Part shown: piece after piece, positions 1 through 64,000 of the stretch | Position numbering within the stretch: position 1 is the first letter of the stretch | Layout: the number at the start of each line of letters is the position of its first letter | Origin: Streptomyces sp. SLBN-118 | GTDB taxonomy: Bacteria; Actinomycetota; Actinomycetes; Streptomycetales; Streptomycetaceae | Reading direction: 5' to 3' | DNA length: 64,000 nucleotides | Assembly (NCBI RefSeq): GCF_006715635.1 | Contig: NZ_VFNP01000002.1 | Location: 3,162,001 to 3,226,000 of the forward strand | Translations under genes and position numbers: made by a program | The notes under the pieces: generated by a model | What the model saw: the letters and a program-made list of their open reading frames with translations, nothing else | The model's database searches: none | What the model was told of the DNA's origin: nothing

Positions 1-588
1 GACGACGGCCGCACCGGGGTTGGTGACCTTGAAGGAGGCGATGCCGGAGATCTTGGCCGTGAAGTCGCCGGTGACGGCTATGGTGCGCAGTTCGTCGCCG
101 ATCCCCAGGTGGTGCTTGTCGGCGGTGTCGGCGTCGACCATCACCTCGGTGGGGCCGCGCGGCGCGTGGCCGGAGGTGATCTCCATCGCCTTGAGGTCGT
201 TCGAGGTCCAGTTGGCGGCGATCGTGGGAGCGCCGTTGCTGGAACCCATGTCCTTGTTCTCGGAGTTGACGACGGTCACGTTCATGGAGGAGACGCCGCC
301 TTCGGCGGACTTCACTCCGTCCGCCTTCGCCACCGTCCCGACGAGCGAGGCGGGCAACGACTCGGGCTTGCCGGTCTTCGGGTTCTCGTCGTCGCCGGAG
401 CCCTTGGGGGTGACGGTGACATCGGACGCGGTCGCGGCGAAGAGCTTGTCGAAGGTGGTGTTCATCGTGTCGGTGAACACGAGCGTGCCCGAGACGAAGG
501 CCACCGACAGCAGCACGGCCACCGCCGAGAGCGCCATTCGCCCCTTGTGCGCGAAGAAGTTGCGCAGGGAGGTCTTGAGTACGGTCAC
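1..588 (-). CDS. ABC transporter permease, FtsX/MacB type (partial, 5' part only)
   Basis: The gene runs off the left edge of the window; 196 N-terminal residues are visible. They show a short cytoplasmic start, one membrane helix at about residues 18-38 (core AVAVLLSVAFVSGTLVF), then a polar extracytoplasmic region, as in the N-terminus and periplasmic-core-like domain of MacB/FtsX permeases. The GTG start (588-586) overlaps the stop of the ATPase gene in a GTGA arrangement, so the two are translationally coupled and form one exporter. The family moves lipids, peptides or antibiotics or acts in mechanotransmission; the substrate cannot be told here. Confidence 0.9.
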   Translation of the reverse strand, partial: MTVLKTSLRNFFAHKGRMALSAVAVLLSVAFVSGTLVFTDTMNTTFDKLFAATASDVTVTPKGSGDDENPKTGKPESLPASLVGTVAKADGVKSAEGGVSSMNVTVVNSENKDMGSSNGAPTIAANWTSNDLKAMEITSGHAPRGPTEVMVDADTADKHHLGIGDELRTIAVTGDFTAKISGIASFKVTNPGAAVV

Positions 589-1373
589 GACGTCCGCCCC
601 CGAGCGTCGAAATCCTTCATGCGGTCGAGTACGGCGTCGGCGGTGGGCCGGAACATCTCGTCCACGATCCGGCCGTCGGCGAGGTACAGGACACGGTCCG
701 CGTATGAGGCGGCAACCGGGTCGTGCGTGACCATCACGATGGTCTGGCCGAGTTCGTCCACGGACCTCCGCAGGAAGCCCAGCACCTCTGCTCCCGCACG
801 GGAGTCGAGGTTTCCGGTCGGCTCGTCGCCGAAGATGATCTCGGGTCGGGCGGCGAGCGCGCGGGCCACGGCGACGCGCTGCTGCTGACCGCCGGAGAGC
901 TGGGTCGGCCGGTGCTTCAGCCGGTCGGACAGGCCCACCGTCTCGACGACCCGGTTCAGCCAGCCCGCGTCCGGCTTACGGCCGGCGATATCCATGGGGA
1001 GCGTGATGTTCTCCAGGGCGTTGAGCGTGGGCAGCAGGTTGAATGCCTGGAAGATGAAGCCGATGCGGTCCCGGCGCAGCTGCGTGAGCTTCTTGTCCTT
1101 GAGCTTGGTGATCTCGGTGGCGTCGAGGTAGATCTCGCCCGAGGTGACGGTGTCGAGACCGGCCAGGCAGTGCATGAGCGTCGACTTGCCGGACCCCGAG
1201 GGGCCCATGATCGCGGTGAACTGCCCGCGGGCTATGTCGACGTCGACATGGTCGAGCGCGACGACGCGGGTCTCCCCGGAGCCGTAGGCCTTGACGACCT
1301 GCCGCCCTCGCGCGGCGACGGCCGTTCGCCCTCCGGTGTCCCCGTGCAGGGAAGTGGTCACAGCCGTTGTCAC
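585..1373 (-). CDS. ABC transporter ATP-binding protein, MacB/LolD type
   Basis: The 262-residue ATPase has Walker A GPSGSGKS at about 57-64, signature LSGGQQQR at 159-166, Walker B IIFGDEP at 179-185 and the H-loop VTHD at 215-218. The motif FQAFNLLPTLNALENI is typical of the MacB/LolD/FtsE subfamily that works with FtsX-like permeases. The GTG start at 1373 follows a GGAG ribosome-binding site at suitable spacing. It is first in the operon and overlaps the permease start by four bases. Such pairs in Streptomyces usually protect against antimicrobial peptides or export small compounds; the exact role is not visible. Confidence 0.95.
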   Translation of the reverse strand: MTTAVTTSLHGDTGGRTAVAARGRQVVKAYGSGETRVVALDHVDVDIARGQFTAIMGPSGSGKSTLMHCLAGLDTVTSGEIYLDATEITKLKDKKLTQLRRDRIGFIFQAFNLLPTLNALENITLPMDIAGRKPDAGWLNRVVETVGLSDRLKHRPTQLSGGQQQRVAVARALAARPEIIFGDEPTGNLDSRAGAEVLGFLRRSVDELGQTIVMVTHDPVAASYADRVLYLADGRIVDEMFRPTADAVLDRMKDFDARGRTS

Positions 1374-3345
<1,972 letters not shown>

Positions 3346-3350
3346 GAGGT

Positions 3351-3405
3351 TGTGCGATCTCCGTGAAGCTTTCCCGCTGAGGCTTACCCTCTCGGCGATC
3401 GCACA
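3351..3405. terminator. Inverted repeat between convergent MFS and HTH genes
   Basis: Arms TGTGCGATC (3351-3359) and GATCGCACA (3397-3405) are perfectly complementary over 9 bp but separated by 37 bases. The position between two converging genes suggests a bidirectional terminator; the long loop makes this uncertain. Confidence 0.4.
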
Positions 3406-3474
3406 TCACGCCGGTGAAGTAGCGCCTCACGACGGCTGAAGGGCCACCTCGCCCCTCCGCCGCGGGAGCACCGC

Positions 3475-4271
3475 TCATGCCGCTGCCGGGGCCGCCGCGC
3501 GGCAGTCGCGACAGCGGTCCTCCGGCTCCTGGGACCGGAAAGCCCGCTCGCAGCCGTCACAGGTACGGAGCGGGACGACAGGTTCGGGCGGAGCGAGGAC
3601 CGGGAGCGGCGGCGGCAGGAGCGCAGTCAGGCGGTGTTCCAGGAAGCGCGCCGGGTGGTGGATGGGGACGGCCGGGAGGTTCGCGGTGAGGGTGCGGGTG
3701 ATCTGAGCGGGGGTGGCGTTACGCGTGAGCCAGTCGTCCACGGCGGGCGCGAGGCGGTGTACGTCGCGTACGGAGAGCAGCAGGCGCGGGTCGATGCCGC
3801 GCAGCCCGGCAAGCAGCTCGAAGGCGAGGCCGGACGCCTCCTCAACGGGTGGAGCGGGGGCGGGGGCGTGGGAGCCCGGTCCTCCGTTACGGGGATTGCC
3901 GGGGCTACGGGCACACAGCCCGGCTTCTCGTACGAGATGGTCCGCGTGGCGATGCGCCCGCCACCGAGGGGGACGAGGCGGCGCTCCAAGTACCCGGCTT
4001 CCTCAAGCTCGTTGAGCGCCCTGCGGATGGTCGTCTCGCCCTCCGGGAAGCGCAGGGTCAGCGCCTTGGCGGTGACGGACGCCCCGTCGGGCAGTGACTG
4101 GATGTGCACGGCGAGCCCGATCGCGGTCGCGGAGAGCGACTTGTGCTGGGCGAGGTGGTTGCCGACGACCGTGAACCGGTCGGTGTGGCGGTGGCGTACG
4201 TGGAGGACTCCGGCGCGCGGGGCGTCCTCGGGGAGCGCGGGCAGGGCCGCGTTAGACTGCGGGTCAGCCAT
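3475..4271 (-). pseudogene. Helix-turn-helix / C-terminal zinc-motif protein, frameshifted
   Basis: Two reading frames together make one protein of a Streptomyces-typical family. The N-terminal part (4271 down to about 3850) begins MADPQSNAALPALPED and carries a winged-helix segment (LSATAIGLAVHIQSLPDG ... LTLRFPEGETTIRRALNELE) like replication-initiator/GntR-type helix-turn-helix proteins. The C-terminal part lies in another frame, from about 3930 to 3475, and reads VEEASGLAFELLAGL, then VDDWLTRNATPAQITRTL, ending with two CxxC pairs (CDGC, CRDC) as a small zinc knuckle. Both frames stay open through about 3830-3930, where a run of G/C repeats (3853-3867) is a plausible indel site. Either the gene is broken or the assembly has an indel. 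The first frame alone would give 214 residues with a nonsense Arg/Ser/Pro-rich tail. Confidence 0.75.
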
Positions 4272-4548
4272 GGGGAAGGTCTTCAGCTTCCTTGATGGTC
4301 AGGCCCTCGGTGTGGATTGCAGTCCTGCCGGGGGCCGACGTCTGTGTGAGGTTGTTGCGGCCGACCGTACCTCACCGCTCCGATATCCGGACACTCCGTC
4401 ACCCGATCGTGTATCGACGGGAGTTGGCCGTTGGGGTTGGCTGGTTCCTTCTCCCGTTCCTTTGGGGAAGAGCGCGCCGAGCCGGGGCGCGGGAAATCGG
4501 GTCCCGGTGCGGACCTGCGGGAACGCGGTTCCGCGGAGGTGGAGTCGA

Positions 4549-4764
4549 TCAGCCGGAGTACCCGGCGCTCTTCACCTCGGCGACGAAAGCGGCCCAGGCG
4601 CCGGCCGGGAAGACCAGAACAGGGCCGCGGGGGTTCTTGCTGTCGCGGACGGGGGCGAGGCCTGGGAATCCATCGGCGACCTCAACGCAGTCGCCACCGC
4701 CCCCGTCGCTGTGACTGCTCTTGCGCCAGGCAGCGGATGTCACGTCAGGTCGTATGGCGTGCAT
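4549..4764 (-). CDS. DUF397 domain protein
   Basis: A 71-residue protein with the DUF397 pattern: AAWRKSSHSDGGGGDCVEVA, then VRDSKNPRGPVLVF and a final W..F segment. DUF397 proteins are nearly always encoded next to XRE/DUF5753 regulators in Streptomyces and are thought to be their partners (as with WhiJ and its neighbours), possibly in a toxin-antitoxin-like or developmental switch. The start overlaps the 3' end of the upstream regulator by 25 bases, so it is cotranscribed. Confidence 0.93.
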   Translation of the reverse strand: MHAIRPDVTSAAWRKSSHSDGGGGDCVEVADGFPGLAPVRDSKNPRGPVLVFPAGAWAAFVAEVKSAGYSG

Positions 4765-5588
4765 GCTCTCAAGGCCTCCATTGCCTGCTCGATCAAGGCA
4801 GTTGACGCATCAGGCGGCAGCGCCCGGGCGTGCACAAGATCGTACCGATAGGAGTGCCGGGCCACCGCTGCCCTGTCTTCCACCAGTTCCCCGGAGTGTC
4901 CCGCCTCAAGGTAGGCCACATCCGGCGCGTTTTCGAATGACAACAGAGTCACCGAGCCGCCCATGGCCGAATGCCCGCCGGCCGCAAAGGGCAGGACCTG
5001 CACCTCAACGCCGGGCGCCTTCGCCGCTTCGACGACGCGGGCCAACTGATCGCACATGATCGCCGACCCGCCTACGGGACGCCGGATCACCGCCTCGTCG
5101 AGCACTACCCAAAGCAATGGAGGCCGCTCTGTCCGCAGAAGGTCCTGTCGGAGCATCCGGGCAGCCACCTTCTCTTCGATCTCCCCTTCTGTGCACCAGG
5201 GCTGGCCGAGGCGCAGCACCTCACGGGCGTACTCCTCGGTCTGGAGCAGACCGGGCACGCTGTGCGCCATGTACTTGTGCAAGGCGCTCGCCTTGGCCTC
5301 GTACGTCATGAACGTCCGCGCCCAGTCCGGGAACGGCGTTCGCCTGACATGACCCCACAAGTCGGTCAGATCGCCATCCGCACCCAGAAGCGTGTCCAGC
5401 TTCCTGTCGATGTCCTTGGGAGGCGTCTCGTTGCCCAGCTCGAACTGGGCAATCCTGCTGTGCGCGATGGGGACCTTGCCGCCCAGCTCGCGCTGCGTCC
5501 ACCCCGCGCGGACACGGAGCTTGCGCAGCTTCGTGCCGTAGAGCGCGGCCAAAGACGCCGTCGGATCAAGCTCCTTCGGTGCAGGCAT
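4740..5588 (-). CDS. XRE-family regulator with DUF5753 domain
   Basis: 282 residues. The N-terminal helix-turn-helix spans about 15-70 (KLRKLRVRAGWTQRELG, then HSRIAQFELGNETPP). The rest is a DUF5753 sensor-like domain: the PGLLQTEEYAR motif near 115, a conserved LLWVVLDEAVIRRPVGG block, and a C-terminal VAYLEAGHSGELVED. This is the WhiJ-like class that is widespread in Streptomyces. It is followed by an overlapping DUF397 gene, the standard pair. It probably binds DNA near its own promoter in the gap 5589-5702, which it shares with the divergent micro-gene at 5703. Confidence 0.94.
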   Translation of the reverse strand: MPAPKELDPTASLAALYGTKLRKLRVRAGWTQRELGGKVPIAHSRIAQFELGNETPPKDIDRKLDTLLGADGDLTDLWGHVRRTPFPDWARTFMTYEAKASALHKYMAHSVPGLLQTEEYAREVLRLGQPWCTEGEIEEKVAARMLRQDLLRTERPPLLWVVLDEAVIRRPVGGSAIMCDQLARVVEAAKAPGVEVQVLPFAAGGHSAMGGSVTLLSFENAPDVAYLEAGHSGELVEDRAAVARHSYRYDLVHARALPPDASTALIEQAMEALRACTPYDLT

Positions 5589-5702
5589 CGCCGCCCCCGT
5601 TTTCGTTCGCGCGCCCCGAAAATCGCTACCCCTAGTGATCGTAGCCCTACGTACCGATGCTCATCAGTGGAAGGTGTGAGCAACCACGGAAGGCACGCAG
5701 AC

Positions 5703-5930
5703 ATGGAAAGGGCTGAACGCAGAGCGGCGATTGAACGGATCAAGGACGCCGAGGCGGCGCGGGACGAGCTACGCGACACACTCGCGGCGGTCGGCGTGGT
5801 GCTGCCCTCGCTCGGACTGGACAACGCATCCCTCGCCCGCGACGTACCGCAGCCGCTCGTGGACCTCGATCGCTGCAACCCGGGCATCGTCCGTCAACTG
5901 GCGGCAGCCCTGCGGGGATCCACGCCATGA
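5703..5930 (+). CDS. Small hypothetical protein linked to XRE/DUF397 locus
   Basis: 75 residues starting MERAERRAAIERIKDAEAAR, an amphipathic charged helix followed by VVLPSLGLDNASLA and ...PLVDLDRCNPGIVRQLAAAL. The ATG at 5703 has GGAAGG upstream. It is divergent from the XRE regulator and its stop overlaps the next start as ATGA. No known domain is recognised; small proteins of this type often accompany XRE/DUF397 pairs in Streptomyces. Function unknown. Confidence 0.8.
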   Translation: MERAERRAAIERIKDAEAARDELRDTLAAVGVVLPSLGLDNASLARDVPQPLVDLDRCNPGIVRQLAAALRGSTP

Positions 5931-6052
5931 GCGACGACGAACCCGAGCCGGACGAGCAACCGGCGCAGGACGACCCGGAGGCCGCACGCCGCGAAGAGCT
6001 GCTGGCCAAGGTGCGGGAAGCCAACAAGCAAAGCCTTGCCCGCCCCCGGTAG
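5927..6052 (+). CDS. 41-residue acidic/basic micro-protein
   Basis: Starts MSDDEPEPDEQPAQDDPEAA, an acidic first half, and ends with a basic stretch (AKVREANKQSLARPR). The ATG overlaps the TGA of the upstream small gene (ATGA), and another small gene follows 19 bases downstream. The tight coupling supports a real gene despite its size. Function unknown; probably intrinsically disordered. Confidence 0.65.
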   Translation: MSDDEPEPDEQPAQDDPEAARREELLAKVREANKQSLARPR

Positions 6053-6071
6053 GACGAGAGGAGCGTGAGTC

Positions 6072-6254
6072 ATGCGGATCGTCAGCGTCACCGCCGACGG
6101 GGTGCGCAGAGGCGATGTGATCGACGTGGGCGGCATCCCGCACACCGTCTGCGACGTACGAGAGGTGAGCGGGCGGCGCAAGCGGCTGGAGTTCGCGGAC
6201 GGCAACGCGTACGTCCTCGGCGCGCGGGTCGCGATCCGCGTTACCCGCGCATAG
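6072..6254 (+). CDS. Small hypothetical protein, SH3-like beta fold suspected
   Basis: 60 residues, MRIVSVTADGVRRGDVIDVG and onwards, rich in Val/Gly/Arg and predicted mostly beta strand (VIDVGGIPHTVCDVRE ... LEFADGNAYVLG). An AGGAG site precedes the ATG. It is third in the run 5703-6254 of tightly packed micro-genes. The pattern resembles small KOW/SH3-like proteins, but no family is assigned. Confidence 0.75.
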   Translation: MRIVSVTADGVRRGDVIDVGGIPHTVCDVREVSGRRKRLEFADGNAYVLGARVAIRVTRA

Positions 6255-6278
6255 GGAGCGCGGCTACGGGCAACTCAG

Positions 6279-6303
6279 CCCCGCTGCTCACCGGGCAGCG
6301 GGG
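6279..6303. terminator. Bidirectional hairpin terminator
   Basis: A perfect 9-bp stem, CCCCGCTGC / GCAGCGGGG, with a 7-base loop, between the plus-strand micro-genes and the minus-strand gene ending at 6348. Confidence 0.7.
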
Positions 6304-6347
6304 CGGCCATGCTCCCGCAGGAAGCGCGGCCGGCGCGAGGGACCCCG

Positions 6348-6794
6348 TCAGCCGAACCAGAGCGCGCCACCGCCGAGCAGCATCACCAGGCCCGCGAAGG
6401 CCATGAACGCCCCCATCAGCCGTTGGTACCACGCCTGAGCCCACATCGTGGGCGGCCGGTCCAGCTGCCCCAGCTGCGCCCCGCCCAGCAGGTAGCGCTG
6501 CCTGATGTTCTCGGCCCGCCGTGTAGCTATCCCCCGCACATTGAACGCACATTGATTGGGCGCGAACTCGAGAGTCAGGACACCGTTCTTATCCGTCGCT
6601 ACGTGGATCCCGGCCAGCTCCAGGTCCTTAACACACCGGTTGCTGCGCATGCTGTAGTGCCCAGCATCGAAAGCGAACTCCCGAGCGCCGGCAGGCAGCG
6701 CTTCCCTTATTTTCGGGAGTTCCGCCAAATAGGCGCTCGGGTCCAGGTTGAACCCGCCCGGATTTGGGTCCCAATCGGCTTTCACAAATTTCAT
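6348..6794 (-). CDS. Hypothetical protein with C-terminal membrane helix
   Basis: 148 residues. Residues 1-100 are soluble (FAFDAGHYSMRSNRCVKDLE, ...LTLEFAPNQCAFNVRG), and a hydrophobic segment near the end (AFMAFAGLVMLLGGGALWFG) should anchor it. The ATG overlaps the stop of the upstream gene at 7231-6791 (ATGA), so they are coupled. Base composition is visibly more A/T-rich than the flanks, suggesting recent acquisition. No family recognised. Position behind a WXG100-like gene makes an immunity-type role conceivable, but that is inference only. Confidence 0.75.
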   Translation of the reverse strand: MKFVKADWDPNPGGFNLDPSAYLAELPKIREALPAGAREFAFDAGHYSMRSNRCVKDLELAGIHVATDKNGVLTLEFAPNQCAFNVRGIATRRAENIRQRYLLGGAQLGQLDRPPTMWAQAWYQRLMGAFMAFAGLVMLLGGGALWFG

Positions 6795-7231
6795 GCAGTC
6801 AGGCTCGTGAAGCTCACGACGGGGCCATCAACCGTGTCGGTCGCCTGAACATCAAAGCTTCGGCCAGGAAACGATCGCTCAAGGCAGCCACGCCAGGATG
6901 CGGCGATCTCTCGAGCCAACTCGAAGGCGCGGCGCTGGGATTCATCATCGTCGATTTCGATGTACTGCCACAGTCTGAATTGATTCAGGGTCGCCTCGAT
7001 GGAAGAAACATCCCCCTTCAACTCTTCTCGCCAGATTCGAAGATTGTCGGGGTCATACACCCGGTCCCACAGAACACAGCCATCGACTTCCACAAACTGC
7101 GGAAAGAAGACACGCGATACGGCAGCCCATTCGGCCAGCCCCACATTCTGAGACAAGTACTCCAGGTAGTCGGCGGCACCGTCGATTGATTCCGCCCACG
7201 CTCCGCTTTGCGGATCGTCCATGGGGTTCAT
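6791..7231 (-). CDS. Hypothetical acidic protein in WXG100-like locus
   Basis: 146 residues, acidic and tryptophan-rich (WAESIDGAADYLEYLSQN, RIWREELKGDVSSIEAT, LWQYIEIDDDESQRRAF). No signal peptide or membrane helix. The ATG directly abuts the stop of the truncated WXG100-like gene (7234-7232) and its own stop overlaps the next start. Small acidic cytoplasmic proteins behind a type VII secretion substrate are often immunity proteins; here no toxin gene lies between, so the role is unclear. A second in-frame ATG lies nine bases downstream. Confidence 0.75.
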   Translation of the reverse strand: MNPMDDPQSGAWAESIDGAADYLEYLSQNVGLAEWAAVSRVFFPQFVEVDGCVLWDRVYDPDNLRIWREELKGDVSSIEATLNQFRLWQYIEIDDDESQRRAFELAREIAASWRGCLERSFPGRSFDVQATDTVDGPVVSFTSLTA

Positions 7232-7468
7232 TCAGCACCCCTCACCGCGGCAGTACATCAGGCGTGGCTGCTGGGGGTGGTAGGCGTCGTAGAAGCTCTT
7301 GCCCTGCTCGTCGTCCCCCCAGGGAGCGCCGAGCCCGTCCAAGGTGGTCACCAGCGTCGTCAGCGCCGTGCTCAGGTTCTGGGCCTGCGTTTGGAAGACC
7401 GGCGCCGTCAACTTGATGTCGGTGGTATGGATTTCAAGGACCTTGCCGTCACCCTTGCCTTCGCCCAT
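7232..7468 (-). CDS. WXG100-like (ESX) protein, truncated
   Basis: 78 residues: a helix with QTQAQNLSTALTTLVTTLD, then the turn GAPWGDDEQGKSFYDAY, the W-G-D-D-x-x-G-x-x-F pattern common in actinobacterial ESX-type small proteins. Family members normally continue with a second helix to about 95-110 residues; this one stops soon after with HPQQPRLMYCRGEGC, which looks like a non-native tail. Probably the remnant of a type VII secretion target whose C-terminus, and perhaps a following toxin gene, was deleted. No eccC-like secretion gene is in the window. Confidence 0.65.
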   Translation of the reverse strand: MGEGKGDGKVLEIHTTDIKLTAPVFQTQAQNLSTALTTLVTTLDGLGAPWGDDEQGKSFYDAYHPQQPRLMYCRGEGC

Positions 7469-7605
7469 GCGACGCCTCCCCCGTTGTGTTCACGCATTGC
7501 AAATCCCGACCTTAGAAGAGCTTGATCAAGATTTACCCATGTGACGACCACGCCAGGGCAATGGATGGCGCAGATGTACGAACGCTCCTTCCGTGGCGGA
7601 CCGAC

Positions 7606-8496
7606 TCAACCCTCCGCCGCCGCCCGCCCCGTGAGCGTCGTCAGACTGTTGCGGATGTGCGCCATGTGCGCCTGGATCTCCTCGCGGGACGCCTCGTGCT
7701 CCCGCAGCATCCGCTCCGTCTCCTGCGCGATCCGTTCCGCGCGAGCCCAGGCCTCGGCGATCACTTCCGCGGCCCGTGCCTGGACGTCCTCCTGGCCGTG
7801 GCGGGAGTAGTGGTCCGCCTCCGCGAAGGTGCGCTCGGCCTCCGCGAGGCCGGACTCGGCGCGGGAGGCCCGCTCGGCAAGGCAGGCATCCAACTCGTCC
7901 TGCCGGTCGGCGAGTTCACGTTCCATCGCCTCCCAGCGCTCGGCCTGTTCCCGATCCAGGTCGGCCAGCATGGACTCGCCCCTTTGGCGCATCTCCTTCC
8001 ACGCGGCCACGGCCTCCCCTCGCTGCTCCTTGACCTCGCGGCGGGCCTCGATGCGCAGCTCGTCGGCCTCCGCCCGCGCGGCGAGCAGGATCTGCTGGGC
8101 GCGCGCGTCGGCGTCCGCCCGTACGGAATCGGCCTGCTCGCGTGCCGAGTCACGGGTCTGCCGGGCCGCCTCTTCGGCCGCGTCGACCTCGGCCTGCGCC
8201 TCGTTCCGGGCCGCCGTCACCAGCTCTTCGGACTCCTCGGCGGCGAGGGCGAACAGGTACTGGGCGCGGCGCCCAAGCGTCTCGTACGTCTGCTGGGCAA
8301 GCCCCGACACCACCTCGCGCAAGTCGGCCGCGTCCGCCTCCATCTCCTTGGCGAGGACAGTGAGCCGGGCGGCGCGTTCCCAGGCGTCGTCGCGGTCCTG
8401 GGAGAGGGCGGTGACATAGGCGTCGGTCTCCGCCGCCGGGTAGCCACGGCCGCGTACGGCGACGAAGCCGTGAGGTGACAGCGATGCAGCACTCAT
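7606..8496 (-). CDS. Coiled-coil protein, DivIVA / 'cellulose-binding protein' like
   Basis: 296 residues, almost entirely helical with heptads rich in Ala, Glu and Arg. The N-terminus (FVAVRGRGYPAAETDAYVTALSQ) resembles the first segment of DivIVA-like proteins and of Streptomyces proteins annotated as cellulose-binding; coiled coil extends from about 35 to 285. Streptomyces uses several such proteins (Scy, FilP, DivIVA) as polar cytoskeletal scaffolds; whether this one joins them cannot be told. No signal peptide. It stands alone between the WXG100-like locus and the SUKH cluster. Confidence 0.85.
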   Translation of the reverse strand: MSAASLSPHGFVAVRGRGYPAAETDAYVTALSQDRDDAWERAARLTVLAKEMEADAADLREVVSGLAQQTYETLGRRAQYLFALAAEESEELVTAARNEAQAEVDAAEEAARQTRDSAREQADSVRADADARAQQILLAARAEADELRIEARREVKEQRGEAVAAWKEMRQRGESMLADLDREQAERWEAMERELADRQDELDACLAERASRAESGLAEAERTFAEADHYSRHGQEDVQARAAEVIAEAWARAERIAQETERMLREHEASREEIQAHMAHIRNSLTTLTGRAAAEG

Positions 8497-8626
8497 CCTT
8501 CAAGCCCTCTCCGACATACAACGCGATTGGCGCATATCTTCCTGGATCGGAGGGAAGCGCTCATACTGCGACACTCCACCCGGACATATCGGTCAGGATT
8601 GAGCAGAGAAGCGTGAGCAAAGACAA

Positions 8627-8660
8627 GGGCGCCCGGTCTGCCTCAGCAGACCGGGCGCCC
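8627..8660. terminator. Strong hairpin terminator
   Basis: A perfect 15-bp stem GGGCGCCCGGTCTGC / GCAGACCGGGCGCCC with loop CTCA, just downstream of the SUKH-4 gene that ends at 8682 on the minus strand. Confidence 0.85.
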
Positions 8661-8681
8661 CGGTGATCTGTTACCGCAGCC

Positions 8682-11252
8682 TTACAGCAGGCCGTCCCAC
8701 ATCTGCTCAAGCAGCACCGACCACCAGCTCTCCGGTGACGCGAGCGCCGCCGGGTCGAGTGCGGCGAGCTGGGCCTGGAAGTCGACCGTCCAGCGGCCGG
8801 CCTGCTCCGGGTTGAGGTTGAAGCGCAGCCGCCACATCCGGCCGAGCAGGGCCAGGCACCGTACGAACTCCGGAAGGCCGCTGTTCACGAACTGCGGCGC
8901 CACCGGCTGACCGCCCGGGCCCGCCTCCACCGGGACCGCGACAATGTGCGCGGTCCCGTACTGGACGCAGATCGCGCGGCCGAAGTCGCTGCCCACCACC
9001 AGATACGAACCCGCGTCGGCCGCGGGCTGCACCTGCCGCTGGGCCGCGAGCTCGGCCAGCGTCGGGACGACCGGCTGCGCGGGCTGGGCCCAGAAGAAGG
9101 GATTGAAGTCGCCCGGCAGACCTGCCCACACCAGCGTGGCGGCCACGATCTCCGGCACACCCTGACGCGAGACGCCCCGCTGGTCGAACCGGCAGATGCC
9201 CTGCGGCCCGAACGCGGCAAGCAGCTCCTGCGCGATGCCCTCCGGAGGGATCGGCGGGGCAGGCGGCATCTGCGGCAGCGGGGCACGCACGGGCGCGGGG
9301 CGCGCCGGGCCGTCGGCGACCTGGTGCAACTCCCCCTGGTGCGCCAGCAGTTGCTGCATGCCCTGCTGGCGGGACGCGTGGTCCTTGCCGTACGGGGCGA
9401 TCGAGGTGATACGTGCCTGCGGCCAGCTCTCCCGGATCATCCGCGCGCAGTACGCACCGGGAAGCTCGCACGATTCCAGCTCGGTGTGCAGCTCCAGCAC
9501 CTGCTGCGGCGGCACGTTCATGGCGCGCAGCTCGTGCAGGATCTGCCACTCCGGGTGCGGAGTGCCGGGTGCCGATCGGCGGATCAGCTGGGCCTCGGAG
9601 CCGTCGGGCGCGCGGTAGCGCAGCACGGCCTGGTAGCCGGGGCCGACGGTGGGCATGCCGGTCGGCTGCTGCGGATAGCCGTACGCGGGCGGCTGAACGC
9701 CGTGCGGCGGCTGGGGCGCAGGCGGAACGGCACCGGGCGGCGGGCCGGGAGGAGCACCGGGCGGGCCGGGCGGCTGGGGCACGCCGGGGCCCGCCTGGGC
9801 GGGACCGGCGAGCATCGTCGCGGCATGGTGCACGCCACCACCGGGCGGACCAGGAGGCGTCGGTGCGCCGGGCGGACCGGGAGGCTGGGGCGCACCAGGG
9901 GCTCCGGGCGCGCCGGGAGGGCCCGGGGGCCGCGGAGCACCGGGAGGCTGCGGGGCACCGGGACCCATCCGGCTCGGGTCCGCCAGCATCGTCGCAGCGT
10001 GGTGCACGCCACCCGGCGGCGGGGTGGAACCGGGAGGAGCGGGCGAACCGGGAGGCTGCGGCCCCTCCGGGCCGAGCTGCGGGACAAGCTGCGTCGGCAG
10101 GTAGCCGCCCGCCGGAGCGCCGGGAGCACCCGGCCCCGACGGCGGCGGCGTCGCGCCGGGCCGCGCGCCCGGAGTGCCGGGCGCCCCGGGCGGCGGCGGA
10201 GTCGTAGAACCGCTGCCACGCGAAGCGCCGCGGGCGGCACGGGGCGGCAGGACCGCCTTGCTCGTCGCCGCGTCCGCGATGTCGGCGGCGCCGGGGCTCA
10301 CGGGTCCGGCAGGTCCCGCAGGTCCGGCGGGCGCACCGGTTCCCGGCCGGTCGAGTGCCGGGGCGACCGCGGTCCGTGGCAGCTGGCTGCCACCGGACAT
10401 CAGCGCGGTCGGCGCATCGGCGCCGGTGGCCGGCGGCGGGGTGTCGTCGTCGTCCGACCCGGAGATCGGCGGCGCGAAGACGGTGGCGGGCAGCGGTACG
10501 GACGCGTCGTCCGGCCCGGCCGCGCTGGTGTCCGTCCACGGGGTGGCCCCGGGCGGCGGGGCGGGCTCGGAGGCCGTGGGCTCGTAGTCACCGCCACGGG
10601 CGCCGGGCCAACCGGCCCCGCCCTGCGAGGCGTCGGCACCTGAGCCCCCGCCTGCGGAACCGGCCGAGGACCCGGCTGCGGGCCACGCCGAACCGGAAGC
10701 GGACGACGAACTCCCGCCCGCCTGAGAGGCGTTGGGACCCGCGGCGGCCGAAGCCGCGGCAGGCGCCGACCAGTCGGCCCGCGACGACGGCGAAGAATCA
10801 GTACCGGAACCGGAACCGGAACCCGCACCGGCAGGCGACGCGCCCGAAGCCGCAGCCGACTCCGGCGACCGCCGGTCGGGGATCCCGATCCTGTCCGCCG
10901 CCTCCTGGAGCCACTCCGGCGGGCTCAGCAGGAACGACGTCTGATTCAGGTCGATCCGCTGCGGCGGCTCCGGCGCGGCAGCGGCCGCCTCCTGAACCCC
11001 GTACTCCTCCTCGTACCGGCGGATCACCTCACCCACCGGCAGTCCCGGCCACAGCGTTGCCTCCCCGCTGTCCCGCGCGATCACCAGCCGCTGCTCACCG
11101 CCGTCCGAGCGCGCACCGCCCTCGCGGTCCTCCGCCCACACCACGAAGCCCAGCTCGAACTCCCTCACCCGCACTTCGCGGTGCTGGTACGCGGGCACGT
11201 CGCCGTTGACCCACTCTTCCGCGCGCTCCTGCGCCTGCGCGAAGGTCACCAT
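8682..11252 (-). CDS. Multidomain YrhB(Imm35)-like / deaminase-like / SUKH-4 protein
   Basis: 856 residues. Residues 1-85 (TFAQAQERAEEWVNGDVP ... LVIARDSGEATLWPGLP) look like a YrhB/Imm35 immunity-type domain. About 98-125 is a conserved linker (DLNQTSFLLSPPEWLQEA). About 130-520 is low-complexity Pro/Gly/Ala/Ser with collagen-like PPGPPGAPG runs. About 525-650 holds a deaminase-like domain with an HTE motif near 589 and a C-x6-C pair (CELPGAYC) near 595-602. About 660-856 is a SUKH-4 domain (FNPFFW, VNSGLPEFVRCL, then a C-terminal WW..LLEQMWDG). SUKH and Imm35 domains normally neutralise polymorphic toxins, and the deaminase fold is a common toxin warhead; fusing all in one protein is notable. 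No secretion signal. The ATG at 11252 is 7 bases behind the upstream WHH-SUKH gene. Confidence 0.85.
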   Translation of the reverse strand: MVTFAQAQERAEEWVNGDVPAYQHREVRVREFELGFVVWAEDREGGARSDGGEQRLVIARDSGEATLWPGLPVGEVIRRYEEEYGVQEAAAAAPEPPQRIDLNQTSFLLSPPEWLQEAADRIGIPDRRSPESAAASGASPAGAGSGSGSGTDSSPSSRADWSAPAAASAAAGPNASQAGGSSSSASGSAWPAAGSSAGSAGGGSGADASQGGAGWPGARGGDYEPTASEPAPPPGATPWTDTSAAGPDDASVPLPATVFAPPISGSDDDDTPPPATGADAPTALMSGGSQLPRTAVAPALDRPGTGAPAGPAGPAGPVSPGAADIADAATSKAVLPPRAARGASRGSGSTTPPPPGAPGTPGARPGATPPPSGPGAPGAPAGGYLPTQLVPQLGPEGPQPPGSPAPPGSTPPPGGVHHAATMLADPSRMGPGAPQPPGAPRPPGPPGAPGAPGAPQPPGPPGAPTPPGPPGGGVHHAATMLAGPAQAGPGVPQPPGPPGAPPGPPPGAVPPAPQPPHGVQPPAYGYPQQPTGMPTVGPGYQAVLRYRAPDGSEAQLIRRSAPGTPHPEWQILHELRAMNVPPQQVLELHTELESCELPGAYCARMIRESWPQARITSIAPYGKDHASRQQGMQQLLAHQGELHQVADGPARPAPVRAPLPQMPPAPPIPPEGIAQELLAAFGPQGICRFDQRGVSRQGVPEIVAATLVWAGLPGDFNPFFWAQPAQPVVPTLAELAAQRQVQPAADAGSYLVVGSDFGRAICVQYGTAHIVAVPVEAGPGGQPVAPQFVNSGLPEFVRCLALLGRMWRLRFNLNPEQAGRWTVDFQAQLAALDPAALASPESWWSVLLEQMWDGLL

Positions 11253-11259
11253 CGGGCCG

Positions 11260-12243
11260 TCACCCCTCGTCCGAGATCGGGACGGCGCGCGCGAAGCCGC
11301 CGTCCACCATCAGGTTCGCCACGGTCTCCAGCTCCGGCGGGTTGCCCGCCAGCCGTCGCAGAAAACCGTCGAAGTCGTCGCCGCACGGCAGCAGCAGCCG
11401 TTCCACGCGCTGCTGCGCGGTCCAGCCGTCCTGGTCGCGGGCGTCGTCGTACGCGCAGAACCACACCGTGCCGGTCGCGGAGCCCTTCACCTTCACGGCC
11501 AGGATGCCGCCCTGGACGAACGCGACGCCCAGATAGTCCTTCGTCAGGTGGTCCCGCAGGCACTTGTTGACGTACAGCAGGTCATTGACCGCGGCCTCGT
11601 CCCGCACCGTGAAGAACGGCTGGTCGATCAGCAGTCCCAGCTCGGCGTCGAGCGCCGCTCCGACCGGGGCGCAGCCGCCCGCCGCCTTCAGGAAGGTGCG
11701 GTACGCGCCGGGGAGCCGGTAACCCAGGTCCTCCTCGACGCCCAGCAGTTGCTGCTCGGTCACCGAGACCACGCCCTTGGGGAGCCCGAAGTGCGCGGGC
11801 CGGGTCTCCTGGAGCGGCCGCGTGCCCCGCTTGCTCTGGTCCACGGGCGCCGTCGCCAGACCGCCGTGGTGCCGCAGCAGCGCCTTCACCTCGACGGGGA
11901 CCAGCTCCAGGCGGCGCGTGCCCGGCACGTGATGCCAGGTCCAGCCGTGCGGCGTCGCGACCGCCGGGAGCGTGTCCCACAGCGCATGGCCGTCGGCGTG
12001 CAGCGCCGCGTTCGCCGATACGTAGTCGGTGAGCCGCAGTTCGTCGACGCCGAAGCCCTCCGGCGGCTCGGCGATCTCCGCGGCGGCGCGCGCGTACGGC
12101 GAAAAGTCCGGATAGCCGTTCTCGTCCACACGCACACCTCTGGGGTGGCGCGAGGCCCGGACCGGATCCGGGAAGTTCACGAGCTGCCCGGCATAGGCGG
12201 CGTTCGGTGGCGCGGCCGTGTGCCCGAGCCGACCTGTCGTCAT
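11260..12243 (-). CDS. WHH nuclease-like domain fused to SMI1/KNR4 (SUKH-1) domain
   Basis: 327 residues from the ATG at 12243, chosen for its AGGGGG site and because MTTGRLGHTAAPPNAAYAG is the conserved family start; an upstream in-frame ATG at 12333 is less likely. Residues 40-130 contain GYPDFSPYA and then GWTWHHVPGTRRLELVP (W103-H104-H105) with a later HHGG, the pattern of WHH-type HNH/endonuclease-VII toxins. Residues about 155-327 form a SMI1/KNR4 domain (VEEDLGYRLPGAYRTFLKAA signature). A nuclease-like warhead and an immunity-type domain thus share one chain. It is first in a two-gene operon with the 8682-11252 gene. Confidence 0.88.
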   Translation of the reverse strand: MTTGRLGHTAAPPNAAYAGQLVNFPDPVRASRHPRGVRVDENGYPDFSPYARAAAEIAEPPEGFGVDELRLTDYVSANAALHADGHALWDTLPAVATPHGWTWHHVPGTRRLELVPVEVKALLRHHGGLATAPVDQSKRGTRPLQETRPAHFGLPKGVVSVTEQQLLGVEEDLGYRLPGAYRTFLKAAGGCAPVGAALDAELGLLIDQPFFTVRDEAAVNDLLYVNKCLRDHLTKDYLGVAFVQGGILAVKVKGSATGTVWFCAYDDARDQDGWTAQQRVERLLLPCGDDFDGFLRRLAGNPPELETVANLMVDGGFARAVPISDEG

Positions 12244-12335
12244 GGCGGTTGCCCCCTGCTGCGTTCCGGCTGGTTCAGGACAGCCTATGCGGTGGTGCAA
12301 CAGGGAGGTTCGACGCTCCACTTCCATCACCAACA

Positions 12336-12351
12336 GTCACAATCGTGTGAC
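12336..12351. promoter_or_regulatory. Perfect palindrome in the divergent SUKH/deaminase promoter
   Basis: GTCACA-ATCG-TGTGAC is an exact 6+4+6 inverted repeat inside the 218-bp gap between the divergent WHH-SUKH and YwqJ genes. The position fits an operator acting on both operons. No protein is assigned. Confidence 0.45.
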
Positions 12352-12461
12352 CGAATGCCGACGGGTCGACACGTTTCAGTGCCCCCGCTTCCGCACCACA
12401 CACCCCGTTTGGCAGGCTGTCCCAGCAACTCGGGGGAGTGCAGGGAGGGGACGAGCACACC

Positions 12462-12968
12462 ATGCACACAGCGCAACCGAATACTTCGGGTGATCCACGC
12501 CTCAGCTGGAGCAGCGCCGAGGCCCACCAGCCGCCCGCCCTGGGTCACCGTCGCGACGGCATCCTGCCGGCCGTCGCCGCCGCACTCTCCGTACGCGGCG
12601 AGACCCTCACCAGCACCGCGGGAAAGGCAGACCAGCCACCCGCACTTCACCCGCTCGTACAGGATTTCCTCGACACCCTCACCAGCGGCCAGCGCGAACG
12701 CTTCACCGGCCGCTGCCCGGAGGCGATCCTGCTCTCGCGCCATCTCACGGCGGCCGAGTCGCAGCGCTCGAAACGGGCGCAGCGCAGGCCACTGACCCAC
12801 AGCGAAGCCAAACGGTCCTTGAAGCAGGCCAAGTTGACGGCACGTAGGATCCGAGAGGACGGCGACCCGCTGCACGGCAGTTACGCACCACCCTGCCGGT
12901 CCTGTACGGCCATGCTCGACCACTTCGGGGTACGCCCCGTCGATCCGACCCCACCCGAGAACGGCTGA
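12462..12968 (+). CDS. YwqJ-related deaminase-like protein
   Basis: 168 residues from the ATG at 12462, with GGAGGGG upstream (an in-frame GTG at 12438 is the alternative). The zinc-deaminase pattern is visible: C85-x-E87 (TGRCPEAILLS) and P144-C145-x-x-C148 (APPCRSCTAML), as in YwqJ-family nucleic-acid deaminases of polymorphic toxins. Here it is a stand-alone cytoplasmic protein without an N-terminal delivery domain. It is followed 10 bases later by a SUKH-3 gene, the expected immunity partner. Confidence 0.88.
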   Translation: MHTAQPNTSGDPRLSWSSAEAHQPPALGHRRDGILPAVAAALSVRGETLTSTAGKADQPPALHPLVQDFLDTLTSGQRERFTGRCPEAILLSRHLTAAESQRSKRAQRRPLTHSEAKRSLKQAKLTARRIREDGDPLHGSYAPPCRSCTAMLDHFGVRPVDPTPPENG

Positions 12969-12978
12969 TCCCGCACCG

Positions 12979-13470
12979 ATGCCCGACCACCTGAGCACCA
13001 CCCGCTTCCCCGTCTCCGTGGACGCGGCCCTGCGCGAGGCCGGATGGCAGCCCGGTCGCTGGGACATCAAGCTGGCCGAGCACTGGGCGGACACGCTGCG
13101 CGCGCATGTCTCGCCGGGCGGCCACCGGCACTCGGTCTTTCCGGCGGCCGTCGAGGCATGGGCGGAGTTCGGCGGGCTGCGGGTGACGGCACCGGGCCCG
13201 GGACGGCAGACGGCTCCGAATCCTGTGCGCTTCGACCCGCTGGCCGGGCTGCATCTGGCGCGTACGCTCGCCGATCTGGGGCGGGCGCTGGACACCGAGG
13301 TCTGCCCGCTCGGGGAGGAAGGCGAGGGCCAGGCCGTGCTCGCCATCGACAGCGAGGGCCGCGTATACAGCCTGGACCACACCGGCGACTGGTATCTCGG
13401 CCCGGACATCGACCAGGCGCTCGCCACCCTGGTCACCGGCACCCAGCCGGCCCGTCTGACCCTGGGCTGA
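12979..13470 (+). CDS. SUKH-3 domain immunity-type protein
   Basis: 163 residues with the SUKH-3 layout: AALREAGWQPGRWD near the start, then FPAAVEAWAEFGGL, a FDPLAGLHLARTL segment, and C-terminal VLAIDSEGRVYSLDHTGDWY. SUKH-3 proteins bind and neutralise YwqJ-type deaminases in several polymorphic toxin systems. The gene is 10 bases behind the YwqJ gene, so the pair probably works as toxin-like enzyme and inhibitor. Confidence 0.9.
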   Translation: MPDHLSTTRFPVSVDAALREAGWQPGRWDIKLAEHWADTLRAHVSPGGHRHSVFPAAVEAWAEFGGLRVTAPGPGRQTAPNPVRFDPLAGLHLARTLADLGRALDTEVCPLGEEGEGQAVLAIDSEGRVYSLDHTGDWYLGPDIDQALATLVTGTQPARLTLG

Positions 13471-13478
13471 AGCACCCC

Positions 13479-14810
13479 TCAGGCCGTTTGGGGACATCCG
13501 TTCCGGTTCGGCAGCACCGCCGAGACCCGGAAGCCGCCCGCGTCCGTCGGCCCCGACACAAAGACCCCGCCGAGCGCCAGCACCCGCTCCCGCATTCCCA
13601 CCAGGCCGTTTCCGCCGCTGGGCAGCCCCGCGTCCGCGGCCGCGCCGCTGGCGTCCGGGGCGCCGTTCTCCACCTGCATGGCGACCTCGGCGTCGCGATG
13701 CGCGAGCCGCACCATGACCTTGGCTCCGGCCGCATGCTTGTGGACGTTCGTCAGGGCTTCCTGGACGACGCGGTAGGCGGTCTGCTCGACCTCCGGCGCG
13801 TAGTCCCGCACCTCGCCGTGGACGGCGAGCTCGACCACCATCCCCGCCTGCCGGGACTCGCCCACCAGGCCCTCCAGATCGGCGAGGCCCGGCCCGTCGT
13901 CGGCCGCCGCGGCAGCTGCGGCGGCAGCGGCAGCCGCGACGGCGGCCAGCGGCACCGGTGCCACCGCGCGCTCCTTCTCCCCCGCCCGCAGTACCCCGAG
14001 CATCTCGCGCAGCTCGGTCAGCGCCTGGCGGCCCATGTCTCCCACCAGCGCGGCGTTCTTCACGGCTTTCTGCGGGTCCTTGAGCGCGACCGCCTGGAGT
14101 GCGGCGGCATGCACCACCATCAGGCTCACCCGGTGTGCCACGACGTCGTGCATCTCGCGCGCGATCCGGGTCCGCTCCTCCGTGCGCGCCCACTGGGCCC
14201 GCTGCTCGGCCCGGTCGGCCAGCAGCGACAGCTCCTGTTCCAGCGAGTCCGCGCGCTCGCGAAGGCTCTCCATGAGCCTGCGCCTTGCCCCTATGTAAAG
14301 GCCGAAGAGCACCGGCGGCGCGGTCAGGCCGAGCGACATGAAGCCCGCCATCGTCGGTACGTACCAGGCGCCGGGTTCGGGATCGAAGTCCGCGGTCGAG
14401 ACGTCCTGGCGTACGCGTACGAAGGTGACGATCAGCGTCGCGGTCAGCGACATCCCCGCGAGCGTCGCGGTGATCCTGCGCGGTACGTCGGACGCGGCGA
14501 GTGTGTACAGGCCGACGACGCCCATGAGATAGCCCATCTCGGCCGGCGTGGTCGCGATCGACACCAGTACCACGGCGATCGGCCATCGCCGCCGCAGAAC
14601 CAGTACGGATCCGACGACCAGCCCGAAGAGCACCCCGACGGGCACGGGAATCGCGGCCTGGTCCGCGAAGCCCACACCCTCCAGAGCGCACTCGAAGGCG
14701 GAGACGAGCCCGAGCCCCACGTCCAGTGCGGCACTGCGCCGTCGTCCCCACCACAGCCAGGTACGGGCGGGCATGCCCGTGGCGTCCTGCTGTGCCCCCG
14801 TTGTGGTCAT
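13479..14810 (-). CDS. Orphan sensor histidine kinase, NarL/HisKA_3 type
   Basis: 443 residues. About five membrane helices lie in the first 175 residues, then a coiled-coil and the HisKA_3 phospho-acceptor motif REMHDVVAHRVSL with His221. An alanine run of roughly 15 residues follows near 288-302, then the ATPase domain (QEALTNVHKHA N-box, GNGLVGMRERV G-box). Kinases of this type pair with LuxR-class response regulators, but none is adjacent, so it is an orphan in this window. It converges with the SUKH-3 gene; the two stops are about 8 bases apart. Confidence 0.93.
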   Translation of the reverse strand: MTTTGAQQDATGMPARTWLWWGRRRSAALDVGLGLVSAFECALEGVGFADQAAIPVPVGVLFGLVVGSVLVLRRRWPIAVVLVSIATTPAEMGYLMGVVGLYTLAASDVPRRITATLAGMSLTATLIVTFVRVRQDVSTADFDPEPGAWYVPTMAGFMSLGLTAPPVLFGLYIGARRRLMESLRERADSLEQELSLLADRAEQRAQWARTEERTRIAREMHDVVAHRVSLMVVHAAALQAVALKDPQKAVKNAALVGDMGRQALTELREMLGVLRAGEKERAVAPVPLAAVAAAAAAAAAAAADDGPGLADLEGLVGESRQAGMVVELAVHGEVRDYAPEVEQTAYRVVQEALTNVHKHAAGAKVMVRLAHRDAEVAMQVENGAPDASGAAADAGLPSGGNGLVGMRERVLALGGVFVSGPTDAGGFRVSAVLPNRNGCPQTA

Positions 14811-14962
14811 GTCTTCCAGCCTACGGGCGGGCGCATCTCATTTTCCCGGGAGTGCGGGCGGCCTGCGGACAAGTGCCGTCGCATCAAGGGCGGGTGGTAC
14901 GGCATAGTGTGGTGTGCCGAGTCGCTGGCCCGGAGATATGTCCGGATTGGCCTCGCCTGCTA

Positions 14963-15034
14963 TCCCCTGTGGTGTAATTGGCAGCACAGTGGCTTTTGGT
15001 GCCATTAGTCCGGGTTCGAGTCCTGGCAGGGGAG
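14963..15034 (+). tRNA. tRNA-Gln (anticodon TTG)
   Basis: A complete 72-base cloverleaf. Acceptor TCCCCTG (14963-14969) pairs with CAGGGGA (15027-15033). The anticodon stem GTGGC/GCCAT encloses loop TTTTGGT with anticodon TTG at 14996-14998, reading CAA. The T-loop TTCGAGT is at 15015-15021. The discriminator is G, and the 3' CCA is not encoded (CCT follows). It lies just upstream of glmU. Confidence 0.95.
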
Positions 15035-15142
15035 CCTCTTGCTTCAGTTCTGACTCTCAGGGTCAGGACCCGCTCTTATTTGGCCCCTGAAACCCCCCGG
15101 TATCCTTCGGATGTCCACCACCCGAAGCCGAAGGGCATTTCC

Positions 15143-16591
15143 GTGAGCTCCAACCGCCCGGCAGCCGTCGTCGTCCTCGCAGCGGGTGAGGGCACCCGCA
15201 TGAAGTCGAAGACCCCCAAGGTCCTGCACGAAATCTGCGGGCGCTCGCTCGTCGGACATGTCGTCTCCGCGGCACGCGAGCTGGACCCCGAGGACCTCGT
15301 CGTCGTGGTCGGCCACGCGAGTGAGCAGGTCAAGGAACACCTCGCCGAGCAGTTCGCCGGCACCCGCACCGCCTTCCAGGCCGAGCAGAACGGCACCGGC
15401 CACGCCGTGCGGATGGCGCTCGAAGAGCTCGGCCGGACCCCCGAGGGAACCGTCGTCGTCGTGTGCGGCGACACCCCCCTGCTGTCCGGCGAGACACTGA
15501 GCGCGCTCGCCGCTACGCACACCGCCGACGGCAACGCCGTGACCGTGCTGACCGCCCAGGTACCCGACTCGACCGGCTACGGCCGGATCGTGCGGGACGG
15601 CGTCACCGGCGCCGTCACCGCGATCGTCGAGCACAAGGACGCCACCGACGACCAGCGCGCCATCCTGGAGATCAACTCCGGTGTCTTCGCCTTCGACGGG
15701 CAGTTGCTCGCGGACGCGCTCGGCAAGGTGCGTACGGACAACAGCCAGGGCGAGGAGTACCTCACCGACGTCCTCGGCATCCTGCGCGAGGCCGGTCACC
15801 GGGTCGGCGCCTCGGTCGCGGGCGACCACCGCGAGATCCTCGGCATCAACAACCGCATCCAGCTCTCCGAGGCGCGCAAGCTGCTCAACGAGCGCCTGCT
15901 GGAGCGGGCGATGCTGGCCGGGGTCACGGTCGTCGACCCGGCTTCGGTGTTCGTCGATGTGACGGTGACCTTCGAGCGGGACTCGGTCGTGCACCCGGGC
16001 ACCCAGCTGCTCGGCACGACGCACCTGGCCGAGGGCGCCGAGGTCGGCCCCAACTCGCGTCTCAAGGACACCGCCGTCGGCGCGGGCGCCCGCGTGGACA
16101 ACACGGTGGCGGATTCCGCAGTCGTCGGCGCATCGGCCTCGGTCGGTCCGTACGCGTATCTGCGCCCCGGCACCAACCTCGGCTTCAAGGCCAAGGCCGG
16201 CACGTACGTGGAGATGAAGAACTCCACGATCGGCGAGGGGACCAAGGTCCCGCATCTCTCCTATGTCGGCGACGCGACGATCGGCGAGTACACCAACATC
16301 GGCGCCGCGAGCGTGTTCGTGAACTACGACGGCGAGGCCAAGCACCACACGACGATCGGCTCACACTGCAAGACGGGCTCGGACAACATGTTTGTGGCAC
16401 CCGTCACGGTCGGGGACGGCGCCTACACGGCGGCCGGTTCGGTCATCACCAAGGACGTGCCCGCCGGTTCACTGGCCGTGGCGCGGGGCCAGCAGCGGAA
16501 TATCGAGGGCTGGGTGGCCCGCAAGCGCCCCGGCAGCGCGGCCGCACAGGCGGCCCATGCGGCAACGGAAGCGGTCGCCGAGGAGAACTGA
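15143..16591 (+). CDS. glmU: Bifunctional UDP-N-acetylglucosamine pyrophosphorylase / GlcN-1-P acetyltransferase
   Basis: 482 residues, the standard length. The N-terminal uridyltransferase begins with the nucleotide motif LAAGEGTRMKSKTPKVLHE; the C-terminal left-handed beta-helix (from about 255) shows hexapeptide repeats and the acetyltransferase site (VNYDGEAKHHT, GSDNMFVAPV). It makes UDP-GlcNAc for peptidoglycan in the cytoplasm. The GTG at 15143 is chosen: AAGGG precedes it and SSNRPAAVVVLAAGEGT is the family start. The frame stays open upstream through the tRNA but is not coding there. Next genes: prs and rplY. Confidence 0.97.
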   Translation: MSSNRPAAVVVLAAGEGTRMKSKTPKVLHEICGRSLVGHVVSAARELDPEDLVVVVGHASEQVKEHLAEQFAGTRTAFQAEQNGTGHAVRMALEELGRTPEGTVVVVCGDTPLLSGETLSALAATHTADGNAVTVLTAQVPDSTGYGRIVRDGVTGAVTAIVEHKDATDDQRAILEINSGVFAFDGQLLADALGKVRTDNSQGEEYLTDVLGILREAGHRVGASVAGDHREILGINNRIQLSEARKLLNERLLERAMLAGVTVVDPASVFVDVTVTFERDSVVHPGTQLLGTTHLAEGAEVGPNSRLKDTAVGAGARVDNTVADSAVVGASASVGPYAYLRPGTNLGFKAKAGTYVEMKNSTIGEGTKVPHLSYVGDATIGEYTNIGAASVFVNYDGEAKHHTTIGSHCKTGSDNMFVAPVTVGDGAYTAAGSVITKDVPAGSLAVARGQQRNIEGWVARKRPGSAAAQAAHAATEAVAEEN

Positions 16592-16700
16592 CCGGAAACA
16601 GGTGCGCCCATCTCGGCGTACCGTGATACGTGCACGCAAATTCGGCTGGCTCGCGCTGAGTACACCCGCGGCCAGGGAACACGTCTGAGGAGACAGTGCT

Positions 16701-17678
16701 GTGACCGGGATCAAGACGACCGGCGAGAAGAAGCTGATGCTCTTCTCCGGCCGCGCCCACCCCGAGCTGGCCGAGGAGGTCGCGCACCAGCTGGGTGTCG
16801 GCCTGGTGCCGACGAAGGCTTTCGACTTCGCGAACGGCGAGATCTACGTCCGCTTCCAGGAGTCCGCCCGTGGCGCGGACTGCTTCCTGATCCAGAGCCA
16901 CACGGCTCCCATCAATAAGTGGATCATGGAACAGCTGATCATGATCGATGCTCTCAAGCGGGCCTCCGCCCGGAGCATCACCGTGATCATCCCTTCGTAC
17001 GGCTATGCCCGGCAGGACAAGAAGCACCGCGGCCGCGAGCCGATCTCGGCCCGTCTGATCGCCGATCTGCTGAAGACCGCGGGTGCGGACCGCATCCTCA
17101 CGGTCGATCTGCACACCGACCAGATCCAGGGCTTCTTCGACGGCCCGGTCGATCACCTGTCGGCGCTGCCGGTCCTCGCGGACTATGTGGGCGCGAAGGT
17201 CGACCGCAACAAGCTCACCGTCGTCTCCCCCGACGCCGGCCGCGTGCGCGTCGCCGACCGCTGGTGCGACCGCCTGGACGCCCCGCTGGCGATCGTCCAC
17301 AAGCGCCGCGACAAGGACGTCGCCAACCAGGTGACCGTCCACGAGGTCGTGGGTGAGGTCGAGGGCCGTGTCTGTGTCCTCGTCGACGACATGATCGACA
17401 CCGGTGGCACCATCTGCGCCGCGGCGGACGCGCTTTTCGCCCACGGTGCGGAGGACGTGATCGTGACGGCGACGCACGGCATCCTGTCCGGCCCGGCCGC
17501 GGACCGTCTGAAGAACTCCAAGGTGAGCGAGTTCGTGTTCACGAACACGCTGCCCGACCCGGGCGACCTGGAGCTCGACAAGATCACGGTGCTGTCGATC
17601 GCGCCGACGATCGCGCGCGCGGTGCGTGAGGTGTTCGAGGACGGTTCGGTGACGAGCCTCTTCGAGGAGCAGGCGTAA
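16701..17678 (+). CDS. prs: Ribose-phosphate pyrophosphokinase (PRPP synthase)
   Basis: 325 residues, class I PRPP synthase. It makes 5-phosphoribosyl diphosphate from ribose-5-phosphate and ATP for nucleotides, His and Trp. Visible motifs: the flexible-loop region PSYGYARQDKKHRGREPIS near 100-115, VDLHTDQIQGFF, and the PRPP-binding signature VLVDDMIDTGGTI. The GTG start has GAGGAG upstream. It follows glmU after about 110 bases, a conserved actinobacterial neighbourhood, and ends at a strong terminator at 17700. Confidence 0.97.
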   Translation: MTGIKTTGEKKLMLFSGRAHPELAEEVAHQLGVGLVPTKAFDFANGEIYVRFQESARGADCFLIQSHTAPINKWIMEQLIMIDALKRASARSITVIIPSYGYARQDKKHRGREPISARLIADLLKTAGADRILTVDLHTDQIQGFFDGPVDHLSALPVLADYVGAKVDRNKLTVVSPDAGRVRVADRWCDRLDAPLAIVHKRRDKDVANQVTVHEVVGEVEGRVCVLVDDMIDTGGTICAAADALFAHGAEDVIVTATHGILSGPAADRLKNSKVSEFVFTNTLPDPGDLELDKITVLSIAPTIARAVREVFEDGSVTSLFEEQA

Positions 17679-17699
17679 GCGCCGAAGTCGTGTTCGGGC

Positions 17700-17728
17700 A
17701 AGGGCCGCACCCGGTGGGTGCGGCCCTT
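17700..17728 (+). terminator. Terminator after prs
   Basis: A perfect 13-bp stem AAGGGCCGCACCC / GGGTGCGGCCCTT with loop GGT, 22 bases after the prs stop, followed by a T/C-rich stretch. Confidence 0.9.
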
Positions 17729-17740
17729 CTCGTTGATCGA

Positions 17741-17770
17741 TTGGGTCGCTCGGCGGACACCGCGTAGACT
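17741..17770 (+). promoter_or_regulatory. Probable promoter of rplY
   Basis: TTGGGT (17741-17746) and TAGACT (17765-17770) are separated by 18 bases, close to the vegetative sigma consensus in Streptomyces. It lies between the prs terminator and a 128-base rplY leader. Confidence 0.55.
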
Positions 17771-17898
17771 GGCGCAGTTGCTCGGCGAGGGAGGCCGTAC
17801 CCACAGGTACGGCGGTCCGTTATCGACGCGCTCTTCGTAGCAGGCCTGTCGTGGCCGGGTGACCGCCACCAGATGTTTCTGCCATACGAGGAGTGCAC
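17771..17898 (+). promoter_or_regulatory. Structured 5' leader of rplY
   Basis: The untranslated leader contains a perfect 8-bp hairpin GCCGTACC-CACA-GGTACGGC at 17794-17813 and a second stem (GTGGC/GCCAC) around 17850-17870, before the AGGAG ribosome-binding site. L25 leaders in gamma-proteobacteria are autoregulated by structures that bind the protein; whether this leader does so is inference. Confidence 0.35.
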
Positions 17899-18492
17899 AT
17901 GTCCGAGGTCAAGCTCGCCGCCGAGATCCGTACCGAGTTCGGCAAGGGTGCGGCCCGTCGCGTCCGCCGCGAGAGCCGTGTTCCCGGCGTTCTGTACGGC
18001 CACGGTTCCGACCCGGTCCACATCACGCTTCCGGGCCACGAGCTGCTGCTCGCCCTGCGTACCCCCAACGTGCTGCTCGCCGTGGACGTCGAGGGCAAGA
18101 CCGAGCTGGCCATCCCGAAGGCCGTTCAGCGCGACGCGATCAAGGGCTTCCTGGAGCACGTCGACCTGCTCATCGTGAAGCGCGGCGAGAAGGTCAGCGT
18201 CGAGATCCCGGTCCTCACCGAGGGCGAGCTCGCCCCGGGTGCGTACCTGGTCGAGCACGTGCTGAACGCCCTGCCCGTCGAGGCCGAGGCCACGCACATC
18301 CCCGAGTCCGTCACGGTCTCCATCGCGGGCCTGGAGGCCGGCGACTCGATCCTCGCCAAGGACGTGCCGCTGCCGTCCGGCACGACCCTGACCGTCGAGG
18401 ACGACACCGTCGTCCTGCAGGTCCTGGCCGCGCAGGCCGAGGAGCCGGCCGCCGAGGCCGAGGGCGAGGGCGAAGAGGTCGCCGAGGTCTGA
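17899..18492 (+). CDS. rplY: 50S ribosomal protein L25 / general stress protein Ctc
   Basis: 197 residues. The N-terminal L25 domain (LAAEIRTEFGKGAARRVRR, VLYGHG) binds 5S rRNA; the C-terminal TL5/CTC domain covers about 95-185 (LVEHVLNALPVEAEATHIP) and ends in a Glu/Ala tail. The two-domain Ctc form is normal in actinobacteria. The ATG at 17899 is chosen for its ACGAGGAG site, over a GTG six bases upstream. The usual neighbour pth follows. Confidence 0.96.
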   Translation: MSEVKLAAEIRTEFGKGAARRVRRESRVPGVLYGHGSDPVHITLPGHELLLALRTPNVLLAVDVEGKTELAIPKAVQRDAIKGFLEHVDLLIVKRGEKVSVEIPVLTEGELAPGAYLVEHVLNALPVEAEATHIPESVTVSIAGLEAGDSILAKDVPLPSGTTLTVEDDTVVLQVLAAQAEEPAAEAEGEGEEVAEV

Positions 18493-18496
18493 GCCG

Positions 18497-18631
18497 TAGG
18501 GGGTGTCTTTGGGATCAGGCCGGATCAGTGAGCGGGGTCTGGTGATGGGGGCACCTCCCGTGCCCGAAGGGCTACGGGGGAGTGCCGTGCCGGGGCACGC
18601 GAGCCCGGCAAGATCCGAAAGACGCCCCCTA
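18497..18631. repeat. Composite dispersed repeat with 20-bp terminal inverted repeats
   Basis: Left arm TAGGGGGTGTCTTTGGGATC (18497-18516) and right arm GATCCGAAAGACGCCCCCTA (18612-18631) match as inverted repeats at 18 of 20 positions. Inside, 18547-18582 is a palindromic GGGGGCACCTCCC...GGGGGAG unit, of the same kind as the two copies at 54670 and 55318. The whole looks like a small non-coding mobile or REP/MITE-like element in the rplY-pth gap. Confidence 0.7.
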
Positions 18632-18653
18632 AGCTCTGCCTGAGCTTGGCTTG

Positions 18654-18685
18654 ACGGGGTGGCGGGCTGCGGCCCGCCACCCCGT
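18654..18685. terminator. Strong terminator after rplY
   Basis: A perfect 14-bp stem ACGGGGTGGCGGGC / GCCCGCCACCCCGT with loop TGCG, followed by TTTCCC. Confidence 0.9.
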
Positions 18686-18689
18686 TTCC

Positions 18690-18761
18690 CTGTTCGTACG
18701 CAGACTGCCCGTACGCAAACTGCCCGTACGCACACGTCAGTAGCACCTGTCCGTACGCAAA
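18690..18761 (+). repeat. 15-bp direct repeats upstream of pth
   Basis: Three exact-period copies of CTG(T/C)(T/C)CGTACGCA(G/A/C)A lie at 18690, 18705 and 18720, and a fourth at 18747 after a 12-base interruption. They occupy the presumed pth promoter region, just before the AGGAG site. Confidence 0.75.
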
Positions 18762-18786
18762 CCGCACGCGAGGAGACACAGCGCAG

Positions 18787-19380
18787 ATGTCCGACGCGAA
18801 CGCCCCTTGGCTCGTCGTGGGCCTCGGCAATCCAGGTCCCGACTACGCCGCGAACCGGCACAACGTCGGGTTCATGGTCGCCGACGTCCTCGCGGAGCGC
18901 ATCGGCGGCTCGTTCAAGCGCGCCCAGAAGGCGCAGGCGCAGGTCCTCGAGGGCCGGATCGGACCCCCGGGACTCGGCAGCCGCCGGGTGATCCTCGCCA
19001 AGCCGATGTCGTACATGAACCTCTCCGGCGGGCCGGTCACCTCGCTGCGCGACTTCTACAGGGTGCCGCTCGCCAACATCGTGGCCGTCCACGACGAACT
19101 GGACATCGACTACGGCATGCTGCGGCTGAAGCTGGGCGGCGGCGACAACGGGCACAATGGCCTGAAGTCCTTGACCAAGGCGATGGGCCCCGACTATCAC
19201 CGGGTGCGGTTCGGGATCGGCCGTCCGCCGGGCCGGATGCAGGTCGCGGACTTCGTACTGAAGGACTTCTCCTCCACGGAGCGCAAGGAACTCGGCTACT
19301 TCGTGGACCGGGCGGCGGACGCGGTGGAGTGCCTGGTGATCGACGGCCTGGAGCGGGCGCAAAGTACGTACAACTCCTGA
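18787..19380 (+). CDS. pth: Peptidyl-tRNA hydrolase
   Basis: 197 residues, standard length. It frees peptides from prematurely dropped peptidyl-tRNA. Visible motifs: [20 protein letters not shown] near the start with the catalytic His in [16 protein letters not shown], and [20 protein letters not shown] with the conserved Asp, then [11 protein letters not shown]. The ATG has AGGAG upstream. It follows rplY, the common actinobacterial order. Confidence 0.97.
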
Positions 19381-19434
19381 TAAGCCCGGGTCCCGAGTTG
19401 ACCGGGCGCGGGCCATGGCCAAGGATCGCGCCCC

Positions 19435-19926
19435 ATGCACCTCTCTTCCAGGGGACGCCCCCGGACCTCCCGGACGGACATCCTCCTGTACGGAAGCCGG
19501 GCAGCCATGGCCGGTGTTGCCCTGCTGCTCATCGTCGCGGGCTTCTGGTCGTCATGGGGCGACGCGCAGCACGTACTGCTCGCCAAGGGCCGCGAGCACG
19601 GCACGCTGACGGTCGCCGACTGCGGCGAGAAGACCTGCACGGGCCCGTACGACCCTGAGGGCACGCCCGCGCCCCGCAAGGGAATGACGATAGAGAAGTC
19701 GGTCGCCGTGAAGAAGGGCGAAAAGCTCCCTGTGGTCGTCAAGCCGGGCACCGACGAGGTGGTCCGCACCGGTTGGGCGGGCGCGCTGCACGCCTGGCTC
19801 CCGATGGGGGGCGCCCTACTGCTCGCGGCTCTGGTCATCGGGGGCGGACTGCGGCTGACCCGGCTCGCCTGGGCGACCGCGGCGGCGGGCGGGGCGCTGC
19901 TGGCAGGAGCCTTTTTCGCGCTCTGA
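19435..19926 (+). CDS. Hypothetical membrane protein
   Basis: 163 residues. One membrane helix near 24-42 (AGVALLLIVAGFWSSWG), an extracytoplasmic segment with paired cysteines (DCGEKTCTGPYDPEG), then two C-terminal helices from about 112 to 163. The start ATG at 19435 has AAGGAT upstream. It follows pth by 54 bases and may be cotranscribed. No named family is recognised. Confidence 0.8.
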   Translation: MHLSSRGRPRTSRTDILLYGSRAAMAGVALLLIVAGFWSSWGDAQHVLLAKGREHGTLTVADCGEKTCTGPYDPEGTPAPRKGMTIEKSVAVKKGEKLPVVVKPGTDEVVRTGWAGALHAWLPMGGALLLAALVIGGGLRLTRLAWATAAAGGALLAGAFFAL

Positions 19927-20125
19927 GCCCGTACCCGGCGCGCGAACAAACGTCCCAACCGCCCTACCGGAACGCCATATTCACCTGATCGTTATCCAGG
20001 ACTAATGGGGTAATCGATGACTCATGGTGCGGATGCGACACCAGGTGTCTTGACGGACGCCCTGGTTCACAGGACGCTGAGCCGCCACCCCCACGGCACC
20101 CGTCCCTTCTCCCGTTGGATTGCCC

Positions 20126-20797
20126 ATGCGCACCCTCAGGTCCACCGGCGCCCTGGTGGCTGCAGCCGCGCTCTCGCTGCTGGCCGCTCCCGCCGCGCAC
20201 GCCACCCCTCCCGGCGACAACGGCACCGTGAAGATCCACGACGCCAAGACCGGCGAAGAACTCAAAAAGAACGAGCCGCACGTCTGCTCGTTCTATCTCG
20301 ACGCGTTCGGCTTCGACGGCGCCCAGCAAGTCGACTGGAAGATCGTCGAGATGCCGCCCACCGGCACCAAGGACAAGCTCGCCGACAGCGGTTCGCTGGC
20401 GCTCGACCTCGAGGGTCACGGCCGTACGGCCGACAAGACCCTGCCCGACGGGCACTACAAGCTCATCTGGAACTTCGACGGCGAGCACGGCAAGGCCAAG
20501 CACAAGGTCTTCTGGACCGACTGCGAGGACGACAGCGAGCCGAGCGGGCAGCCGTCCGGCAGCCCCTCCGGGGAGCCTTCCGAGGAGCCCTCCGAGCAGC
20601 CGACGACGGAGCCCACCTCGTCCTCGTCCGACTCCGCGGCCCCGACGCCCGCCCCGTCCTCGTCCGCCAACGGCGGCGGTGACCTGGCGGAGACCGGTTC
20701 GAGCGCCCCGGTCGGCGCCATCTCGGCGGTCGCCGCGGCACTCGTCGGCGCGGGCGGCTACCTTCTCGCGCGCCGCCGCAAGACCCAGCAGCACTGA
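20126..20797 (+). CDS. LAETG-anchored cell-wall surface protein
   Basis: 223 residues. Signal peptide at 1-26 (LVAAAALSLLAAPAAHA), a small globular domain to about 135 (CSFYLDAFGFDG, VDWKIVEMPPTG, DGHYKLIWNFDG, with two cysteines), a Ser/Glu/Pro-rich stalk of about 50 residues, then LAETG, a hydrophobic helix and RRRK tail. LAxTG is the class E sortase signal of Streptomyces, so the protein should be linked to peptidoglycan. ATG 20126 is chosen for the signal peptide although its ribosome-binding site is weak. No sortase gene is in the window. Confidence 0.9.
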   Translation: MRTLRSTGALVAAAALSLLAAPAAHATPPGDNGTVKIHDAKTGEELKKNEPHVCSFYLDAFGFDGAQQVDWKIVEMPPTGTKDKLADSGSLALDLEGHGRTADKTLPDGHYKLIWNFDGEHGKAKHKVFWTDCEDDSEPSGQPSGSPSGEPSEEPSEQPTTEPTSSSSDSAAPTPAPSSSANGGGDLAETGSSAPVGAISAVAAALVGAGGYLLARRRKTQQH

Positions 20798-20810
20798 CGC
20801 GACAGCGCAA

Positions 20811-20853
20811 AGCGGCCCCCTCCCCGGTACTTCCGTCCGGGGAGGGGGCCGCT
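20811..20853. terminator. Bidirectional terminator between surface protein and ppc
   Basis: A perfect 17-bp stem (AGCGGCCCCCTCCCCGG and its complement) with a 9-base loop, placed between two converging genes. Confidence 0.93.
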
Positions 20854-20876
20854 GCCTGTTTCCGTCAGCCCCGCCG

Positions 20877-23606
<2,730 letters not shown>

Positions 23607-23773
23607 AGGTGCGGCTCCTTGCAGTGTTTGAGCACGTCTGGAGGGGTCTGGAGGCTGCGGACCGCGCTGTCCGACGACACCCAGGATAGGTGCCCTTTTC
23701 TTTGACGTTCGCCGCCGTTCTCCAAGGGTCTCTTGCCGAGAGGCTGCGCACTGCCATACTTACGATGCCGTAG

Positions 23774-23789
23774 GTTACGCGACCGTAAC
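23774..23789. promoter_or_regulatory. Inverted repeat upstream of the desaturase operon
   Basis: GTTACG-CGAC-CGTAAC is a perfect 6+4+6 inverted repeat 40 bases before the desaturase start, flanked by further TACG/CGTA echoes. The TetR gene in the same operon is the likely binder (inference). Confidence 0.5.
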
Positions 23790-23828
23790 GCGGTATCTGT
23801 AGTGATCTCTCACCCCACAGGGGACCCC

Positions 23829-24809
23829 ATGACGACAAGCCCCGATCTGCTGGACGACGCCCCCGAGACGACGTCGGCCGACCTCCCCTCTGCCACGCTC
23901 AGCGGGGACCGCAAGCGGTCGATCGAGCAGATCGCCCTGCTGCTCTTCATCACGGTGCCCTTCTTCGCCCTGCTCGCGGCCGTGCCGCTGGCCTGGGGAC
24001 GGGGGGTGAGCTGGCTCGATCTGGGCCTGCTCGTTGCCATGTACTACATCGGCTGCCACGGCATCACGATCGGCTTCCACCGCTATTTCACCCACGGCTC
24101 CTTCAAGGCGAAGCGCCCGCTGCGGATCGTGCTCGCGGTCATGGGCTCGCTGGCCGTCGAGGGCCCGCTGGTGCGCTGGGTGGCCGACCACCGCAAGCAC
24201 CACAAGTTCTCCGACGCCGAGGGCGACCCCCACTCGCCATGGCGTTTCGGCGAGAGTGTCCCCGCGCTGATGAAGGGCCTGTGGTGGGCACACATCGGCT
24301 GGATGTTCGACGAGGAGCGCACGCCGCAGCACAAGTACGCACCGGACCTGATCAAGGACCCGGCCCTGCGCCGGATCTCTCGTGACTTCATCTGGTGGAC
24401 GGTGCTCTCGCTCGCGATCCCGCCGCTGGTCGGCGGTCTGGTGACCATGTCGTGGTGGGGGGCCTTCACCGCCTTCTTCTGGGGCTCGCTCGTCCGGGTC
24501 GCGCTGCTGCATCACGTCACCTGGTCGATCAACTCGATCTGCCACGCGGTCGGCAAGCGCCCCTTCAAGTCCCGCGACCGCTCGGGCAATGTCTGGTGGC
24601 TGGCTGTGCTCTCCTGCGGCGAGTCCTGGCACAACCTCCACCACGCCGAGCCGACGAGCGCGCGCCACGGGGTGCTGCGCGGGCAGATCGACTCCAGCGC
24701 CCGGCTGATCCGCTGGTTCGAGCAGCTGGGCTGGGCCTACGACGTGCGCTGGCCCAGCGCGTCCCGTATCGACGCCCGGCGCAAGGGCGAGGCAGCCGAC
24801 CCGGCATGA
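23829..24809 (+). CDS. Membrane fatty-acid (acyl-CoA delta-9 type) desaturase
   Basis: 326 residues. It inserts a double bond into long acyl chains, adjusting membrane fluidity. The three histidine boxes of the di-iron site are present: HRYFTH near 80, HRKHH near 117 and HNLHH near 275. Four membrane helices lie around 40-85 and 195-240. The ATG at 23829 follows AGGGGA. The stop overlaps the start of the downstream TetR gene (ATGA), so a regulated two-gene operon is likely. Divergent from ppc. Confidence 0.93.
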   Translation: MTTSPDLLDDAPETTSADLPSATLSGDRKRSIEQIALLLFITVPFFALLAAVPLAWGRGVSWLDLGLLVAMYYIGCHGITIGFHRYFTHGSFKAKRPLRIVLAVMGSLAVEGPLVRWVADHRKHHKFSDAEGDPHSPWRFGESVPALMKGLWWAHIGWMFDEERTPQHKYAPDLIKDPALRRISRDFIWWTVLSLAIPPLVGGLVTMSWWGAFTAFFWGSLVRVALLHHVTWSINSICHAVGKRPFKSRDRSGNVWWLAVLSCGESWHNLHHAEPTSARHGVLRGQIDSSARLIRWFEQLGWAYDVRWPSASRIDARRKGEAADPA

Positions 24810-25498
24810 TTGACGACGTGGCGATCGACGGCGGCACCAGCAGCGGTACGGACAAGAAGCGGCCCCCCGGAAGCAGGCGGGCCCGCCGGGTCCGGATGAC
24901 CGGGGCCGAGCGCCGGGAGCAGCTGCTGGACATCGGCCGCACCCTGTTCGCCGAGAAGGGCTTCGAGGGCACGTCGGTCGAGGAGATCGCCGCGAAGGCG
25001 GGCGTCTCCAAGCCGGTGGTGTACGAGCACTTCGGCGGCAAGGAGGGGCTGTACGCCGTCGTCGTCGACCGCGAGATGCGCCAGCTGCTCGACATGGTGA
25101 CCAGCGCGCTGACCGCGGGGCACCCTCGGGAGCTGCTCGAACAGGCCGCCTTCGCCCTGCTCGACTACATCGAGACGTATACGGACGGCTTCCGCATCCT
25201 CGTCCGTGACTCGCCCGTCGCCCAGTCGACGGGCACCTTCGCCTCGCTGATCAGTGATATCGCGACCCAGGTCGAGGACATCCTCGGCCTGGAGTTCAAG
25301 GCCCGCGGCTTCGACCCGAAGCTGGCTCCGCTGTACGCCCAGGCGCTGGTCGGCATGGTGGCGCTCACGGGCCAGTGGTGGGTGGACGCACGCCGTCCCA
25401 AGAAGGCCGAGGTCGCGGCGCATCTGGTGAATCTGGCGTGGCACGGCCTGGACGGCCTGGAGCAGAAGCCGCGGCTGATAGGACACCGCAAGAGCTGA
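24806..25498 (+). CDS. TetR-family regulator coupled to the desaturase
   Basis: 230 residues: a basic N-terminal extension (KKRPPGSRRARRVRM), a TetR helix-turn-helix at about 30-80 (GFEGTSVEEIAAKAGVSKPV, then YEHFGGKEGLYAVV) and an all-helical ligand domain. Its ATG overlaps the desaturase stop, so it probably senses fatty acyl molecules and represses its own operon, perhaps through the repeat at 23774-23789. The link is by context only. Confidence 0.92.
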   Translation: MIDDVAIDGGTSSGTDKKRPPGSRRARRVRMTGAERREQLLDIGRTLFAEKGFEGTSVEEIAAKAGVSKPVVYEHFGGKEGLYAVVVDREMRQLLDMVTSALTAGHPRELLEQAAFALLDYIETYTDGFRILVRDSPVAQSTGTFASLISDIATQVEDILGLEFKARGFDPKLAPLYAQALVGMVALTGQWWVDARRPKKAEVAAHLVNLAWHGLDGLEQKPRLIGHRKS

Positions 25499-25538
25499 CC
25501 GGACTCACGGGTATCCGTGATCCCCGGTCCCGTACACA

Positions 25539-25579
25539 GAGCGCCCCGTCGCACCGGACCGCCGGTCGGCGGGGCGCTC
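25539..25579. terminator. Terminator between TetR gene and tam
   Basis: A 10-bp stem GAGCGCCCCG / CGGGGCGCTC with a loop that can itself pair, between converging genes. Confidence 0.7.
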
Positions 25580-25666
25580 CCGCGCTCAGAGGTCCCCCGG
25601 CCTCGTCGGCTCCAGGAACTCATCCCGAGGGCGCGGCGAGCTGGACACGGTCAACAGCGGCGAGCA

Positions 25667-26488
25667 TCACGCCCCCTTTCGTGCGACGGCGAAGACGCGG
25701 CGGAACGGGAAGACCGTGCCGTGCGGGCCCGGTGGGTAGGCCTTGCGGAGCAGGTCGCGGTACTGGCCGAGGAATTCGTGCTCCGCGTCGGGATCGTCGG
25801 CGAGTTCGGTGAGGACCGGGCGCAGGGCCGTGCCCTTGACCCAGTCGAGCACCGGGTCCTCCCCGGTCAGGAGCTGGAGATAGGTGGTTTCCCAGGTGTC
25901 CGCCTCGCAGCCGAGATCCACCAGGCGGCCCAGATAGTCGGCGGGCTCCAGGATGTGCACATACCGGCGACCGTGGTCGCCGAGGCGGTCGCGCCACTGC
26001 GGGGTGGCGCAGAGCTCGCCGAGCAGGGCGTGGCTGGGGGAGGTGAAGTTGCCGGGTACCTGGAAGGCGAAGCTTCCTCCGGGGTTGAGGCCGTCGATCC
26101 AGAGAGAGAAGGACTCGGGATGGTTGGGCACCCATTGCAGTGCGGCATTGGAGACGATCAGGTCGTACGGCGCCTCGGGCGTCCAGTGCGCGGCATCGGC
26201 GAGCCTGAAGTCGAGCCGGCCGCCGCCTGCCGTGGTACCCGCGTGCTCCTTCTCCGCCATCGCGAGCATCTCGGGAGAGAGGTCGAAGCCGGTGATGCGG
26301 GCGTCGGGCCAGCGGTCGGCGAGCAGCGCGGTGACATTGCCGGGGCCGCAGCCGATGTCCGCGATACGGGCGGGCCGGCCGAGGTCGGGGAGCTGCGGTA
26401 TTCGGTTGAGCAGATCCAGGAACGGCCGGGTCCTGTGCCCTGCGTGGCGCAGGTACTGATGCGGATCCCAGGTTGGTTCGGAATGCAT
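25667..26488 (-). CDS. tam: Trans-aconitate 2-methyltransferase
   Basis: 273 residues, the normal length. SAM-dependent methyltransferase with motif I IADIGCGPGNVTALLA near 34-49, acidic loop GFDLSPEML and motif LIVSNAALQWVPNH. It methylates trans-aconitate, an aconitase inhibitor formed from cis-aconitate. The ATG at 26488 is chosen for its GGGGG site; the frame continues upstream without a good start. It is divergent from tamR across a palindromic operator, the arrangement described in S. coelicolor. Confidence 0.95.
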   Translation of the reverse strand: MHSEPTWDPHQYLRHAGHRTRPFLDLLNRIPQLPDLGRPARIADIGCGPGNVTALLADRWPDARITGFDLSPEMLAMAEKEHAGTTAGGGRLDFRLADAAHWTPEAPYDLIVSNAALQWVPNHPESFSLWIDGLNPGGSFAFQVPGNFTSPSHALLGELCATPQWRDRLGDHGRRYVHILEPADYLGRLVDLGCEADTWETTYLQLLTGEDPVLDWVKGTALRPVLTELADDPDAEHEFLGQYRDLLRKAYPPGPHGTVFPFRRVFAVARKGA

Positions 26489-26572
26489 GTTCGAGCCCCC
26501 TTTTGGTGGAACGGCGTGCCGAAGCGGAATGGAGTTCCGGCCCGACCATGCCCAAGGTTGAACCCTAATATA

Positions 26573-26586
26573 TCTTGATGTCAAGA
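26573..26586. promoter_or_regulatory. TamR operator between tam and tamR
   Basis: TCTTGA-TG-TCAAGA is a perfect inverted repeat in the 133-bp divergent gap, of the MarR-site type. In S. coelicolor TamR binds such a site between these two genes. A TACACT -10-like hexamer for tamR follows at about 26609-26614. Confidence 0.8.
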
Positions 26587-26621
26587 GACTTCACATCGAC
26601 AGACCCTCTACACTGATCGAC

Positions 26622-27119
26622 ATGGAGGACGAGGTCGATCGACTGGTCGCAGCATGGCGCCGTGAGCGCCCCGACCTCGACGTGGAACCGCTCGAGGTGC
26701 TCAGCCGCGTCTCCCGGCTCGCCCGCCATCTCGACCGGGCCCGCAGGATCGCCTTCTCCGAGCACAATCTCGAGCCGTGGGAGTTCGACGTGCTCACATC
26801 GCTGCGGCGCGCGGGCGCTCCGTATCAGCTCTCGCCCGGCCAGCTGCTGACCCAGACCCTGGTCACCTCCGGCACGATGACCAATCGCATCGACCGGCTC
26901 GCCAAGAAGGACCTGGTGGAGCGGTTGCCGGATCCCAGTGACCGGCGCGGGGTACTGGTGCGCCTCACCCCCGAAGGGCGGGATCGTGCGGACCAGGCGC
27001 TGGCCGGGCTGCTCGCGCAGGAGCGCGCGATCCTCGCCGAACTGTCGCGGGCTCAGCGGGCGGAACTGGCGGCGTTGCTACGCCAGTTGACCGCCCCGTT
27101 CGACAACATCCCCGGCTAG
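26622..27119 (+). CDS. tamR: MarR-family regulator TamR
   Basis: 165 residues, MarR winged helix: recognition region LLTQTLVTSGTMTNRIDRLAKKDLVERLP near 82-110 and the wing DPSDRRGVLVRLTPEG. Divergent from tam, as for S. coelicolor TamR, which responds to trans-aconitate, citrate and related acids and controls tam and citrate-cycle genes under oxidative stress. Identity rests on sequence type plus this exact context. Its last 42 bases overlap, tail to tail, the 3' end of the next gene. Confidence 0.92.
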   Translation: MEDEVDRLVAAWRRERPDLDVEPLEVLSRVSRLARHLDRARRIAFSEHNLEPWEFDVLTSLRRAGAPYQLSPGQLLTQTLVTSGTMTNRIDRLAKKDLVERLPDPSDRRGVLVRLTPEGRDRADQALAGLLAQERAILAELSRAQRAELAALLRQLTAPFDNIPG

Positions 27120-27854
27120 GTCGACCGGGCCGACACCGGCGCGGCGCGCGAGAGCGACCGCGGCGAGGGTGGAGTGGACGCCCAGTTTCCCCAAGACGTT
27201 CTGCATATGCGTGCGGACGGTGTGCGGAGACAGAAACAGGCGCTCGGCGACGGCTTTGCGCCCCAGGCCCGCGACCATACAGCGCAGTACCTCCCGCTCG
27301 CGCGGGGTGAGCGACTCCACGAGCCGTTCGCTCTCCGTGCGGTGCTTGCGAGCCGCGGTCAACTCCCGCAGGACGCCGGTGAGCAGGGCAGGCGGCAGAT
27401 GTGTCTCGTCCCGCAGCACCCCCCGTATCACCGCGAGCAGCCGCTGCAGCGAGCAGTCCTTGGCGACCCAGCCGGAGGCACCCGCCTGGAGCGCGAGGGC
27501 GGCGCGGCGCGGGTCGTCCTTCTCGGCGAGCACGACGGTGCGGACCGCGGGCTGGCCGGAACGGACGCCGCCGACCAGGGAGATGCCGTCGACGAGGCCC
27601 TCCTCGCCGTTGTCCGGCACGGCACGGGCGACCACCGCACCGGCGCCGGGGACCGGCTGGGTCCCGAGGTCGGCGTCGACGAGCATGACATCGAATCTGC
27701 GCCCCTCGACGGCCGCACGCTCCAGACACCGCAGCGCGGCCGGGCCGCTGCCGGCCGCGGCGACATCGACGTCGGGCTCGGCCGCGAGGGCGGCAGCGAG
27801 CGACTCGGCGAAGATTCGGTGGTCGTCCACCACCAGGACCCGGATACGAACCAC
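27078..27854 (-). CDS. LuxR-type response regulator
   Basis: 258 residues from the GTG at 27854 (GGGGG site five bases before). The receiver starts VRIRVLVVDDHRIFAES with likely phospho-acceptor Asp59 (DVMLVDADLG) and has an extra loop (about 65-90) before the next strand; the conserved Lys is in VAKDCS. The C-terminal LuxR domain is standard (LTPREREVLRCMVAGLGRK, then HTVRTHMQNVLGKLGV). No kinase gene is adjacent. The coding end overlaps tamR by 42 bases on the opposite strand. Confidence 0.9.
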   Translation of the reverse strand: MVRIRVLVVDDHRIFAESLAAALAAEPDVDVAAAGSGPAALRCLERAAVEGRRFDVMLVDADLGTQPVPGAGAVVARAVPDNGEEGLVDGISLVGGVRSGQPAVRTVVLAEKDDPRRAALALQAGASGWVAKDCSLQRLLAVIRGVLRDETHLPPALLTGVLRELTAARKHRTESERLVESLTPREREVLRCMVAGLGRKAVAERLFLSPHTVRTHMQNVLGKLGVHSTLAAVALARRAGVGPVDLAGDVVERGGQLA

Positions 27855-28158
27855 AGACACCCCCAGTGTCGGAGGACAGAACGGCGCGGGTACGGCGCCC
27901 GGAGAATGGGGAACTACAGCGGTCGCTCGGCCGCCGCCGCGCTGTGACTGATACCCCGCCCCGGGCGTCCTACCCGACTGTCGCGCCCCCTGATCGACAC
28001 CGGCCCCCACCGGTGCTGAGCATCAGCGTACGGCTGGGTGACCGGAGCGGAAGGCTATTTGCAGAACTGATTGGCCAGGCTGTTCAGGGTGTGCCTGATG
28101 TTTCGTATTGAGGCAGAAGTCGACAAAGATCGGCGCAGTGCGGGCCTGGTCTTCCTCC
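27855..28158. other. Intergenic region between response regulator and galK
   Basis: About 300 bases with no gene I can support. It holds the regulator's promoter and the galK 3' end. A short hairpin CACCGG/CCGGTG sits at 27998-28015, and 28060-28115 is noticeably A/T-richer, with a TGCCT/AGGCA stem around it. Confidence 0.45.
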
Positions 28159-29265
28159 TCAGGACACGCGCCTCGCGCCCGCCGACGGGGTCGCCGTGAA
28201 GATCCGCGGCTCCGCGCGGCCCTCTGCGGCGAAGGACTCCAGGAGCGACGTGCGCAACCCCGCCGATGCCGACGCCTCCGTCAGGACGATCGCCGAGCCG
28301 CCGAAGCCGCCCCCCGTCATCCGCGCGCCCAGCGCGCCCGACGCGAGGGCGGTGTCCACCACCAGGTCCAGCTCCGCGCAGGAGACACGGAAGTCGTCCC
28401 GCAGCGAGGCATGGCCCTCGGTCAGGAGCGGGCCGATCGCGCGGACCTCGCCGGACTCCAGAAGAGCGATCACCCGCTCGACCCGGTGGTTCTCGGTCAC
28501 GATGTGCCGTACCAGGAGGCGCACTTCGGGGTCCTCCAGCCGGGCCAGTGCCGCCTCCAGACCGGCGTACGGGACGTCCCGCAGCGCCGGGACGCCCAGA
28601 GCCGCCGCGGCCGATTCGCAGCCGGCGCGGCGTTTGCCGTACTCGCCCTCGCTGTGGGCGTGCTTCACGCGGGTGTCGACCACCAGGAGTTCGAGGCCGA
28701 GCGCCGCCAGGTCCAGGGGGATCTGGCGCTGCGAGAGGTCCCGGGTGTCCAGATGCAGGGCGTGGCCCGCGGTGCAGCAGGCGGAGGCCGTCTGGTCCAT
28801 GATTCCGGTGGGCGCGCCGACGTAGACGTTCTCGGCGCGCTGGCACAGCCGGGCCGTGCGCCACCGCTCCAGGCCCAGTTCGTACAGGTCGTTCAGGGCC
28901 AGCGCCGTGACGACCTCCAGCGCCGCGGACGAGGAGAGGCCCGCGCCGGTGGGGACCGTCGACTCGTAGTGAATGTCCGCACCCCCCACCGCGTGGCCCG
29001 CGTCCCGCAGCGCCCAGACCACGCCCGCCGGGTAGTCGGTCCAGCCGCCCGGGCCGTGCCCGGGCGTGAGGTCCGCGACGCGGAGCTCCACCGCGTCGCC
29101 CTCGGCGTCCGCCGAGTGCAGCCGCAGCACCCCGTCGTCTCGCCGCGCAACCGTCGCGAGGGTGGTGTGGGGCAGCGCGAAGGGCATGACAAAACCGTCG
29201 TTGTAATCGGTGTGTTCACCGATCAGATTCACCCGCCCGGGCGCCGCCCACACACCGTCGCTCAT
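28159..29265 (-). CDS. galK: Galactokinase
   Basis: 368 residues, GHMP kinase. It phosphorylates galactose at C1 in the Leloir pathway. Motifs: [19 protein letters not shown] near 10-28 (galactokinase signature), the ATP loop [13 protein letters not shown] near 105 and [13 protein letters not shown] near 325. The start overlaps the galE stop (ATGA). Last gene of galT-galE-galK. Confidence 0.97.
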
Positions 29266-30278
29266 GACCCGTTCTTCCTCCCCCGGGCGAAGTCCCAGGC
29301 GTCCGACACGATTCCCGCCAGATCCGCGCGGCTCGGCTGCCAGCCCAGGCGTTCCTGCGCGGTGGCCGCGGAGGCGACGAGTACCGCCGGGTCGCCGCCG
29401 CGGCGCGCCGCGGCGACCTCGGGGACGGGGTGCCCGGTCACCTTCCGTACGGTCTCGATGACCTCACGGACCGAGAAGCCGTTGCCGTTGCCGAGGTTGC
29501 AGATCAGGTGCTCGCCGGACTTCGCGGCGTCCAGCGCGAGCAGGTGCGCGTCGGCCAGGTCGGCGACATGGATGTAGTCGCGTACGCACGTGCCGTCCGG
29601 CGTCGGGTAGTCGTCGCCGAAGACGGAGATCGACTCCCGCTTTCCGAGCGCGACCTGGAGTACGAGCGGAATGAGATGCGACTCGGGATCGTGGCGCTCA
29701 CCGTAACTGCCGTACGCGCCTGCCACGTTGAAGTACCGGAGCGACACCGCGGCCAGACCGTGCGCCACCGCCTCGCCCGTGATCATGTGATCGACGGCCA
29801 GCTTGGACGCGCCGTACGGACTGGTCGGCGCCGTCGGGTCGGTCTCCGTGATGGGTGTGGAGACGGGTTCGCCGTAGGTCGCAGCGGTGGAGGAGAAGAC
29901 CAGCTTGCGCACTCCTGCGGACCGCATCGCCGCGAGCAGCTCCATCGTCCCGCCGACGTTGTTCGCCCAGTACTTCTCGGGCCTGACCACGGACTCGCCG
30001 ACCTGCGAGCACGCGGCGAAGTGCAGCACCGCCTCGTACGTGGAGTCCAGCCACCTGGAGGCATCGCGGATGTCGCCCTCGACGAAGGTGGCGCCCGAGG
30101 GGACGCCCTCGCGGAAGCCGGTGGCGAGATTGTCGAGGACGGTTACCTCGTGCCCCGCCTCCAGCAGGTGCTGCGCCACCACGCTGCCGACATATCCCGC
30201 ACCGCCCGTGACCAGGTATTTCGGGGGTCCGGGGGTCGCCCCCCGGGTAGATACAGCCTTCTGCGGCATGCTGCTCAC
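29262..30278 (-). CDS. galE: UDP-glucose 4-epimerase
   Basis: 338 residues from the GTG at 30278, whose GTGA overlaps the galT stop; an ATG nine bases on is an equal candidate. SDR fold with NAD motif TGGAGYVGS near 25 and catalytic Y-x-x-x-K in [10 protein letters not shown] near 160. It interconverts UDP-galactose and UDP-glucose. In S. lividans/coelicolor a second constitutive promoter (galP2) lies upstream of galE inside the operon; I cannot see it clearly here. Confidence 0.96.
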
Positions 30279-31318
30279 TCGCTCGCTACCTCTCGCAGTC
30301 GCTCGGCCGCGGTTTCCGGCGGCACGTCGTTGATGAACACGCTCATACCGGACTCGGAACCCGCGAGGAACTTCAGCTTGCCGGAAGTGCGGCGGATGGT
30401 GAAAAGCTCAAGATGCAGCCCGAAGTCACTCCGGTTGACGTGGTGGAAGGGCGCCTGGTGCCACGCCGCGATGTACGGCGTGGGCGGTTCGGCGTCCCCG
30501 AAGATCCGGTCGAAGCGCCTCAACAGTTCCAGATAGATCTGTGGGAACTCTGTGCGCGCGGCCTCGTCCAGCGCCCGGAGGTCCGGGACGCGCCGGAGGG
30601 GATAGAGATGCACCTCGTACGGCCAGTGCGCCGCGTACGGCACGAAGGCGACCCAGTGCCCGCCCTCCAGCACGATCCGTGCGCCCTGCGCGCGCTCCCG
30701 TTCCACGAGGTCGTCGAAGAGATTGCGCCCGGTTGCGGCCCGGTGCTCGGCGGCCGAGCGCAGCATGAGCGAGGTACGGGGCGTGACAAAGGGGTACGCG
30801 TAGATCTGCCCGTGCGGATGAGCCAGCGTGACGCCGATCTCCGCGCCCCGGTTCTCGAAGCAGAAGACCTGCTCCACCTGCGGGAGTTCGGCCAGGTCGG
30901 CGGTGCGGTCGGTCCATGTTTCGAGGACCAGCGCGGCCCGCTCCTCGCCGAGGTCGGCGAAGGATGCGTCGTGGTCGGAGGTGAAGCAGACGACCTCAGA
31001 GCGGCCGGAGCGGCCGGCCAGGGAAGGAAAGCGGTTCTCGAAGACAGCGACGTCGTAGTCGGCGGCGGGGATCTCGCTCAGGCGTCCGTCCCGGGACGGA
31101 CAGAGGGGGCATTCGTCGGCCGGCGGGTGGTAGGTGCGGCCCTGGCGGTGCGAGGCGATGGCGACGAAGTCGCCGAGGAGCGGGTCGTGGCGGATCTCGG
31201 AGGTGGTGGAGATGGGATCGAGCGGCCGCCGGTCGACGGCGTCGCGTACGGCGTCGTCGCGGGAGTCGTAGTAGAGCAGCTCACGACCGTCGGCGAGCCG
31301 GGTCGACGTCTTCTTCAC
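30275..31318 (-). CDS. galT: Galactose-1-phosphate uridylyltransferase
   Basis: 347 residues from the GTG at 31318, preceded by GGGAG; the frame stays open further upstream but without a site. Class I GalT with the active-site [11 protein letters not shown] (H-P-H) near 175 and zinc ligands in DECPLCPS near 60. It swaps UMP between UDP-glucose and galactose-1-phosphate. First gene of the operon; the region before it resembles galP1. Confidence 0.96.
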
Positions 31319-31324
31319 CTGGGG

Positions 31325-31385
31325 CTCCCTCAGCCTCCCAACAAACAGAACCGCACATAACAAATCACAAGCCAACAGGTCGCGT
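31325..31385 (-). promoter_or_regulatory. galP1-like promoter region
   Basis: Upstream of galT the coding-strand sequence is unusually T-rich with recurring TTGT/TGTG units (TTGGCTTGTGATTTGTTATG and TTCTGTTTGTTGGG). Galactose-responsive galP1 of S. lividans contains direct hexamer repeats in this position; correspondence is inferred. Confidence 0.5.
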
Positions 31386-31543
31386 CAATGGGCAGGGCAG
31401 GCGACAGAGAGCGCTTGCACTCAAGGTGTGAACACGTTCGGATGACAGCTCATCGACGTGTTTGCGCGGCACAACCGCGCAGAAAGGGGGGCGCCGCGAC
31501 CGCGCCCAGGTGCCGCGACGGCGCCCGGCGGACACCCGCTGGA

Positions 31544-32245
31544 TCAGCCGTGATCCGTCGCCGGTCCGGACGAGGGCGAGACGACCGCCGCCCGGTCGAG
31601 GAGCCCGGTGCGGGCGGCCAGGGCAGCCGCCTCCAGGCGGGAGCCGACCCCCAGTTTCATCAGCACCCGCTGTACGTGTGTACGGGCCGTGCTCGGCGCG
31701 ATCCCCATGCCCGCCGCGATCACCCGGGTGTCCTCGCCCTCAGCGACCCGCACCAGCACCTCGACCTCGCGCGGGGTGAGCAGCTGGAGCAGCCGTTGCC
31801 CCTCGTCGTCCGGCTGGGCGGCCGGGTTGAGCAGTTCGGCGAACGCGCCCTGAAGCAGCTGCGGAGCCACCACGGCCTCGCCCGCCCGCGCCTTGACCAT
31901 GGCCCGTTCGACACCCTCGATGCGCTCGTCGTGGCGTACGTAACCGGAGGCGCCGGCGGCGAAGGCCGCGGCGATCCCGCGCGGGCTGGGTACCGGGCCG
32001 AGCACCACCACGGCCACCTGCGGGCGTTCCCGCTTGATCTTGACGATGGGGTCGAAGGCGCCGGGTTCCGCCGGGGTCGCAGTGCCCAGCAGGCACACCT
32101 CGGGCGCCCTGCTGACCACCAGTTCCGCCGCGCCGGCCGCGGGGGCCGCCGCCGCGAGCACTCGGTGCCCGCGCAGCTTCAGGGCCGAGGCGAGTGCCTC
32201 GGCGAGCAGTCGATGATCATCGAGCACCATGAGCCGCACGCCCAT
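31544..32245 (-). CDS. LuxR-type orphan response regulator lacking the phospho-acceptor Asp
   Basis: 233 residues from the ATG at 32245 (GGGGG site). The receiver keeps the acidic pair (LMVLDDHRLL, residues 9-10), but the strand that should carry the acceptor Asp reads EVCLLGTATPAE, so residue 54 is Gly; the conserved Lys is also lost (GYVRHDERIEG). The LuxR domain is intact (LTPREVEVLVRVAEGEDTR, then STARTHVQRVLMKLGV). It should therefore act without phosphorylation, like other atypical Streptomyces regulators. No kinase is adjacent; it is upstream of galT in the same direction after a 225-base gap. Confidence 0.88.
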   Translation of the reverse strand: MGVRLMVLDDHRLLAEALASALKLRGHRVLAAAAPAAGAAELVVSRAPEVCLLGTATPAEPGAFDPIVKIKRERPQVAVVVLGPVPSPRGIAAAFAAGASGYVRHDERIEGVERAMVKARAGEAVVAPQLLQGAFAELLNPAAQPDDEGQRLLQLLTPREVEVLVRVAEGEDTRVIAAGMGIAPSTARTHVQRVLMKLGVGSRLEAAALAARTGLLDRAAVVSPSSGPATDHG

Positions 32246-32388
32246 CGAGCAACCCCCATCCCCGCGAGCTGGCCCCCCGGCCCTCTGCCCCGGCAAGCTA
32301 CACGCTTGTTCGAGATCGCGCGCCCCCAACGTGGCAGAAGCCACACAGAGTGCCGAATTCTTCGCCAAACAGGGCTACTTATGACCGC

Positions 32389-32422
32389 GGCCCGGCACAT
32401 CGGTGATCCAATGTGCCGGGCC
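32389..32422. terminator. Terminator after the first propeller gene
   Basis: A perfect 12-bp stem GGCCCGGCACAT / ATGTGCCGGGCC with a 10-base loop, 30 bases beyond the stop at 32452 on the minus strand. Confidence 0.8.
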
Positions 32423-32451
32423 GGAGGCCTCATTGCGACGCCTGTGGGGTG

Positions 32452-34233
32452 TCAGTCCGCCGTACTGAAGGCCACCGTCAGGTACTTCTTCCCGAACGTG
32501 GACGGCGTCCGGCTCAACAGAGTCGCCCCGACATACAGCCGCCCGTTCGCATACCGGTACTCGGCGCTGTCCGAGGAGAAGCTGGTCTCCGCCTCCCGCA
32601 CCGCCTTGTCGGCCGGATTGTCCATCAGCACGGTCTGCTTGAAAGTGGCGCCGTCGATGCTCACGACCTGGCCGCCCTTGTCGTAGGGAGGCCACTTGTA
32701 CGCCAGGATGTTTCCGCCGTCCATGCGGATCGGGAACATCGTGAACCGGTCGCCCGCGTCGGCGCGGTCGCTGGTCGGCTTCCCGGTGGCAAGGTCGTAC
32801 GAAACGATCTCGTTGGTGTCGCCGTACTCCCCGCTGCCCTCGTGATCGGCGGTCGGCAGATACAGCCTGCCGTTGCCGGCCACGACCTTCTGGCAGGTCT
32901 CCACCTCGGTGGAGCCGCACCTGGCCTGGAACTTGTCGCCCGTCGCCGAGATCTTGGCGCGCAGAGCGCCCTTCTCGTCGATCGAGAAGAAGTCCGAGAT
33001 ACCGCCCGAGCCGGTGTCGCCGACATCGGCGGCGACGACCAGCGGCTTGGTCGAGACGATGCTCGCGTATTCGACGCCGGGCGGCAGCTTGTACGAGAAG
33101 GCGGGGGTGCCGTTGTCCGGGTTCAGGCTCTGGATGACGACCTGCGGGTTGTCGTACGTACCGCACTTGCGGGCGGCGACGAGCGCCGGGCCGCCGCCGT
33201 AGCCCATGTCGTAACAGCCCTCGGCGTCGACCTTGGGCTTCCAGCGGACGGCGCCGCTTGTGAGGTCGAAGGCCGCGCCGCCGTCGGTGCCGCCCGCGGC
33301 GACCGTGCTGCCGCTCTGGGTGACTTCGGAGAACTTGACCTTGCCGTCACCGCTGGAGGTGCCGGTGACGGACTTGCTCCACAGCAGCTTGCCGGTGTTG
33401 AGGTCGACGACGCCGACCTCGGTGCACTGCTCGTAGTTCTTCGGCGGGATCCGCTTCTTGGCCTCGAAGACGATCGCGGCCTTGTTGTCCTCGGACAGGT
33501 GGCGGGAGGCCGCACAGATCTGCCCGGGGAGCGGAAGCGTCCACAGCGGGGTGCCCTTGGCCGCGTCGTAGCCGACAAGGGAGTTGACGCCGGGCTTGAC
33601 GTAGGCCTTGTCGGTGACCCAGGAGCCCTTGACGCTCGTGATGTCGGTCCGCGCGGGCTCCGGCAGCTGGAAGGCCACCTTGGAGTGGACGTTGGCGGAC
33701 GCCTTCTCCTTGCCGGGACCGTCGGCGGCCTTGCCGCCACCGCTGCCGCCGCCGTCGGAACCATTGGTTCCGCCACTGGCGCTGTTCTTGGCCTGGTCGT
33801 TCTTGTCCTCGCCCCCGTCGTCCTTGGAGGCGAACCAGATGCCACCCGCGACGATCAGCACGACGGCGACGGACGCCGCGATGATGATCTGCATCTGGGT
33901 GCTCAGCTTCTTGCCGCCGCCGCTGCCGCCGGGCTGGGGCGGCATGTACTGCGGCTGCATGGGCTGCGTCGGGTATCCGTAACCGGGCTGGCCCTGCGGC
34001 CCTGCCTGCGGGTAGCCGTAGCCCGGTGCCTGCCCGGGCGCCTGCGGGTAGCCGTAGCCGGACTCCCCCGGCGGCGGGGTCTGCGGATAGCCGTAGGAGG
34101 GATCCTGCGGGGGCGGCGTCGGAGCTCCGAAGCCTCCCGGCGGAGGGTCCTGGGGCGCGCCGAAGCCTCCCTGCGGGGGCTGGCCCGGAGGTTGACCCGG
34201 TGGCTGGTTCGGCGGCGGGGGCGGCTGCGTCAT
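32452..34233 (-). CDS. Membrane-anchored PQQ-like beta-propeller protein (copy 1)
   Basis: 593 residues. The cytoplasmic N-terminus (1-105) is Pro/Gln/Gly/Tyr-rich with repeated GYGYPQ units; one helix at about 113-132 (IIIAASVAVVLIVAGGIWF); a Gly/Ser linker; then, outside the cell, a beta-propeller of PQQ-like repeats (VGYDAAKGTPLWTLPLPG, VDLNTGKLLWSKS, FDLTSGAVRWKPK) with several Cys pairs. No catalytic residues are evident; such proteins may bind envelope partners. It is a tandem paralogue of the 34295-36079 gene, same strand, about 60 bases apart. Confidence 0.9.
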   Translation of the reverse strand: MTQPPPPPNQPPGQPPGQPPQGGFGAPQDPPPGGFGAPTPPPQDPSYGYPQTPPPGESGYGYPQAPGQAPGYGYPQAGPQGQPGYGYPTQPMQPQYMPPQPGGSGGGKKLSTQMQIIIAASVAVVLIVAGGIWFASKDDGGEDKNDQAKNSASGGTNGSDGGGSGGGKAADGPGKEKASANVHSKVAFQLPEPARTDITSVKGSWVTDKAYVKPGVNSLVGYDAAKGTPLWTLPLPGQICAASRHLSEDNKAAIVFEAKKRIPPKNYEQCTEVGVVDLNTGKLLWSKSVTGTSSGDGKVKFSEVTQSGSTVAAGGTDGGAAFDLTSGAVRWKPKVDAEGCYDMGYGGGPALVAARKCGTYDNPQVVIQSLNPDNGTPAFSYKLPPGVEYASIVSTKPLVVAADVGDTGSGGISDFFSIDEKGALRAKISATGDKFQARCGSTEVETCQKVVAGNGRLYLPTADHEGSGEYGDTNEIVSYDLATGKPTSDRADAGDRFTMFPIRMDGGNILAYKWPPYDKGGQVVSIDGATFKQTVLMDNPADKAVREAETSFSSDSAEYRYANGRLYVGATLLSRTPSTFGKKYLTVAFSTAD

Positions 34234-34294
34234 GGCGTACTACCTCGGAAGGGTGCTGGAGAGGGGACGTGGGTCGAAAGGACTCAGGACGCGG

Positions 34295-36079
34295 TCACTT
34301 GCCGAAGGCCATCATGGTCTTCGTCTCCTTCTCCTCCTTGTCGTTGCTGGCGCTGACACGGCCGCTGGCGATGAAGAACCGGCCGTCCGCGTACGCCATC
34401 TTCGAGGAGAAGAAAGAGCTCTCGATCTCGGCGGTCGATGCCGGGTGCTGCAGCAGCACCTTCGGCGCGCCACCCGTCGGCGCGATCGTGGCGACCGCGC
34501 CGCCCGCGTCGTACGACGCGTCCACGTAGACGAGGACGCTGCCGCTCTCCATGCGCAGCGGGGTCATCTTGTGCTTGCCCCCGGCAGGCGAACGCCACTT
34601 CTCCTTGCCGGTGTCGAGGCTGAACGCGACGACCTCGTTGGCGGTGCCGTAGGCGGTCTCGGTCGACATGTAGAAAGTGGAGGCGTCGGCGGCCACGCCG
34701 GTACAGCCCTCCAGGTTGTGCCCGAAGACCACGAACGCGCCGCCGCAGCGCGGCGCGAACTTGTCCTTGCCGCCCTGGATCTGCGAGCGCAGCCTGCCGT
34801 TGTCGGTCAGCGCGACGATCGACCACTTCTTCGGCTCACGCTGGGTCAGCGAGATGACCGGCGGGCTGACCGAGTAGACCTTGTCGATCTCCCAGCCGAC
34901 CGGGGCGTTGTACGTCCACCTGGCCTTGCCGGTCGCCGGATCGACCTCCGACAGCTGCTGCTTGGGCTTGTCGTAGTCCGACGTGGGGCAGCTCGCGACG
35001 GTGAGCAGCTTGGGTCCGCCCGCGAAGGCCCCCGGCTTGCAGCCCTCGCTCGGGCCCTTGAAGAGCTGCTTGCCGTCCGCCAGAGAGAAGCCGTACGAGT
35101 TGCCGCTGCCGCCCGCGGCAAGGGTGTTGCCGCTGATCGACAGGGTGAAGTCGGAGAGCGAACCGAACGGGCCGCCGGCCTTGGGGATCGGCTTCGTCCA
35201 GCCCGCCTTGCCGGTGTTGATGTCGATCATCTGCAGTTTGAGGCACTTGGCCTTCTCGGTGAGGCCGTCCTTGACGCCCACGACGATCTTGCCGTCGGCG
35301 GAGGTCTGCGGCGCGGCGGAGCACACCTCGGCGCTGAGCGGGACGGTCCACTTCTTCTTGCCGTCGGTCACCGAGTAGCCGACGACCTCCTTGTACATGG
35401 CCTTGACGACGGTGTCGCCGGCCACCCAGGGGCCGAAGACCTCGGCACCGTTGCGCGGCAGGTCGACATCGTTCTTCGACAGGAAGAGGACCTTCGCCTC
35501 GCCCGGCTTGCGTCCGGCGTTGAGGTCGTCGTCGCCGTCGCGCCCGTCGCCGCTGCCGTCGCCCTGGTCGACGGACGCCGAGCCGGTGGGCTTGGGGTCG
35601 TCGCTCTTGCTGACGTTCTTCTCGTCCTTCTTGTCGTCACCGCCGCTGAGGGCGAGGTAGGTTCCGCCGCCGATCACCAGCAGTCCGGCCACGGCCGCGC
35701 CGATGATGACGCCCGGCCTGCCCTTGAAGAAGTTGCCGCCGCCGCTGCCGCCGCCGGGCGGGGTGGGCGCGCCCGGGTACTGCGGCTGCGTGGGGTAACT
35801 GCCGTAGGGACCAGCCTGCTGGCCGTACGGCCCGGGCTGGTTGTACGGACCCGGCTGGCCGGGGGCCTGCTGCGGGTAGCCGTAGCCGGCCTGCGCGGGC
35901 GGCTGCTGCGGATAGCCGTAACCGGGAGCGCCGGGGGGTGCCGCGGGCGGCGGGCCCTGCGGGGCGGGCGGCGCCTGCGGCGGCTGCGCGGGCGGCTGAG
36001 GAGCGCCGAATCCGCCCTGCGAAGGCTGGTTCGGGGGCTGACTCGGCGGCTGCGGGGGCTGGTTCGGCGGCTGCGTCAT
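34295..36079 (-). CDS. Membrane-anchored PQQ-like beta-propeller protein (copy 2)
   Basis: 594 residues with the same plan as copy 1: N-terminus MTQPPNQPPQPPSQPPNQ with GYGYPQQ repeats, helix at about 130-150 (GVIIGAAVAGLLVIGGGTYLAL), charged linker (GGDDKKDEKN, DGRDGDDD), then the extracellular propeller (VGYSVTDGKKKWTVP, IDINTGKAGWTKP, VDPATGKARWTYN). It is close to copy 1 in length and order, so tandem duplication is clear. A truncated third copy sits just upstream at 36100-36448. Confidence 0.9.
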   Translation of the reverse strand: MTQPPNQPPQPPSQPPNQPSQGGFGAPQPPAQPPQAPPAPQGPPPAAPPGAPGYGYPQQPPAQAGYGYPQQAPGQPGPYNQPGPYGQQAGPYGSYPTQPQYPGAPTPPGGGSGGGNFFKGRPGVIIGAAVAGLLVIGGGTYLALSGGDDKKDEKNVSKSDDPKPTGSASVDQGDGSGDGRDGDDDLNAGRKPGEAKVLFLSKNDVDLPRNGAEVFGPWVAGDTVVKAMYKEVVGYSVTDGKKKWTVPLSAEVCSAAPQTSADGKIVVGVKDGLTEKAKCLKLQMIDINTGKAGWTKPIPKAGGPFGSLSDFTLSISGNTLAAGGSGNSYGFSLADGKQLFKGPSEGCKPGAFAGGPKLLTVASCPTSDYDKPKQQLSEVDPATGKARWTYNAPVGWEIDKVYSVSPPVISLTQREPKKWSIVALTDNGRLRSQIQGGKDKFAPRCGGAFVVFGHNLEGCTGVAADASTFYMSTETAYGTANEVVAFSLDTGKEKWRSPAGGKHKMTPLRMESGSVLVYVDASYDAGGAVATIAPTGGAPKVLLQHPASTAEIESSFFSSKMAYADGRFFIASGRVSASNDKEEKETKTMMAFGK

Positions 36080-36099
36080 GGGTGATTACCTCTGGAAAT

Positions 36100-36448
36100 G
36101 GGGAGATGGGAGAAGGCCGTTGATACGGGTGGGCAGTGAGGCCGACGGCGGGCTTGTCGTCCTTGCCGTCACCGCCGAGCGCGAACCAGGTACCGCCGCC
36201 GATGACCGGCAGGCCCGCGGCCGCGGCGCCGATGACCGCTCCGGGCCTGCGGTTGAAGCACCCGCCGCCACTGCTGCCGGGCGGGATTTGCCCAGCGGGA
36301 GACTGCGGCTGGGCCGGGTAACTGTACGGCCCGGGGGGCTGGTTGGACGGCCCGGCTGCCGACCGCACGGACCTGGCGGCTGCGAACCCCGAGAAACGCC
36401 GAAGCCACCCCACGGCTGCTGCTCGCCGGGCCGCTGAGTCATCGGCAC
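36100..36448 (-). pseudogene. Truncated, frameshifted third propeller-protein copy
   Basis: Reads MPMTQRPGEQQPWGGFGV in one frame, then after a frameshift near 36340 SNQPPGPYSYPAQPQSPAGQ and the membrane helix with preceding GGGCFNRRPGAVIG and following GGGTWFALGGDGKDDKPA. These match the start, GxxYPxQP motif, Gly run, helix and GGD linker of copy 2. It then runs into the upstream region of copy 2, so the whole propeller domain is missing. A third paralogue lost by deletion plus a frameshift. Confidence 0.75.
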
Positions 36449-36687
36449 TTCCCCCTTGGTGCGGCCCGCTGTCCTGGCCGGTCTCCCCCGCTGATCCGCC
36501 GTGCGTTCGCTCCGGCAGGGAGCGATTCGGACACGGAACCCGCTGTTTCATATGAGTCGAGCGGTGCTTCTTTCTATCACCCGGGAACGCATGAACGAGG
36601 GTCCGGTCCGCCCCTGTTCCCAAGGGAGGACCGGCCCGTAATGGGGTTGTTACTCGCTCTCCACGGCTTCTCTACGCAGCAAGCCGG

Positions 36688-38493
36688 CTACGCGTCCTCG
36701 GCCAGTTCGAGCCAGCGCATTTCCAACTCGTCCCGCTCACCGATCAGTTCGCGAAGCTCCGCGTCCAGTTTCGCCACCTTCTCGAAGTCCGTGGCATTGT
36801 CGGCGATTTGGGCGTGCAAGCTGGTCTCCCGGTCGGAGATCTTGTTCAGCTGCCGCTCGATCCTCTGGAGTTCCTTCTTCGCCGCCCGCACGTCCGCCGC
36901 CGACTTCTCGGTCGTCGGGGCGGCGGGCGCCGCGGCCACCGCCGGAGCGGCGGTCTCGATCATCCGCTGCCTGCGCTCCAGGTACTCGTCGATGCCGCGC
37001 GGCAGCATCCGCAGGGCCGCGTCGCCCAGCAGCGCATATGTCTTGTCCGTCGTCCGCTCGATGAAGAAGCGGTCGTGGGAGATGACGACCATCGAGCCCG
37101 GCCAGCCGTCGAGCACGTCCTCCAGCTGGGTCAGCGTCTCGATGTCGAGGTCGTTGGTGGGCTCGTCGAGGAAGAGGACGTTCGGCTCGTCCATCAGCAG
37201 ACGCAACAACTGCAGCCGGCGGCGCTCACCGCCGGACAGGTCGCCGACCGGAGTCCACTGCTTCTCCTTGGTGAAGCCGAACTGCTCGCACAGCTGGCCC
37301 GCGGTCATCTCCCGGCCCTTGCCGAGGTCGACCCGGTCCCGCACCCGCTGGACGGCCTCGAGCACCCGCAGGTTCGGGTCGAGCTCGGCGACCTCCTGCG
37401 AGAGGTAGGCCAGCTTCACGGTCTTGCCCACGACGATCTTCCCGGCGGCGGGCTGCTGCTCGCCCTGCGTACGCGCGGCCTCGGTGAGCGCGCGCAGCAG
37501 CGAGGTCTTGCCTGCGCCGTTCACGCCGACCAGGCCGACACGGTCGCCGGGACCGAGCTGCCAGGTCAGATGCTTCAGCAGCACCTTCGGTCCGGCGGTG
37601 ACGGTCACGTTCTCCAGGTCGAAGACGGTTTTCCCGAGGCGGGCGTTGGCGAACCTCATCAGCTCGCTGGTGTCGCGCGGCGGCGGCACATCGGCGATCA
37701 GTTCGTTGGCGGCCTCGATGCGGTAGCGCGGCTTGGACGTACGGGCGGGGGCGCCGCGCCGCAGCCAGGCCAGCTCCTTGCGCATCAGGTTCTGCCGCTT
37801 GACCTCTTCGGTGGCCGCGATGCGCTCGCGTTCGGCGCGCGCGAAGACGTAGTCGCTGTAGCCGCCCTCGTACTCGAAGACCGAGCCGCGCTGCACGTCC
37901 CACATCCGGGTGCAGACCTGGTCGAGGAACCAGCGGTCGTGGGTGACACAGACCAGCGCCGAGCGGCGGGCCTGCAGATGCTTCGCCAGCCAGGCGATGC
38001 CCTCCACGTCGAGGTGGTTGGTGGGCTCGTCGAGAACGATCAGGTCCTGCTCGGCGATGAGCAGCTTGGCGAGCGCGATCCGGCGGCGCTCACCGCCGGA
38101 GAGCGGGCCGATGACGGTGTCCAGGCCCTGCTCGAAGCCCGGGAGATGCAGATCGCCGAAGAGCCCGGTGAGGATGTCACGGATCCGCGCGTTCCCGGCC
38201 CACTCGTGGTCGGCCATGTCGCCGATGACCTCGTGCCGGACGGTCGCCTCGGGATCGAGCGAATCGTGCTGTGTGAGCACGCCGAGCCGCAGACCACCGC
38301 TCTGGGTGACCCGCCCGGTGTCGGGCTCCTCCAGCTTGGCAAGCATGCGGATGAGGGTCGTCTTGCCGTCGCCGTTGCGGCCGACCACGCCGATGCGGTC
38401 CCCTTCGGAGACGCCGAGGGAGACTCCGTCGAGCAGGGCACGGGTTCCGTACACCTTGCTGACTGCCTCGACATTGACCAGGTTGACGGCCAT
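36688..38493 (-). CDS. ABC-F ATPase, Uup-like
   Basis: 601 residues from the ATG at 38493 (CTGGAG before it). Two ABC domains with Walker A GRNGDGKT near 36 and GVNGAGKT near 350, signatures LSGGERRR twice, and Walker B LIVLDEPTNHLD and VLFLDEPTNDLD. The C-terminal 80 residues form a coiled-coil (AKKELQRIERQLNKISDRE) typical of Uup. ABC-F proteins have no membrane part; they act on ribosomes or, for Uup, on DNA/ribosome transactions. An antibiotic-resistance ABC-F is less likely given the tail. Confidence 0.93.
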   Translation of the reverse strand: MAVNLVNVEAVSKVYGTRALLDGVSLGVSEGDRIGVVGRNGDGKTTLIRMLAKLEEPDTGRVTQSGGLRLGVLTQHDSLDPEATVRHEVIGDMADHEWAGNARIRDILTGLFGDLHLPGFEQGLDTVIGPLSGGERRRIALAKLLIAEQDLIVLDEPTNHLDVEGIAWLAKHLQARRSALVCVTHDRWFLDQVCTRMWDVQRGSVFEYEGGYSDYVFARAERERIAATEEVKRQNLMRKELAWLRRGAPARTSKPRYRIEAANELIADVPPPRDTSELMRFANARLGKTVFDLENVTVTAGPKVLLKHLTWQLGPGDRVGLVGVNGAGKTSLLRALTEAARTQGEQQPAAGKIVVGKTVKLAYLSQEVAELDPNLRVLEAVQRVRDRVDLGKGREMTAGQLCEQFGFTKEKQWTPVGDLSGGERRRLQLLRLLMDEPNVLFLDEPTNDLDIETLTQLEDVLDGWPGSMVVISHDRFFIERTTDKTYALLGDAALRMLPRGIDEYLERRQRMIETAAPAVAAAPAAPTTEKSAADVRAAKKELQRIERQLNKISDRETSLHAQIADNATDFEKVAKLDAELRELIGERDELEMRWLELAEDA

Positions 38494-38569
38494 CAACACT
38501 CCAGGTGAGGGGATCAATCGGCCTCTCAGCCTAGTCCCCGGCGGTGGCTCGCCGTCCTGCCGCCCCGTA

Positions 38570-38668
38570 GACCACACACCATATGGTTACTTATTGCGAT
38601 TTCAGCATCACTTTCTGTGCGACCATTGCAGAATCCTCCAACAAACGAAAGTTGAGTCAAGGAGCATC
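38570..38668. other. A/T-rich leader of the serine recombinase
   Basis: After the G/C-rich abcF promoter region the composition drops sharply (CACCATATGGTTACTTATTG onwards), marking the edge of inserted DNA. A hexamer GACCAC at 38570-38575 recurs at 40131-40136 at the far end, a possible attachment core. Confidence 0.4.
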
Positions 38669-40132
38669 ATGGAAGAGCGCCCTATTCGAGCTGCGATATA
38701 CCTCCGGCTCAGTCGCGACAACCGCGGCAGCACGTCGATCGCCTCACAGCGCGAAGACTGCAGGGCTGTGTGCAAGTCTCGCGGCTGGGACGTCGTTACA
38801 GAGGTGGAGGACGTAGACATATCCGGGTCGCTCCCGGTCGACGCACGCCCGGCACTGCGGTCTATCTTCGCCGAATTGGATCGGTTTGACGTCCTCCTTG
38901 TGGCCCAACCCGACCGGCTCGCGCGGTCGACCGCCGTGGCGCTGAGTCTGCTTCAGAACCTGGACGCGGCAGGAAAGTCGCTCGCCACCGCGCGGGATCT
39001 GCTGGATTCGGCAACTCCCGATGGGAGACGGAAGATCCTTTCCGCCGTCGCCGACGCCGAGGGAGAGAGCAGTCTCATCCAGGCGAGGATCCGCCGTTCC
39101 AGAGCATCCCTCCGAGAAGCGGAGCGCTGGATCGGCGGGAACGCCCCTTATGGTTACCGAATTATTGGGGACACCAATGGCGGGAAGCGTCTCGCGCTAC
39201 ATGAGAAAGCTGCAGACCGCATGCGCTGGATCGTGGGGCAGATCCTCGAAGGTGAGACCGTCACCGCCGTGTGCCACGCCCTCAACTCTGCTGGAGTGCC
39301 GTCGCCCGGGACTGTCAGTTCCAGAACCGGCAAGGTCTCCCCCTGGTCCCCGACCGTCTTGCGACGCATGCTCCAGTCCCCGGCCCTGCTCGGTCGCCGC
39401 ACGATCGGCAGCGGCCGTGATAGACGCGCGGTCGTGGATGCGGCCGGTCGGCCTGTATCTGTGGGGCCGCCCTTGATCGATGTGGAGACGTGGGACAGTT
39501 TACAAACAACCCTGGCAGCCCGGCGTACGACGGCCCAGCGCCCCCGCCTACATTCGTCCCTGCTATTGCACATCGCGCACCGCGCGGAGTGTGGCTCGCC
39601 ACTGCACTACAACAGCCGTCGGCTCCTGCACGGCGGCGGAGCGAACGACGTGTATCGATGCGCAACCGGCTGCAAGGTGCTGATCTCTGCCGTGCGGCTG
39701 GAAGAAGCGGTCCAGCGACGGGTTCTTGGGGAGTTCGGCGAACTGCCCTTCATCGCACGGATTCCCGTTGCCCTTGGCCAACCAGACGAGCACGTTGACC
39801 AGTTGCGAGCGGAAGTCGAGGAATTGGCCGGTCGGCTGGCGAATCTGCGTGGACTGGCTGCCGATGCCGTACAGAGACAACTCGAATCTCGGGCTTCCCT
39901 TCTGGAGAAGCTGCAGTCAGCAGCTCCTATCCCTTGGGATTGGACATCAACCGGGATATCCGTGAGTGAGGAGTGGGAAGTCCGCGGCGTCGGCGGCCGT
40001 CGTCAGATCCTCGTCGATCTGGGTGTACGCGTCGCTGTCAGTCCGGCGAACAACCAGCGCCGGTGGACTCCTGATCGTCTGCATATTTCAGCCACCGGCC
40101 CCGGCCCTCTCCTAGCCCGGGCAGTCGGATGA
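38669..40132 (+). CDS. Large serine recombinase (integrase), solitary
   Basis: 487 residues, the size of phage-type serine integrases. The N-terminal resolvase domain starts AAIYLRLSRDNRGS (catalytic Ser15) with AQPDRLARSTAVALS near 90; the recombinase domain follows (NAPYGYRI, then ALNSAGVPSPG...WSPTVLRRML), then a zinc-ribbon-like segment in which the first knuckle has one Cys (HRAECGSPLHY) and the second reads CATGC, then a coiled-coil (VDQLRAEVEELAGRLANL). The start follows AAGGAG. A/T content is higher than in the flanks and codon 278 is TTA (39500-39502). No excisionase or other phage genes are present. Confidence 0.93.
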   Translation: MEERPIRAAIYLRLSRDNRGSTSIASQREDCRAVCKSRGWDVVTEVEDVDISGSLPVDARPALRSIFAELDRFDVLLVAQPDRLARSTAVALSLLQNLDAAGKSLATARDLLDSATPDGRRKILSAVADAEGESSLIQARIRRSRASLREAERWIGGNAPYGYRIIGDTNGGKRLALHEKAADRMRWIVGQILEGETVTAVCHALNSAGVPSPGTVSSRTGKVSPWSPTVLRRMLQSPALLGRRTIGSGRDRRAVVDAAGRPVSVGPPLIDVETWDSLQTTLAARRTTAQRPRLHSSLLLHIAHRAECGSPLHYNSRRLLHGGGANDVYRCATGCKVLISAVRLEEAVQRRVLGEFGELPFIARIPVALGQPDEHVDQLRAEVEELAGRLANLRGLAADAVQRQLESRASLLEKLQSAAPIPWDWTSTGISVSEEWEVRGVGGRRQILVDLGVRVAVSPANNQRRWTPDRLHISATGPGPLLARAVG

Positions 40133-40138
40133 CCACCC

Positions 40139-41035
40139 CTACCGAACAACCCTCGCGCCGCGTGCCGGCGACGAGGCCACCCTCGCGTCGCGGCACGTCC
40201 CCGACGCGAGCAGCGCCTCCGCTACCGAGTGCGCCGATTCCTCGTCCTTCGTCAGGAACGCCGTCGTCGGGCCCGAGCCCGAGACCAGCGCCGCCAGCGC
40301 GCCCGCCGATGTGCCCGTCTGCAGGGTGTCCGCCAGGGACGGCCGCAGGGACAGGGCAGCGGGCTGCAGGTCGTTGGCGAGGGCGCCCGCGAGCGCCGGC
40401 GCGTCGCCCGTGCGCAGCGCGTCGAGCAGTGCCGTGGACGCCGCTGGTGCCGGGACCGCGACCCCCTCGGTCAGGCGGTCGAACTCGCCGTAGACCGCCG
40501 GTGTCGACAGGCCGCCGTCCGCCACCGCGAACACCCAGTGGAACGCGCCGCCCACCTCCAGCTCGGTCAGCAGCTCGCCGCGGCCCGTGCCCAGCGCCGC
40601 CCCGCCCACCAGGCTGAAGGGGACGTCGCTGCCCAACTCGGCGCAGATGGTGAGCAGTTCGGCGCGGGTGGAGCCGAGGCCCCACAGGGTGTCGCAGGCC
40701 AGCAGGGCCGCCGCGCCGTCCGCGCTGCCGCCCGCCATGCCTCCCGCGACCGGGATGTCCTTCGCGATGTGGATGTGGACGTCGGGGGCCAGCCCGTGCC
40801 GCGCGGCGAGCAGTTCGGCCGCCCGCGCCGCCAGGTTCGTACGGTCCAGGGGGACCTGGCCCGCGTCCGGACCCGAGCAGGTGATCGTCAGGGAGGGCGC
40901 CGGGCTCACCGTCACCTCGTCGTACAGCGAGACGGCGAGGAAGACATTGGCGAGGTCGTGGAAGCCGTCGGCCCGCGCGCTGCCCACCGCCAGCTGGACG
41001 TTGACCTTGGCAGGGACCCGTACCGTGACGCTCAC
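40139..41035 (-). CDS. ispE: 4-diphosphocytidyl-2-C-methyl-D-erythritol kinase
   Basis: 298 residues, GHMP kinase of the MEP isoprenoid pathway. Motifs: [24 protein letters not shown] at the start (substrate region), ATP loop [20 protein letters not shown] near 95-114, and [17 protein letters not shown] near 255. Its GTG overlaps the rsmA stop (GTGA). The order rpfB-rsmA-ispE is conserved in actinobacteria. Only six bases separate its stop from that of the converging recombinase. Confidence 0.96.
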
Positions 41036-41892
41036 GCCTTCGCCTCCGCGATCCGTGCGAACTCCTCGACCGTCAGGGCCTCTCCGCGGGCCTGCGGGGA
41101 GACACCGGCGGCCACCAGGGCCTTCTCCGCCGCCGCGGGCGATCCGGCCCAGCCCGCGAGCGCCGCCCGCAGCGTCTTGCGCCGCTGCGCGAAGGCCGCG
41201 TCGACCACCGCGAAGACCTCCGCCTTGGTGGCGGTGGTGTCCACCGGCTCGGCCCGGCGCACCAGCGAGACCAGGCCGCTGTCCACGTTCGGCGCGGGCC
41301 AGAACACGTTCCGGCCGATCGACCCCGCCCGCTTCACCTCTGCGTACCAGTTCGCCTTGACCGAGGGGACGCCGTAGACCTTGTTGCCGGGCGATGCCGC
41401 CAGCCGGTCCGCGACCTCTGCCTGCACCATCACCAGCGTCCGTTCGATCGTCGGGAAACGGTCCAGCATGTGCAGGAGGACGGGTACGGCGACGTTGTAC
41501 GGGAGGTTCGCGACCAGCGCCGTCGGCTCCACCCCCGGCAGTTCCTCGACGAGCATCGCGTCGGAGTGGACCAGCGAGAAGCGCGTCGCGCGCTCCGGCA
41601 TCCGGGCCAGGATCGTCGAGGGCAGGGCGCCCGCGAGCACATCGTCGATCTCGACGGCGACGACCCGGTCCGCCGCCTCCAGCAGCGCGAGGGTCAGAGA
41701 TCCCAGCCCCGGGCCGACCTCGACGACCACGTCGTCCTCGCGCACCTCGGCGGTGCGGACGATCCTGCGGACCGTATTGGCGTCGATGACGAAGTTCTGG
41801 CCGCGCTGCTTGGTGGGGCGTACGCCCAGCGCTGCGGCCAGTTCACGGATGTCGGCGGGGCCGAGGAGTGCGTCGGGCTCAGTGGTGCTCAC
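41032..41892 (-). CDS. rsmA: 16S rRNA (adenine1518-N6/adenine1519-N6)-dimethyltransferase
   Basis: 286 residues (KsgA family). It dimethylates two adjacent adenines in helix 45 of 16S rRNA during 30S maturation. Motifs: [14 protein letters not shown] near 36-49, SAM motif [16 protein letters not shown] near 60, and the catalytic NLPYNVAVP near 130. GTGA overlaps join it to rpfB upstream and ispE downstream. Confidence 0.97.
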
Positions 41893-43232
41893 CGATACAG
41901 CCTACGGCCGCAGTGCGGCCACGGACTCGCCCCCCGCTGCACGTAGAGCTTCTTGGCCCGGTACGTCTGTTCCTCCGCCGGCGCGTCCTGCGGGAGCCCA
42001 GTACCGCCCAGATCGTGCCAGGTTCCCATGTCGAACTGGTACAGCCCGCCGTAGTTCCCCGACGGATCCACCGCGCGAGCCCGTCCGCCCGACTCGCACA
42101 GCGCGAGGGCGCCCCAGTCCAGGCCGTCCGCGCCGCGCACGGAATCCGGCAGCGGCCTGGTGCCCACCTTCACCTGCTGGGTGACCGGCTCCCGCACGAC
42201 CTCCTCGGCGACCTTTCTCGGCTTCTGCCGCACCCCGTTGACCGTCCGCAGGGCGTAGGTGACGCGCCGGGCGCCCTGCCTGCCCTGCCGTACGACGACC
42301 TCCGTGCCCGCGAAGAGCGAGGAGTCGCGGGTCCTCTCGGTGTCGTACGCGATGGGCTCCTCGCGCACCTCCCGGGTGGCGGTGATCCGCATGACGGTGA
42401 CGGTCTGGCCGTCGCGCGGGAAGCTGCCGGGCGGCACGGAGGTGGTGTCCTGGCCGTGCAGTGCGATCCCGGCCTCGCCCAGTGCCTCGCTGACAGTCGC
42501 CGCGTTCGTACGGATGGTCCGCTCGCGCCCGTCGGCCATGAAGGTCACGGTCCGCTCGGTCCGCACGTCCAGGACGAGGCCGTGGCGGGAGATCGCCTGG
42601 GAGCGGGACGCGGACAGATACGCGCCCTCGGCCCGCACCCCGAGCTGGCGCAGCGCGCCGTCGACCGTGCGGGCGGTGGTCCACACACGGCGGGGCTGCC
42701 CGTCGAGGGTGAGCATGACGGGCCGGCCGTAGCGGACGACGATGTCGTCACCGCTGGCGAGAGCCGCGCCGGGGGCCGGGGCGACGATGTCGTGCGCCCC
42801 GACGGCGACCCCCTCGTCCTCAAGGAGTTCGTCCACGTCGTCGGCGAAGGTGTGCATGGTGCGGGGGGCGCCGTCGACGGTGAGGCGGACGGCCTTGTCG
42901 TTGGCGACGAAGGCGGAGGTGCCTCCCGCCAGGAAGGCGACGACGAGGGCCTGCGGGACGAAGCGGCGCAGGGTGTCGGGCTTCTCGGCGGTTCTGCGGC
43001 GGTGTGCTGCCCGCCGGGCCTCGGCGCGTCCGACCGGCCCCGCCGGGTCGGGGACGGGGCTCTGCCGGGGCAGTGACGGGAACGGCGGAGGGGCCATCGA
43101 GGGGGGCGGCGGCGGAACCACCGCATACGTCGGCGTGCGGCCCTCCGCGCCGCCGACGCTCTGGCTCTCGTACGACGGGACGGCGCGGCGGCCGCCACGC
43201 GCGGCACGGTGACTGCCCTGCGAATTGCTCAC
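41889..43232 (-). CDS. rpfB: Resuscitation-promoting factor B-like muralytic protein
   Basis: 447 residues. A Pro-rich cytoplasmic start, one helix near 92-110 ([16 protein letters not shown]), three DUF348 repeats (from about 112, 170 and 225), a G5 domain near 290-360 ([13 protein letters not shown]), and the C-terminal Rpf lysozyme-like domain near 370-447 with the catalytic Glu in [12 protein letters not shown] and paired Cys. It cleaves peptidoglycan to promote spore germination or regrowth. The position before rsmA-ispE matches mycobacterial rpfB. The GTG start is weakly marked; later starts are possible. Confidence 0.95.
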
Positions 43233-43360
43233 GACGCTCCGTAAGGTCCGGTCCGGTCCGCCCGATGGCGTTGCGGGCCGGGACGATAGCGGAGTCCGGT
43301 CACTCTCCCAAGCGATTCGACTACGCAGTGTCGCGACGCTACCCTGTGGGCCGTTATCCC

Positions 43361-44230
43361 TCAGTAATCAAAGGCGCGGGCCGTGTTGGCCGCGATCGCC
43401 CCGGCCAGCGTGTCCTCGTCGAGCCCCTTCACGGCCGCCATGGCACGCAGCGTGACCGGAATGAGATACGGCGCATTGGGCCGTCCGCGGTACGGCGCGG
43501 GCGTGAGGAAAGGCGCGTCCGTCTCGACGAGTACGAGTTCGAGCGGGGCGACGGCGAGCGCGTCGCGCAGCGGCTGGGCGTTCTTGAAGGTCACATTGCC
43601 CGCGAAGGACATGAAATAGCCTGCGGCGGCGCAGACTTCGGCCATTTCGGCGTCACCGGAGTAGCAGTGGAAGACGGTCCGCTCGGGAGCGCCCTCCTCG
43701 GCGAGGATCCGTAGCACATCGGCGTGCGCGTCGCGATCGTGGATGACGAGTGCTTTGCCGTGCCGCTTCGCGATCTCGACATGGGCGCGGAACGAGCGCT
43801 CCTGGGCGGCGATTCCGTCGGCTCCCGTACGGAAGTAGTCCAGGCCGGTCTCGCCGACTGCCTTCACCTGGTCCAGGGCGGCGAGCCGGTCGATCTCGGC
43901 GAGCGCGTCGTCGAGGGCGCTGTCGCCGCCGCCCTCACGGGCGCGCTGGCGGGACCATCCCTCCGGATCGCCGAGGACGATCCGCGGGGCCTCGTTGGGG
44001 TGCAGCGCGACCGCGGCGTGCACGCCGTCGTGCGCCGCAGCCGTCTCCGCCGCCCATCGCGAGCCCTTGATGTCGCAGCCCACCTGCACGACGGTCGTCA
44101 CACCGACCGCCGCGGCCCTGGCGAGGGCCTCTTCGACCGTGCCCTCCTGCATGTCCAGGTGGGTGTGCGAATCGGCGACCGGTACCCCAAGGGGTTCGGG
44201 CAGCGGCGGTGGGGCTGACTTCGAGCTCAT
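43361..44230 (-). CDS. tatD: TatD family metal-dependent hydrolase (DNase)
   Basis: 289 residues, TIM-barrel hydrolase. Metal ligands: DSHTHLD near 20, the Glu in AVGETGLDYFR near 125, then His in VIHDRDAH and HCYSG, and TDAPFLTP near 250. The family trims DNA/RNA and is linked to DNA repair and apoptosis-like degradation. It precedes rpfB on the same strand after 128 bases, the usual order tatD-rpfB-rsmA. Confidence 0.96.
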   Translation of the reverse strand: MSSKSAPPPLPEPLGVPVADSHTHLDMQEGTVEEALARAAAVGVTTVVQVGCDIKGSRWAAETAAAHDGVHAAVALHPNEAPRIVLGDPEGWSRQRAREGGGDSALDDALAEIDRLAALDQVKAVGETGLDYFRTGADGIAAQERSFRAHVEIAKRHGKALVIHDRDAHADVLRILAEEGAPERTVFHCYSGDAEMAEVCAAAGYFMSFAGNVTFKNAQPLRDALAVAPLELVLVETDAPFLTPAPYRGRPNAPYLIPVTLRAMAAVKGLDEDTLAGAIAANTARAFDY

Positions 44231-44263
44231 GGGCGCGATCCTACGAGGCTCGCGCCCGGGACC

Positions 44264-44749
44264 TCACTTGCGGTGGAAGGGGTGCAGGAGATCGGAGAGA
44301 TGCCAGTGGTGGGGCTCGCCCGCCTGGGGCTTCGCGGCCTCGGCCATCGGAGCCTCGGACTGCCCGGCCTCGGACTTCGCGGTCTCGGCGGCCTGCTCGG
44401 CCTTCGCGGCCCTCTCGGCCTTCTTGGGCTTTTTGACCCGCTGGGGCTCTCCGTGCGGCGCACTCGGCAGCGGTCCTGTTATCGCGACGGACTGTCCGAC
44501 CAGGTTGTGCATCGACGAGACCTGTCCCGCCCGCATGATCCGTACGACATGCCCGCCGCAGTTCATGCAACTCGGGCTCGAGAGCGGAGACGGCACCCGC
44601 AGACCGTTGGCCTTGTACACGACGTGTTCCAGGCCCGCGCCGTCGATGTGATGCTCTATCTCGTACTCCTGCTCCCAGCCGTGCCCGCAGCGCATACAGG
44701 CAAAGGCGTATGCCTCGTGGACCTTGGCGCCACCCGTGATCTCACTCAT
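44264..44749 (-). CDS. Zinc-ribbon protein of unknown function
   Basis: 161 residues from the ATG at 44749, preceded by GAGGAG. Two CxxC knuckles, C18-x-x-C21 (FACMRCGHGW) and C61-x-x-C64 (SCMNCGGHV), form a zinc ribbon. The second half is a Lys/Ala/Glu-rich low-complexity helix (KKPKKAERAAKAEQAAETAK) ending HHWHLSDLLHPFHRK. No enzyme motif. Between rsmI and tatD; a nucleic-acid-linked role is a guess. Confidence 0.85.
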   Translation of the reverse strand: MSEITGGAKVHEAYAFACMRCGHGWEQEYEIEHHIDGAGLEHVVYKANGLRVPSPLSSPSCMNCGGHVVRIMRAGQVSSMHNLVGQSVAITGPLPSAPHGEPQRVKKPKKAERAAKAEQAAETAKSEAGQSEAPMAEAAKPQAGEPHHWHLSDLLHPFHRK

Positions 44750-44877
44750 GCCAGCTCCTCTCCACCGATCCAGTGGACGCCCATTACGGCGGGAGCGCAT
44801 CAGCGCCTGTCGATTAATGGTGTGGTCTTTGGTATTCCCATGCAGAAAGGGTCAGGACGCGGCTTGCGCTTTGCCTT

Positions 44878-45756
44878 TTACGATAGTCCTTTACCGTCCG
44901 CGGGCACCTTCCGATCCGCATTCTTTGCCGCGACCACGGCATCGAAGACCTCCCGTTTGGGCAGTCCTGCTTCGGCGGCGACGGCGGCGATGGCCTCCTT
45001 GCGCCGCTCCCCCGCCTCCTCGCGCACCTGCACCCTGCGTACCAGCTCTGCGGGGTCGAGCTCACCGGGCACGGCCTGTGGCGCCCCCTCGACGACAACG
45101 GTGATCTCTCCGCGTACGCCTTCCGCCGCCCAGGCCGCGAGCTCGCCGAGACCGCCGCGCTTGACCTCCTCGTAGGTCTTGGTCAGCTCCCGGCACACGG
45201 CTGCCCGCCGCTCGGCGCCGAATACATCGGCCATCGCGGCAAGGGTGTCGTCGAGCCGGTGCGGGGCCTCGAAATAGACAAGGGTGCGCCGCTCGTCCGC
45301 GACCTCGCGCAGCTTGCCGAGCCGTTCCCCGGCCTTGCGCGGCAGAAAACCCTCGAAGCAGAAACGGTCCACGGGCAGCCCCGACAGGGCTAGCGCGGTC
45401 AGCACGGCGGACGGCCCCGGCACGGCGGTGACCTTGATGTCCTTCTCGACGGCGGCCGCCACGAGCCGGTAGCCGGGGTCCGAGACGGACGGCATTCCGG
45501 CGTCGGTGACGAGCAGCACCCGGGCCCCGCCGGCAAGCGCCTCGACGAGCTCCGGCGTACGCGCGGACTCATTGCCCTCGAAGTACGAAACGACCCGCCC
45601 GGTGGTGTGCACACCGAGCGCCTGGGTCAGCCTGCGCAGCCGCCTGGTGTCCTCGGCCGCGACGATGTCGGCGCCCTCCAGCTCGGCGGCGAGCCGGGGC
45701 GGCGCGTCCGCGACATCACCGATGGGGGTCCCTGCGAGTACCAGCGTTCCTGTCAC
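44878..45756 (-). CDS. rsmI: 16S rRNA (cytidine1402-2'-O)-methyltransferase
   Basis: 292 residues. It 2'-O-methylates C1402 in the ribosomal P site. Motifs of the tetrapyrrole-methylase fold: LVLAGTPIGDVADAPPRL at the start, AAEDTRRLRRLT, VTDAGMPSVSDPGYRL near 90, and KTYEEVKRGG near 200. The GTG at 45756 is preferred because GAGG lies nine bases upstream and the family starts MTGTLVLAGTPIG; an ATG at 45765 is the alternative. Divergent from pmt. Confidence 0.95.
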   Translation of the reverse strand: MTGTLVLAGTPIGDVADAPPRLAAELEGADIVAAEDTRRLRRLTQALGVHTTGRVVSYFEGNESARTPELVEALAGGARVLLVTDAGMPSVSDPGYRLVAAAVEKDIKVTAVPGPSAVLTALALSGLPVDRFCFEGFLPRKAGERLGKLREVADERRTLVYFEAPHRLDDTLAAMADVFGAERRAAVCRELTKTYEEVKRGGLGELAAWAAEGVRGEITVVVEGAPQAVPGELDPAELVRRVQVREEAGERRKEAIAAVAAEAGLPKREVFDAVVAAKNADRKVPADGKGLS

Positions 45757-45806
45757 ATACGCCATCCTCGCAGGACCGGACGCACGACTCGCACAGTCGC
45801 GTTCCC

Positions 45807-45819
45807 TACGATGGCGCGG
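45807..45819 (+). promoter_or_regulatory. -10 element implying a leaderless pmt transcript
   Basis: TACGAT (45807-45812) ends seven bases before the GTG start codon at 45819, and there is no ribosome-binding site in between. This spacing fits transcription starting at the start codon itself. Confidence 0.5.
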
Positions 45820-47540
45820 TGACCAGTACCGCGCCACGGACCCTTCAGGGCAAGGACGCCGATCAGCAGCCCTCAGGCTGGCAGCAACGGCTGCGCAGAT
45901 TCGGCTACACGCCCAGGCCGGTGATCGGGCTGCACGAGCGCCTGGTGCCGCCGTACACCCGCCCCTCCGAGCGCGTGTGGCAGGTGTTCGGCATCCCGCC
46001 GGCGTTCGCGGACAGGCTGCTGCGCTGGGCGGCCTGGGGCGGACCGCTGCTGGTGGCGATCGTCGCGGGCGTGCTGCGGCTGTGGAACCTCGGCAAGCCG
46101 GATGCGGTGATATTCGACGAGACGTACTACGCCAAGGACGCCTGGGCCCTGATCAACCAGGGGTACGAGGGCAGCTGGCCGAAGGACATCGACAAACAGA
46201 TCCTGGCCGACCCGTCCAGCGTCCCGGTCCCCACCGCCCCCGGGTATGTGGTGCATCCGCCGGTCGGCAAATGGGTCATCGGCCTCGGCGAGCACTTCTT
46301 CGGGTTCAACCCGTTCGGCTGGCGGTTCATGGTCTTCCTGCTCGGCACGCTGTCGGTGCTGATGCTCTGCCGCATCGGCAGGAGGCTGTTCCGCTCGACG
46401 CTCCTGGGCTGCGTGGCCGGAACGCTGCTCGCCTTCGACGGCCTGCACTTCGTGATGAGCCGCACGGCGCTGCTCGACCAGGTGCTGATGTTCTTCGTGC
46501 TCGCGGCCTTCGGGTGTCTGGTCATCGACCGCGACTGGGCCCGCAGGAGACTCGCGGCGGCGCTGCCGACGGACGAGGAGGGGATCCTGCGGCCGGACGC
46601 CACGATCGCGGAGACCCTGCGCCTCGGCTGGCGCCCCTGGCGCCTGGCGGCGGGCCTGATGCTGGGACTTGCCGCGGGCACCAAGTGGAACGGCCTGTAT
46701 GTGATGGTCGCGTTCTGCCTGATGACGGTCCTGTGGGACGTCGGCGCCCGCCGGACGGCGGGCGCGGTGCAGCCGTACCGGGCGGTGCTCAGGAAGGACG
46801 TCGTACCGGCGTTCGTCTCGACGGTGCCGGTCGCGATCGTGACGTACATCGCGACCTGGACCGGCTGGATCGTCACCGACAAGGGCTACTTCAGGGACTG
46901 GGCCCAGAAGGACGGCAGGGGCGGCAACTGGACATGGCTGCCGGACTGGCTGCGCAGCCTGTGGCACTACGAGAACGAGGTCTACGAGTTCCACGTCAAC
47001 CTGACCTCCGGCCACACCTACCAGTCCAACCCGTGGAGCTGGATCGTCCTGGGCCGCCCGGTCTCGTACTACTACGAGGACCCGAAGGCGGGCACGCAGG
47101 GCTGCCCGGCGGACGCGGCGGACAAGTGCGCGGCGGAGGTCCTGGCGCTGGGCACACCGCTGTTGTGGTGGGCGGCCTGTTTCGCGGTCTGCTACATCCT
47201 GTGGCGCTGGTTCTTCCGCCGCGACTGGCGCGCGGGCGCCATCGCCTGCGGGATCGCGGCGGGCTGGGTGCCGTGGTTCTTCTACCAGGAGCGCACGATC
47301 TTCCTGTTCTACGCGGTCGTGTTCGTGCCGTTCCTGTGCCTGGCGGTGGCGATGATGATCGGCGCGATGCTGGGCCCACCGGGATCGGACGAACGCAGAC
47401 GGGCGATCGGGGCGATCGGCGCGGGTGTGCTGGTGCTGCTGATCATCTGGAACTTCATCTACTTCTACCCGCTGTACACGGGGACGCCGATCCCGGTGGA
47501 GGACTGGCGGAACCGGATGTGGCTGGACAGCTGGGTCTAG
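45819..47540 (+). CDS. pmt: Protein O-mannosyltransferase (dolichyl-P-Man dependent)
   Basis: 573 residues, GT39 family with about 11 membrane helices. It moves mannose from polyprenyl-phosphomannose to secreted proteins at the outer membrane face. The first loop has the D-E motif VIFDETYYAKDAW near 95-107 (catalytic acidic pair) and HPPVGKW; later AGTKWNGLYVM and the C-terminal WIVLGRPVSYYY. S. coelicolor Pmt is needed for phage phiC31 infection and affects antibiotic sensitivity. Divergent from rsmI. Confidence 0.95.
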   Translation: MTSTAPRTLQGKDADQQPSGWQQRLRRFGYTPRPVIGLHERLVPPYTRPSERVWQVFGIPPAFADRLLRWAAWGGPLLVAIVAGVLRLWNLGKPDAVIFDETYYAKDAWALINQGYEGSWPKDIDKQILADPSSVPVPTAPGYVVHPPVGKWVIGLGEHFFGFNPFGWRFMVFLLGTLSVLMLCRIGRRLFRSTLLGCVAGTLLAFDGLHFVMSRTALLDQVLMFFVLAAFGCLVIDRDWARRRLAAALPTDEEGILRPDATIAETLRLGWRPWRLAAGLMLGLAAGTKWNGLYVMVAFCLMTVLWDVGARRTAGAVQPYRAVLRKDVVPAFVSTVPVAIVTYIATWTGWIVTDKGYFRDWAQKDGRGGNWTWLPDWLRSLWHYENEVYEFHVNLTSGHTYQSNPWSWIVLGRPVSYYYEDPKAGTQGCPADAADKCAAEVLALGTPLLWWAACFAVCYILWRWFFRRDWRAGAIACGIAAGWVPWFFYQERTIFLFYAVVFVPFLCLAVAMMIGAMLGPPGSDERRRAIGAIGAGVLVLLIIWNFIYFYPLYTGTPIPVEDWRNRMWLDSWV

Positions 47541-47846
47541 CAGGGACGACGGCCGCCCCCTCCTGCCAGGTCGAGGCCTTCGGGCTTCTTCGTCACGCGT
47601 TCGGTGGTCAGCGCCCGGCCGGCACTCGCGACCACCGGATCCGGATCGGCTGACCGGGCAAGGCGCAGCTCCGGTTCGCGCCGAGCCTGAGGGCGCGGAG
47701 CGCTGGGTGCGGGCGCCCCGCACCCCCCGAAGGTGCGGGGCCGCGGTGTTGCCGCCCGCGCCCGAGCGTCGCGGTCCGATAACGGCCGGCGCTGCTGTCA
47801 CTCCTGTCCCGTAGAGTGCTTGGACTCCTGGGGAGGGGACTGCAGC
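47541..47846. other. Intergenic region between pmt and the PBP gene
   Basis: 306 bases with no supported gene. It contains a hairpin terminator (47715-47741) and the PBP promoter, where TAGAGT at 47812-47817 is a plausible -10 element. The GGGGAGGGG ribosome-binding site of the PBP gene is at 47830-47838. Confidence 0.5.
47715..47741 (+). terminator. Hairpin terminator after pmt
   Basis: A perfect 10-bp stem GCCCCGCACC / GGTGCGGGGC with a 7-base loop. Confidence 0.65.
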
Positions 47847-49493
47847 ATGCGCAGTGGAGCGAAAGTCGCCGTCGTCGGCGGCGTATTCCTGGTCGTCGCC
47901 GGTGGCGTGGGCTACGGGGGCTACAACCTGTTCAACGGGCTGACCGACCACGGCGGTGGCGGGAACGACACCAAGTCCGCCTCCGCGCCCAAGAAGAGCG
48001 GGCCGCTCAGTGCCGAGGAGATCGACAAGACCGCCAAGGACTTCCTCGCGGCCTGGGCGGGCGGGAATGCTCCGGAGGCCGCGCAGCTCACCAACAACGC
48101 CGCCGAGGCGGGGCCGTCGCTTGCCGGGTATCGCGATCAGGCACATGTGTCCGCGGCCGTGATCACACCGGGTGCGGCGGTCGGCGCGAAGGTGCCGTTC
48201 ACCGTCAAGGCGACGGTGACGTACGACGGGCAGAGCAAGCCCTGGTCGTACGCCTCCGAGCTTACCGTCGTGCGCGGGCTGACCACCGGGCGGGCGCTGG
48301 TCGACTGGGTGCCCGCCGTCGTGCATCCCAAGCTGACAAAGGGCACCACGCTCAAGACGGACCAGGCCGCGGCCCCGCCGATCAAGGCCCTGGACCGCAA
48401 GGGGCGGGAGCTGACGAAGGAGAAGTACCCCTCGCTCGGGCCCGTCCTTGACTCGCTCCGCAAGAAGTACGGCGAGACCGCGGGCGGGACGGCCGGTGTC
48501 GAGCTGGTCATCTCGTCCGGCGATCCGGCCACGCCCGACCAGACCCTGCTGACCCTGACCAAGGGCAAGGAGGGCAGGCTGCCCACCACGCTGGACGCGG
48601 ATGTGCAGGCCGCCGCGGAGAAGGCCGTGAAGCAGTACGGGCATGCGTCGGTCGTCGCCGTCAAGCCCAGTACGGGCGAGATCCGGGCCGTCGCCAACAG
48701 CCCCGCCGACGGCTACAACACGGCGATGATGGGCGCCCAGGCACCCGGCTCCACGCTGAAGATCGTGAGCTCGACGATGATGATGGACAACGGCGTCGTC
48801 GACGGGCCGAGTACGAAGGTGCAGTGTCCGCCGACCGTCACGTGGGAAGGCGTCACCTTCCACAATCTCGACGACTTCAAGATTCCCGGCGGCACGTTCA
48901 AGGACAGCTTCAGCCGGTCCTGCAACACCGCCTTCATCAAGGCGGTCAAGCCGCTGAACAAGCGCGGCATCGCCGGCCGCGCACTGGGCGAGACCGCACG
49001 CAAGTACTTCGGGATCGGCCTCGACTGGCAGACGGGCGTCGTCTCCGTCGACGGCAGCGTGCCGGAGTCCTCGGGCGCGGAGACCGCCGCCTCGTACATC
49101 GGGCAGGGCAAGGTCGCCATGAACGCGCTCAACATGGCCTCCATCACCGCCACCGCCAAGAACGGCGCCTTCCACCAGCCGGTGATCGTCCCGCAGTCCC
49201 TCGACAACCGCGAACTGGCAACGGCGCAGCCGCTTCCGGACTCCATCGCGCGGGCGCTGCGCGAGATGATGCGCGCCACCGCGCAGTACGGCACGGGCGC
49301 GGCCGCCCTGTCCGGCGTCGGCGGCGACAAGGGCGCGAAGACCGGCTCGGCGGAGGTGGACGGCCAGGGCAAGTCCAACAGCTGGTTCACCGGGTACGCC
49401 GACGATCTGGCGGCCGCGGCGGTCGTGCAGTCGGGCGGGCACGGCGGCGACGCGGCAGGGCCGGTGGTCGCGCAGGTGTTGCGCGCCCGCTGA
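47847..49493 (+). CDS. Penicillin-binding protein with NTF2-like N-terminal domain
   Basis: 548 residues from the ATG at 47847. A membrane anchor at about 7-25 is followed by a MecA_N/NTF2-like domain (55-160), a linker and a transpeptidase domain with S302-x-x-K305 (GSTLKI), S358-x-N360 (SCN) and K498-T-G (KTGSAEV). It should crosslink peptidoglycan outside the membrane. The layout is that of class B PBPs with PBP2a-like N-domains; whether it tolerates beta-lactams cannot be read. Followed by a leaderless micro-gene and an EamA transporter. Confidence 0.95.
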   Translation: MRSGAKVAVVGGVFLVVAGGVGYGGYNLFNGLTDHGGGGNDTKSASAPKKSGPLSAEEIDKTAKDFLAAWAGGNAPEAAQLTNNAAEAGPSLAGYRDQAHVSAAVITPGAAVGAKVPFTVKATVTYDGQSKPWSYASELTVVRGLTTGRALVDWVPAVVHPKLTKGTTLKTDQAAAPPIKALDRKGRELTKEKYPSLGPVLDSLRKKYGETAGGTAGVELVISSGDPATPDQTLLTLTKGKEGRLPTTLDADVQAAAEKAVKQYGHASVVAVKPSTGEIRAVANSPADGYNTAMMGAQAPGSTLKIVSSTMMMDNGVVDGPSTKVQCPPTVTWEGVTFHNLDDFKIPGGTFKDSFSRSCNTAFIKAVKPLNKRGIAGRALGETARKYFGIGLDWQTGVVSVDGSVPESSGAETAASYIGQGKVAMNALNMASITATAKNGAFHQPVIVPQSLDNRELATAQPLPDSIARALREMMRATAQYGTGAAALSGVGGDKGAKTGSAEVDGQGKSNSWFTGYADDLAAAAVVQSGGHGGDAAGPVVAQVLRAR

Positions 49494-49550
49494 GCAGATC
49501 GGTCGAAAGCCGCTCGCATGGCCCGTACAACTACCGCTAGCGTGCGGGCC

Positions 49551-49676
49551 ATGAGAACTCACGACACCGACGCCTCTCTCTGTTACGCGGAGGTGCTTCG
49601 CGAGCTGCGGATCGCCGGGACACTGATCGCGCACGCGGGCGGCACGCAGGTGGATGTACGCGAGCGCACGGCGTGA
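49551..49676 (+). CDS. 41-residue peptide coupled to the EamA transporter
   Basis: MRTHDTDASLCYAEVLRELR with a helical middle (RELRIAGTLIAHAGG). The TAGCGT -10-like hexamer at 49538-49543 lies seven bases before the ATG and no ribosome-binding site is present, suggesting a leaderless message. The stop overlaps the GTG of the transporter gene (GTGA). It may be a real peptide or a translational entry device for the transporter. Confidence 0.5.
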   Translation: MRTHDTDASLCYAEVLRELRIAGTLIAHAGGTQVDVRERTA

Positions 49677-50524
49677 CTCTTCTCGTCGCCCTCGCGGTCC
49701 TCGTGGCCGCCGTCACGCACGCCAGTTGGAACGCCATCGCGCACACCATCAAGGACCAGATGGTCGCGTTCACACTGATCGCCGGCGGCGGCACCGTGAT
49801 CGGGGCCGTGCTCGCCTGCTTCACGCCGCTGCCCGCCGCGGCCGCCTGGCCCTGCCTCATCGCCTCCGCGTTGCTCCACATCGGCTATCAGGCGCTGCTG
49901 ATGCGCTCGTTCAGCCTGGGCGACTTCGGCCAGATGTATCCGATCGCACGCGGTACTGCGCCGCTGGTCGTGACCGTGCTCGCGGTGCTGTTCGTCGGCG
50001 AGAGCCTCAGCGCCTGGCAGCTGGCCGGTGTCGTCATCGCATCGGCCGGCCTGGTGGGCGTGGCCCTGTGGGGCATGAAGGGCTCGGGCGCCCGTCCGCA
50101 CTGGCCCGCGCTGCTGGCCGCGCTGGCGACCGGTCTGTCCATCGCCGCGTACACGGTCGTGGACGGTGTCGGCGTACGCGCCTCGGGGACGCCGCTCGGC
50201 TATATCGCCTGGCTGATGATCCTGGAGGGGACGGCGATCCCGGCGTACACGTTCTATGTCCACCGGGGCGCGCTGTCGGCCCGGTTGCGCCCGTACGCGG
50301 CCCGCGGGCTGCTCGGCGCGGCGCTCTCGGTCGCGGCGTACGGGCTGGTTCTGTGGGCGCAGACCCGCGCGCCGCTGGCGCCGGTGGCGGCGCTGCGCGA
50401 GTCGTCGATCATCGTGGGAGCGGCGATCGGAGCGCTGTTCTTCAAGGAACGCTTCGGCGGCCCGAGAATCGCGGCGGCCGGCCTGATGGTGGTGGGGATC
50501 GGACTGATGCTGCGGGCGAGCTGA
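49673..50524 (+). CDS. EamA/DMT family transporter
   Basis: 283 residues with ten hydrophobic helices in two related halves, as in drug/metabolite transporters. The first EamA half spans about 1-135 (ARGTAPLVVTVLAVLFVGE), the second about 145-283, including SSIIVGAAIGALFFKERFGG. It likely exports metabolites or amino acids; no substrate clue. Its GTG overlaps the upstream micro-gene's stop. Confidence 0.92.
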   Translation: MTLLVALAVLVAAVTHASWNAIAHTIKDQMVAFTLIAGGGTVIGAVLACFTPLPAAAAWPCLIASALLHIGYQALLMRSFSLGDFGQMYPIARGTAPLVVTVLAVLFVGESLSAWQLAGVVIASAGLVGVALWGMKGSGARPHWPALLAALATGLSIAAYTVVDGVGVRASGTPLGYIAWLMILEGTAIPAYTFYVHRGALSARLRPYAARGLLGAALSVAAYGLVLWAQTRAPLAPVAALRESSIIVGAAIGALFFKERFGGPRIAAAGLMVVGIGLMLRAS

Positions 50525-50567
50525 CGCTCGTCGAACCACGCGGGGCGTTCCAGGCGTCCCTTCCGGC

Positions 50568-51344
50568 ATGGGGATGATCTCGCACCGGGCACATCAGCTG
50601 CTCCGCTTCGGCTGGCTGCAGGCCCGCTGCTGCGTGTTCGCGTTCGCGCTCGTCGGCGGCATAGCGGTCTCGCGCCTGCTGCCCGACGACCTGCCGATTG
50701 CCCGCTACGACCTGGTGCTGGTGTACGGGGTCCTGCTCGCGGCTCTCGCCAGGAAGGTGGGGTGGGACAGCGCCCGCGACACCGCTGTGATCGCCGGGTG
50801 CCATCTGATCGGGCTGATCTTCGAGCTGGTCAAGGTACGGATGGGCTCCTGGAGCTACCCGGAACAGGCACTGACGAAGGTCGCGGGCGTGCCGCTGTAC
50901 GGCGGATTTCTGTATGCGGCCGTGGGCAGCTACGTCTGCCGGGCCTGGCACCTGTTCGACCTGCGCCTGGACGGCTACCGGCCCCGGATGATGGCGGCGA
51001 TCGCCGGTGCGGTCTATGTGAACTTCTTCAGCCACCACTGGCTGCCCGACCTCCGCTGGGCGCTGGCCGCTCTGCTCGTGTGCGCCACCGCCGGGACCTG
51101 GGTGCGGTACCGGGTGGGAGCGCGGCACCACCGCATGCCGCTCGCCCTGTCGTTCGTGCTCATCGGGTTCTTCCTCTGGATCGCGGAGAACATCGCGACG
51201 TACGCGGGCGCATGGAGCTATCCGGACCAGCTCGGCGGCTGGCAGCCGGTGTCCGTGGCGAAGTTCGGGGCATGGGCGCTGCTGATCACCGTGACCTTCG
51301 TCCTGGCGGCCGGGCAGCGCCGCCGGACACCCCAACTGTCCTAG
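50568..51344 (+). CDS. DUF817 family membrane protein
   Basis: 258 residues with about eight membrane helices. Recognised as DUF817 (YoaT-like) from the conserved PLYGGFLYAAVGSY block, the NFFSHHW motif and WIAENIATYAGAWSYPDQ near 200-217. Function unknown; it lies 43 bases after the EamA gene on the same strand. A second ATG six bases on could also be the start. Confidence 0.9.
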   Translation: MGMISHRAHQLLRFGWLQARCCVFAFALVGGIAVSRLLPDDLPIARYDLVLVYGVLLAALARKVGWDSARDTAVIAGCHLIGLIFELVKVRMGSWSYPEQALTKVAGVPLYGGFLYAAVGSYVCRAWHLFDLRLDGYRPRMMAAIAGAVYVNFFSHHWLPDLRWALAALLVCATAGTWVRYRVGARHHRMPLALSFVLIGFFLWIAENIATYAGAWSYPDQLGGWQPVSVAKFGAWALLITVTFVLAAGQRRRTPQLS

Positions 51345-51353
51345 GGCGTGGGT

Positions 51354-51558
51354 TCACTCGCCCTCGACGACCTGCATGAACGCCGAGTTCACCGCCAGCA
51401 GTCCCCCGTCCACCCGCAGCGTCGTCCGCGTCCACGTCGGTGACCAGAACGCGGGCGCCTTCGGCCGCGAGCCGTCGCGCGGTCGCCTCGCCGATGCCGC
51501 GCCCCGCGCCCGTGATCAGTACGCCGTACCCCTCGAAACGGCTCGTCGCGCCGCTCAT
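51354..51558 (-). pseudogene. SDR oxidoreductase with large internal deletion
   Basis: The ATG (51558) overlaps the stop of the serine hydrolase gene (ATGA). The first 47 codons are a normal SDR start: GYGVLITGAGRGIGEATARR (NAD motif TGxxxGIG), then ARVLVTDVDADDA. The sequence then jumps, out of frame, to a normal SDR C-terminus (LRVDGGLLAVNSAFMQVVEG followed by E and a stop). About 200 codons of the core, including the Tyr-x-x-x-Lys site, are missing. The total of 205 bases confirms the frame break. Confidence 0.85.
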
Positions 51559-52748
51559 AGCGCCGAACGTACCGCCCTGATCAGTGCCTGGGCGCGGGGA
51601 TCGGCCGTAACCCCCTTGCGCAGCCCGTTGGTTACATAACCGAGCGCGACGCCCGACTCGGGGTCGGCGAAGCCGAGCGAGCCGCCGCGGCCGGGGTGGC
51701 CGAAGGAGCCGGGGCCGAGCAGGGGGCAGGCGGGGCCGTGGAGCATGAAGCCGAGGCCGAGGCGGGTGGGGACGATCAGGACGCGGTCGGGGCCGACGGA
51801 TTCCTCGGTGCGGGCGAGGGTGAGGGTGGCCGGGGCGAAGAGGCGGGGGACGCCGCCTTCGACCTCGCCGATCGTGGCGGCGTAGAAGCGGGCGAGGGCG
51901 CGGGCGGTGGATATGCCGTTGGAGGCGGGAAGTTCGGCGGCGCGGTAGGCGGGGTCGTTCTCGTCGGGCAGCGGGTCGATCGCCCCGAAGGCGCGCCGGG
52001 TGAGGGATTCGGGGTTGCGGTAGGCCTCGGCGACGGCGGGCTTGGGGCGCAGGGTGAGCCCGCCGCCGGCCGCCGTGGCGGGCTCGGCGACCGGGCCGAT
52101 CCGGCCGACCCGGTGCGCCTCGTCCTGCGGCAGGCCGATCCAGAAGTCCAGGCCGAGCGGGCGGGCGATCTCCTCGGCGACCCAGCGGCCGATGGTGCGG
52201 CCGGTGACGCGGCGGACCAGTTCGCCGAGCAGCCAGCTGTAGCTCTGGGCGTGGTAGCCGTGGTCGGTGCCCGGCTCCCAGGCGGGGCGCTGCGCGGCGA
52301 TCGCGGCCGGTCCGCTCACCGCGTCGGCCGCCCGGGCCGGGATGAGCGGGCGGTCGAGGGCGGGCAGCCCGGCGCGGTGCGAGAGCAACTGGCGTACGAG
52401 GACGCGTTCCTTGCCCGCCGCCTTGAACTCGGGCCAGTACGTGCCGACCGGGGCATCCAGGTCGATCTGCCCGCGCTGGTGGAGCAGGAGGACGACGGCC
52501 GCGGCGACGCCCTTGGTCACGGAGCGGACGATCTGGGCGGTGTCCAGGGCCCAGGGGTCCTCGCCGTCCACGTCGCGGGACCCGGCCCACAGGTCGACGA
52601 CCTTGCGCCCGTCCCGGTAGACGGCGACGGCCGCACCGCGCTCGCCCCGCTGTTCGAAGTTGCGCACGAAGGCGTCCATGACCGGCTCGAAGCCTTCCGC
52701 CACCGTGCCCCGGACGTCCACCGCGCCTGTTCTGCCGCTCCCGCTCAT
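51555..52748 (-). CDS. Serine hydrolase, class C beta-lactamase / esterase family
   Basis: 397 residues from the ATG at 52748. The S76-V-T-K79 motif (IVRSVTKG), a Tyr motif region (DHGYHAQSYSWLLGE) and GHPGRGGSLGF near 355 match the EstB/LpqK-like beta-lactamase fold. There is no signal peptide, so a cytoplasmic esterase or peptidase is more likely than antibiotic resistance. It was the upstream partner of an SDR gene now deleted. Confidence 0.92.
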   Translation of the reverse strand: MSGSGRTGAVDVRGTVAEGFEPVMDAFVRNFEQRGERGAAVAVYRDGRKVVDLWAGSRDVDGEDPWALDTAQIVRSVTKGVAAAVVLLLHQRGQIDLDAPVGTYWPEFKAAGKERVLVRQLLSHRAGLPALDRPLIPARAADAVSGPAAIAAQRPAWEPGTDHGYHAQSYSWLLGELVRRVTGRTIGRWVAEEIARPLGLDFWIGLPQDEAHRVGRIGPVAEPATAAGGGLTLRPKPAVAEAYRNPESLTRRAFGAIDPLPDENDPAYRAAELPASNGISTARALARFYAATIGEVEGGVPRLFAPATLTLARTEESVGPDRVLIVPTRLGLGFMLHGPACPLLGPGSFGHPGRGGSLGFADPESGVALGYVTNGLRKGVTADPRAQALIRAVRSAL

Positions 52749-52795
52749 GCCCCCATGGTGCAACGTGGTACCGACAAGGTGACTGGCAGGTCAGC

Positions 52796-53584
52796 TCAAG
52801 ACAATCGCGAGGGCGCCGAGCCGTGACGGGGTGGCGTCACGGGGACCACGGACTGCGGGTTGAAGCCGAACGGCAGCTCCAGACGGTGCGCGCGCATCAG
52901 CTCTTCGTCGCTCAGCAGTTCCTGCGTGGGACCGTCCGCCGCGATCACGCCCTCGCTGAGGATCACCGCGCGCGGGCACAGCTCCAGCGCGTACGGGAGA
53001 TCGTGCGTGACCATCAGCACCGTGACGTCCAACGACCTCAGGATGTCGGCCAGTTCGCGCCTGGATGCCGGGTCGAGGTTGGACGAGGGCTCGTCCAGTA
53101 CGAGGATCTCGGGCTCCATCGCGAGCACCGTGGCGACTGCGACCCGGCGCCGCTGCCCGAAGGAGAGATGGTGCGGCGGCCGGTCCGCGAACTCCGCCAT
53201 GCCGACCTGGGTCAGCGCGGAGACGACCCGTGCCTCCAGCTCCGGTCCGCGGATGCCCGCCGCCGCGGGGCCGAAGGCCACGTCCTCGCGGACCGTCGGC
53301 ATGAACAGCTGGTCGTCCGGGTCCTGGAAGACGATGCCGACCCGCCGGCGGATCTCCGCGAGGTTCGCCCTGGCGACCGGGAGGCCGGCGACCGTCACCG
53401 AGCCCACGCCGCCGGTCAGGATGCCGTTGAGGTGCAGGACGAGCGTGGTCTTGCCCGCGCCGTTGGGCCCGAGCAGGGCCACCCGCTCGCCGCGGTCCAC
53501 GGTCAGGTCGACCCCGAACAGGGCCTGGTGGCCGTCGGGGTAGGCGTAGGCGAGGCCGCTGACCTCGAGAGATGCGGTGGTCAT
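52796..53584 (-). CDS. nikO: ECF transporter ATPase (CbiO/NikO type)
   Basis: 262 residues from the ATG at 53584, which overlaps the stop of the Q component (ATGA). Walker A LLGPNGAGKTTL near 37-48, Q-loop FQDPDDQLFMPTV, signature LSFGQRRRVAVA and Walker B ILVLDEPSSNLD. The DPDDQLF sequence is characteristic of group I metal ECF ATPases. It powers nickel/cobalt import with the Q and MN parts. Symbol given by the Nur-box context. Confidence 0.92.
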   Translation of the reverse strand: MTTASLEVSGLAYAYPDGHQALFGVDLTVDRGERVALLGPNGAGKTTLVLHLNGILTGGVGSVTVAGLPVARANLAEIRRRVGIVFQDPDDQLFMPTVREDVAFGPAAAGIRGPELEARVVSALTQVGMAEFADRPPHHLSFGQRRRVAVATVLAMEPEILVLDEPSSNLDPASRRELADILRSLDVTVLMVTHDLPYALELCPRAVILSEGVIAADGPTQELLSDEELMRAHRLELPFGFNPQSVVPVTPPRHGSAPSRLS

Positions 53585-54342
53585 AGGGTCCAGCCAAGCA
53601 GACAGACCGCGAGGGCGGTGAGCGGGAGTGCGGCGGCGTACGTCCACTGCGCGCGGCTCGCGGTCACCTCGTCGATGACCGGCATGGTGCCCGTGTACCC
53701 CCGGCTCACCATCGCCAGATGCACGCGCTCCCCGCGCTCGTAGGAGCGGATGAACAGGGCACCCGCGGATTTGCCGAGGACGCCCCAGTGACGGATGCCG
53801 CGCGCCTCGAAGCCGCGCGACCTGCGGGCGATCGACATCCGGCGCATCTCGTCCGTGATGACATCGCCGTAACGGATCATGAAGGACGCGATCTGGACGA
53901 GCATCGGCGGCAGTCTGAGCCGTTGCAGACCGAGCAAAAGGGCGCGCAGCTCGGTAGTCGAGGCGAGGATCACGGAGGCGGCGACGCCGAGCGTGCCCTT
54001 GGCCAGGACGTTCCAGGCGCCCCAGAGTCCGGGGACGCTCACCGACAGGCCCAGCACCTGCACCTGCTCGCCCGGGACGACGAAGGGCATCAGGACCGCG
54101 AACGCCACGAACGGGATCTCGATCAGCAGGCGTCGCAGCAGAAACCCGGCGGGGATACGGGCCAGGGCAGCGACCGCGATGAGCAGCACCGCGTACAGGG
54201 CGAAGGCCCAGACGGCCTCGCGCGGCGTCAGGACCACGACCAGGACGAAGCAGAGGACGGCGGTGAGCTTGCAGTGCGGGGGCAGGTCATGGACCGGTGA
54301 GTGGCCGTGCCGGTAGAGCTTGTGGGTGTGGCCCGCGCCCAT
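53581..54342 (-). CDS. nikQ: ECF transporter transmembrane component (CbiQ/NikQ type)
   Basis: 253 residues from the ATG at 54342, one base after the stop of the MN gene. About five membrane helices, and the coupling motifs MSIARRSRGFEARG and VHLAMVSRGYTGTMP near 170 and 215 that contact the ATPases. N-terminus HKLYRHGHSPVHDLPPHCKL is typical of CbiQ. Confidence 0.93.
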   Translation of the reverse strand: MGAGHTHKLYRHGHSPVHDLPPHCKLTAVLCFVLVVVLTPREAVWAFALYAVLLIAVAALARIPAGFLLRRLLIEIPFVAFAVLMPFVVPGEQVQVLGLSVSVPGLWGAWNVLAKGTLGVAASVILASTTELRALLLGLQRLRLPPMLVQIASFMIRYGDVITDEMRRMSIARRSRGFEARGIRHWGVLGKSAGALFIRSYERGERVHLAMVSRGYTGTMPVIDEVTASRAQWTYAAALPLTALAVCLLGWTL

Positions 54343-54343
54343 G

Positions 54344-55456
54344 TCAGACGGCTTCCGGTACGCGGGTGGGGTCGGCATGCGTCGTACGGCGGCGGCGGAC
54401 CGACCAGACGATGCCCGTGCCAGCGACGACGGTGACACCGACGCCGATCACGCCCGCCAGGCCTCCCGAGAGCCGGGCGTCGGAGATGTCCTTGACGCCG
54501 TAGTCGGCGAGCGGGGAGTCCTTGGCGGCGTGTTCCTCGACGTGTCTGTCGATGCCCTTGTCCGCGGCGACCTTCTCCAGGCCGTCGGGGCTTGAGGAGG
54601 CGTAGAAGGAGCCGAAGCCCGCAAGGACGAGGGCGGTGACCAGGCCCGTCGCCCAGACCGCGCGGGGGTGGGGGTACCTCCCACGCCGAAGGCTGTGGGG
54701 GAGGGCGGCGACGGGCACGGGCCGGGCGGCGACCGGGGCGTCCACCAGCTCGCCGCCGACGCGCAGCTTGAGAGGGGCGGCCAGGCCCCGGGCCCCGTGG
54801 ACGAGGTCCGGCCGGACGGCGACGACCGCGCCGACCGTGAGCATCGTGATCAGGGCCTCGCCGATGCCGATCAGGACATGGACGCCGACCATCGCGGTCA
54901 GCACCTTGCCGACGGGGACGTCGGTGGTCCCTCCGATTGCGTAGATGACGGTGAAGACGGTGGCCGCGGCGGGCACGGAGATCAGCGCCGCGGCGAAGGA
55001 GGCGGCGGCGATCGCACGGCGCCCGCGAGGCAGCACCCTGACCAGGCCGCGGAAGAGCGCGTAGGCGACGACGACGGTGACCACACCCATGACGGTGATG
55101 TTCACGCCGAGCGCGGTGAGACCGCCGTCCGCGAAGAGGATGCCCTGCATCAGGAGCACGACGGACAGGCAGAGCACGCCGGTGTACGGACCGACGAGGA
55201 TCGCGGCGAGCGCCCCGCCCAGCAGATGACCGCTGGTGCCGACGGCGACGGGGAAGTTCAGCATCTGCACGGCAAAGATGAACGCGGCGACCAGACCGGC
55301 CAGCGGCGCCGTGCGCTCTCCCCCATGGCCTTCGGCATGGGAGGTACCCCCGAGCTCACGGCGGGCGCCACGCAGGCTGACGGCGACCGCACCGGCGGCC
55401 ACGACTCCGGCCCCCACCGAGACCGGGGCGTTGATGAATCCGTCGGGGACATGCAT
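54344..55456 (-). CDS. nikMN: ECF metal-binding component, CbiM-NikN fusion
   Basis: 370 residues. The start MHVPDGFINAPVS supplies the metal-binding N-terminus (Met1-His2) of CbiM/NikM proteins; membrane helices run to about 225; the C-terminal PDGLE domain (SSPDGLEKVAADKG near 292) is the N component. Two copies of a dispersed palindromic repeat interrupt it: 55318-55351 encodes GGTSHAEGHGGE near residue 37-48, and 54670-54703 encodes LPHSLRRGRYPHP near 252-264. Both are in cytoplasmic or inter-domain loops. The upstream Nur box points to nickel. Confidence 0.94.
   Translation of the reverse strand: MHVPDGFINAPVSVGAGVVAAGAVAVSLRGARRELGGTSHAEGHGGERTAPLAGLVAAFIFAVQMLNFPVAVGTSGHLLGGALAAILVGPYTGVLCLSVVLLMQGILFADGGLTALGVNITVMGVVTVVVAYALFRGLVRVLPRGRRAIAAASFAAALISVPAAATVFTVIYAIGGTTDVPVGKVLTAMVGVHVLIGIGEALITMLTVGAVVAVRPDLVHGARGLAAPLKLRVGGELVDAPVAARPVPVAALPHSLRRGRYPHPRAVWATGLVTALVLAGFGSFYASSSPDGLEKVAADKGIDRHVEEHAAKDSPLADYGVKDISDARLSGGLAGVIGVGVTVVAGTGIVWSVRRRRTTHADPTRVPEAV
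54670..54703. repeat. Dispersed palindromic repeat inside nikMN (copy A)
   Basis: 34 bases, GGGGGTACCTCCC ... GCCGAAGGC ... GGGGGAG, a palindromic unit also at 55318 (inverted) and, as a variant, at 18547. It lies in coding sequence between the M and N domains. Confidence 0.8.
55318..55351. repeat. Dispersed palindromic repeat inside nikMN (copy B)
   Basis: 34 bases, CTCCCCC ... GCCTTCGGC ... GGGAGGTACCCCC, the reverse orientation of copy A. It lies in coding sequence after the first helix of NikM. Confidence 0.8.
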
Positions 55457-55506
55457 GTCGGACTCCGCTTCGGACAGATGAATAACTGTTCAATGATAGA
55501 GCCTTG

Positions 55507-55523
55507 TTGCAAACGACTTGCAA
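55507..55523 (-). promoter_or_regulatory. Nur box (nickel-responsive Fur-family operator)
   Basis: TTGCAA-ACGAC-TTGCAA matches the S. coelicolor Nur consensus tTGCaa-N5-ttGCAA exactly. It lies 51 bases before the nikMN start. One half-site (55518-55523) can serve as the -35 of a promoter whose -10 is TATCAT (complement of 55493-55498), so binding would block transcription when nickel is plentiful. Confidence 0.8.
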
Positions 55524-55612
55524 GAGCGGGTCTGTCACAAATGAAGGTCGAGTTTCAGGCCCAAAATATGGGACATTAGATGACAAAGAGGGCGAGTGTG
55601 AGGAGTCGTTCG

Positions 55613-55960
55613 ATGTCCGCAGTCGTCGAAGATCATGCATCGGCCCGGATCGTCACTGACGCTCCGCAGAACCGCACCGTCCAGGTCGTACTGGGCTACG
55701 ACCCCGACGAGGACCCGCAAGCCGTGTGCTTCGCGTTCCCCAGCGGCCGCGCCTGGAGCTTCCCGCGCGAGCTGCTGGAAACGGGGCTGCGCGCCCCCAC
55801 TCGCAAGGGCGACATCGAGGTCTGGCCGTGCGGCCGCGTCCAGACGGTGGTGGAGTTCCATACCCCGGACGGCGTAGCGGTGGTTCAGTTCGATTCGAAG
55901 GTGCTGGCCCGCTTCCTTCGGCACACATACGCGATGGCCGCACCCACCACCACCGGGTGA
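55613..55960 (+). CDS. SsgA-like sporulation and cell-division protein
   Basis: 115 residues from the ATG at 55613 (GAGGAG eight bases before; an ATG at 55580 is in frame upstream). The SsgA family core is clear: VQVVLGYDPDEDPQAVCFAF, GRAWSFPRELLETGL, GDIEVWPCGRVQTVVEFH, then VVQFDSKVLARFLRHTYA. These actinomycete-only proteins guide septum placement, FtsZ recruitment (SsgB) or wall turnover during sporulation. Which paralogue this is cannot be said. Divergent from nikMNQO. Confidence 0.93.
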   Translation: MSAVVEDHASARIVTDAPQNRTVQVVLGYDPDEDPQAVCFAFPSGRAWSFPRELLETGLRAPTRKGDIEVWPCGRVQTVVEFHTPDGVAVVQFDSKVLARFLRHTYAMAAPTTTG

Positions 55961-56018
55961 TGACTGCGGCCATCGACTGCCGCGACGTGGCTCCGTCCCA
56001 GGAGCTTCGTCGCCAGGC

Positions 56019-56063
56019 AGCGTCGTCAACCCGCCTGCGCCCGGTCTTCAGGCGGACGACGCT
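56019..56063. terminator. Two-part hairpin between the SsgA-like and MMPL genes
   Basis: Outer stem AGCGTCGT / ACGACGCT and inner stem CCGCCTG / CAGGCGG stack with only a 4-base bulge, followed by ACTTTGA. It separates converging genes. Confidence 0.75.
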
Positions 56064-56085
56064 ACTTTGATGCCATCTCCGGCAC

Positions 56086-58251
56086 CTAGACGCGCGCCAG
56101 CTCGCGCTCCTCGTCCGGGTCCTCGCGGCTGCCCGCGAGTTCCTTGTGCAGCTTCTCGCCCTCGACATCCACATTGGGCAGCACCCGGTCCAGCCAGCGC
56201 GGCAGCCACCACGCCTTGTGGCCGAGCAGCGCGAGGACCGCGGGCACGATCGCCATCCGGACCACGAAAGCGTCGAAGAAGACCGCGATCGCGAGGCCGA
56301 AGCCGATCATCTTGATCATCTGGTCACTGGAGCCGATGAAGCCGGAGAAGACCGCGATCATGATCACGGCCGCAGCCGTGACCACACGCGCCCCGTGCTT
56401 GAAACCGGTGACGATCGCCTCGCCGGGCCGCTGACCGTGGACGTACGCCTCACGCATGCGGGTGACCAGGAAGACCTCGTAGTCCATGGCCAGACCGAAG
56501 ACGACGCCCACCATGAAGATCGGCATCATCGACATGATCGGGCCGGTCTGCTCCACGCCGAACAGCGAGCCGAGCCGGCCCCACTGGAAGACGGCGACGA
56601 CCGCGCCGAGCGCCGCGACGACCGAGAGCAGGAAGCCGAGGGCCGCCTTCAGCGGGACCAGGACCGAGCGGAAGACCACCATCAGCAGCAGGAAGGCGAG
56701 TCCGACCACGAGCGCGAGATAGGGCAGCAGCGCGTCGTTCATCCTCTGCGAGAAGTCGATGTTCATCGCCGTCGCGCCGGTGACCAGCACGTCGTCGCCG
56801 CTGCCGTCCCTGATGGAGTGGACGAGGTCCTCGGTCTCGAGCGAGGACGGCCTGTCCTTCGGTACGACCGTGATCATCGCGGTGTCGCCGGACTTGTTGA
56901 GGGTCGGCGGGGTCACGGCCACGACGCCGTCGAGACCCTTGATGTGCTTGACCGTGCGGTCGGCCGTGCCCTTGTCGCCGTCGACGACGACCAGCAGCGG
57001 GCCGTTGAAGCCTGGGCCGAAGCCGTCGGACAGCAGGTCGTACGCCTTGCGCTGCGTGGTGCTGACCGGCTGGGAGCCGTCGTCGGGCAGGCCCAGCTCG
57101 AGCGAGGCTGCCGGTATCGCCATCGCGCCGAGGCCCACCACACCGGCGAGCAGCACGGTGATCGGGCGGCGCAGGACGAAACGGGACCAGCGGGTGCCCA
57201 TGTTCGGCTTGTCGCTCGTCTCCTTGCCCTTGCGGACCTTGCGGCCGAGCACCCGCTTGCCGGCGAAGCCGAGCAGCGCGGGTATCAGGGTAAGAGCGAT
57301 CAGGACCGCGATCACGACCGTGCCGGCGGCCGCGAAGCCCATCTTGGTGAGCATCGGGATGTTGACGACGGCGAGGCCGACGAGCGCGATCACCACGGTC
57401 AGGCCCGCGAAGACGACCGCGGAACCGGCGGTCCCCACAGCCCGGCCTGCGGCTTCCTCACGTTCGCGGCCCTCGGCGAGTTCGGCGCGGTAGCGGGAGA
57501 CGATGAAGAGCGCGTAGTCGATGCCGACCGCGAGGCCGATCATCGTCGCGAGCGTCGACGTGGTGGAGCCCAGGTCGAGGACGTTCGCCAGCGCGGTGAT
57601 CGTCGAGATCCCGATGCCGACGCCGATGATCGCGGTGAGCAGCGGAAGTCCGGCGGCGACCAGCGAGCCGAAGGTGATGACGAGGACGACCGCGGCGATG
57701 GAGACACCGATGATCTCGCCCGACCCGGTCTCCGGGGCGGCCTGCAGCGCGTCGCCGCCGATCTCGACGGTCAGCCCGCTCTCGCGCGCATGGTCGCCGG
57801 TCTCCTTCAGCGCCTCACGCGTCTTGTCGGTCAGCTCCATCCCGCTGACCTTGTACGTGACCGATATGTACGCCGTGCCGCCATCCTGGGAGACGGCCTT
57901 GGCGGCGAACGGGTCGTTGACGGAAGCCACCTGGTCGGAGCCGGCCTTCAGCGCGGTGACCGCCTTGTTCACCTCGGCCTTGTTGGCCGGTTCGGTCATC
58001 TTGCGGCCGTCGGGCGCCTTGAAGACGACCCGCGCGGTCGCCCCGTCGGGGCTGGCTCCGGGGAAGCGCTCTTCCAGCAGGTCGAAGGCCTTCTGCGCCT
58101 CCGTTCCCGGCATCGAGAACGACGACGAGGCGGCGGTGGACGCGGAGGCCGCGCCGACTCCGGCGAGCACCAGCAGCGCCACCCACAGCAGGGCGACGAG
58201 TCGGCGGCGCCGGAAGGCGGACCGCCCGAGTTTGTAGAGGAACGTGGCCAC
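56086..58251 (-). CDS. MMPL/RND-family membrane transporter
   Basis: 721 residues from the GTG at 58251 (GGAG nine bases before). Two repeats of one helix, a large extracytoplasmic domain and five helices. The conserved proton-relay regions read GLAVGIDYALFIVSRYR near 230 and FGLAMDYEVFLVTRMRE near 590. MMPL proteins export lipids, glycolipids or drugs. It is followed upstream (58359-58934) by a TetR gene transcribed the same way; the twin operators before that gene probably control both. Confidence 0.94.
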   Translation of the reverse strand: MATFLYKLGRSAFRRRRLVALLWVALLVLAGVGAASASTAASSSFSMPGTEAQKAFDLLEERFPGASPDGATARVVFKAPDGRKMTEPANKAEVNKAVTALKAGSDQVASVNDPFAAKAVSQDGGTAYISVTYKVSGMELTDKTREALKETGDHARESGLTVEIGGDALQAAPETGSGEIIGVSIAAVVLVITFGSLVAAGLPLLTAIIGVGIGISTITALANVLDLGSTTSTLATMIGLAVGIDYALFIVSRYRAELAEGREREEAAGRAVGTAGSAVVFAGLTVVIALVGLAVVNIPMLTKMGFAAAGTVVIAVLIALTLIPALLGFAGKRVLGRKVRKGKETSDKPNMGTRWSRFVLRRPITVLLAGVVGLGAMAIPAASLELGLPDDGSQPVSTTQRKAYDLLSDGFGPGFNGPLLVVVDGDKGTADRTVKHIKGLDGVVAVTPPTLNKSGDTAMITVVPKDRPSSLETEDLVHSIRDGSGDDVLVTGATAMNIDFSQRMNDALLPYLALVVGLAFLLLMVVFRSVLVPLKAALGFLLSVVAALGAVVAVFQWGRLGSLFGVEQTGPIMSMMPIFMVGVVFGLAMDYEVFLVTRMREAYVHGQRPGEAIVTGFKHGARVVTAAAVIMIAVFSGFIGSSDQMIKMIGFGLAIAVFFDAFVVRMAIVPAVLALLGHKAWWLPRWLDRVLPNVDVEGEKLHKELAGSREDPDEERELARV

Positions 58252-58358
58252 GAGGGCGTACTCCCGTTTGTGAGGTGAACAGGGCATGGGGAGCCGGCCC
58301 GACGACGAGAGCGGTTGCGCGTCAGGGTGGTGCTGGGTGGTGCGGGGAGGTCTGTGCG

Positions 58359-58934
58359 TCAGAGGCCGAGGGCGGGGAGGACCACGGCGTCCAGGTAGTC
58401 GGTGAGGAAGATCCGGTCGGGGTCCCGGTCCTCGATCAGCTGCCGGGCGACGAAGGCGCCGACCAGCATGTGCGGGACGAAGTCGAGTGCGCGGTTGTCC
58501 ACGCTGACCTCACCCCTTTCCACGGCCCGCCGCAGCAGCGTGTCGAGTCCGGTGATCTCGGGCTCGATCAGCAGCTCGCGCAGGGCGCGGTGGAGATCGG
58601 GGTTGCCATGAATGGCCTGGGCCAGACCCCGCATCAGCGCGGAGTCCTTCTCCATCTGACAGTCGTCGGTGCGCTCCACCATGGCGTGAAAGTCGCCACG
58701 CAGAGTGCCGGTGTCGATGTCGGCGACGTTCACCGGCTGGTTGTGCCGCATCGCCGTGACGACCAGTTCCGGCTTGCTCCGCCACTGGCGGTAGAGCGTG
58801 GCCTTGCTGGACCGGGTCCGGGCGGCGACGGCGTCCATCGTCAGGGCGTCGTAGCCGACCTCGCGCAGCAGGTCGAGCACGGCTTCGTACAGCTCTGCCT
58901 CGCGCTCGGGCGTGAGCCGGCTGCGTACTGTCAT
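58359..58934 (-). CDS. TetR-family regulator of the MMPL exporter
   Basis: 191 residues. The ATG at 58934 has GGAGG six bases before. Helix-turn-helix at about 12-58 (VGYDALTMDAVAARTRSS, then KATLYRQWRSKPELV); C-terminal domain is TetR_C type. Two near-identical palindromes lie just upstream (58956-58970, 59003-59017), so it is probably autoregulated. It precedes the MMPL gene on the same strand by about 107 bases. Confidence 0.93.
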   Translation of the reverse strand: MTVRSRLTPEREAELYEAVLDLLREVGYDALTMDAVAARTRSSKATLYRQWRSKPELVVTAMRHNQPVNVADIDTGTLRGDFHAMVERTDDCQMEKDSALMRGLAQAIHGNPDLHRALRELLIEPEITGLDTLLRRAVERGEVSVDNRALDFVPHMLVGAFVARQLIEDRDPDRIFLTDYLDAVVLPALGL

Positions 58935-58955
58935 GGTCGACCTCCTCCCATCCGA

Positions 58956-58970
58956 ACGAAACGGTTTCGT
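58956..58970. promoter_or_regulatory. TetR operator 1
   Basis: ACGAAAC-G-GTTTCGT is a perfect palindrome 21 bases before the TetR start codon. Confidence 0.75.
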
Positions 58971-59002
58971 ACACCTCGACGGTAGCCCAGACCGTCCGCG
59001 AA

Positions 59003-59017
59003 ACGAAACCGTTTCGC
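59003..59017. promoter_or_regulatory. TetR operator 2
   Basis: ACGAAAC-C-GTTTCGC matches operator 1 except for the last base and centre. The centres are 47 bp apart. It also sits about 80 bases before the divergent protease gene. Confidence 0.7.
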
Positions 59018-59095
59018 TTGTGTCCTGGGTCACGACTCGAACGCACCCCGGCCCCACAAGTTGCCGCGCCCCCTGGGCGCGGAAAGCATTGGGGG

Positions 59096-62000
59096 GTGAG
59101 TGACGACGTCGCGTATCTCCGTTTCCCGCATCTGCACGACGACTTGCTGTGCTTCGCCGCCGAGGACGATCTCTGGATCGCACCCCTGGTACCGGCCGGG
59201 CACCCACCGGGACGCGGCTGGCGCCTCACCGTCGACCGCACGCGGGTCGGCCACCCGCGCTTCTCCCCCGACGGCAGCCAGATCGCCTACACGACCTGGC
59301 GCAGCCTCGACCCGGAGATCCATCTGGCACCGGTCTCCGGCGGGCCGTCGCAGCGCCTCAGCTACTGGGGCTCCACCGACACCCGGGTCTGCGGCTGGGA
59401 CCCCGACGGCAACGTCCTCGCCGTCTCCTCCCACGGCCAGCCCTTCTCCTACTTCTCCTGGGGCTACAAGGTGGCCACCGACGGCTCCCCCGGCAAGCGG
59501 CTGCCCTGGGGCCCGGTCTCCGACATCCAGGTCGCCGACATCGACGGAGAACACCGCACCCTGCTGCTCACCGGCAAGCCTCCCCACGAACCGGCCGGGT
59601 GGAAGCGCTACCGGGGCGGGGCCACCGGACGGCTCTGGCTGCACGGGGAGCGGCTGCTGGCCGATGTGCAAGGGCATCTGGACTGCCCGATGTTCGTCTC
59701 GGGACGTATCGCGTTCCTCTCCGACCACGAGGGCGTGGGCAATCTCTACTCCTGCCTGCCCGACGGGACCGGCCTCGCGCGCCATACCGACCATGACGCC
59801 TTCTATGCCAGGCACGCATCGAGCGACGGTCGCAGGGTGGTCTACCAGTGCGCGGGCGACCTGTGGATCGTCGACGATCTGACCGTGCCCGGCGCCCGGC
59901 CGCGCAAGCTGGAGGTACGGCTCGGCGGGCCGCGTGCCGGACGGCGGACCTATCAGGTCCCGGCCGCCAGCCACGTGGACTCGATCTCGGTGGACACGAC
60001 GGGCCGGGCGAGCGCGGTCACCGTGCGCGGCAGTCTGTACTGGCTCACGCACCGCGACGGGCCCGCCCGCGCGATCGCGGACATCGTGGGCGTACGGGTC
60101 CGGATGCCGGAGATGCTCGGCACCGGCGGCCAGGTCGCGTATGTCACGGACGCGGAGGGCGAGGACGCCGTCGAGATCGCGTACCTGCCGAGGGCGAGCG
60201 GCGACCGGGAGCCGCGGCGGCTGGCCGCCGGGGAACTGGGCCGCGTCCAGGAGCTTGTCTCGGACCCGGAAGGGCAGCGGCTCGCGATCGCCTCGCACGA
60301 CGGGCGCCTGCTGCTGATCGACGCGGCCGAGGAGTCCGGGGGCACCTCCCCGGCCGACAGCTCCGGTGGAGGGGAAGTGACCGAACTGATCCGCTCCGTC
60401 AACGGGCCGGTCCGCGATCTCGCCTTCTCCCCCGACGGTGACTGGCTCACCTGGTCCCAGCCGGGCATCGGCCGCTCGCTGCGGCAGATCAAGATGGCCC
60501 GGATCAAGGACCGCACGATCGTCGATGTCACCAACGGCCGCTTCGAGGACGAGAATCCGGTCTTCACGCGGGACGGCCGCTATCTCGCCTTCCTCTCCTG
60601 GCGGGGCTTCGACCCGGTGTACGACGTGCACACCGGGGACCTGTCCTTCCCGCTGGGCTGCCGCCCCTATCTCGTACCGCTGTCGTCGGCGACACCCTCG
60701 CCGTTCGCCCTGCTGCCGGACGGGCGGCCCGCGGCGGGCGGGCTCGATCCGCTGGACGAGCCGGCGGAAGGGGTCGCGGAAGGGACGGTGACCGTCGAGG
60801 TGGAGGGCCTTGAGAGCCGGGTGACGCCCTTCCCCGTGGCGGCGTCCAAGTACTCGGCGCTGCGGCCCGTCAGCGGTGGCGGCCTTGTCTGGCTGCGCTG
60901 GCCGATCTCCGGGGCGCTCGGCGAGACCTTCGCCAATCCGGCGGACCCCTCGCACCGCCCCACGCTGGAGCACTTCGACATCACCAAGGCCCGCAAGACC
61001 GAACTGGTCGGACATCTCGACTGGTTCGCGGTCAGCGGGGACGGCAGCCGGCTGGTGGTCATGGACGACGGGGAGCTGCGCGCCGTCCCGGCGACCGAGT
61101 CCGGGGACAGCGACTCGACGGTCTATCTGGACCTGCGCCGGATCATGCACGAGGTGGATCCGGCGTCGGAGTGGCGCCAGGCCTACGGGGAGGCGGGCCG
61201 CATCGTCCGCGCGTTCTTCTGGGAGCCGGGGATGTGCGGCATCGACTGGGAGGCGGTGCTCGACCAGTACCGCCCGCTGGTCGAACGGGTCGCGTCGCCG
61301 GACGAGTTCGCCGACCTGCTGCGCGAGGTACTGGGCGAGCTGGGCACCTCGCACGCGTACGTGACCGGAGCGCGGCGCAACGAAGGGCCGCCGCACTACC
61401 AGCGGGCCATGGGGCTGCTGGGCGCGAACCTGGTCTGCCGGGACGGCAGTTGGCTGGTGAGCCGGATTCTTCCCGGCGAGTCCTCGGACTCCAAGGCCCG
61501 CTCACCCCTGGCCGGTACGGGCATCCGCGAAGGCGCGGTCCTCACCCATGTCGACGGCCGCCCCGTCGATCCGGTGACCGGCCCCTACCCCATGCTCTCG
61601 GCGGCGGGCGGCACGACGGTCGAGCTGACCTTCCGGCCCCCCGAGGGCGAGGGTCCCGCGCGGCGGGTGGCGATCGTCCCGCTGGTGGACGAGCGGCCGC
61701 TGCGCTACCAGGACTGGGTGGCCAAACGCCGTGAGGTGGTACTGGAGTTGAGCGGCGGGAAATGCGGCTACCTCCACATCCCGGACATGGGCGGCTCGGG
61801 CTGGGCGCAGTTCAACCGCGATCTGCGCAGGGAGATGTCACGCCCGGCGCTGATCGTCGACGTCCGGGGCAACGCCGGCGGCCACATCAGTGAGCTGGTG
61901 GTGGAGAAGCTGACCCGGAAGATCATCGGCTGGGACCTGACACGGGACGCCCAGCCCGTCTCGTACGCCTCGAACGCGCCACGCGGTCCGGTGGTCGCGC

Positions 62001-62389
62001 TGGCGGACGAGGCGACGTCCTCGGACGGCGACATGATCACGGCGGCGTTCAAACTGCTGGGCCTGGGTCCGGTGGTGGGCAGCCGGACCTGGGGCGGCGT
62101 GGTGGGCATGACGGGCCGCCACCGCCTCGGCGACGGCACGGTGATCACGGTCCCGATGAACGCGGCCTGGTTTGACGCATACGGCTGGGGAATCGAAAAC
62201 CACGGCGTGGACCCGGACCTGGACGTACTGCGCACCCCCCTGGACTGGGCGGAGGGCCGCCACGTGCAACTGGACGACGCGATCCAACTGGCCCTGGATC
62301 TGCTGAAAACGCACCCGATGGCGATGCCCCCGGACTACTCCGGCGCCCCGGACCTGCGCAGGCCGAAGCTGCCGCCGCGGGGGGCCTGA
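59096..62389 (+). CDS. Tricorn-like S41 family protease
   Basis: 1097 residues from the GTG at 59096, where SDDVAYLRFPHLHDDLLCF is the usual tricorn start. N-terminal beta-propellers (to about 660; repeated FSPDGSQIAY, FSPDGDWLTW, FTRDGRYLAF blades), a C1/PDZ region (about 740-870), then the S41 catalytic domain: ELGTSHAYVTG with His near 758, LADEATSSDGDMITAAF with the nucleophile Ser near 970, and GWGIENHGVDPD with Glu near 1030. Tricorn trims peptides from the proteasome in the cytoplasm. Divergent from the TetR gene. Confidence 0.93.
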   Translation: MSDDVAYLRFPHLHDDLLCFAAEDDLWIAPLVPAGHPPGRGWRLTVDRTRVGHPRFSPDGSQIAYTTWRSLDPEIHLAPVSGGPSQRLSYWGSTDTRVCGWDPDGNVLAVSSHGQPFSYFSWGYKVATDGSPGKRLPWGPVSDIQVADIDGEHRTLLLTGKPPHEPAGWKRYRGGATGRLWLHGERLLADVQGHLDCPMFVSGRIAFLSDHEGVGNLYSCLPDGTGLARHTDHDAFYARHASSDGRRVVYQCAGDLWIVDDLTVPGARPRKLEVRLGGPRAGRRTYQVPAASHVDSISVDTTGRASAVTVRGSLYWLTHRDGPARAIADIVGVRVRMPEMLGTGGQVAYVTDAEGEDAVEIAYLPRASGDREPRRLAAGELGRVQELVSDPEGQRLAIASHDGRLLLIDAAEESGGTSPADSSGGGEVTELIRSVNGPVRDLAFSPDGDWLTWSQPGIGRSLRQIKMARIKDRTIVDVTNGRFEDENPVFTRDGRYLAFLSWRGFDPVYDVHTGDLSFPLGCRPYLVPLSSATPSPFALLPDGRPAAGGLDPLDEPAEGVAEGTVTVEVEGLESRVTPFPVAASKYSALRPVSGGGLVWLRWPISGALGETFANPADPSHRPTLEHFDITKARKTELVGHLDWFAVSGDGSRLVVMDDGELRAVPATESGDSDSTVYLDLRRIMHEVDPASEWRQAYGEAGRIVRAFFWEPGMCGIDWEAVLDQYRPLVERVASPDEFADLLREVLGELGTSHAYVTGARRNEGPPHYQRAMGLLGANLVCRDGSWLVSRILPGESSDSKARSPLAGTGIREGAVLTHVDGRPVDPVTGPYPMLSAAGGTTVELTFRPPEGEGPARRVAIVPLVDERPLRYQDWVAKRREVVLELSGGKCGYLHIPDMGGSGWAQFNRDLRREMSRPALIVDVRGNAGGHISELVVEKLTRKIIGWDLTRDAQPVSYASNAPRGPVVALADEATSSDGDMITAAFKLLGLGPVVGSRTWGGVVGMTGRHRLGDGTVITVPMNAAWFDAYGWGIENHGVDPDLDVLRTPLDWAEGRHVQLDDAIQLALDLLKTHPMAMPPDYSGAPDLRRPKLPPRGA

Positions 62390-62390
62390 G

Positions 62391-62444
62391 GGGCGCGGGC
62401 TTTCGCGAGGGCGCGGGCTTTCGCGAGGGCGCGGGCTTTCGTGG
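62391..62444 (+). repeat. 18-bp tandem repeat after the protease gene
   Basis: Three copies of GGGCGCGGGCTTTCGCGA at 62391, 62409 and 62427 (the last ends GTGG), and a degenerate fourth follows. The array begins two bases after the protease stop. Confidence 0.85.
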
Positions 62445-62489
62445 AGCCGCGGGCTTGAGTGGCCTGAAGGGGCTTGAAGGACGCCTGGC

Positions 62490-63128
62490 TCATTTACGCA
62501 GACGCCGGTCCATCGCCATCGACAGCTCCGCCTCGACGACGCTCTTCGCCAGCGGGCGCAGCCTGTCCACCTCGCCCTGCGGGGTGTGGGCGCTCAGCAC
62601 GTCGACGAACAGGTCCGCCAGCGCCTCCGCGTGGACGCGGACCCGGCGGGCGGCGTCCAGGACCGCCGACAGCGGAACTCCCTCGCGTACGAGCGCGGCA
62701 GAGACGTCCAGCAGACGGCGGCTGATGTGAACGATCTCGTCGCCGTCGGTCGCCAGGTACCCGAGGTCCAGCGCGGCGGCGAGATTCTCGGGAGTGACCT
62801 CGCCCTCGAAGTAGTCGGCCAGGTCCTCCGGGCTGAGCCGGACCGGGGTCTCCTCGGTGGGCTCGCCCAGGCCGAGCACCTCGCCGACGTCCCGGCCGCT
62901 CTCGAACGCGGTGGCCAGATCGGCGATGCCGTTCAGCGTGTGGCCCCGCTCCAGCAGCGCCGCGATCGTACGGAGCCTGGCCAGGTGGTGCTCGTCGTAC
63001 CAGGCGATGCGGCCCTCGCGGCGTGGCGGCTGTATCAGCCCACGCTCGCGGTAGAAGCGCAAGGTGCGCACCGTGATGCCGGCCTCCTTGGCCAGCTCCT
63101 CCATGCGGTACTCGCGTACGTCTGCCAC
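62490..63128 (-). CDS. MerR-family regulator
   Basis: 212 residues. The N-terminal MerR winged helix (EYRMEELAKEAGITVRTLRF, YRERGLIQPP, then a RIAWYDEHHLARLRTI) is followed by helices without metal-binding cysteines, so it is not a classical metal sensor. The C-terminal domain (LSPEDLADYFEGEVTPENL ... VDVLSAHTPQGEVDRL) may bind a drug-like ligand. Divergent from the monooxygenase gene across 133 bases, which it may regulate. Confidence 0.92.
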   Translation of the reverse strand: MADVREYRMEELAKEAGITVRTLRFYRERGLIQPPRREGRIAWYDEHHLARLRTIAALLERGHTLNGIADLATAFESGRDVGEVLGLGEPTEETPVRLSPEDLADYFEGEVTPENLAAALDLGYLATDGDEIVHISRRLLDVSAALVREGVPLSAVLDAARRVRVHAEALADLFVDVLSAHTPQGEVDRLRPLAKSVVEAELSMAMDRRLRK

Positions 63129-63261
63129 AGGGGAAGCCTATGTTGTACCGCCGGTAACTTGTCGCGCCCTACCCCTACCGCGAGATATGCCGCTGCCTTA
63201 CCCTCCCAACTGTGCCAGTAATTGCTGGCAGGGTTGTGACCTTCACCGGGGAGGCGGCGGC

Positions 63262-64000
63262 ATGGGCCGGCACGAGCACGTACGGGTCGCGGTGATCGGA
63301 TCCGGATTCGGTGGCCTGGGGGCCGCGGTCCGGCTGCGCCGCGAAGGGATCACCGACTTCGTCGTACTGGAACGCGCCGGCTCGGTCGGCGGGACATGGC
63401 GGGACAACAGCTATCCCGGGTGCGCCTGCGACGTGCCCTCGCACCTCTACTCCTTCTCCTTCGCGCCCAACCCCGACTGGCCGCGCACCTTCTCGGGGCA
63501 GGAGCACATCCGCGCCTACCTGGAGCATGTCGCCGACACCTTCCGGCTGCGCTCCCACATGCGCCTCGACCACGAAGTGCTGATGATGCGCTGGGACGGC
63601 GACCGGCTGCGCTGGGAGATCCAGACCTCCAAAGGGACGCTGACCGCCGACGTGGTCGTCTCCGCGACCGGGCCGCTCTCCGACCCGAAGGTCCCTGGCA
63701 TTGCGGGTCTGGCCGACTTCCCCGGCAAGGTCTTCCACTCCTCCCGCTGGGACCACGACTACGACCTGCGCGGCAAGCGCGTCGCGATGATCGGGACCGG
63801 GGCGTCCGCGATCCAGATCGTGCCCGCGATCCAGCCGCAGGCAGGCAGGCTGACGCTGTTCCAGCGGACGCCGCCGTGGGTGCTGCCGCGGATGGACCGA
63901 AAGATCAGCGGGATCGAGCGCTGGCTGCACCGGCAGCTGCCGTTCACCGGGACCGCGCGCCGCGGGCTGCTCTGGGGAATCAGGGAGCTGCAGGTCAGCG
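63262..64000 (+). CDS. FAD-dependent Baeyer-Villiger-type monooxygenase (partial)
   Basis: 246 residues before the right edge; family members are about 480-540. FAD motif VAVIGSGFGGLGAAVRL near 9, GGTWRDNSYPGCACDVPSHL near 43, the Baeyer-Villiger fingerprint F-P-G-K-V-F-H-S-S-R-W-D near 155, and the NADPH motif MIGTGASAIQIVPAI near 177. It inserts oxygen next to a carbonyl or hydroxylates a nitrogen; the substrate is unknown. The ATG follows GGGGAGG. Confidence 0.93.
   Translation, partial: MGRHEHVRVAVIGSGFGGLGAAVRLRREGITDFVVLERAGSVGGTWRDNSYPGCACDVPSHLYSFSFAPNPDWPRTFSGQEHIRAYLEHVADTFRLRSHMRLDHEVLMMRWDGDRLRWEIQTSKGTLTADVVVSATGPLSDPKVPGIAGLADFPGKVFHSSRWDHDYDLRGKRVAMIGTGASAIQIVPAIQPQAGRLTLFQRTPPWVLPRMDRKISGIERWLHRQLPFTGTARRGLLWGIRELQVS

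What the first reader, a model, noticed from the sequence alone, without database searches (positions are those of the whole stretch)
8682..13470. Divergent four-gene deaminase / WHH nuclease / SUKH cluster without secretion signals
Four adjacent genes combine two deaminase-like domains, one WHH nuclease-like domain and SUKH-1, SUKH-3, SUKH-4 and YrhB-like immunity-type domains. The two minus-strand genes carry toxin-like and immunity-like domains in one chain; the two plus-strand genes carry them as neighbours. None has a signal peptide, WXG or Rhs delivery domain, so this is not an ordinary polymorphic toxin locus. It lies next to conserved core genes. A cytoplasmic, self-restrained nucleic-acid-attacking system (anti-phage defence or developmental control) is a reasonable hypothesis.
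Basis: partly seen in the sequence, partly recalled or inferred. Interest (0 to 1): 0.8.

Follow-up and report, generated by a model that had tools for sequence, protein, structure and literature searches.

The report
Domesticated toxin-family deaminase cluster in Streptomyces
Four neighbouring genes built from parts of bacterial warfare toxins and their antidotes appear to have become fixed core genes of the Streptomyces family, and two of them keep the key residues of a DNA/RNA-type deaminase, so these bacteria may carry a built-in, restrained nucleic-acid-editing module whose job is unknown.

Summary
The four genes and nearly all domains are real: A (8682-11252, -) XOO_2897 deaminase + SUKH-4; B (11260-12243, -) WHH + SUKH-1; C YwqJ deaminase; D SUKH-3. 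The YrhB/Imm35 call is not supported. This is no mobile toxin locus: among 121 sampled Streptomycetaceae genomes A and B have strong orthologues in 114 each and C matches in 121, at one locus, vertically inherited; A and B are as constrained as glmU, C and D somewhat less. Zinc/catalytic residues are invariant in A (95 of 95, 61 of 61 loci with A) and nearly so in C, while 12 of 20 chosen accessory A paralogues lost them. A's low-confidence model has an APOBEC/DddA-type fold; C's was uninformative. B keeps WHH, but one canonical nuclease histidine is an invariant lysine: probably crippled. Best reading: a polymorphic-toxin/immunity array domesticated into a core, SUKH-restrained deaminase module with a pseudo-nuclease partner. 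Anti-phage defence is not excluded but unsupported. No held paper names the S. coelicolor genes (inferred SCO3115-3118).

The parts
8682..11252 (-). gene A, 856 aa: conserved N-domain, disordered Pro/Gly/Ala linker, XOO_2897-like deaminase, SUKH-4
10998..11252 (-). A residues 1-85: conserved N-domain, recurring in A-like paralogues (YrhB-like by eye, not confirmed by Pfam)
9678..10877 (-). A residues 126-525: linker rich in Pro/Gly/Ala with repeated AATML-type threonine motifs; disorder judged from composition
9339..9644 (-). A deaminase domain, residues 537-638; H566 (9555-9557), E568 (9549-9551), C595 (9468-9470), C602 (9447-9449)
8703..9233 (-). A SUKH-4 domain, residues 674-850
11260..12243 (-). 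gene B: WHH-type HNH/EndoVII domain fused to SUKH-1
11848..11958 (-). B WHH domain; W104-H105-H106 invariant; K121 (11884-11886) where toxin tips have His (numbering starts one codon before the ATG)
11359..11763 (-). B SUKH-1 (SMI1/KNR4) domain
12244..12461 (.). divergent intergenic region with conserved blocks on both sides (TAGGCTGT before B, TTTGGCAGxCTG before C)
   Evidence: footprint of 133 of 174 loci, those with a gap under 700 bases
12462..12968 (+). gene C: stand-alone YwqJ-like deaminase; C93 (12714-12716), E95 (12720-12722), C153 (12894-12896), C156 (12903-12905), numbered from the GTG at 12438
12979..13470 (+). gene D: SUKH-3 protein, 10 bases after C
8627..8660 (.). perfect 15-bp inverted repeat (terminator-like) after gene A
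   Evidence: read directly from the sequence; no terminator scan was run

Best explanation
A polymorphic-toxin/immunity array that was domesticated in Streptomycetaceae into a fixed cytoplasmic module. A (deaminase and SUKH-4 in one chain) and the C-D pair (YwqJ deaminase with SUKH-3) are catalytically competent zinc deaminases, each held in check by its SUKH domain or partner; B is a WHH toxin tip fused to a SUKH-1 antidote whose nuclease has probably been disabled and which now serves as a nucleic-acid- or partner-binding adaptor. When the SUKH restraint is relieved by an internal signal, the deaminases would act on the cell's own nucleic acid or nucleotides. Shown: domains, residue conservation, synteny, constraint, and (with a weak model) A's fold. 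Inferred: catalysis itself, SUKH inhibition, substrate, trigger, B's role.
For: Near-universal in the family sample: A strong in 114 of 121, B in 114 of 121, C matched in 121 of 121. Same order and orientation beside a histidine kinase and glmU. Protein distances track glmU and the kinase, r 0.63-0.77 over 59 loci. dN/dS 0.16-0.30; A and B below glmU (0.22), C and D at 0.30 and 0.29, near the kinase; enzyme-like and SUKH parts of A and of B at like rates, unlike an arms race. H, E, C, C invariant in A; C-x-E and the two cysteines in C but for one locus, while 12 of 20 chosen accessory paralogues of A lost two or more. A's model: strands and helices in deaminase order; best Foldseek rows are APOBEC3H, AID, APOBEC3B and APOBEC1, with DddA at rank 17. 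Toxin ancestry: in one divergent genus (L138) B-, C- and D-like genes sit behind a 1271-aa Gln_amidase/WHH protein, and on a Burkholderia pyrrocinia plasmid a WHH tip and a SUKH-type gene are adjacent separate genes.
Confidence: 0.5

Rival explanations
1. Standing immunity: the SUKH parts protect against kin toxins and the toxin-like parts are decoys or remnants.
For: SUKH domains are generic toxin antidotes (PMC3482391, passages); B has lost a canonical histidine; a B-like fusion sits inside a toxin locus in L138.
Against: Catalytic residues of A and C are kept although paralogues show they can be lost; no sign of faster evolution in the SUKH parts.
Confidence: 0.15
2. Anti-phage or abortive-infection system: infection releases the deaminases, which alter phage or host nucleic acid.
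Against: No PADLOC match for the four proteins; near-universal at one locus with strong constraint, not patchy; no match for C in 50,697 phage records.
Confidence: 0.12
3. Secreted or injected kin-competition toxins using T7SS or contractile injection, which need no signal peptide.
For: Domains are toxin families; long linker in A; Zhang et al. list WHH toxins with T7SS and PVC export (PMC3482391, passage).
Against: No WXG, LXG or trafficking domain; antidote fused to the toxin part in two of three modules; no diversification.
Confidence: 0.1
4. Small-molecule enzymes: A and C deaminate free nucleosides or related metabolites in ordinary metabolism, with SUKH as structural partner.
Confidence: 0.1

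Closest known systems
Polymorphic toxin systems with Tox-deaminase (XOO_2897, YwqJ) or Tox-WHH tips and Imm-SUKH (Zhang et al. 2012, PMC3482391, passages seen)
   Same: Same catalytic and immunity families, and the same toxin-immunity pairings listed in its Tables 2 and 3; it also notes that SUKH is on occasion fused to toxins
   Different: No delivery module, toxin and antidote fused in two of three cases, fixed core locus, no diversification, WHH altered
DddA-type interbacterial DNA deaminase with immunity protein (PDB 6u08)
   Different: DddA is a secreted effector with a separate immunity protein (PDB title and general knowledge); A has no delivery part and is fused to SUKH-4
WHH Rhs toxin tips with solved structure (PDB 8bd1, 8h8a)
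   Same: B aligns over the GxPDFxPY and WHH motifs (phmmer E 0.23 and 0.8, weak)
   Different: B has lysine where these have histidine (LIPKSVH) and is fused to SUKH-1

Membership tests
XOO_2897-like deaminase (PF14440) | profile match above cut-off | tested here: met
   131.2 bits, cut-off 27
XOO_2897-like deaminase (PF14440) | zinc/catalytic H-x-E and two cysteines | tested here: met
   invariant in 95 of 95 and 61 of 61 loci with A; spacing is C-x6-C, not C-x2-C
XOO_2897-like deaminase (PF14440) | deaminase fold | tested here: met
   low overall confidence, support is that the 16 best Foldseek rows are all deaminases
YwqJ-like deaminase (PF14431) | profile match and C-x-E / P-C-x-x-C | tested here: met
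   97.4 bits; C93, C153, C156 in 99 of 99 loci with C, E95 in 98 of 99, the exception being D
YwqJ-like deaminase (PF14431) | deaminase fold | tested here: inconclusive
   model pLDDT 62, no deaminase among 16 matches
Tox-WHH nuclease (PF14414) | profile match | tested here: met
   52.4 bits, cut-off 25.1
Tox-WHH nuclease (PF14414) | motif WHH, L, H, HxG (PMC3482391 Table 2) | tested here: not met
   WHH kept and HxG mostly kept, the single H is K in 96 of 96 and 80 of 80 loci with B (one of the 96 is L138's paralogue); His in 4 of 4 toxin tips compared and in the two PDB tips
SUKH superfamily | profile match of SUKH-1, SUKH-3, SUKH-4 | tested here: met
Polymorphic toxin system | trafficking or delivery module | tested here: not met
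   none in Pfam or NCBIfam scans
Polymorphic toxin system | variable toxin tips and patchy spread | tested here: not met
Known anti-phage defence system | match to a described defence protein | tested here: not met
   no PADLOC-DB (2023) match at E 0.1 for 4 of 4 proteins
Known anti-phage defence system | protection against phage | not testable with these tools
   needs phage challenge
Imm35 (YrhB) | profile match of A's N-domain | tested here: not met
   no Imm35 match in A or 4 orthologue pieces; E 0.034, below cut-off, in 1 of 6 paralogue pieces

The most novel reading that the evidence does not exclude
Streptomycetaceae carry a dedicated, SUKH-gated nucleic-acid editing module of toxin origin, with a disabled nuclease as targeting partner and a threonine-motif linker as a phosphorylation switch, used for programmed self-editing of RNA or DNA during development or stress.
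Probability: 0.2. Interest if true: 0.9.

Novelty: new variant of a known kind. Interest (0 to 1): 0.62.

Why it matters
Toxin and antidote families are thought of as fast-changing weapons. Here three such modules have become conserved core genes of an antibiotic-producing bacterial family, with deaminase active sites kept under selection. If the enzymes act inside the cell, a major group of bacteria has an unrecognised nucleic-acid-modifying system. Deletion and activity tests in model Streptomyces are straightforward, and the deaminases are also of interest as possible base-editing enzymes.

Tried and rejected
Rejected: 'polymorphic toxin cassette recently acquired by transfer' (family-wide, vertical); 'pseudogenes' (purifying selection, mostly open frames; one search counts alignments with an in-frame stop: 20 of 96 for B and 1 of 99 for C in the family set, and 1 of 80 for B, 1 of 61 for A, 2 of 79 for C in the Streptomyces set; the B cases that locates with one stop reach residues 326-328 of 328, so I take them as the natural end, without checking each). 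'Active WHH nuclease as in toxins' is doubted (histidine to lysine), not disproved. Led nowhere: NCBIfam and PADLOC on A-D (none); PDB sequence searches of C and A (no relevant match); phage search of C (none; only C was tried); fold search of C's model (no deaminase; the model has no confident strands); TTA codons (none in A-D); genes inserted between B and C (or C and D) in some other genera, by eye sugar-metabolism-like or unrelated. Foldseek rows for A all have E above 0.001 and TM-scores about 0.2 by query length, as half the model is low-confidence; unrelated rows begin below the deaminases. The full-length A could not be searched in genomes (machine errors), so A's counts are for its last 331 residues.

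Papers: search listings only; passages of PMC3482391, PMC13170358, PMC9739842, PMC2680258, PMC3878966. Two 2011 papers that I recalled as dealing with deaminase toxins and SUKH proteins were not held, so I cannot say whether they noted these Streptomyces genes.

Full report
WHAT IS THERE. Four genes lie at 8682-13470. A and B run on the minus strand, seven bases apart, and C and D on the plus strand, ten bases apart; the pairs are divergent. Pfam confirms XOO_2897-deam and SUKH-4 in A, WHH/Colicin-DNase and SUKH-1 in B, YwqJ-deaminase in C and SUKH-3 in D, all above cut-off. NCBIfam and PADLOC have nothing for the four. The first 130 residues of A match in 175 of 180 loci searched, and a like N-domain can be read in most of the A-like paralogues, but Imm35/YrhB is not supported. 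A perfect 15-bp inverted repeat follows A.

HOW WIDESPREAD. A protein search with B gave 746 proteins at E 1e-5 or better among the 7998 candidates scored; the 120 listed carry WHH and SUKH-1 domains. Of the 80 loci, 78 show the histidine kinase and 72 show glmU in the stretch held (counted from its rows; several stretches are cut by contig ends, and in L029 a coiled-coil match lies between the kinase and D). In a sample of 121 Streptomycetaceae genomes of 17 genera: A (last 331 residues) matches in 119, of which I count 114 as strong (E below 1e-50; the five weak ones are in genera g2 and g5); B matches in 117, three of them in g5 only about 42% identical, leaving 114; C matches in 121 of 121. 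D was not surveyed on its own. I fetched 100 stretches from 98 of the 121 genomes: 92 hold A, B, C and D; C and D are on one strand in 97 of 97 stretches with both (two stretches with C show no D), within 60 bases of each other in 69; B and C are divergent in 94 of 95, the exception being the toxin locus L138. In some genera B and C are kilobases apart. Beyond the family, as far as this search sees: PF14440 in 14 of 148 class-level genomes, 11 of them of the same genus; C in 19 of 197, 16 of them of the same genus; WHH in 4 of 149 phylum-level genomes, all of the same genus. On plasmids B has 4 matching records, one a Streptomyces plasmid at 38% over nearly its whole length. C has no match among phages.

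SELECTION. Pairwise dN/dS (simple Nei-Gojobori, pairs with glmU dS 0.1-0.6, saturated pairs dropped, 962-1701 pairs per gene), medians: A deaminase 0.18, A SUKH-4 0.19, B WHH 0.16, B SUKH-1 0.18, C 0.30, D 0.29, against glmU 0.22, kinase 0.32 and the coiled-coil neighbour 0.56. Pairs are not independent, and synonymous sites in GC-rich genes are hard to estimate, so these are comparisons, not absolute values. Protein distances correlate with glmU (r 0.63-0.71) and with the kinase (0.72-0.77) over 59 loci, against 0.77 for kinase with glmU, as expected for vertical descent. Enzyme-like and SUKH domains evolve at like rates, which does not look like a toxin-antidote arms race.

ACTIVE SITES. A: H566, E568, C595 and C602 are the same in 95 of 95 family stretches with A (5 of 100 had no A) and in 61 of 61 Streptomyces loci with A (19 of 80 had no A in the stretch held). 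Of 20 A-like paralogue places that I chose from the rows, 8 keep all four residues and 12 have lost two or more, so the scaffold tolerates loss, yet the core gene never shows it in this sample. C: C93, C153 and C156 in 99 of 99, E95 in 98 of 99 with one D; L138's paralogue, which is among the 99, has D there by direct reading. In the Streptomyces set all four are kept in 79 of 79. B: W104, H105, H106, K121, R125 and H126 invariant in 96 of 96 (one being L138's paralogue) and 80 of 80; H127 varies in 2 of the 80 and G128 in 14 of 96 and 4 of 80. Four toxin tips (L138's toxin, Methylobacter, Paraburkholderia, B. pyrrocinia) have His in place of K121, as do the PDB tips, and Zhang et al. list 'WHH, L, H, HxG' for Tox-WHH (PMC3482391, passage). 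B-like fusions in L138 and on the Streptomyces plasmid also have Lys. I read B as a probably crippled nuclease; that is an inference.

ORIGIN. In genus g5, which lacks true A and B in the four genomes sampled, locus L138 holds a 1271-aa protein with papain-fold Gln_amidase domains and a WHH tip, then a gene similar to B's SUKH part by tblastn (no Pfam match), a B-like fusion, a YwqJ-like gene and a SUKH-3 gene. On the B. pyrrocinia plasmid a hemagglutinin-repeat protein ending in WHH is followed directly by a SMI1/KNR4 gene. So the core cluster looks like toxin tips joined to or next to their antidotes, without delivery parts.

WORKING MODEL. Deaminases A and C are kept active but restrained by SUKH-4 and D; B is a pseudo-nuclease adaptor. 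The linker of A is Pro/Gly/Ala rich and carries AATM[LM] 188 times in 92 of 124 orthologues with a readable linker, against 0.04 in shuffled linkers; orthologues are related, so the copies are not independent. Such threonine motifs could be kinase sites (speculation). Nothing here shows the substrate, the trigger or the phenotype.

LITERATURE. Taking SCO3114 (a rod-domain protein, PMC2680258, passage) as the coiled-coil neighbour and SCO3119 (an orphan histidine kinase, PMC9739842, passage) as the kinase, A-D should be SCO3115-SCO3118; this is inferred from gene order, as no S. coelicolor record was examined. Searches for SCO3113-SCO3121 found no held paper naming SCO3115-SCO3118. SCO3119 is named as a possible new target of negative regulation by AtrA (PMC13170358, passage), and SCO3113 was over-expressed in whiA and whiH mutants (PMC3878966, passage); both are weak hints. 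Supplementary files were not searchable.

Noticed in passing
window 12278-12286 and 12414-12422: In the window AGGCTGTCC occurs upstream of both divergent genes; in the footprint of 133 loci the conserved parts are TAGGCTGT (B side) and TTTGGCAGxCTG (C side), so only part of the likeness is conserved. Like promoters are a guess; no start sites are known.
   Followed up: partly
window 9678-10877: A's linker carries repeated AATM[LM] motifs in orthologues: 188 copies in 92 of 124 against 0.04 in shuffles; possible Ser/Thr-kinase or FHA sites.
   Followed up: partly
L257-L276: Many Streptomycetaceae genomes carry accessory A-like paralogues; 12 of 20 chosen ones have lost catalytic residues.
   Followed up: partly
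L138:290-6809: Polymorphic-toxin locus with a Gln_amidase/WHH protein, B-like fusion, YwqJ-like and SUKH-3 genes in a genus that lacks true A and B.
   Followed up: yes
window 7606-8496: Fast-evolving coiled-coil neighbour (probably SCO3114-like) beside A, dN/dS 0.56.
   Followed up: no
L123:2400-3288: Downstream of a deaminase-tipped RHS-like toxin gene lies a repeat tract that reads like a CRISPR array in the translations.
   Followed up: no
L133, L148, L152, between B and C: In some other genera several kilobases of sugar-metabolism-like genes (judged by eye) lie between the B-A and C-D pairs.
   Followed up: partly
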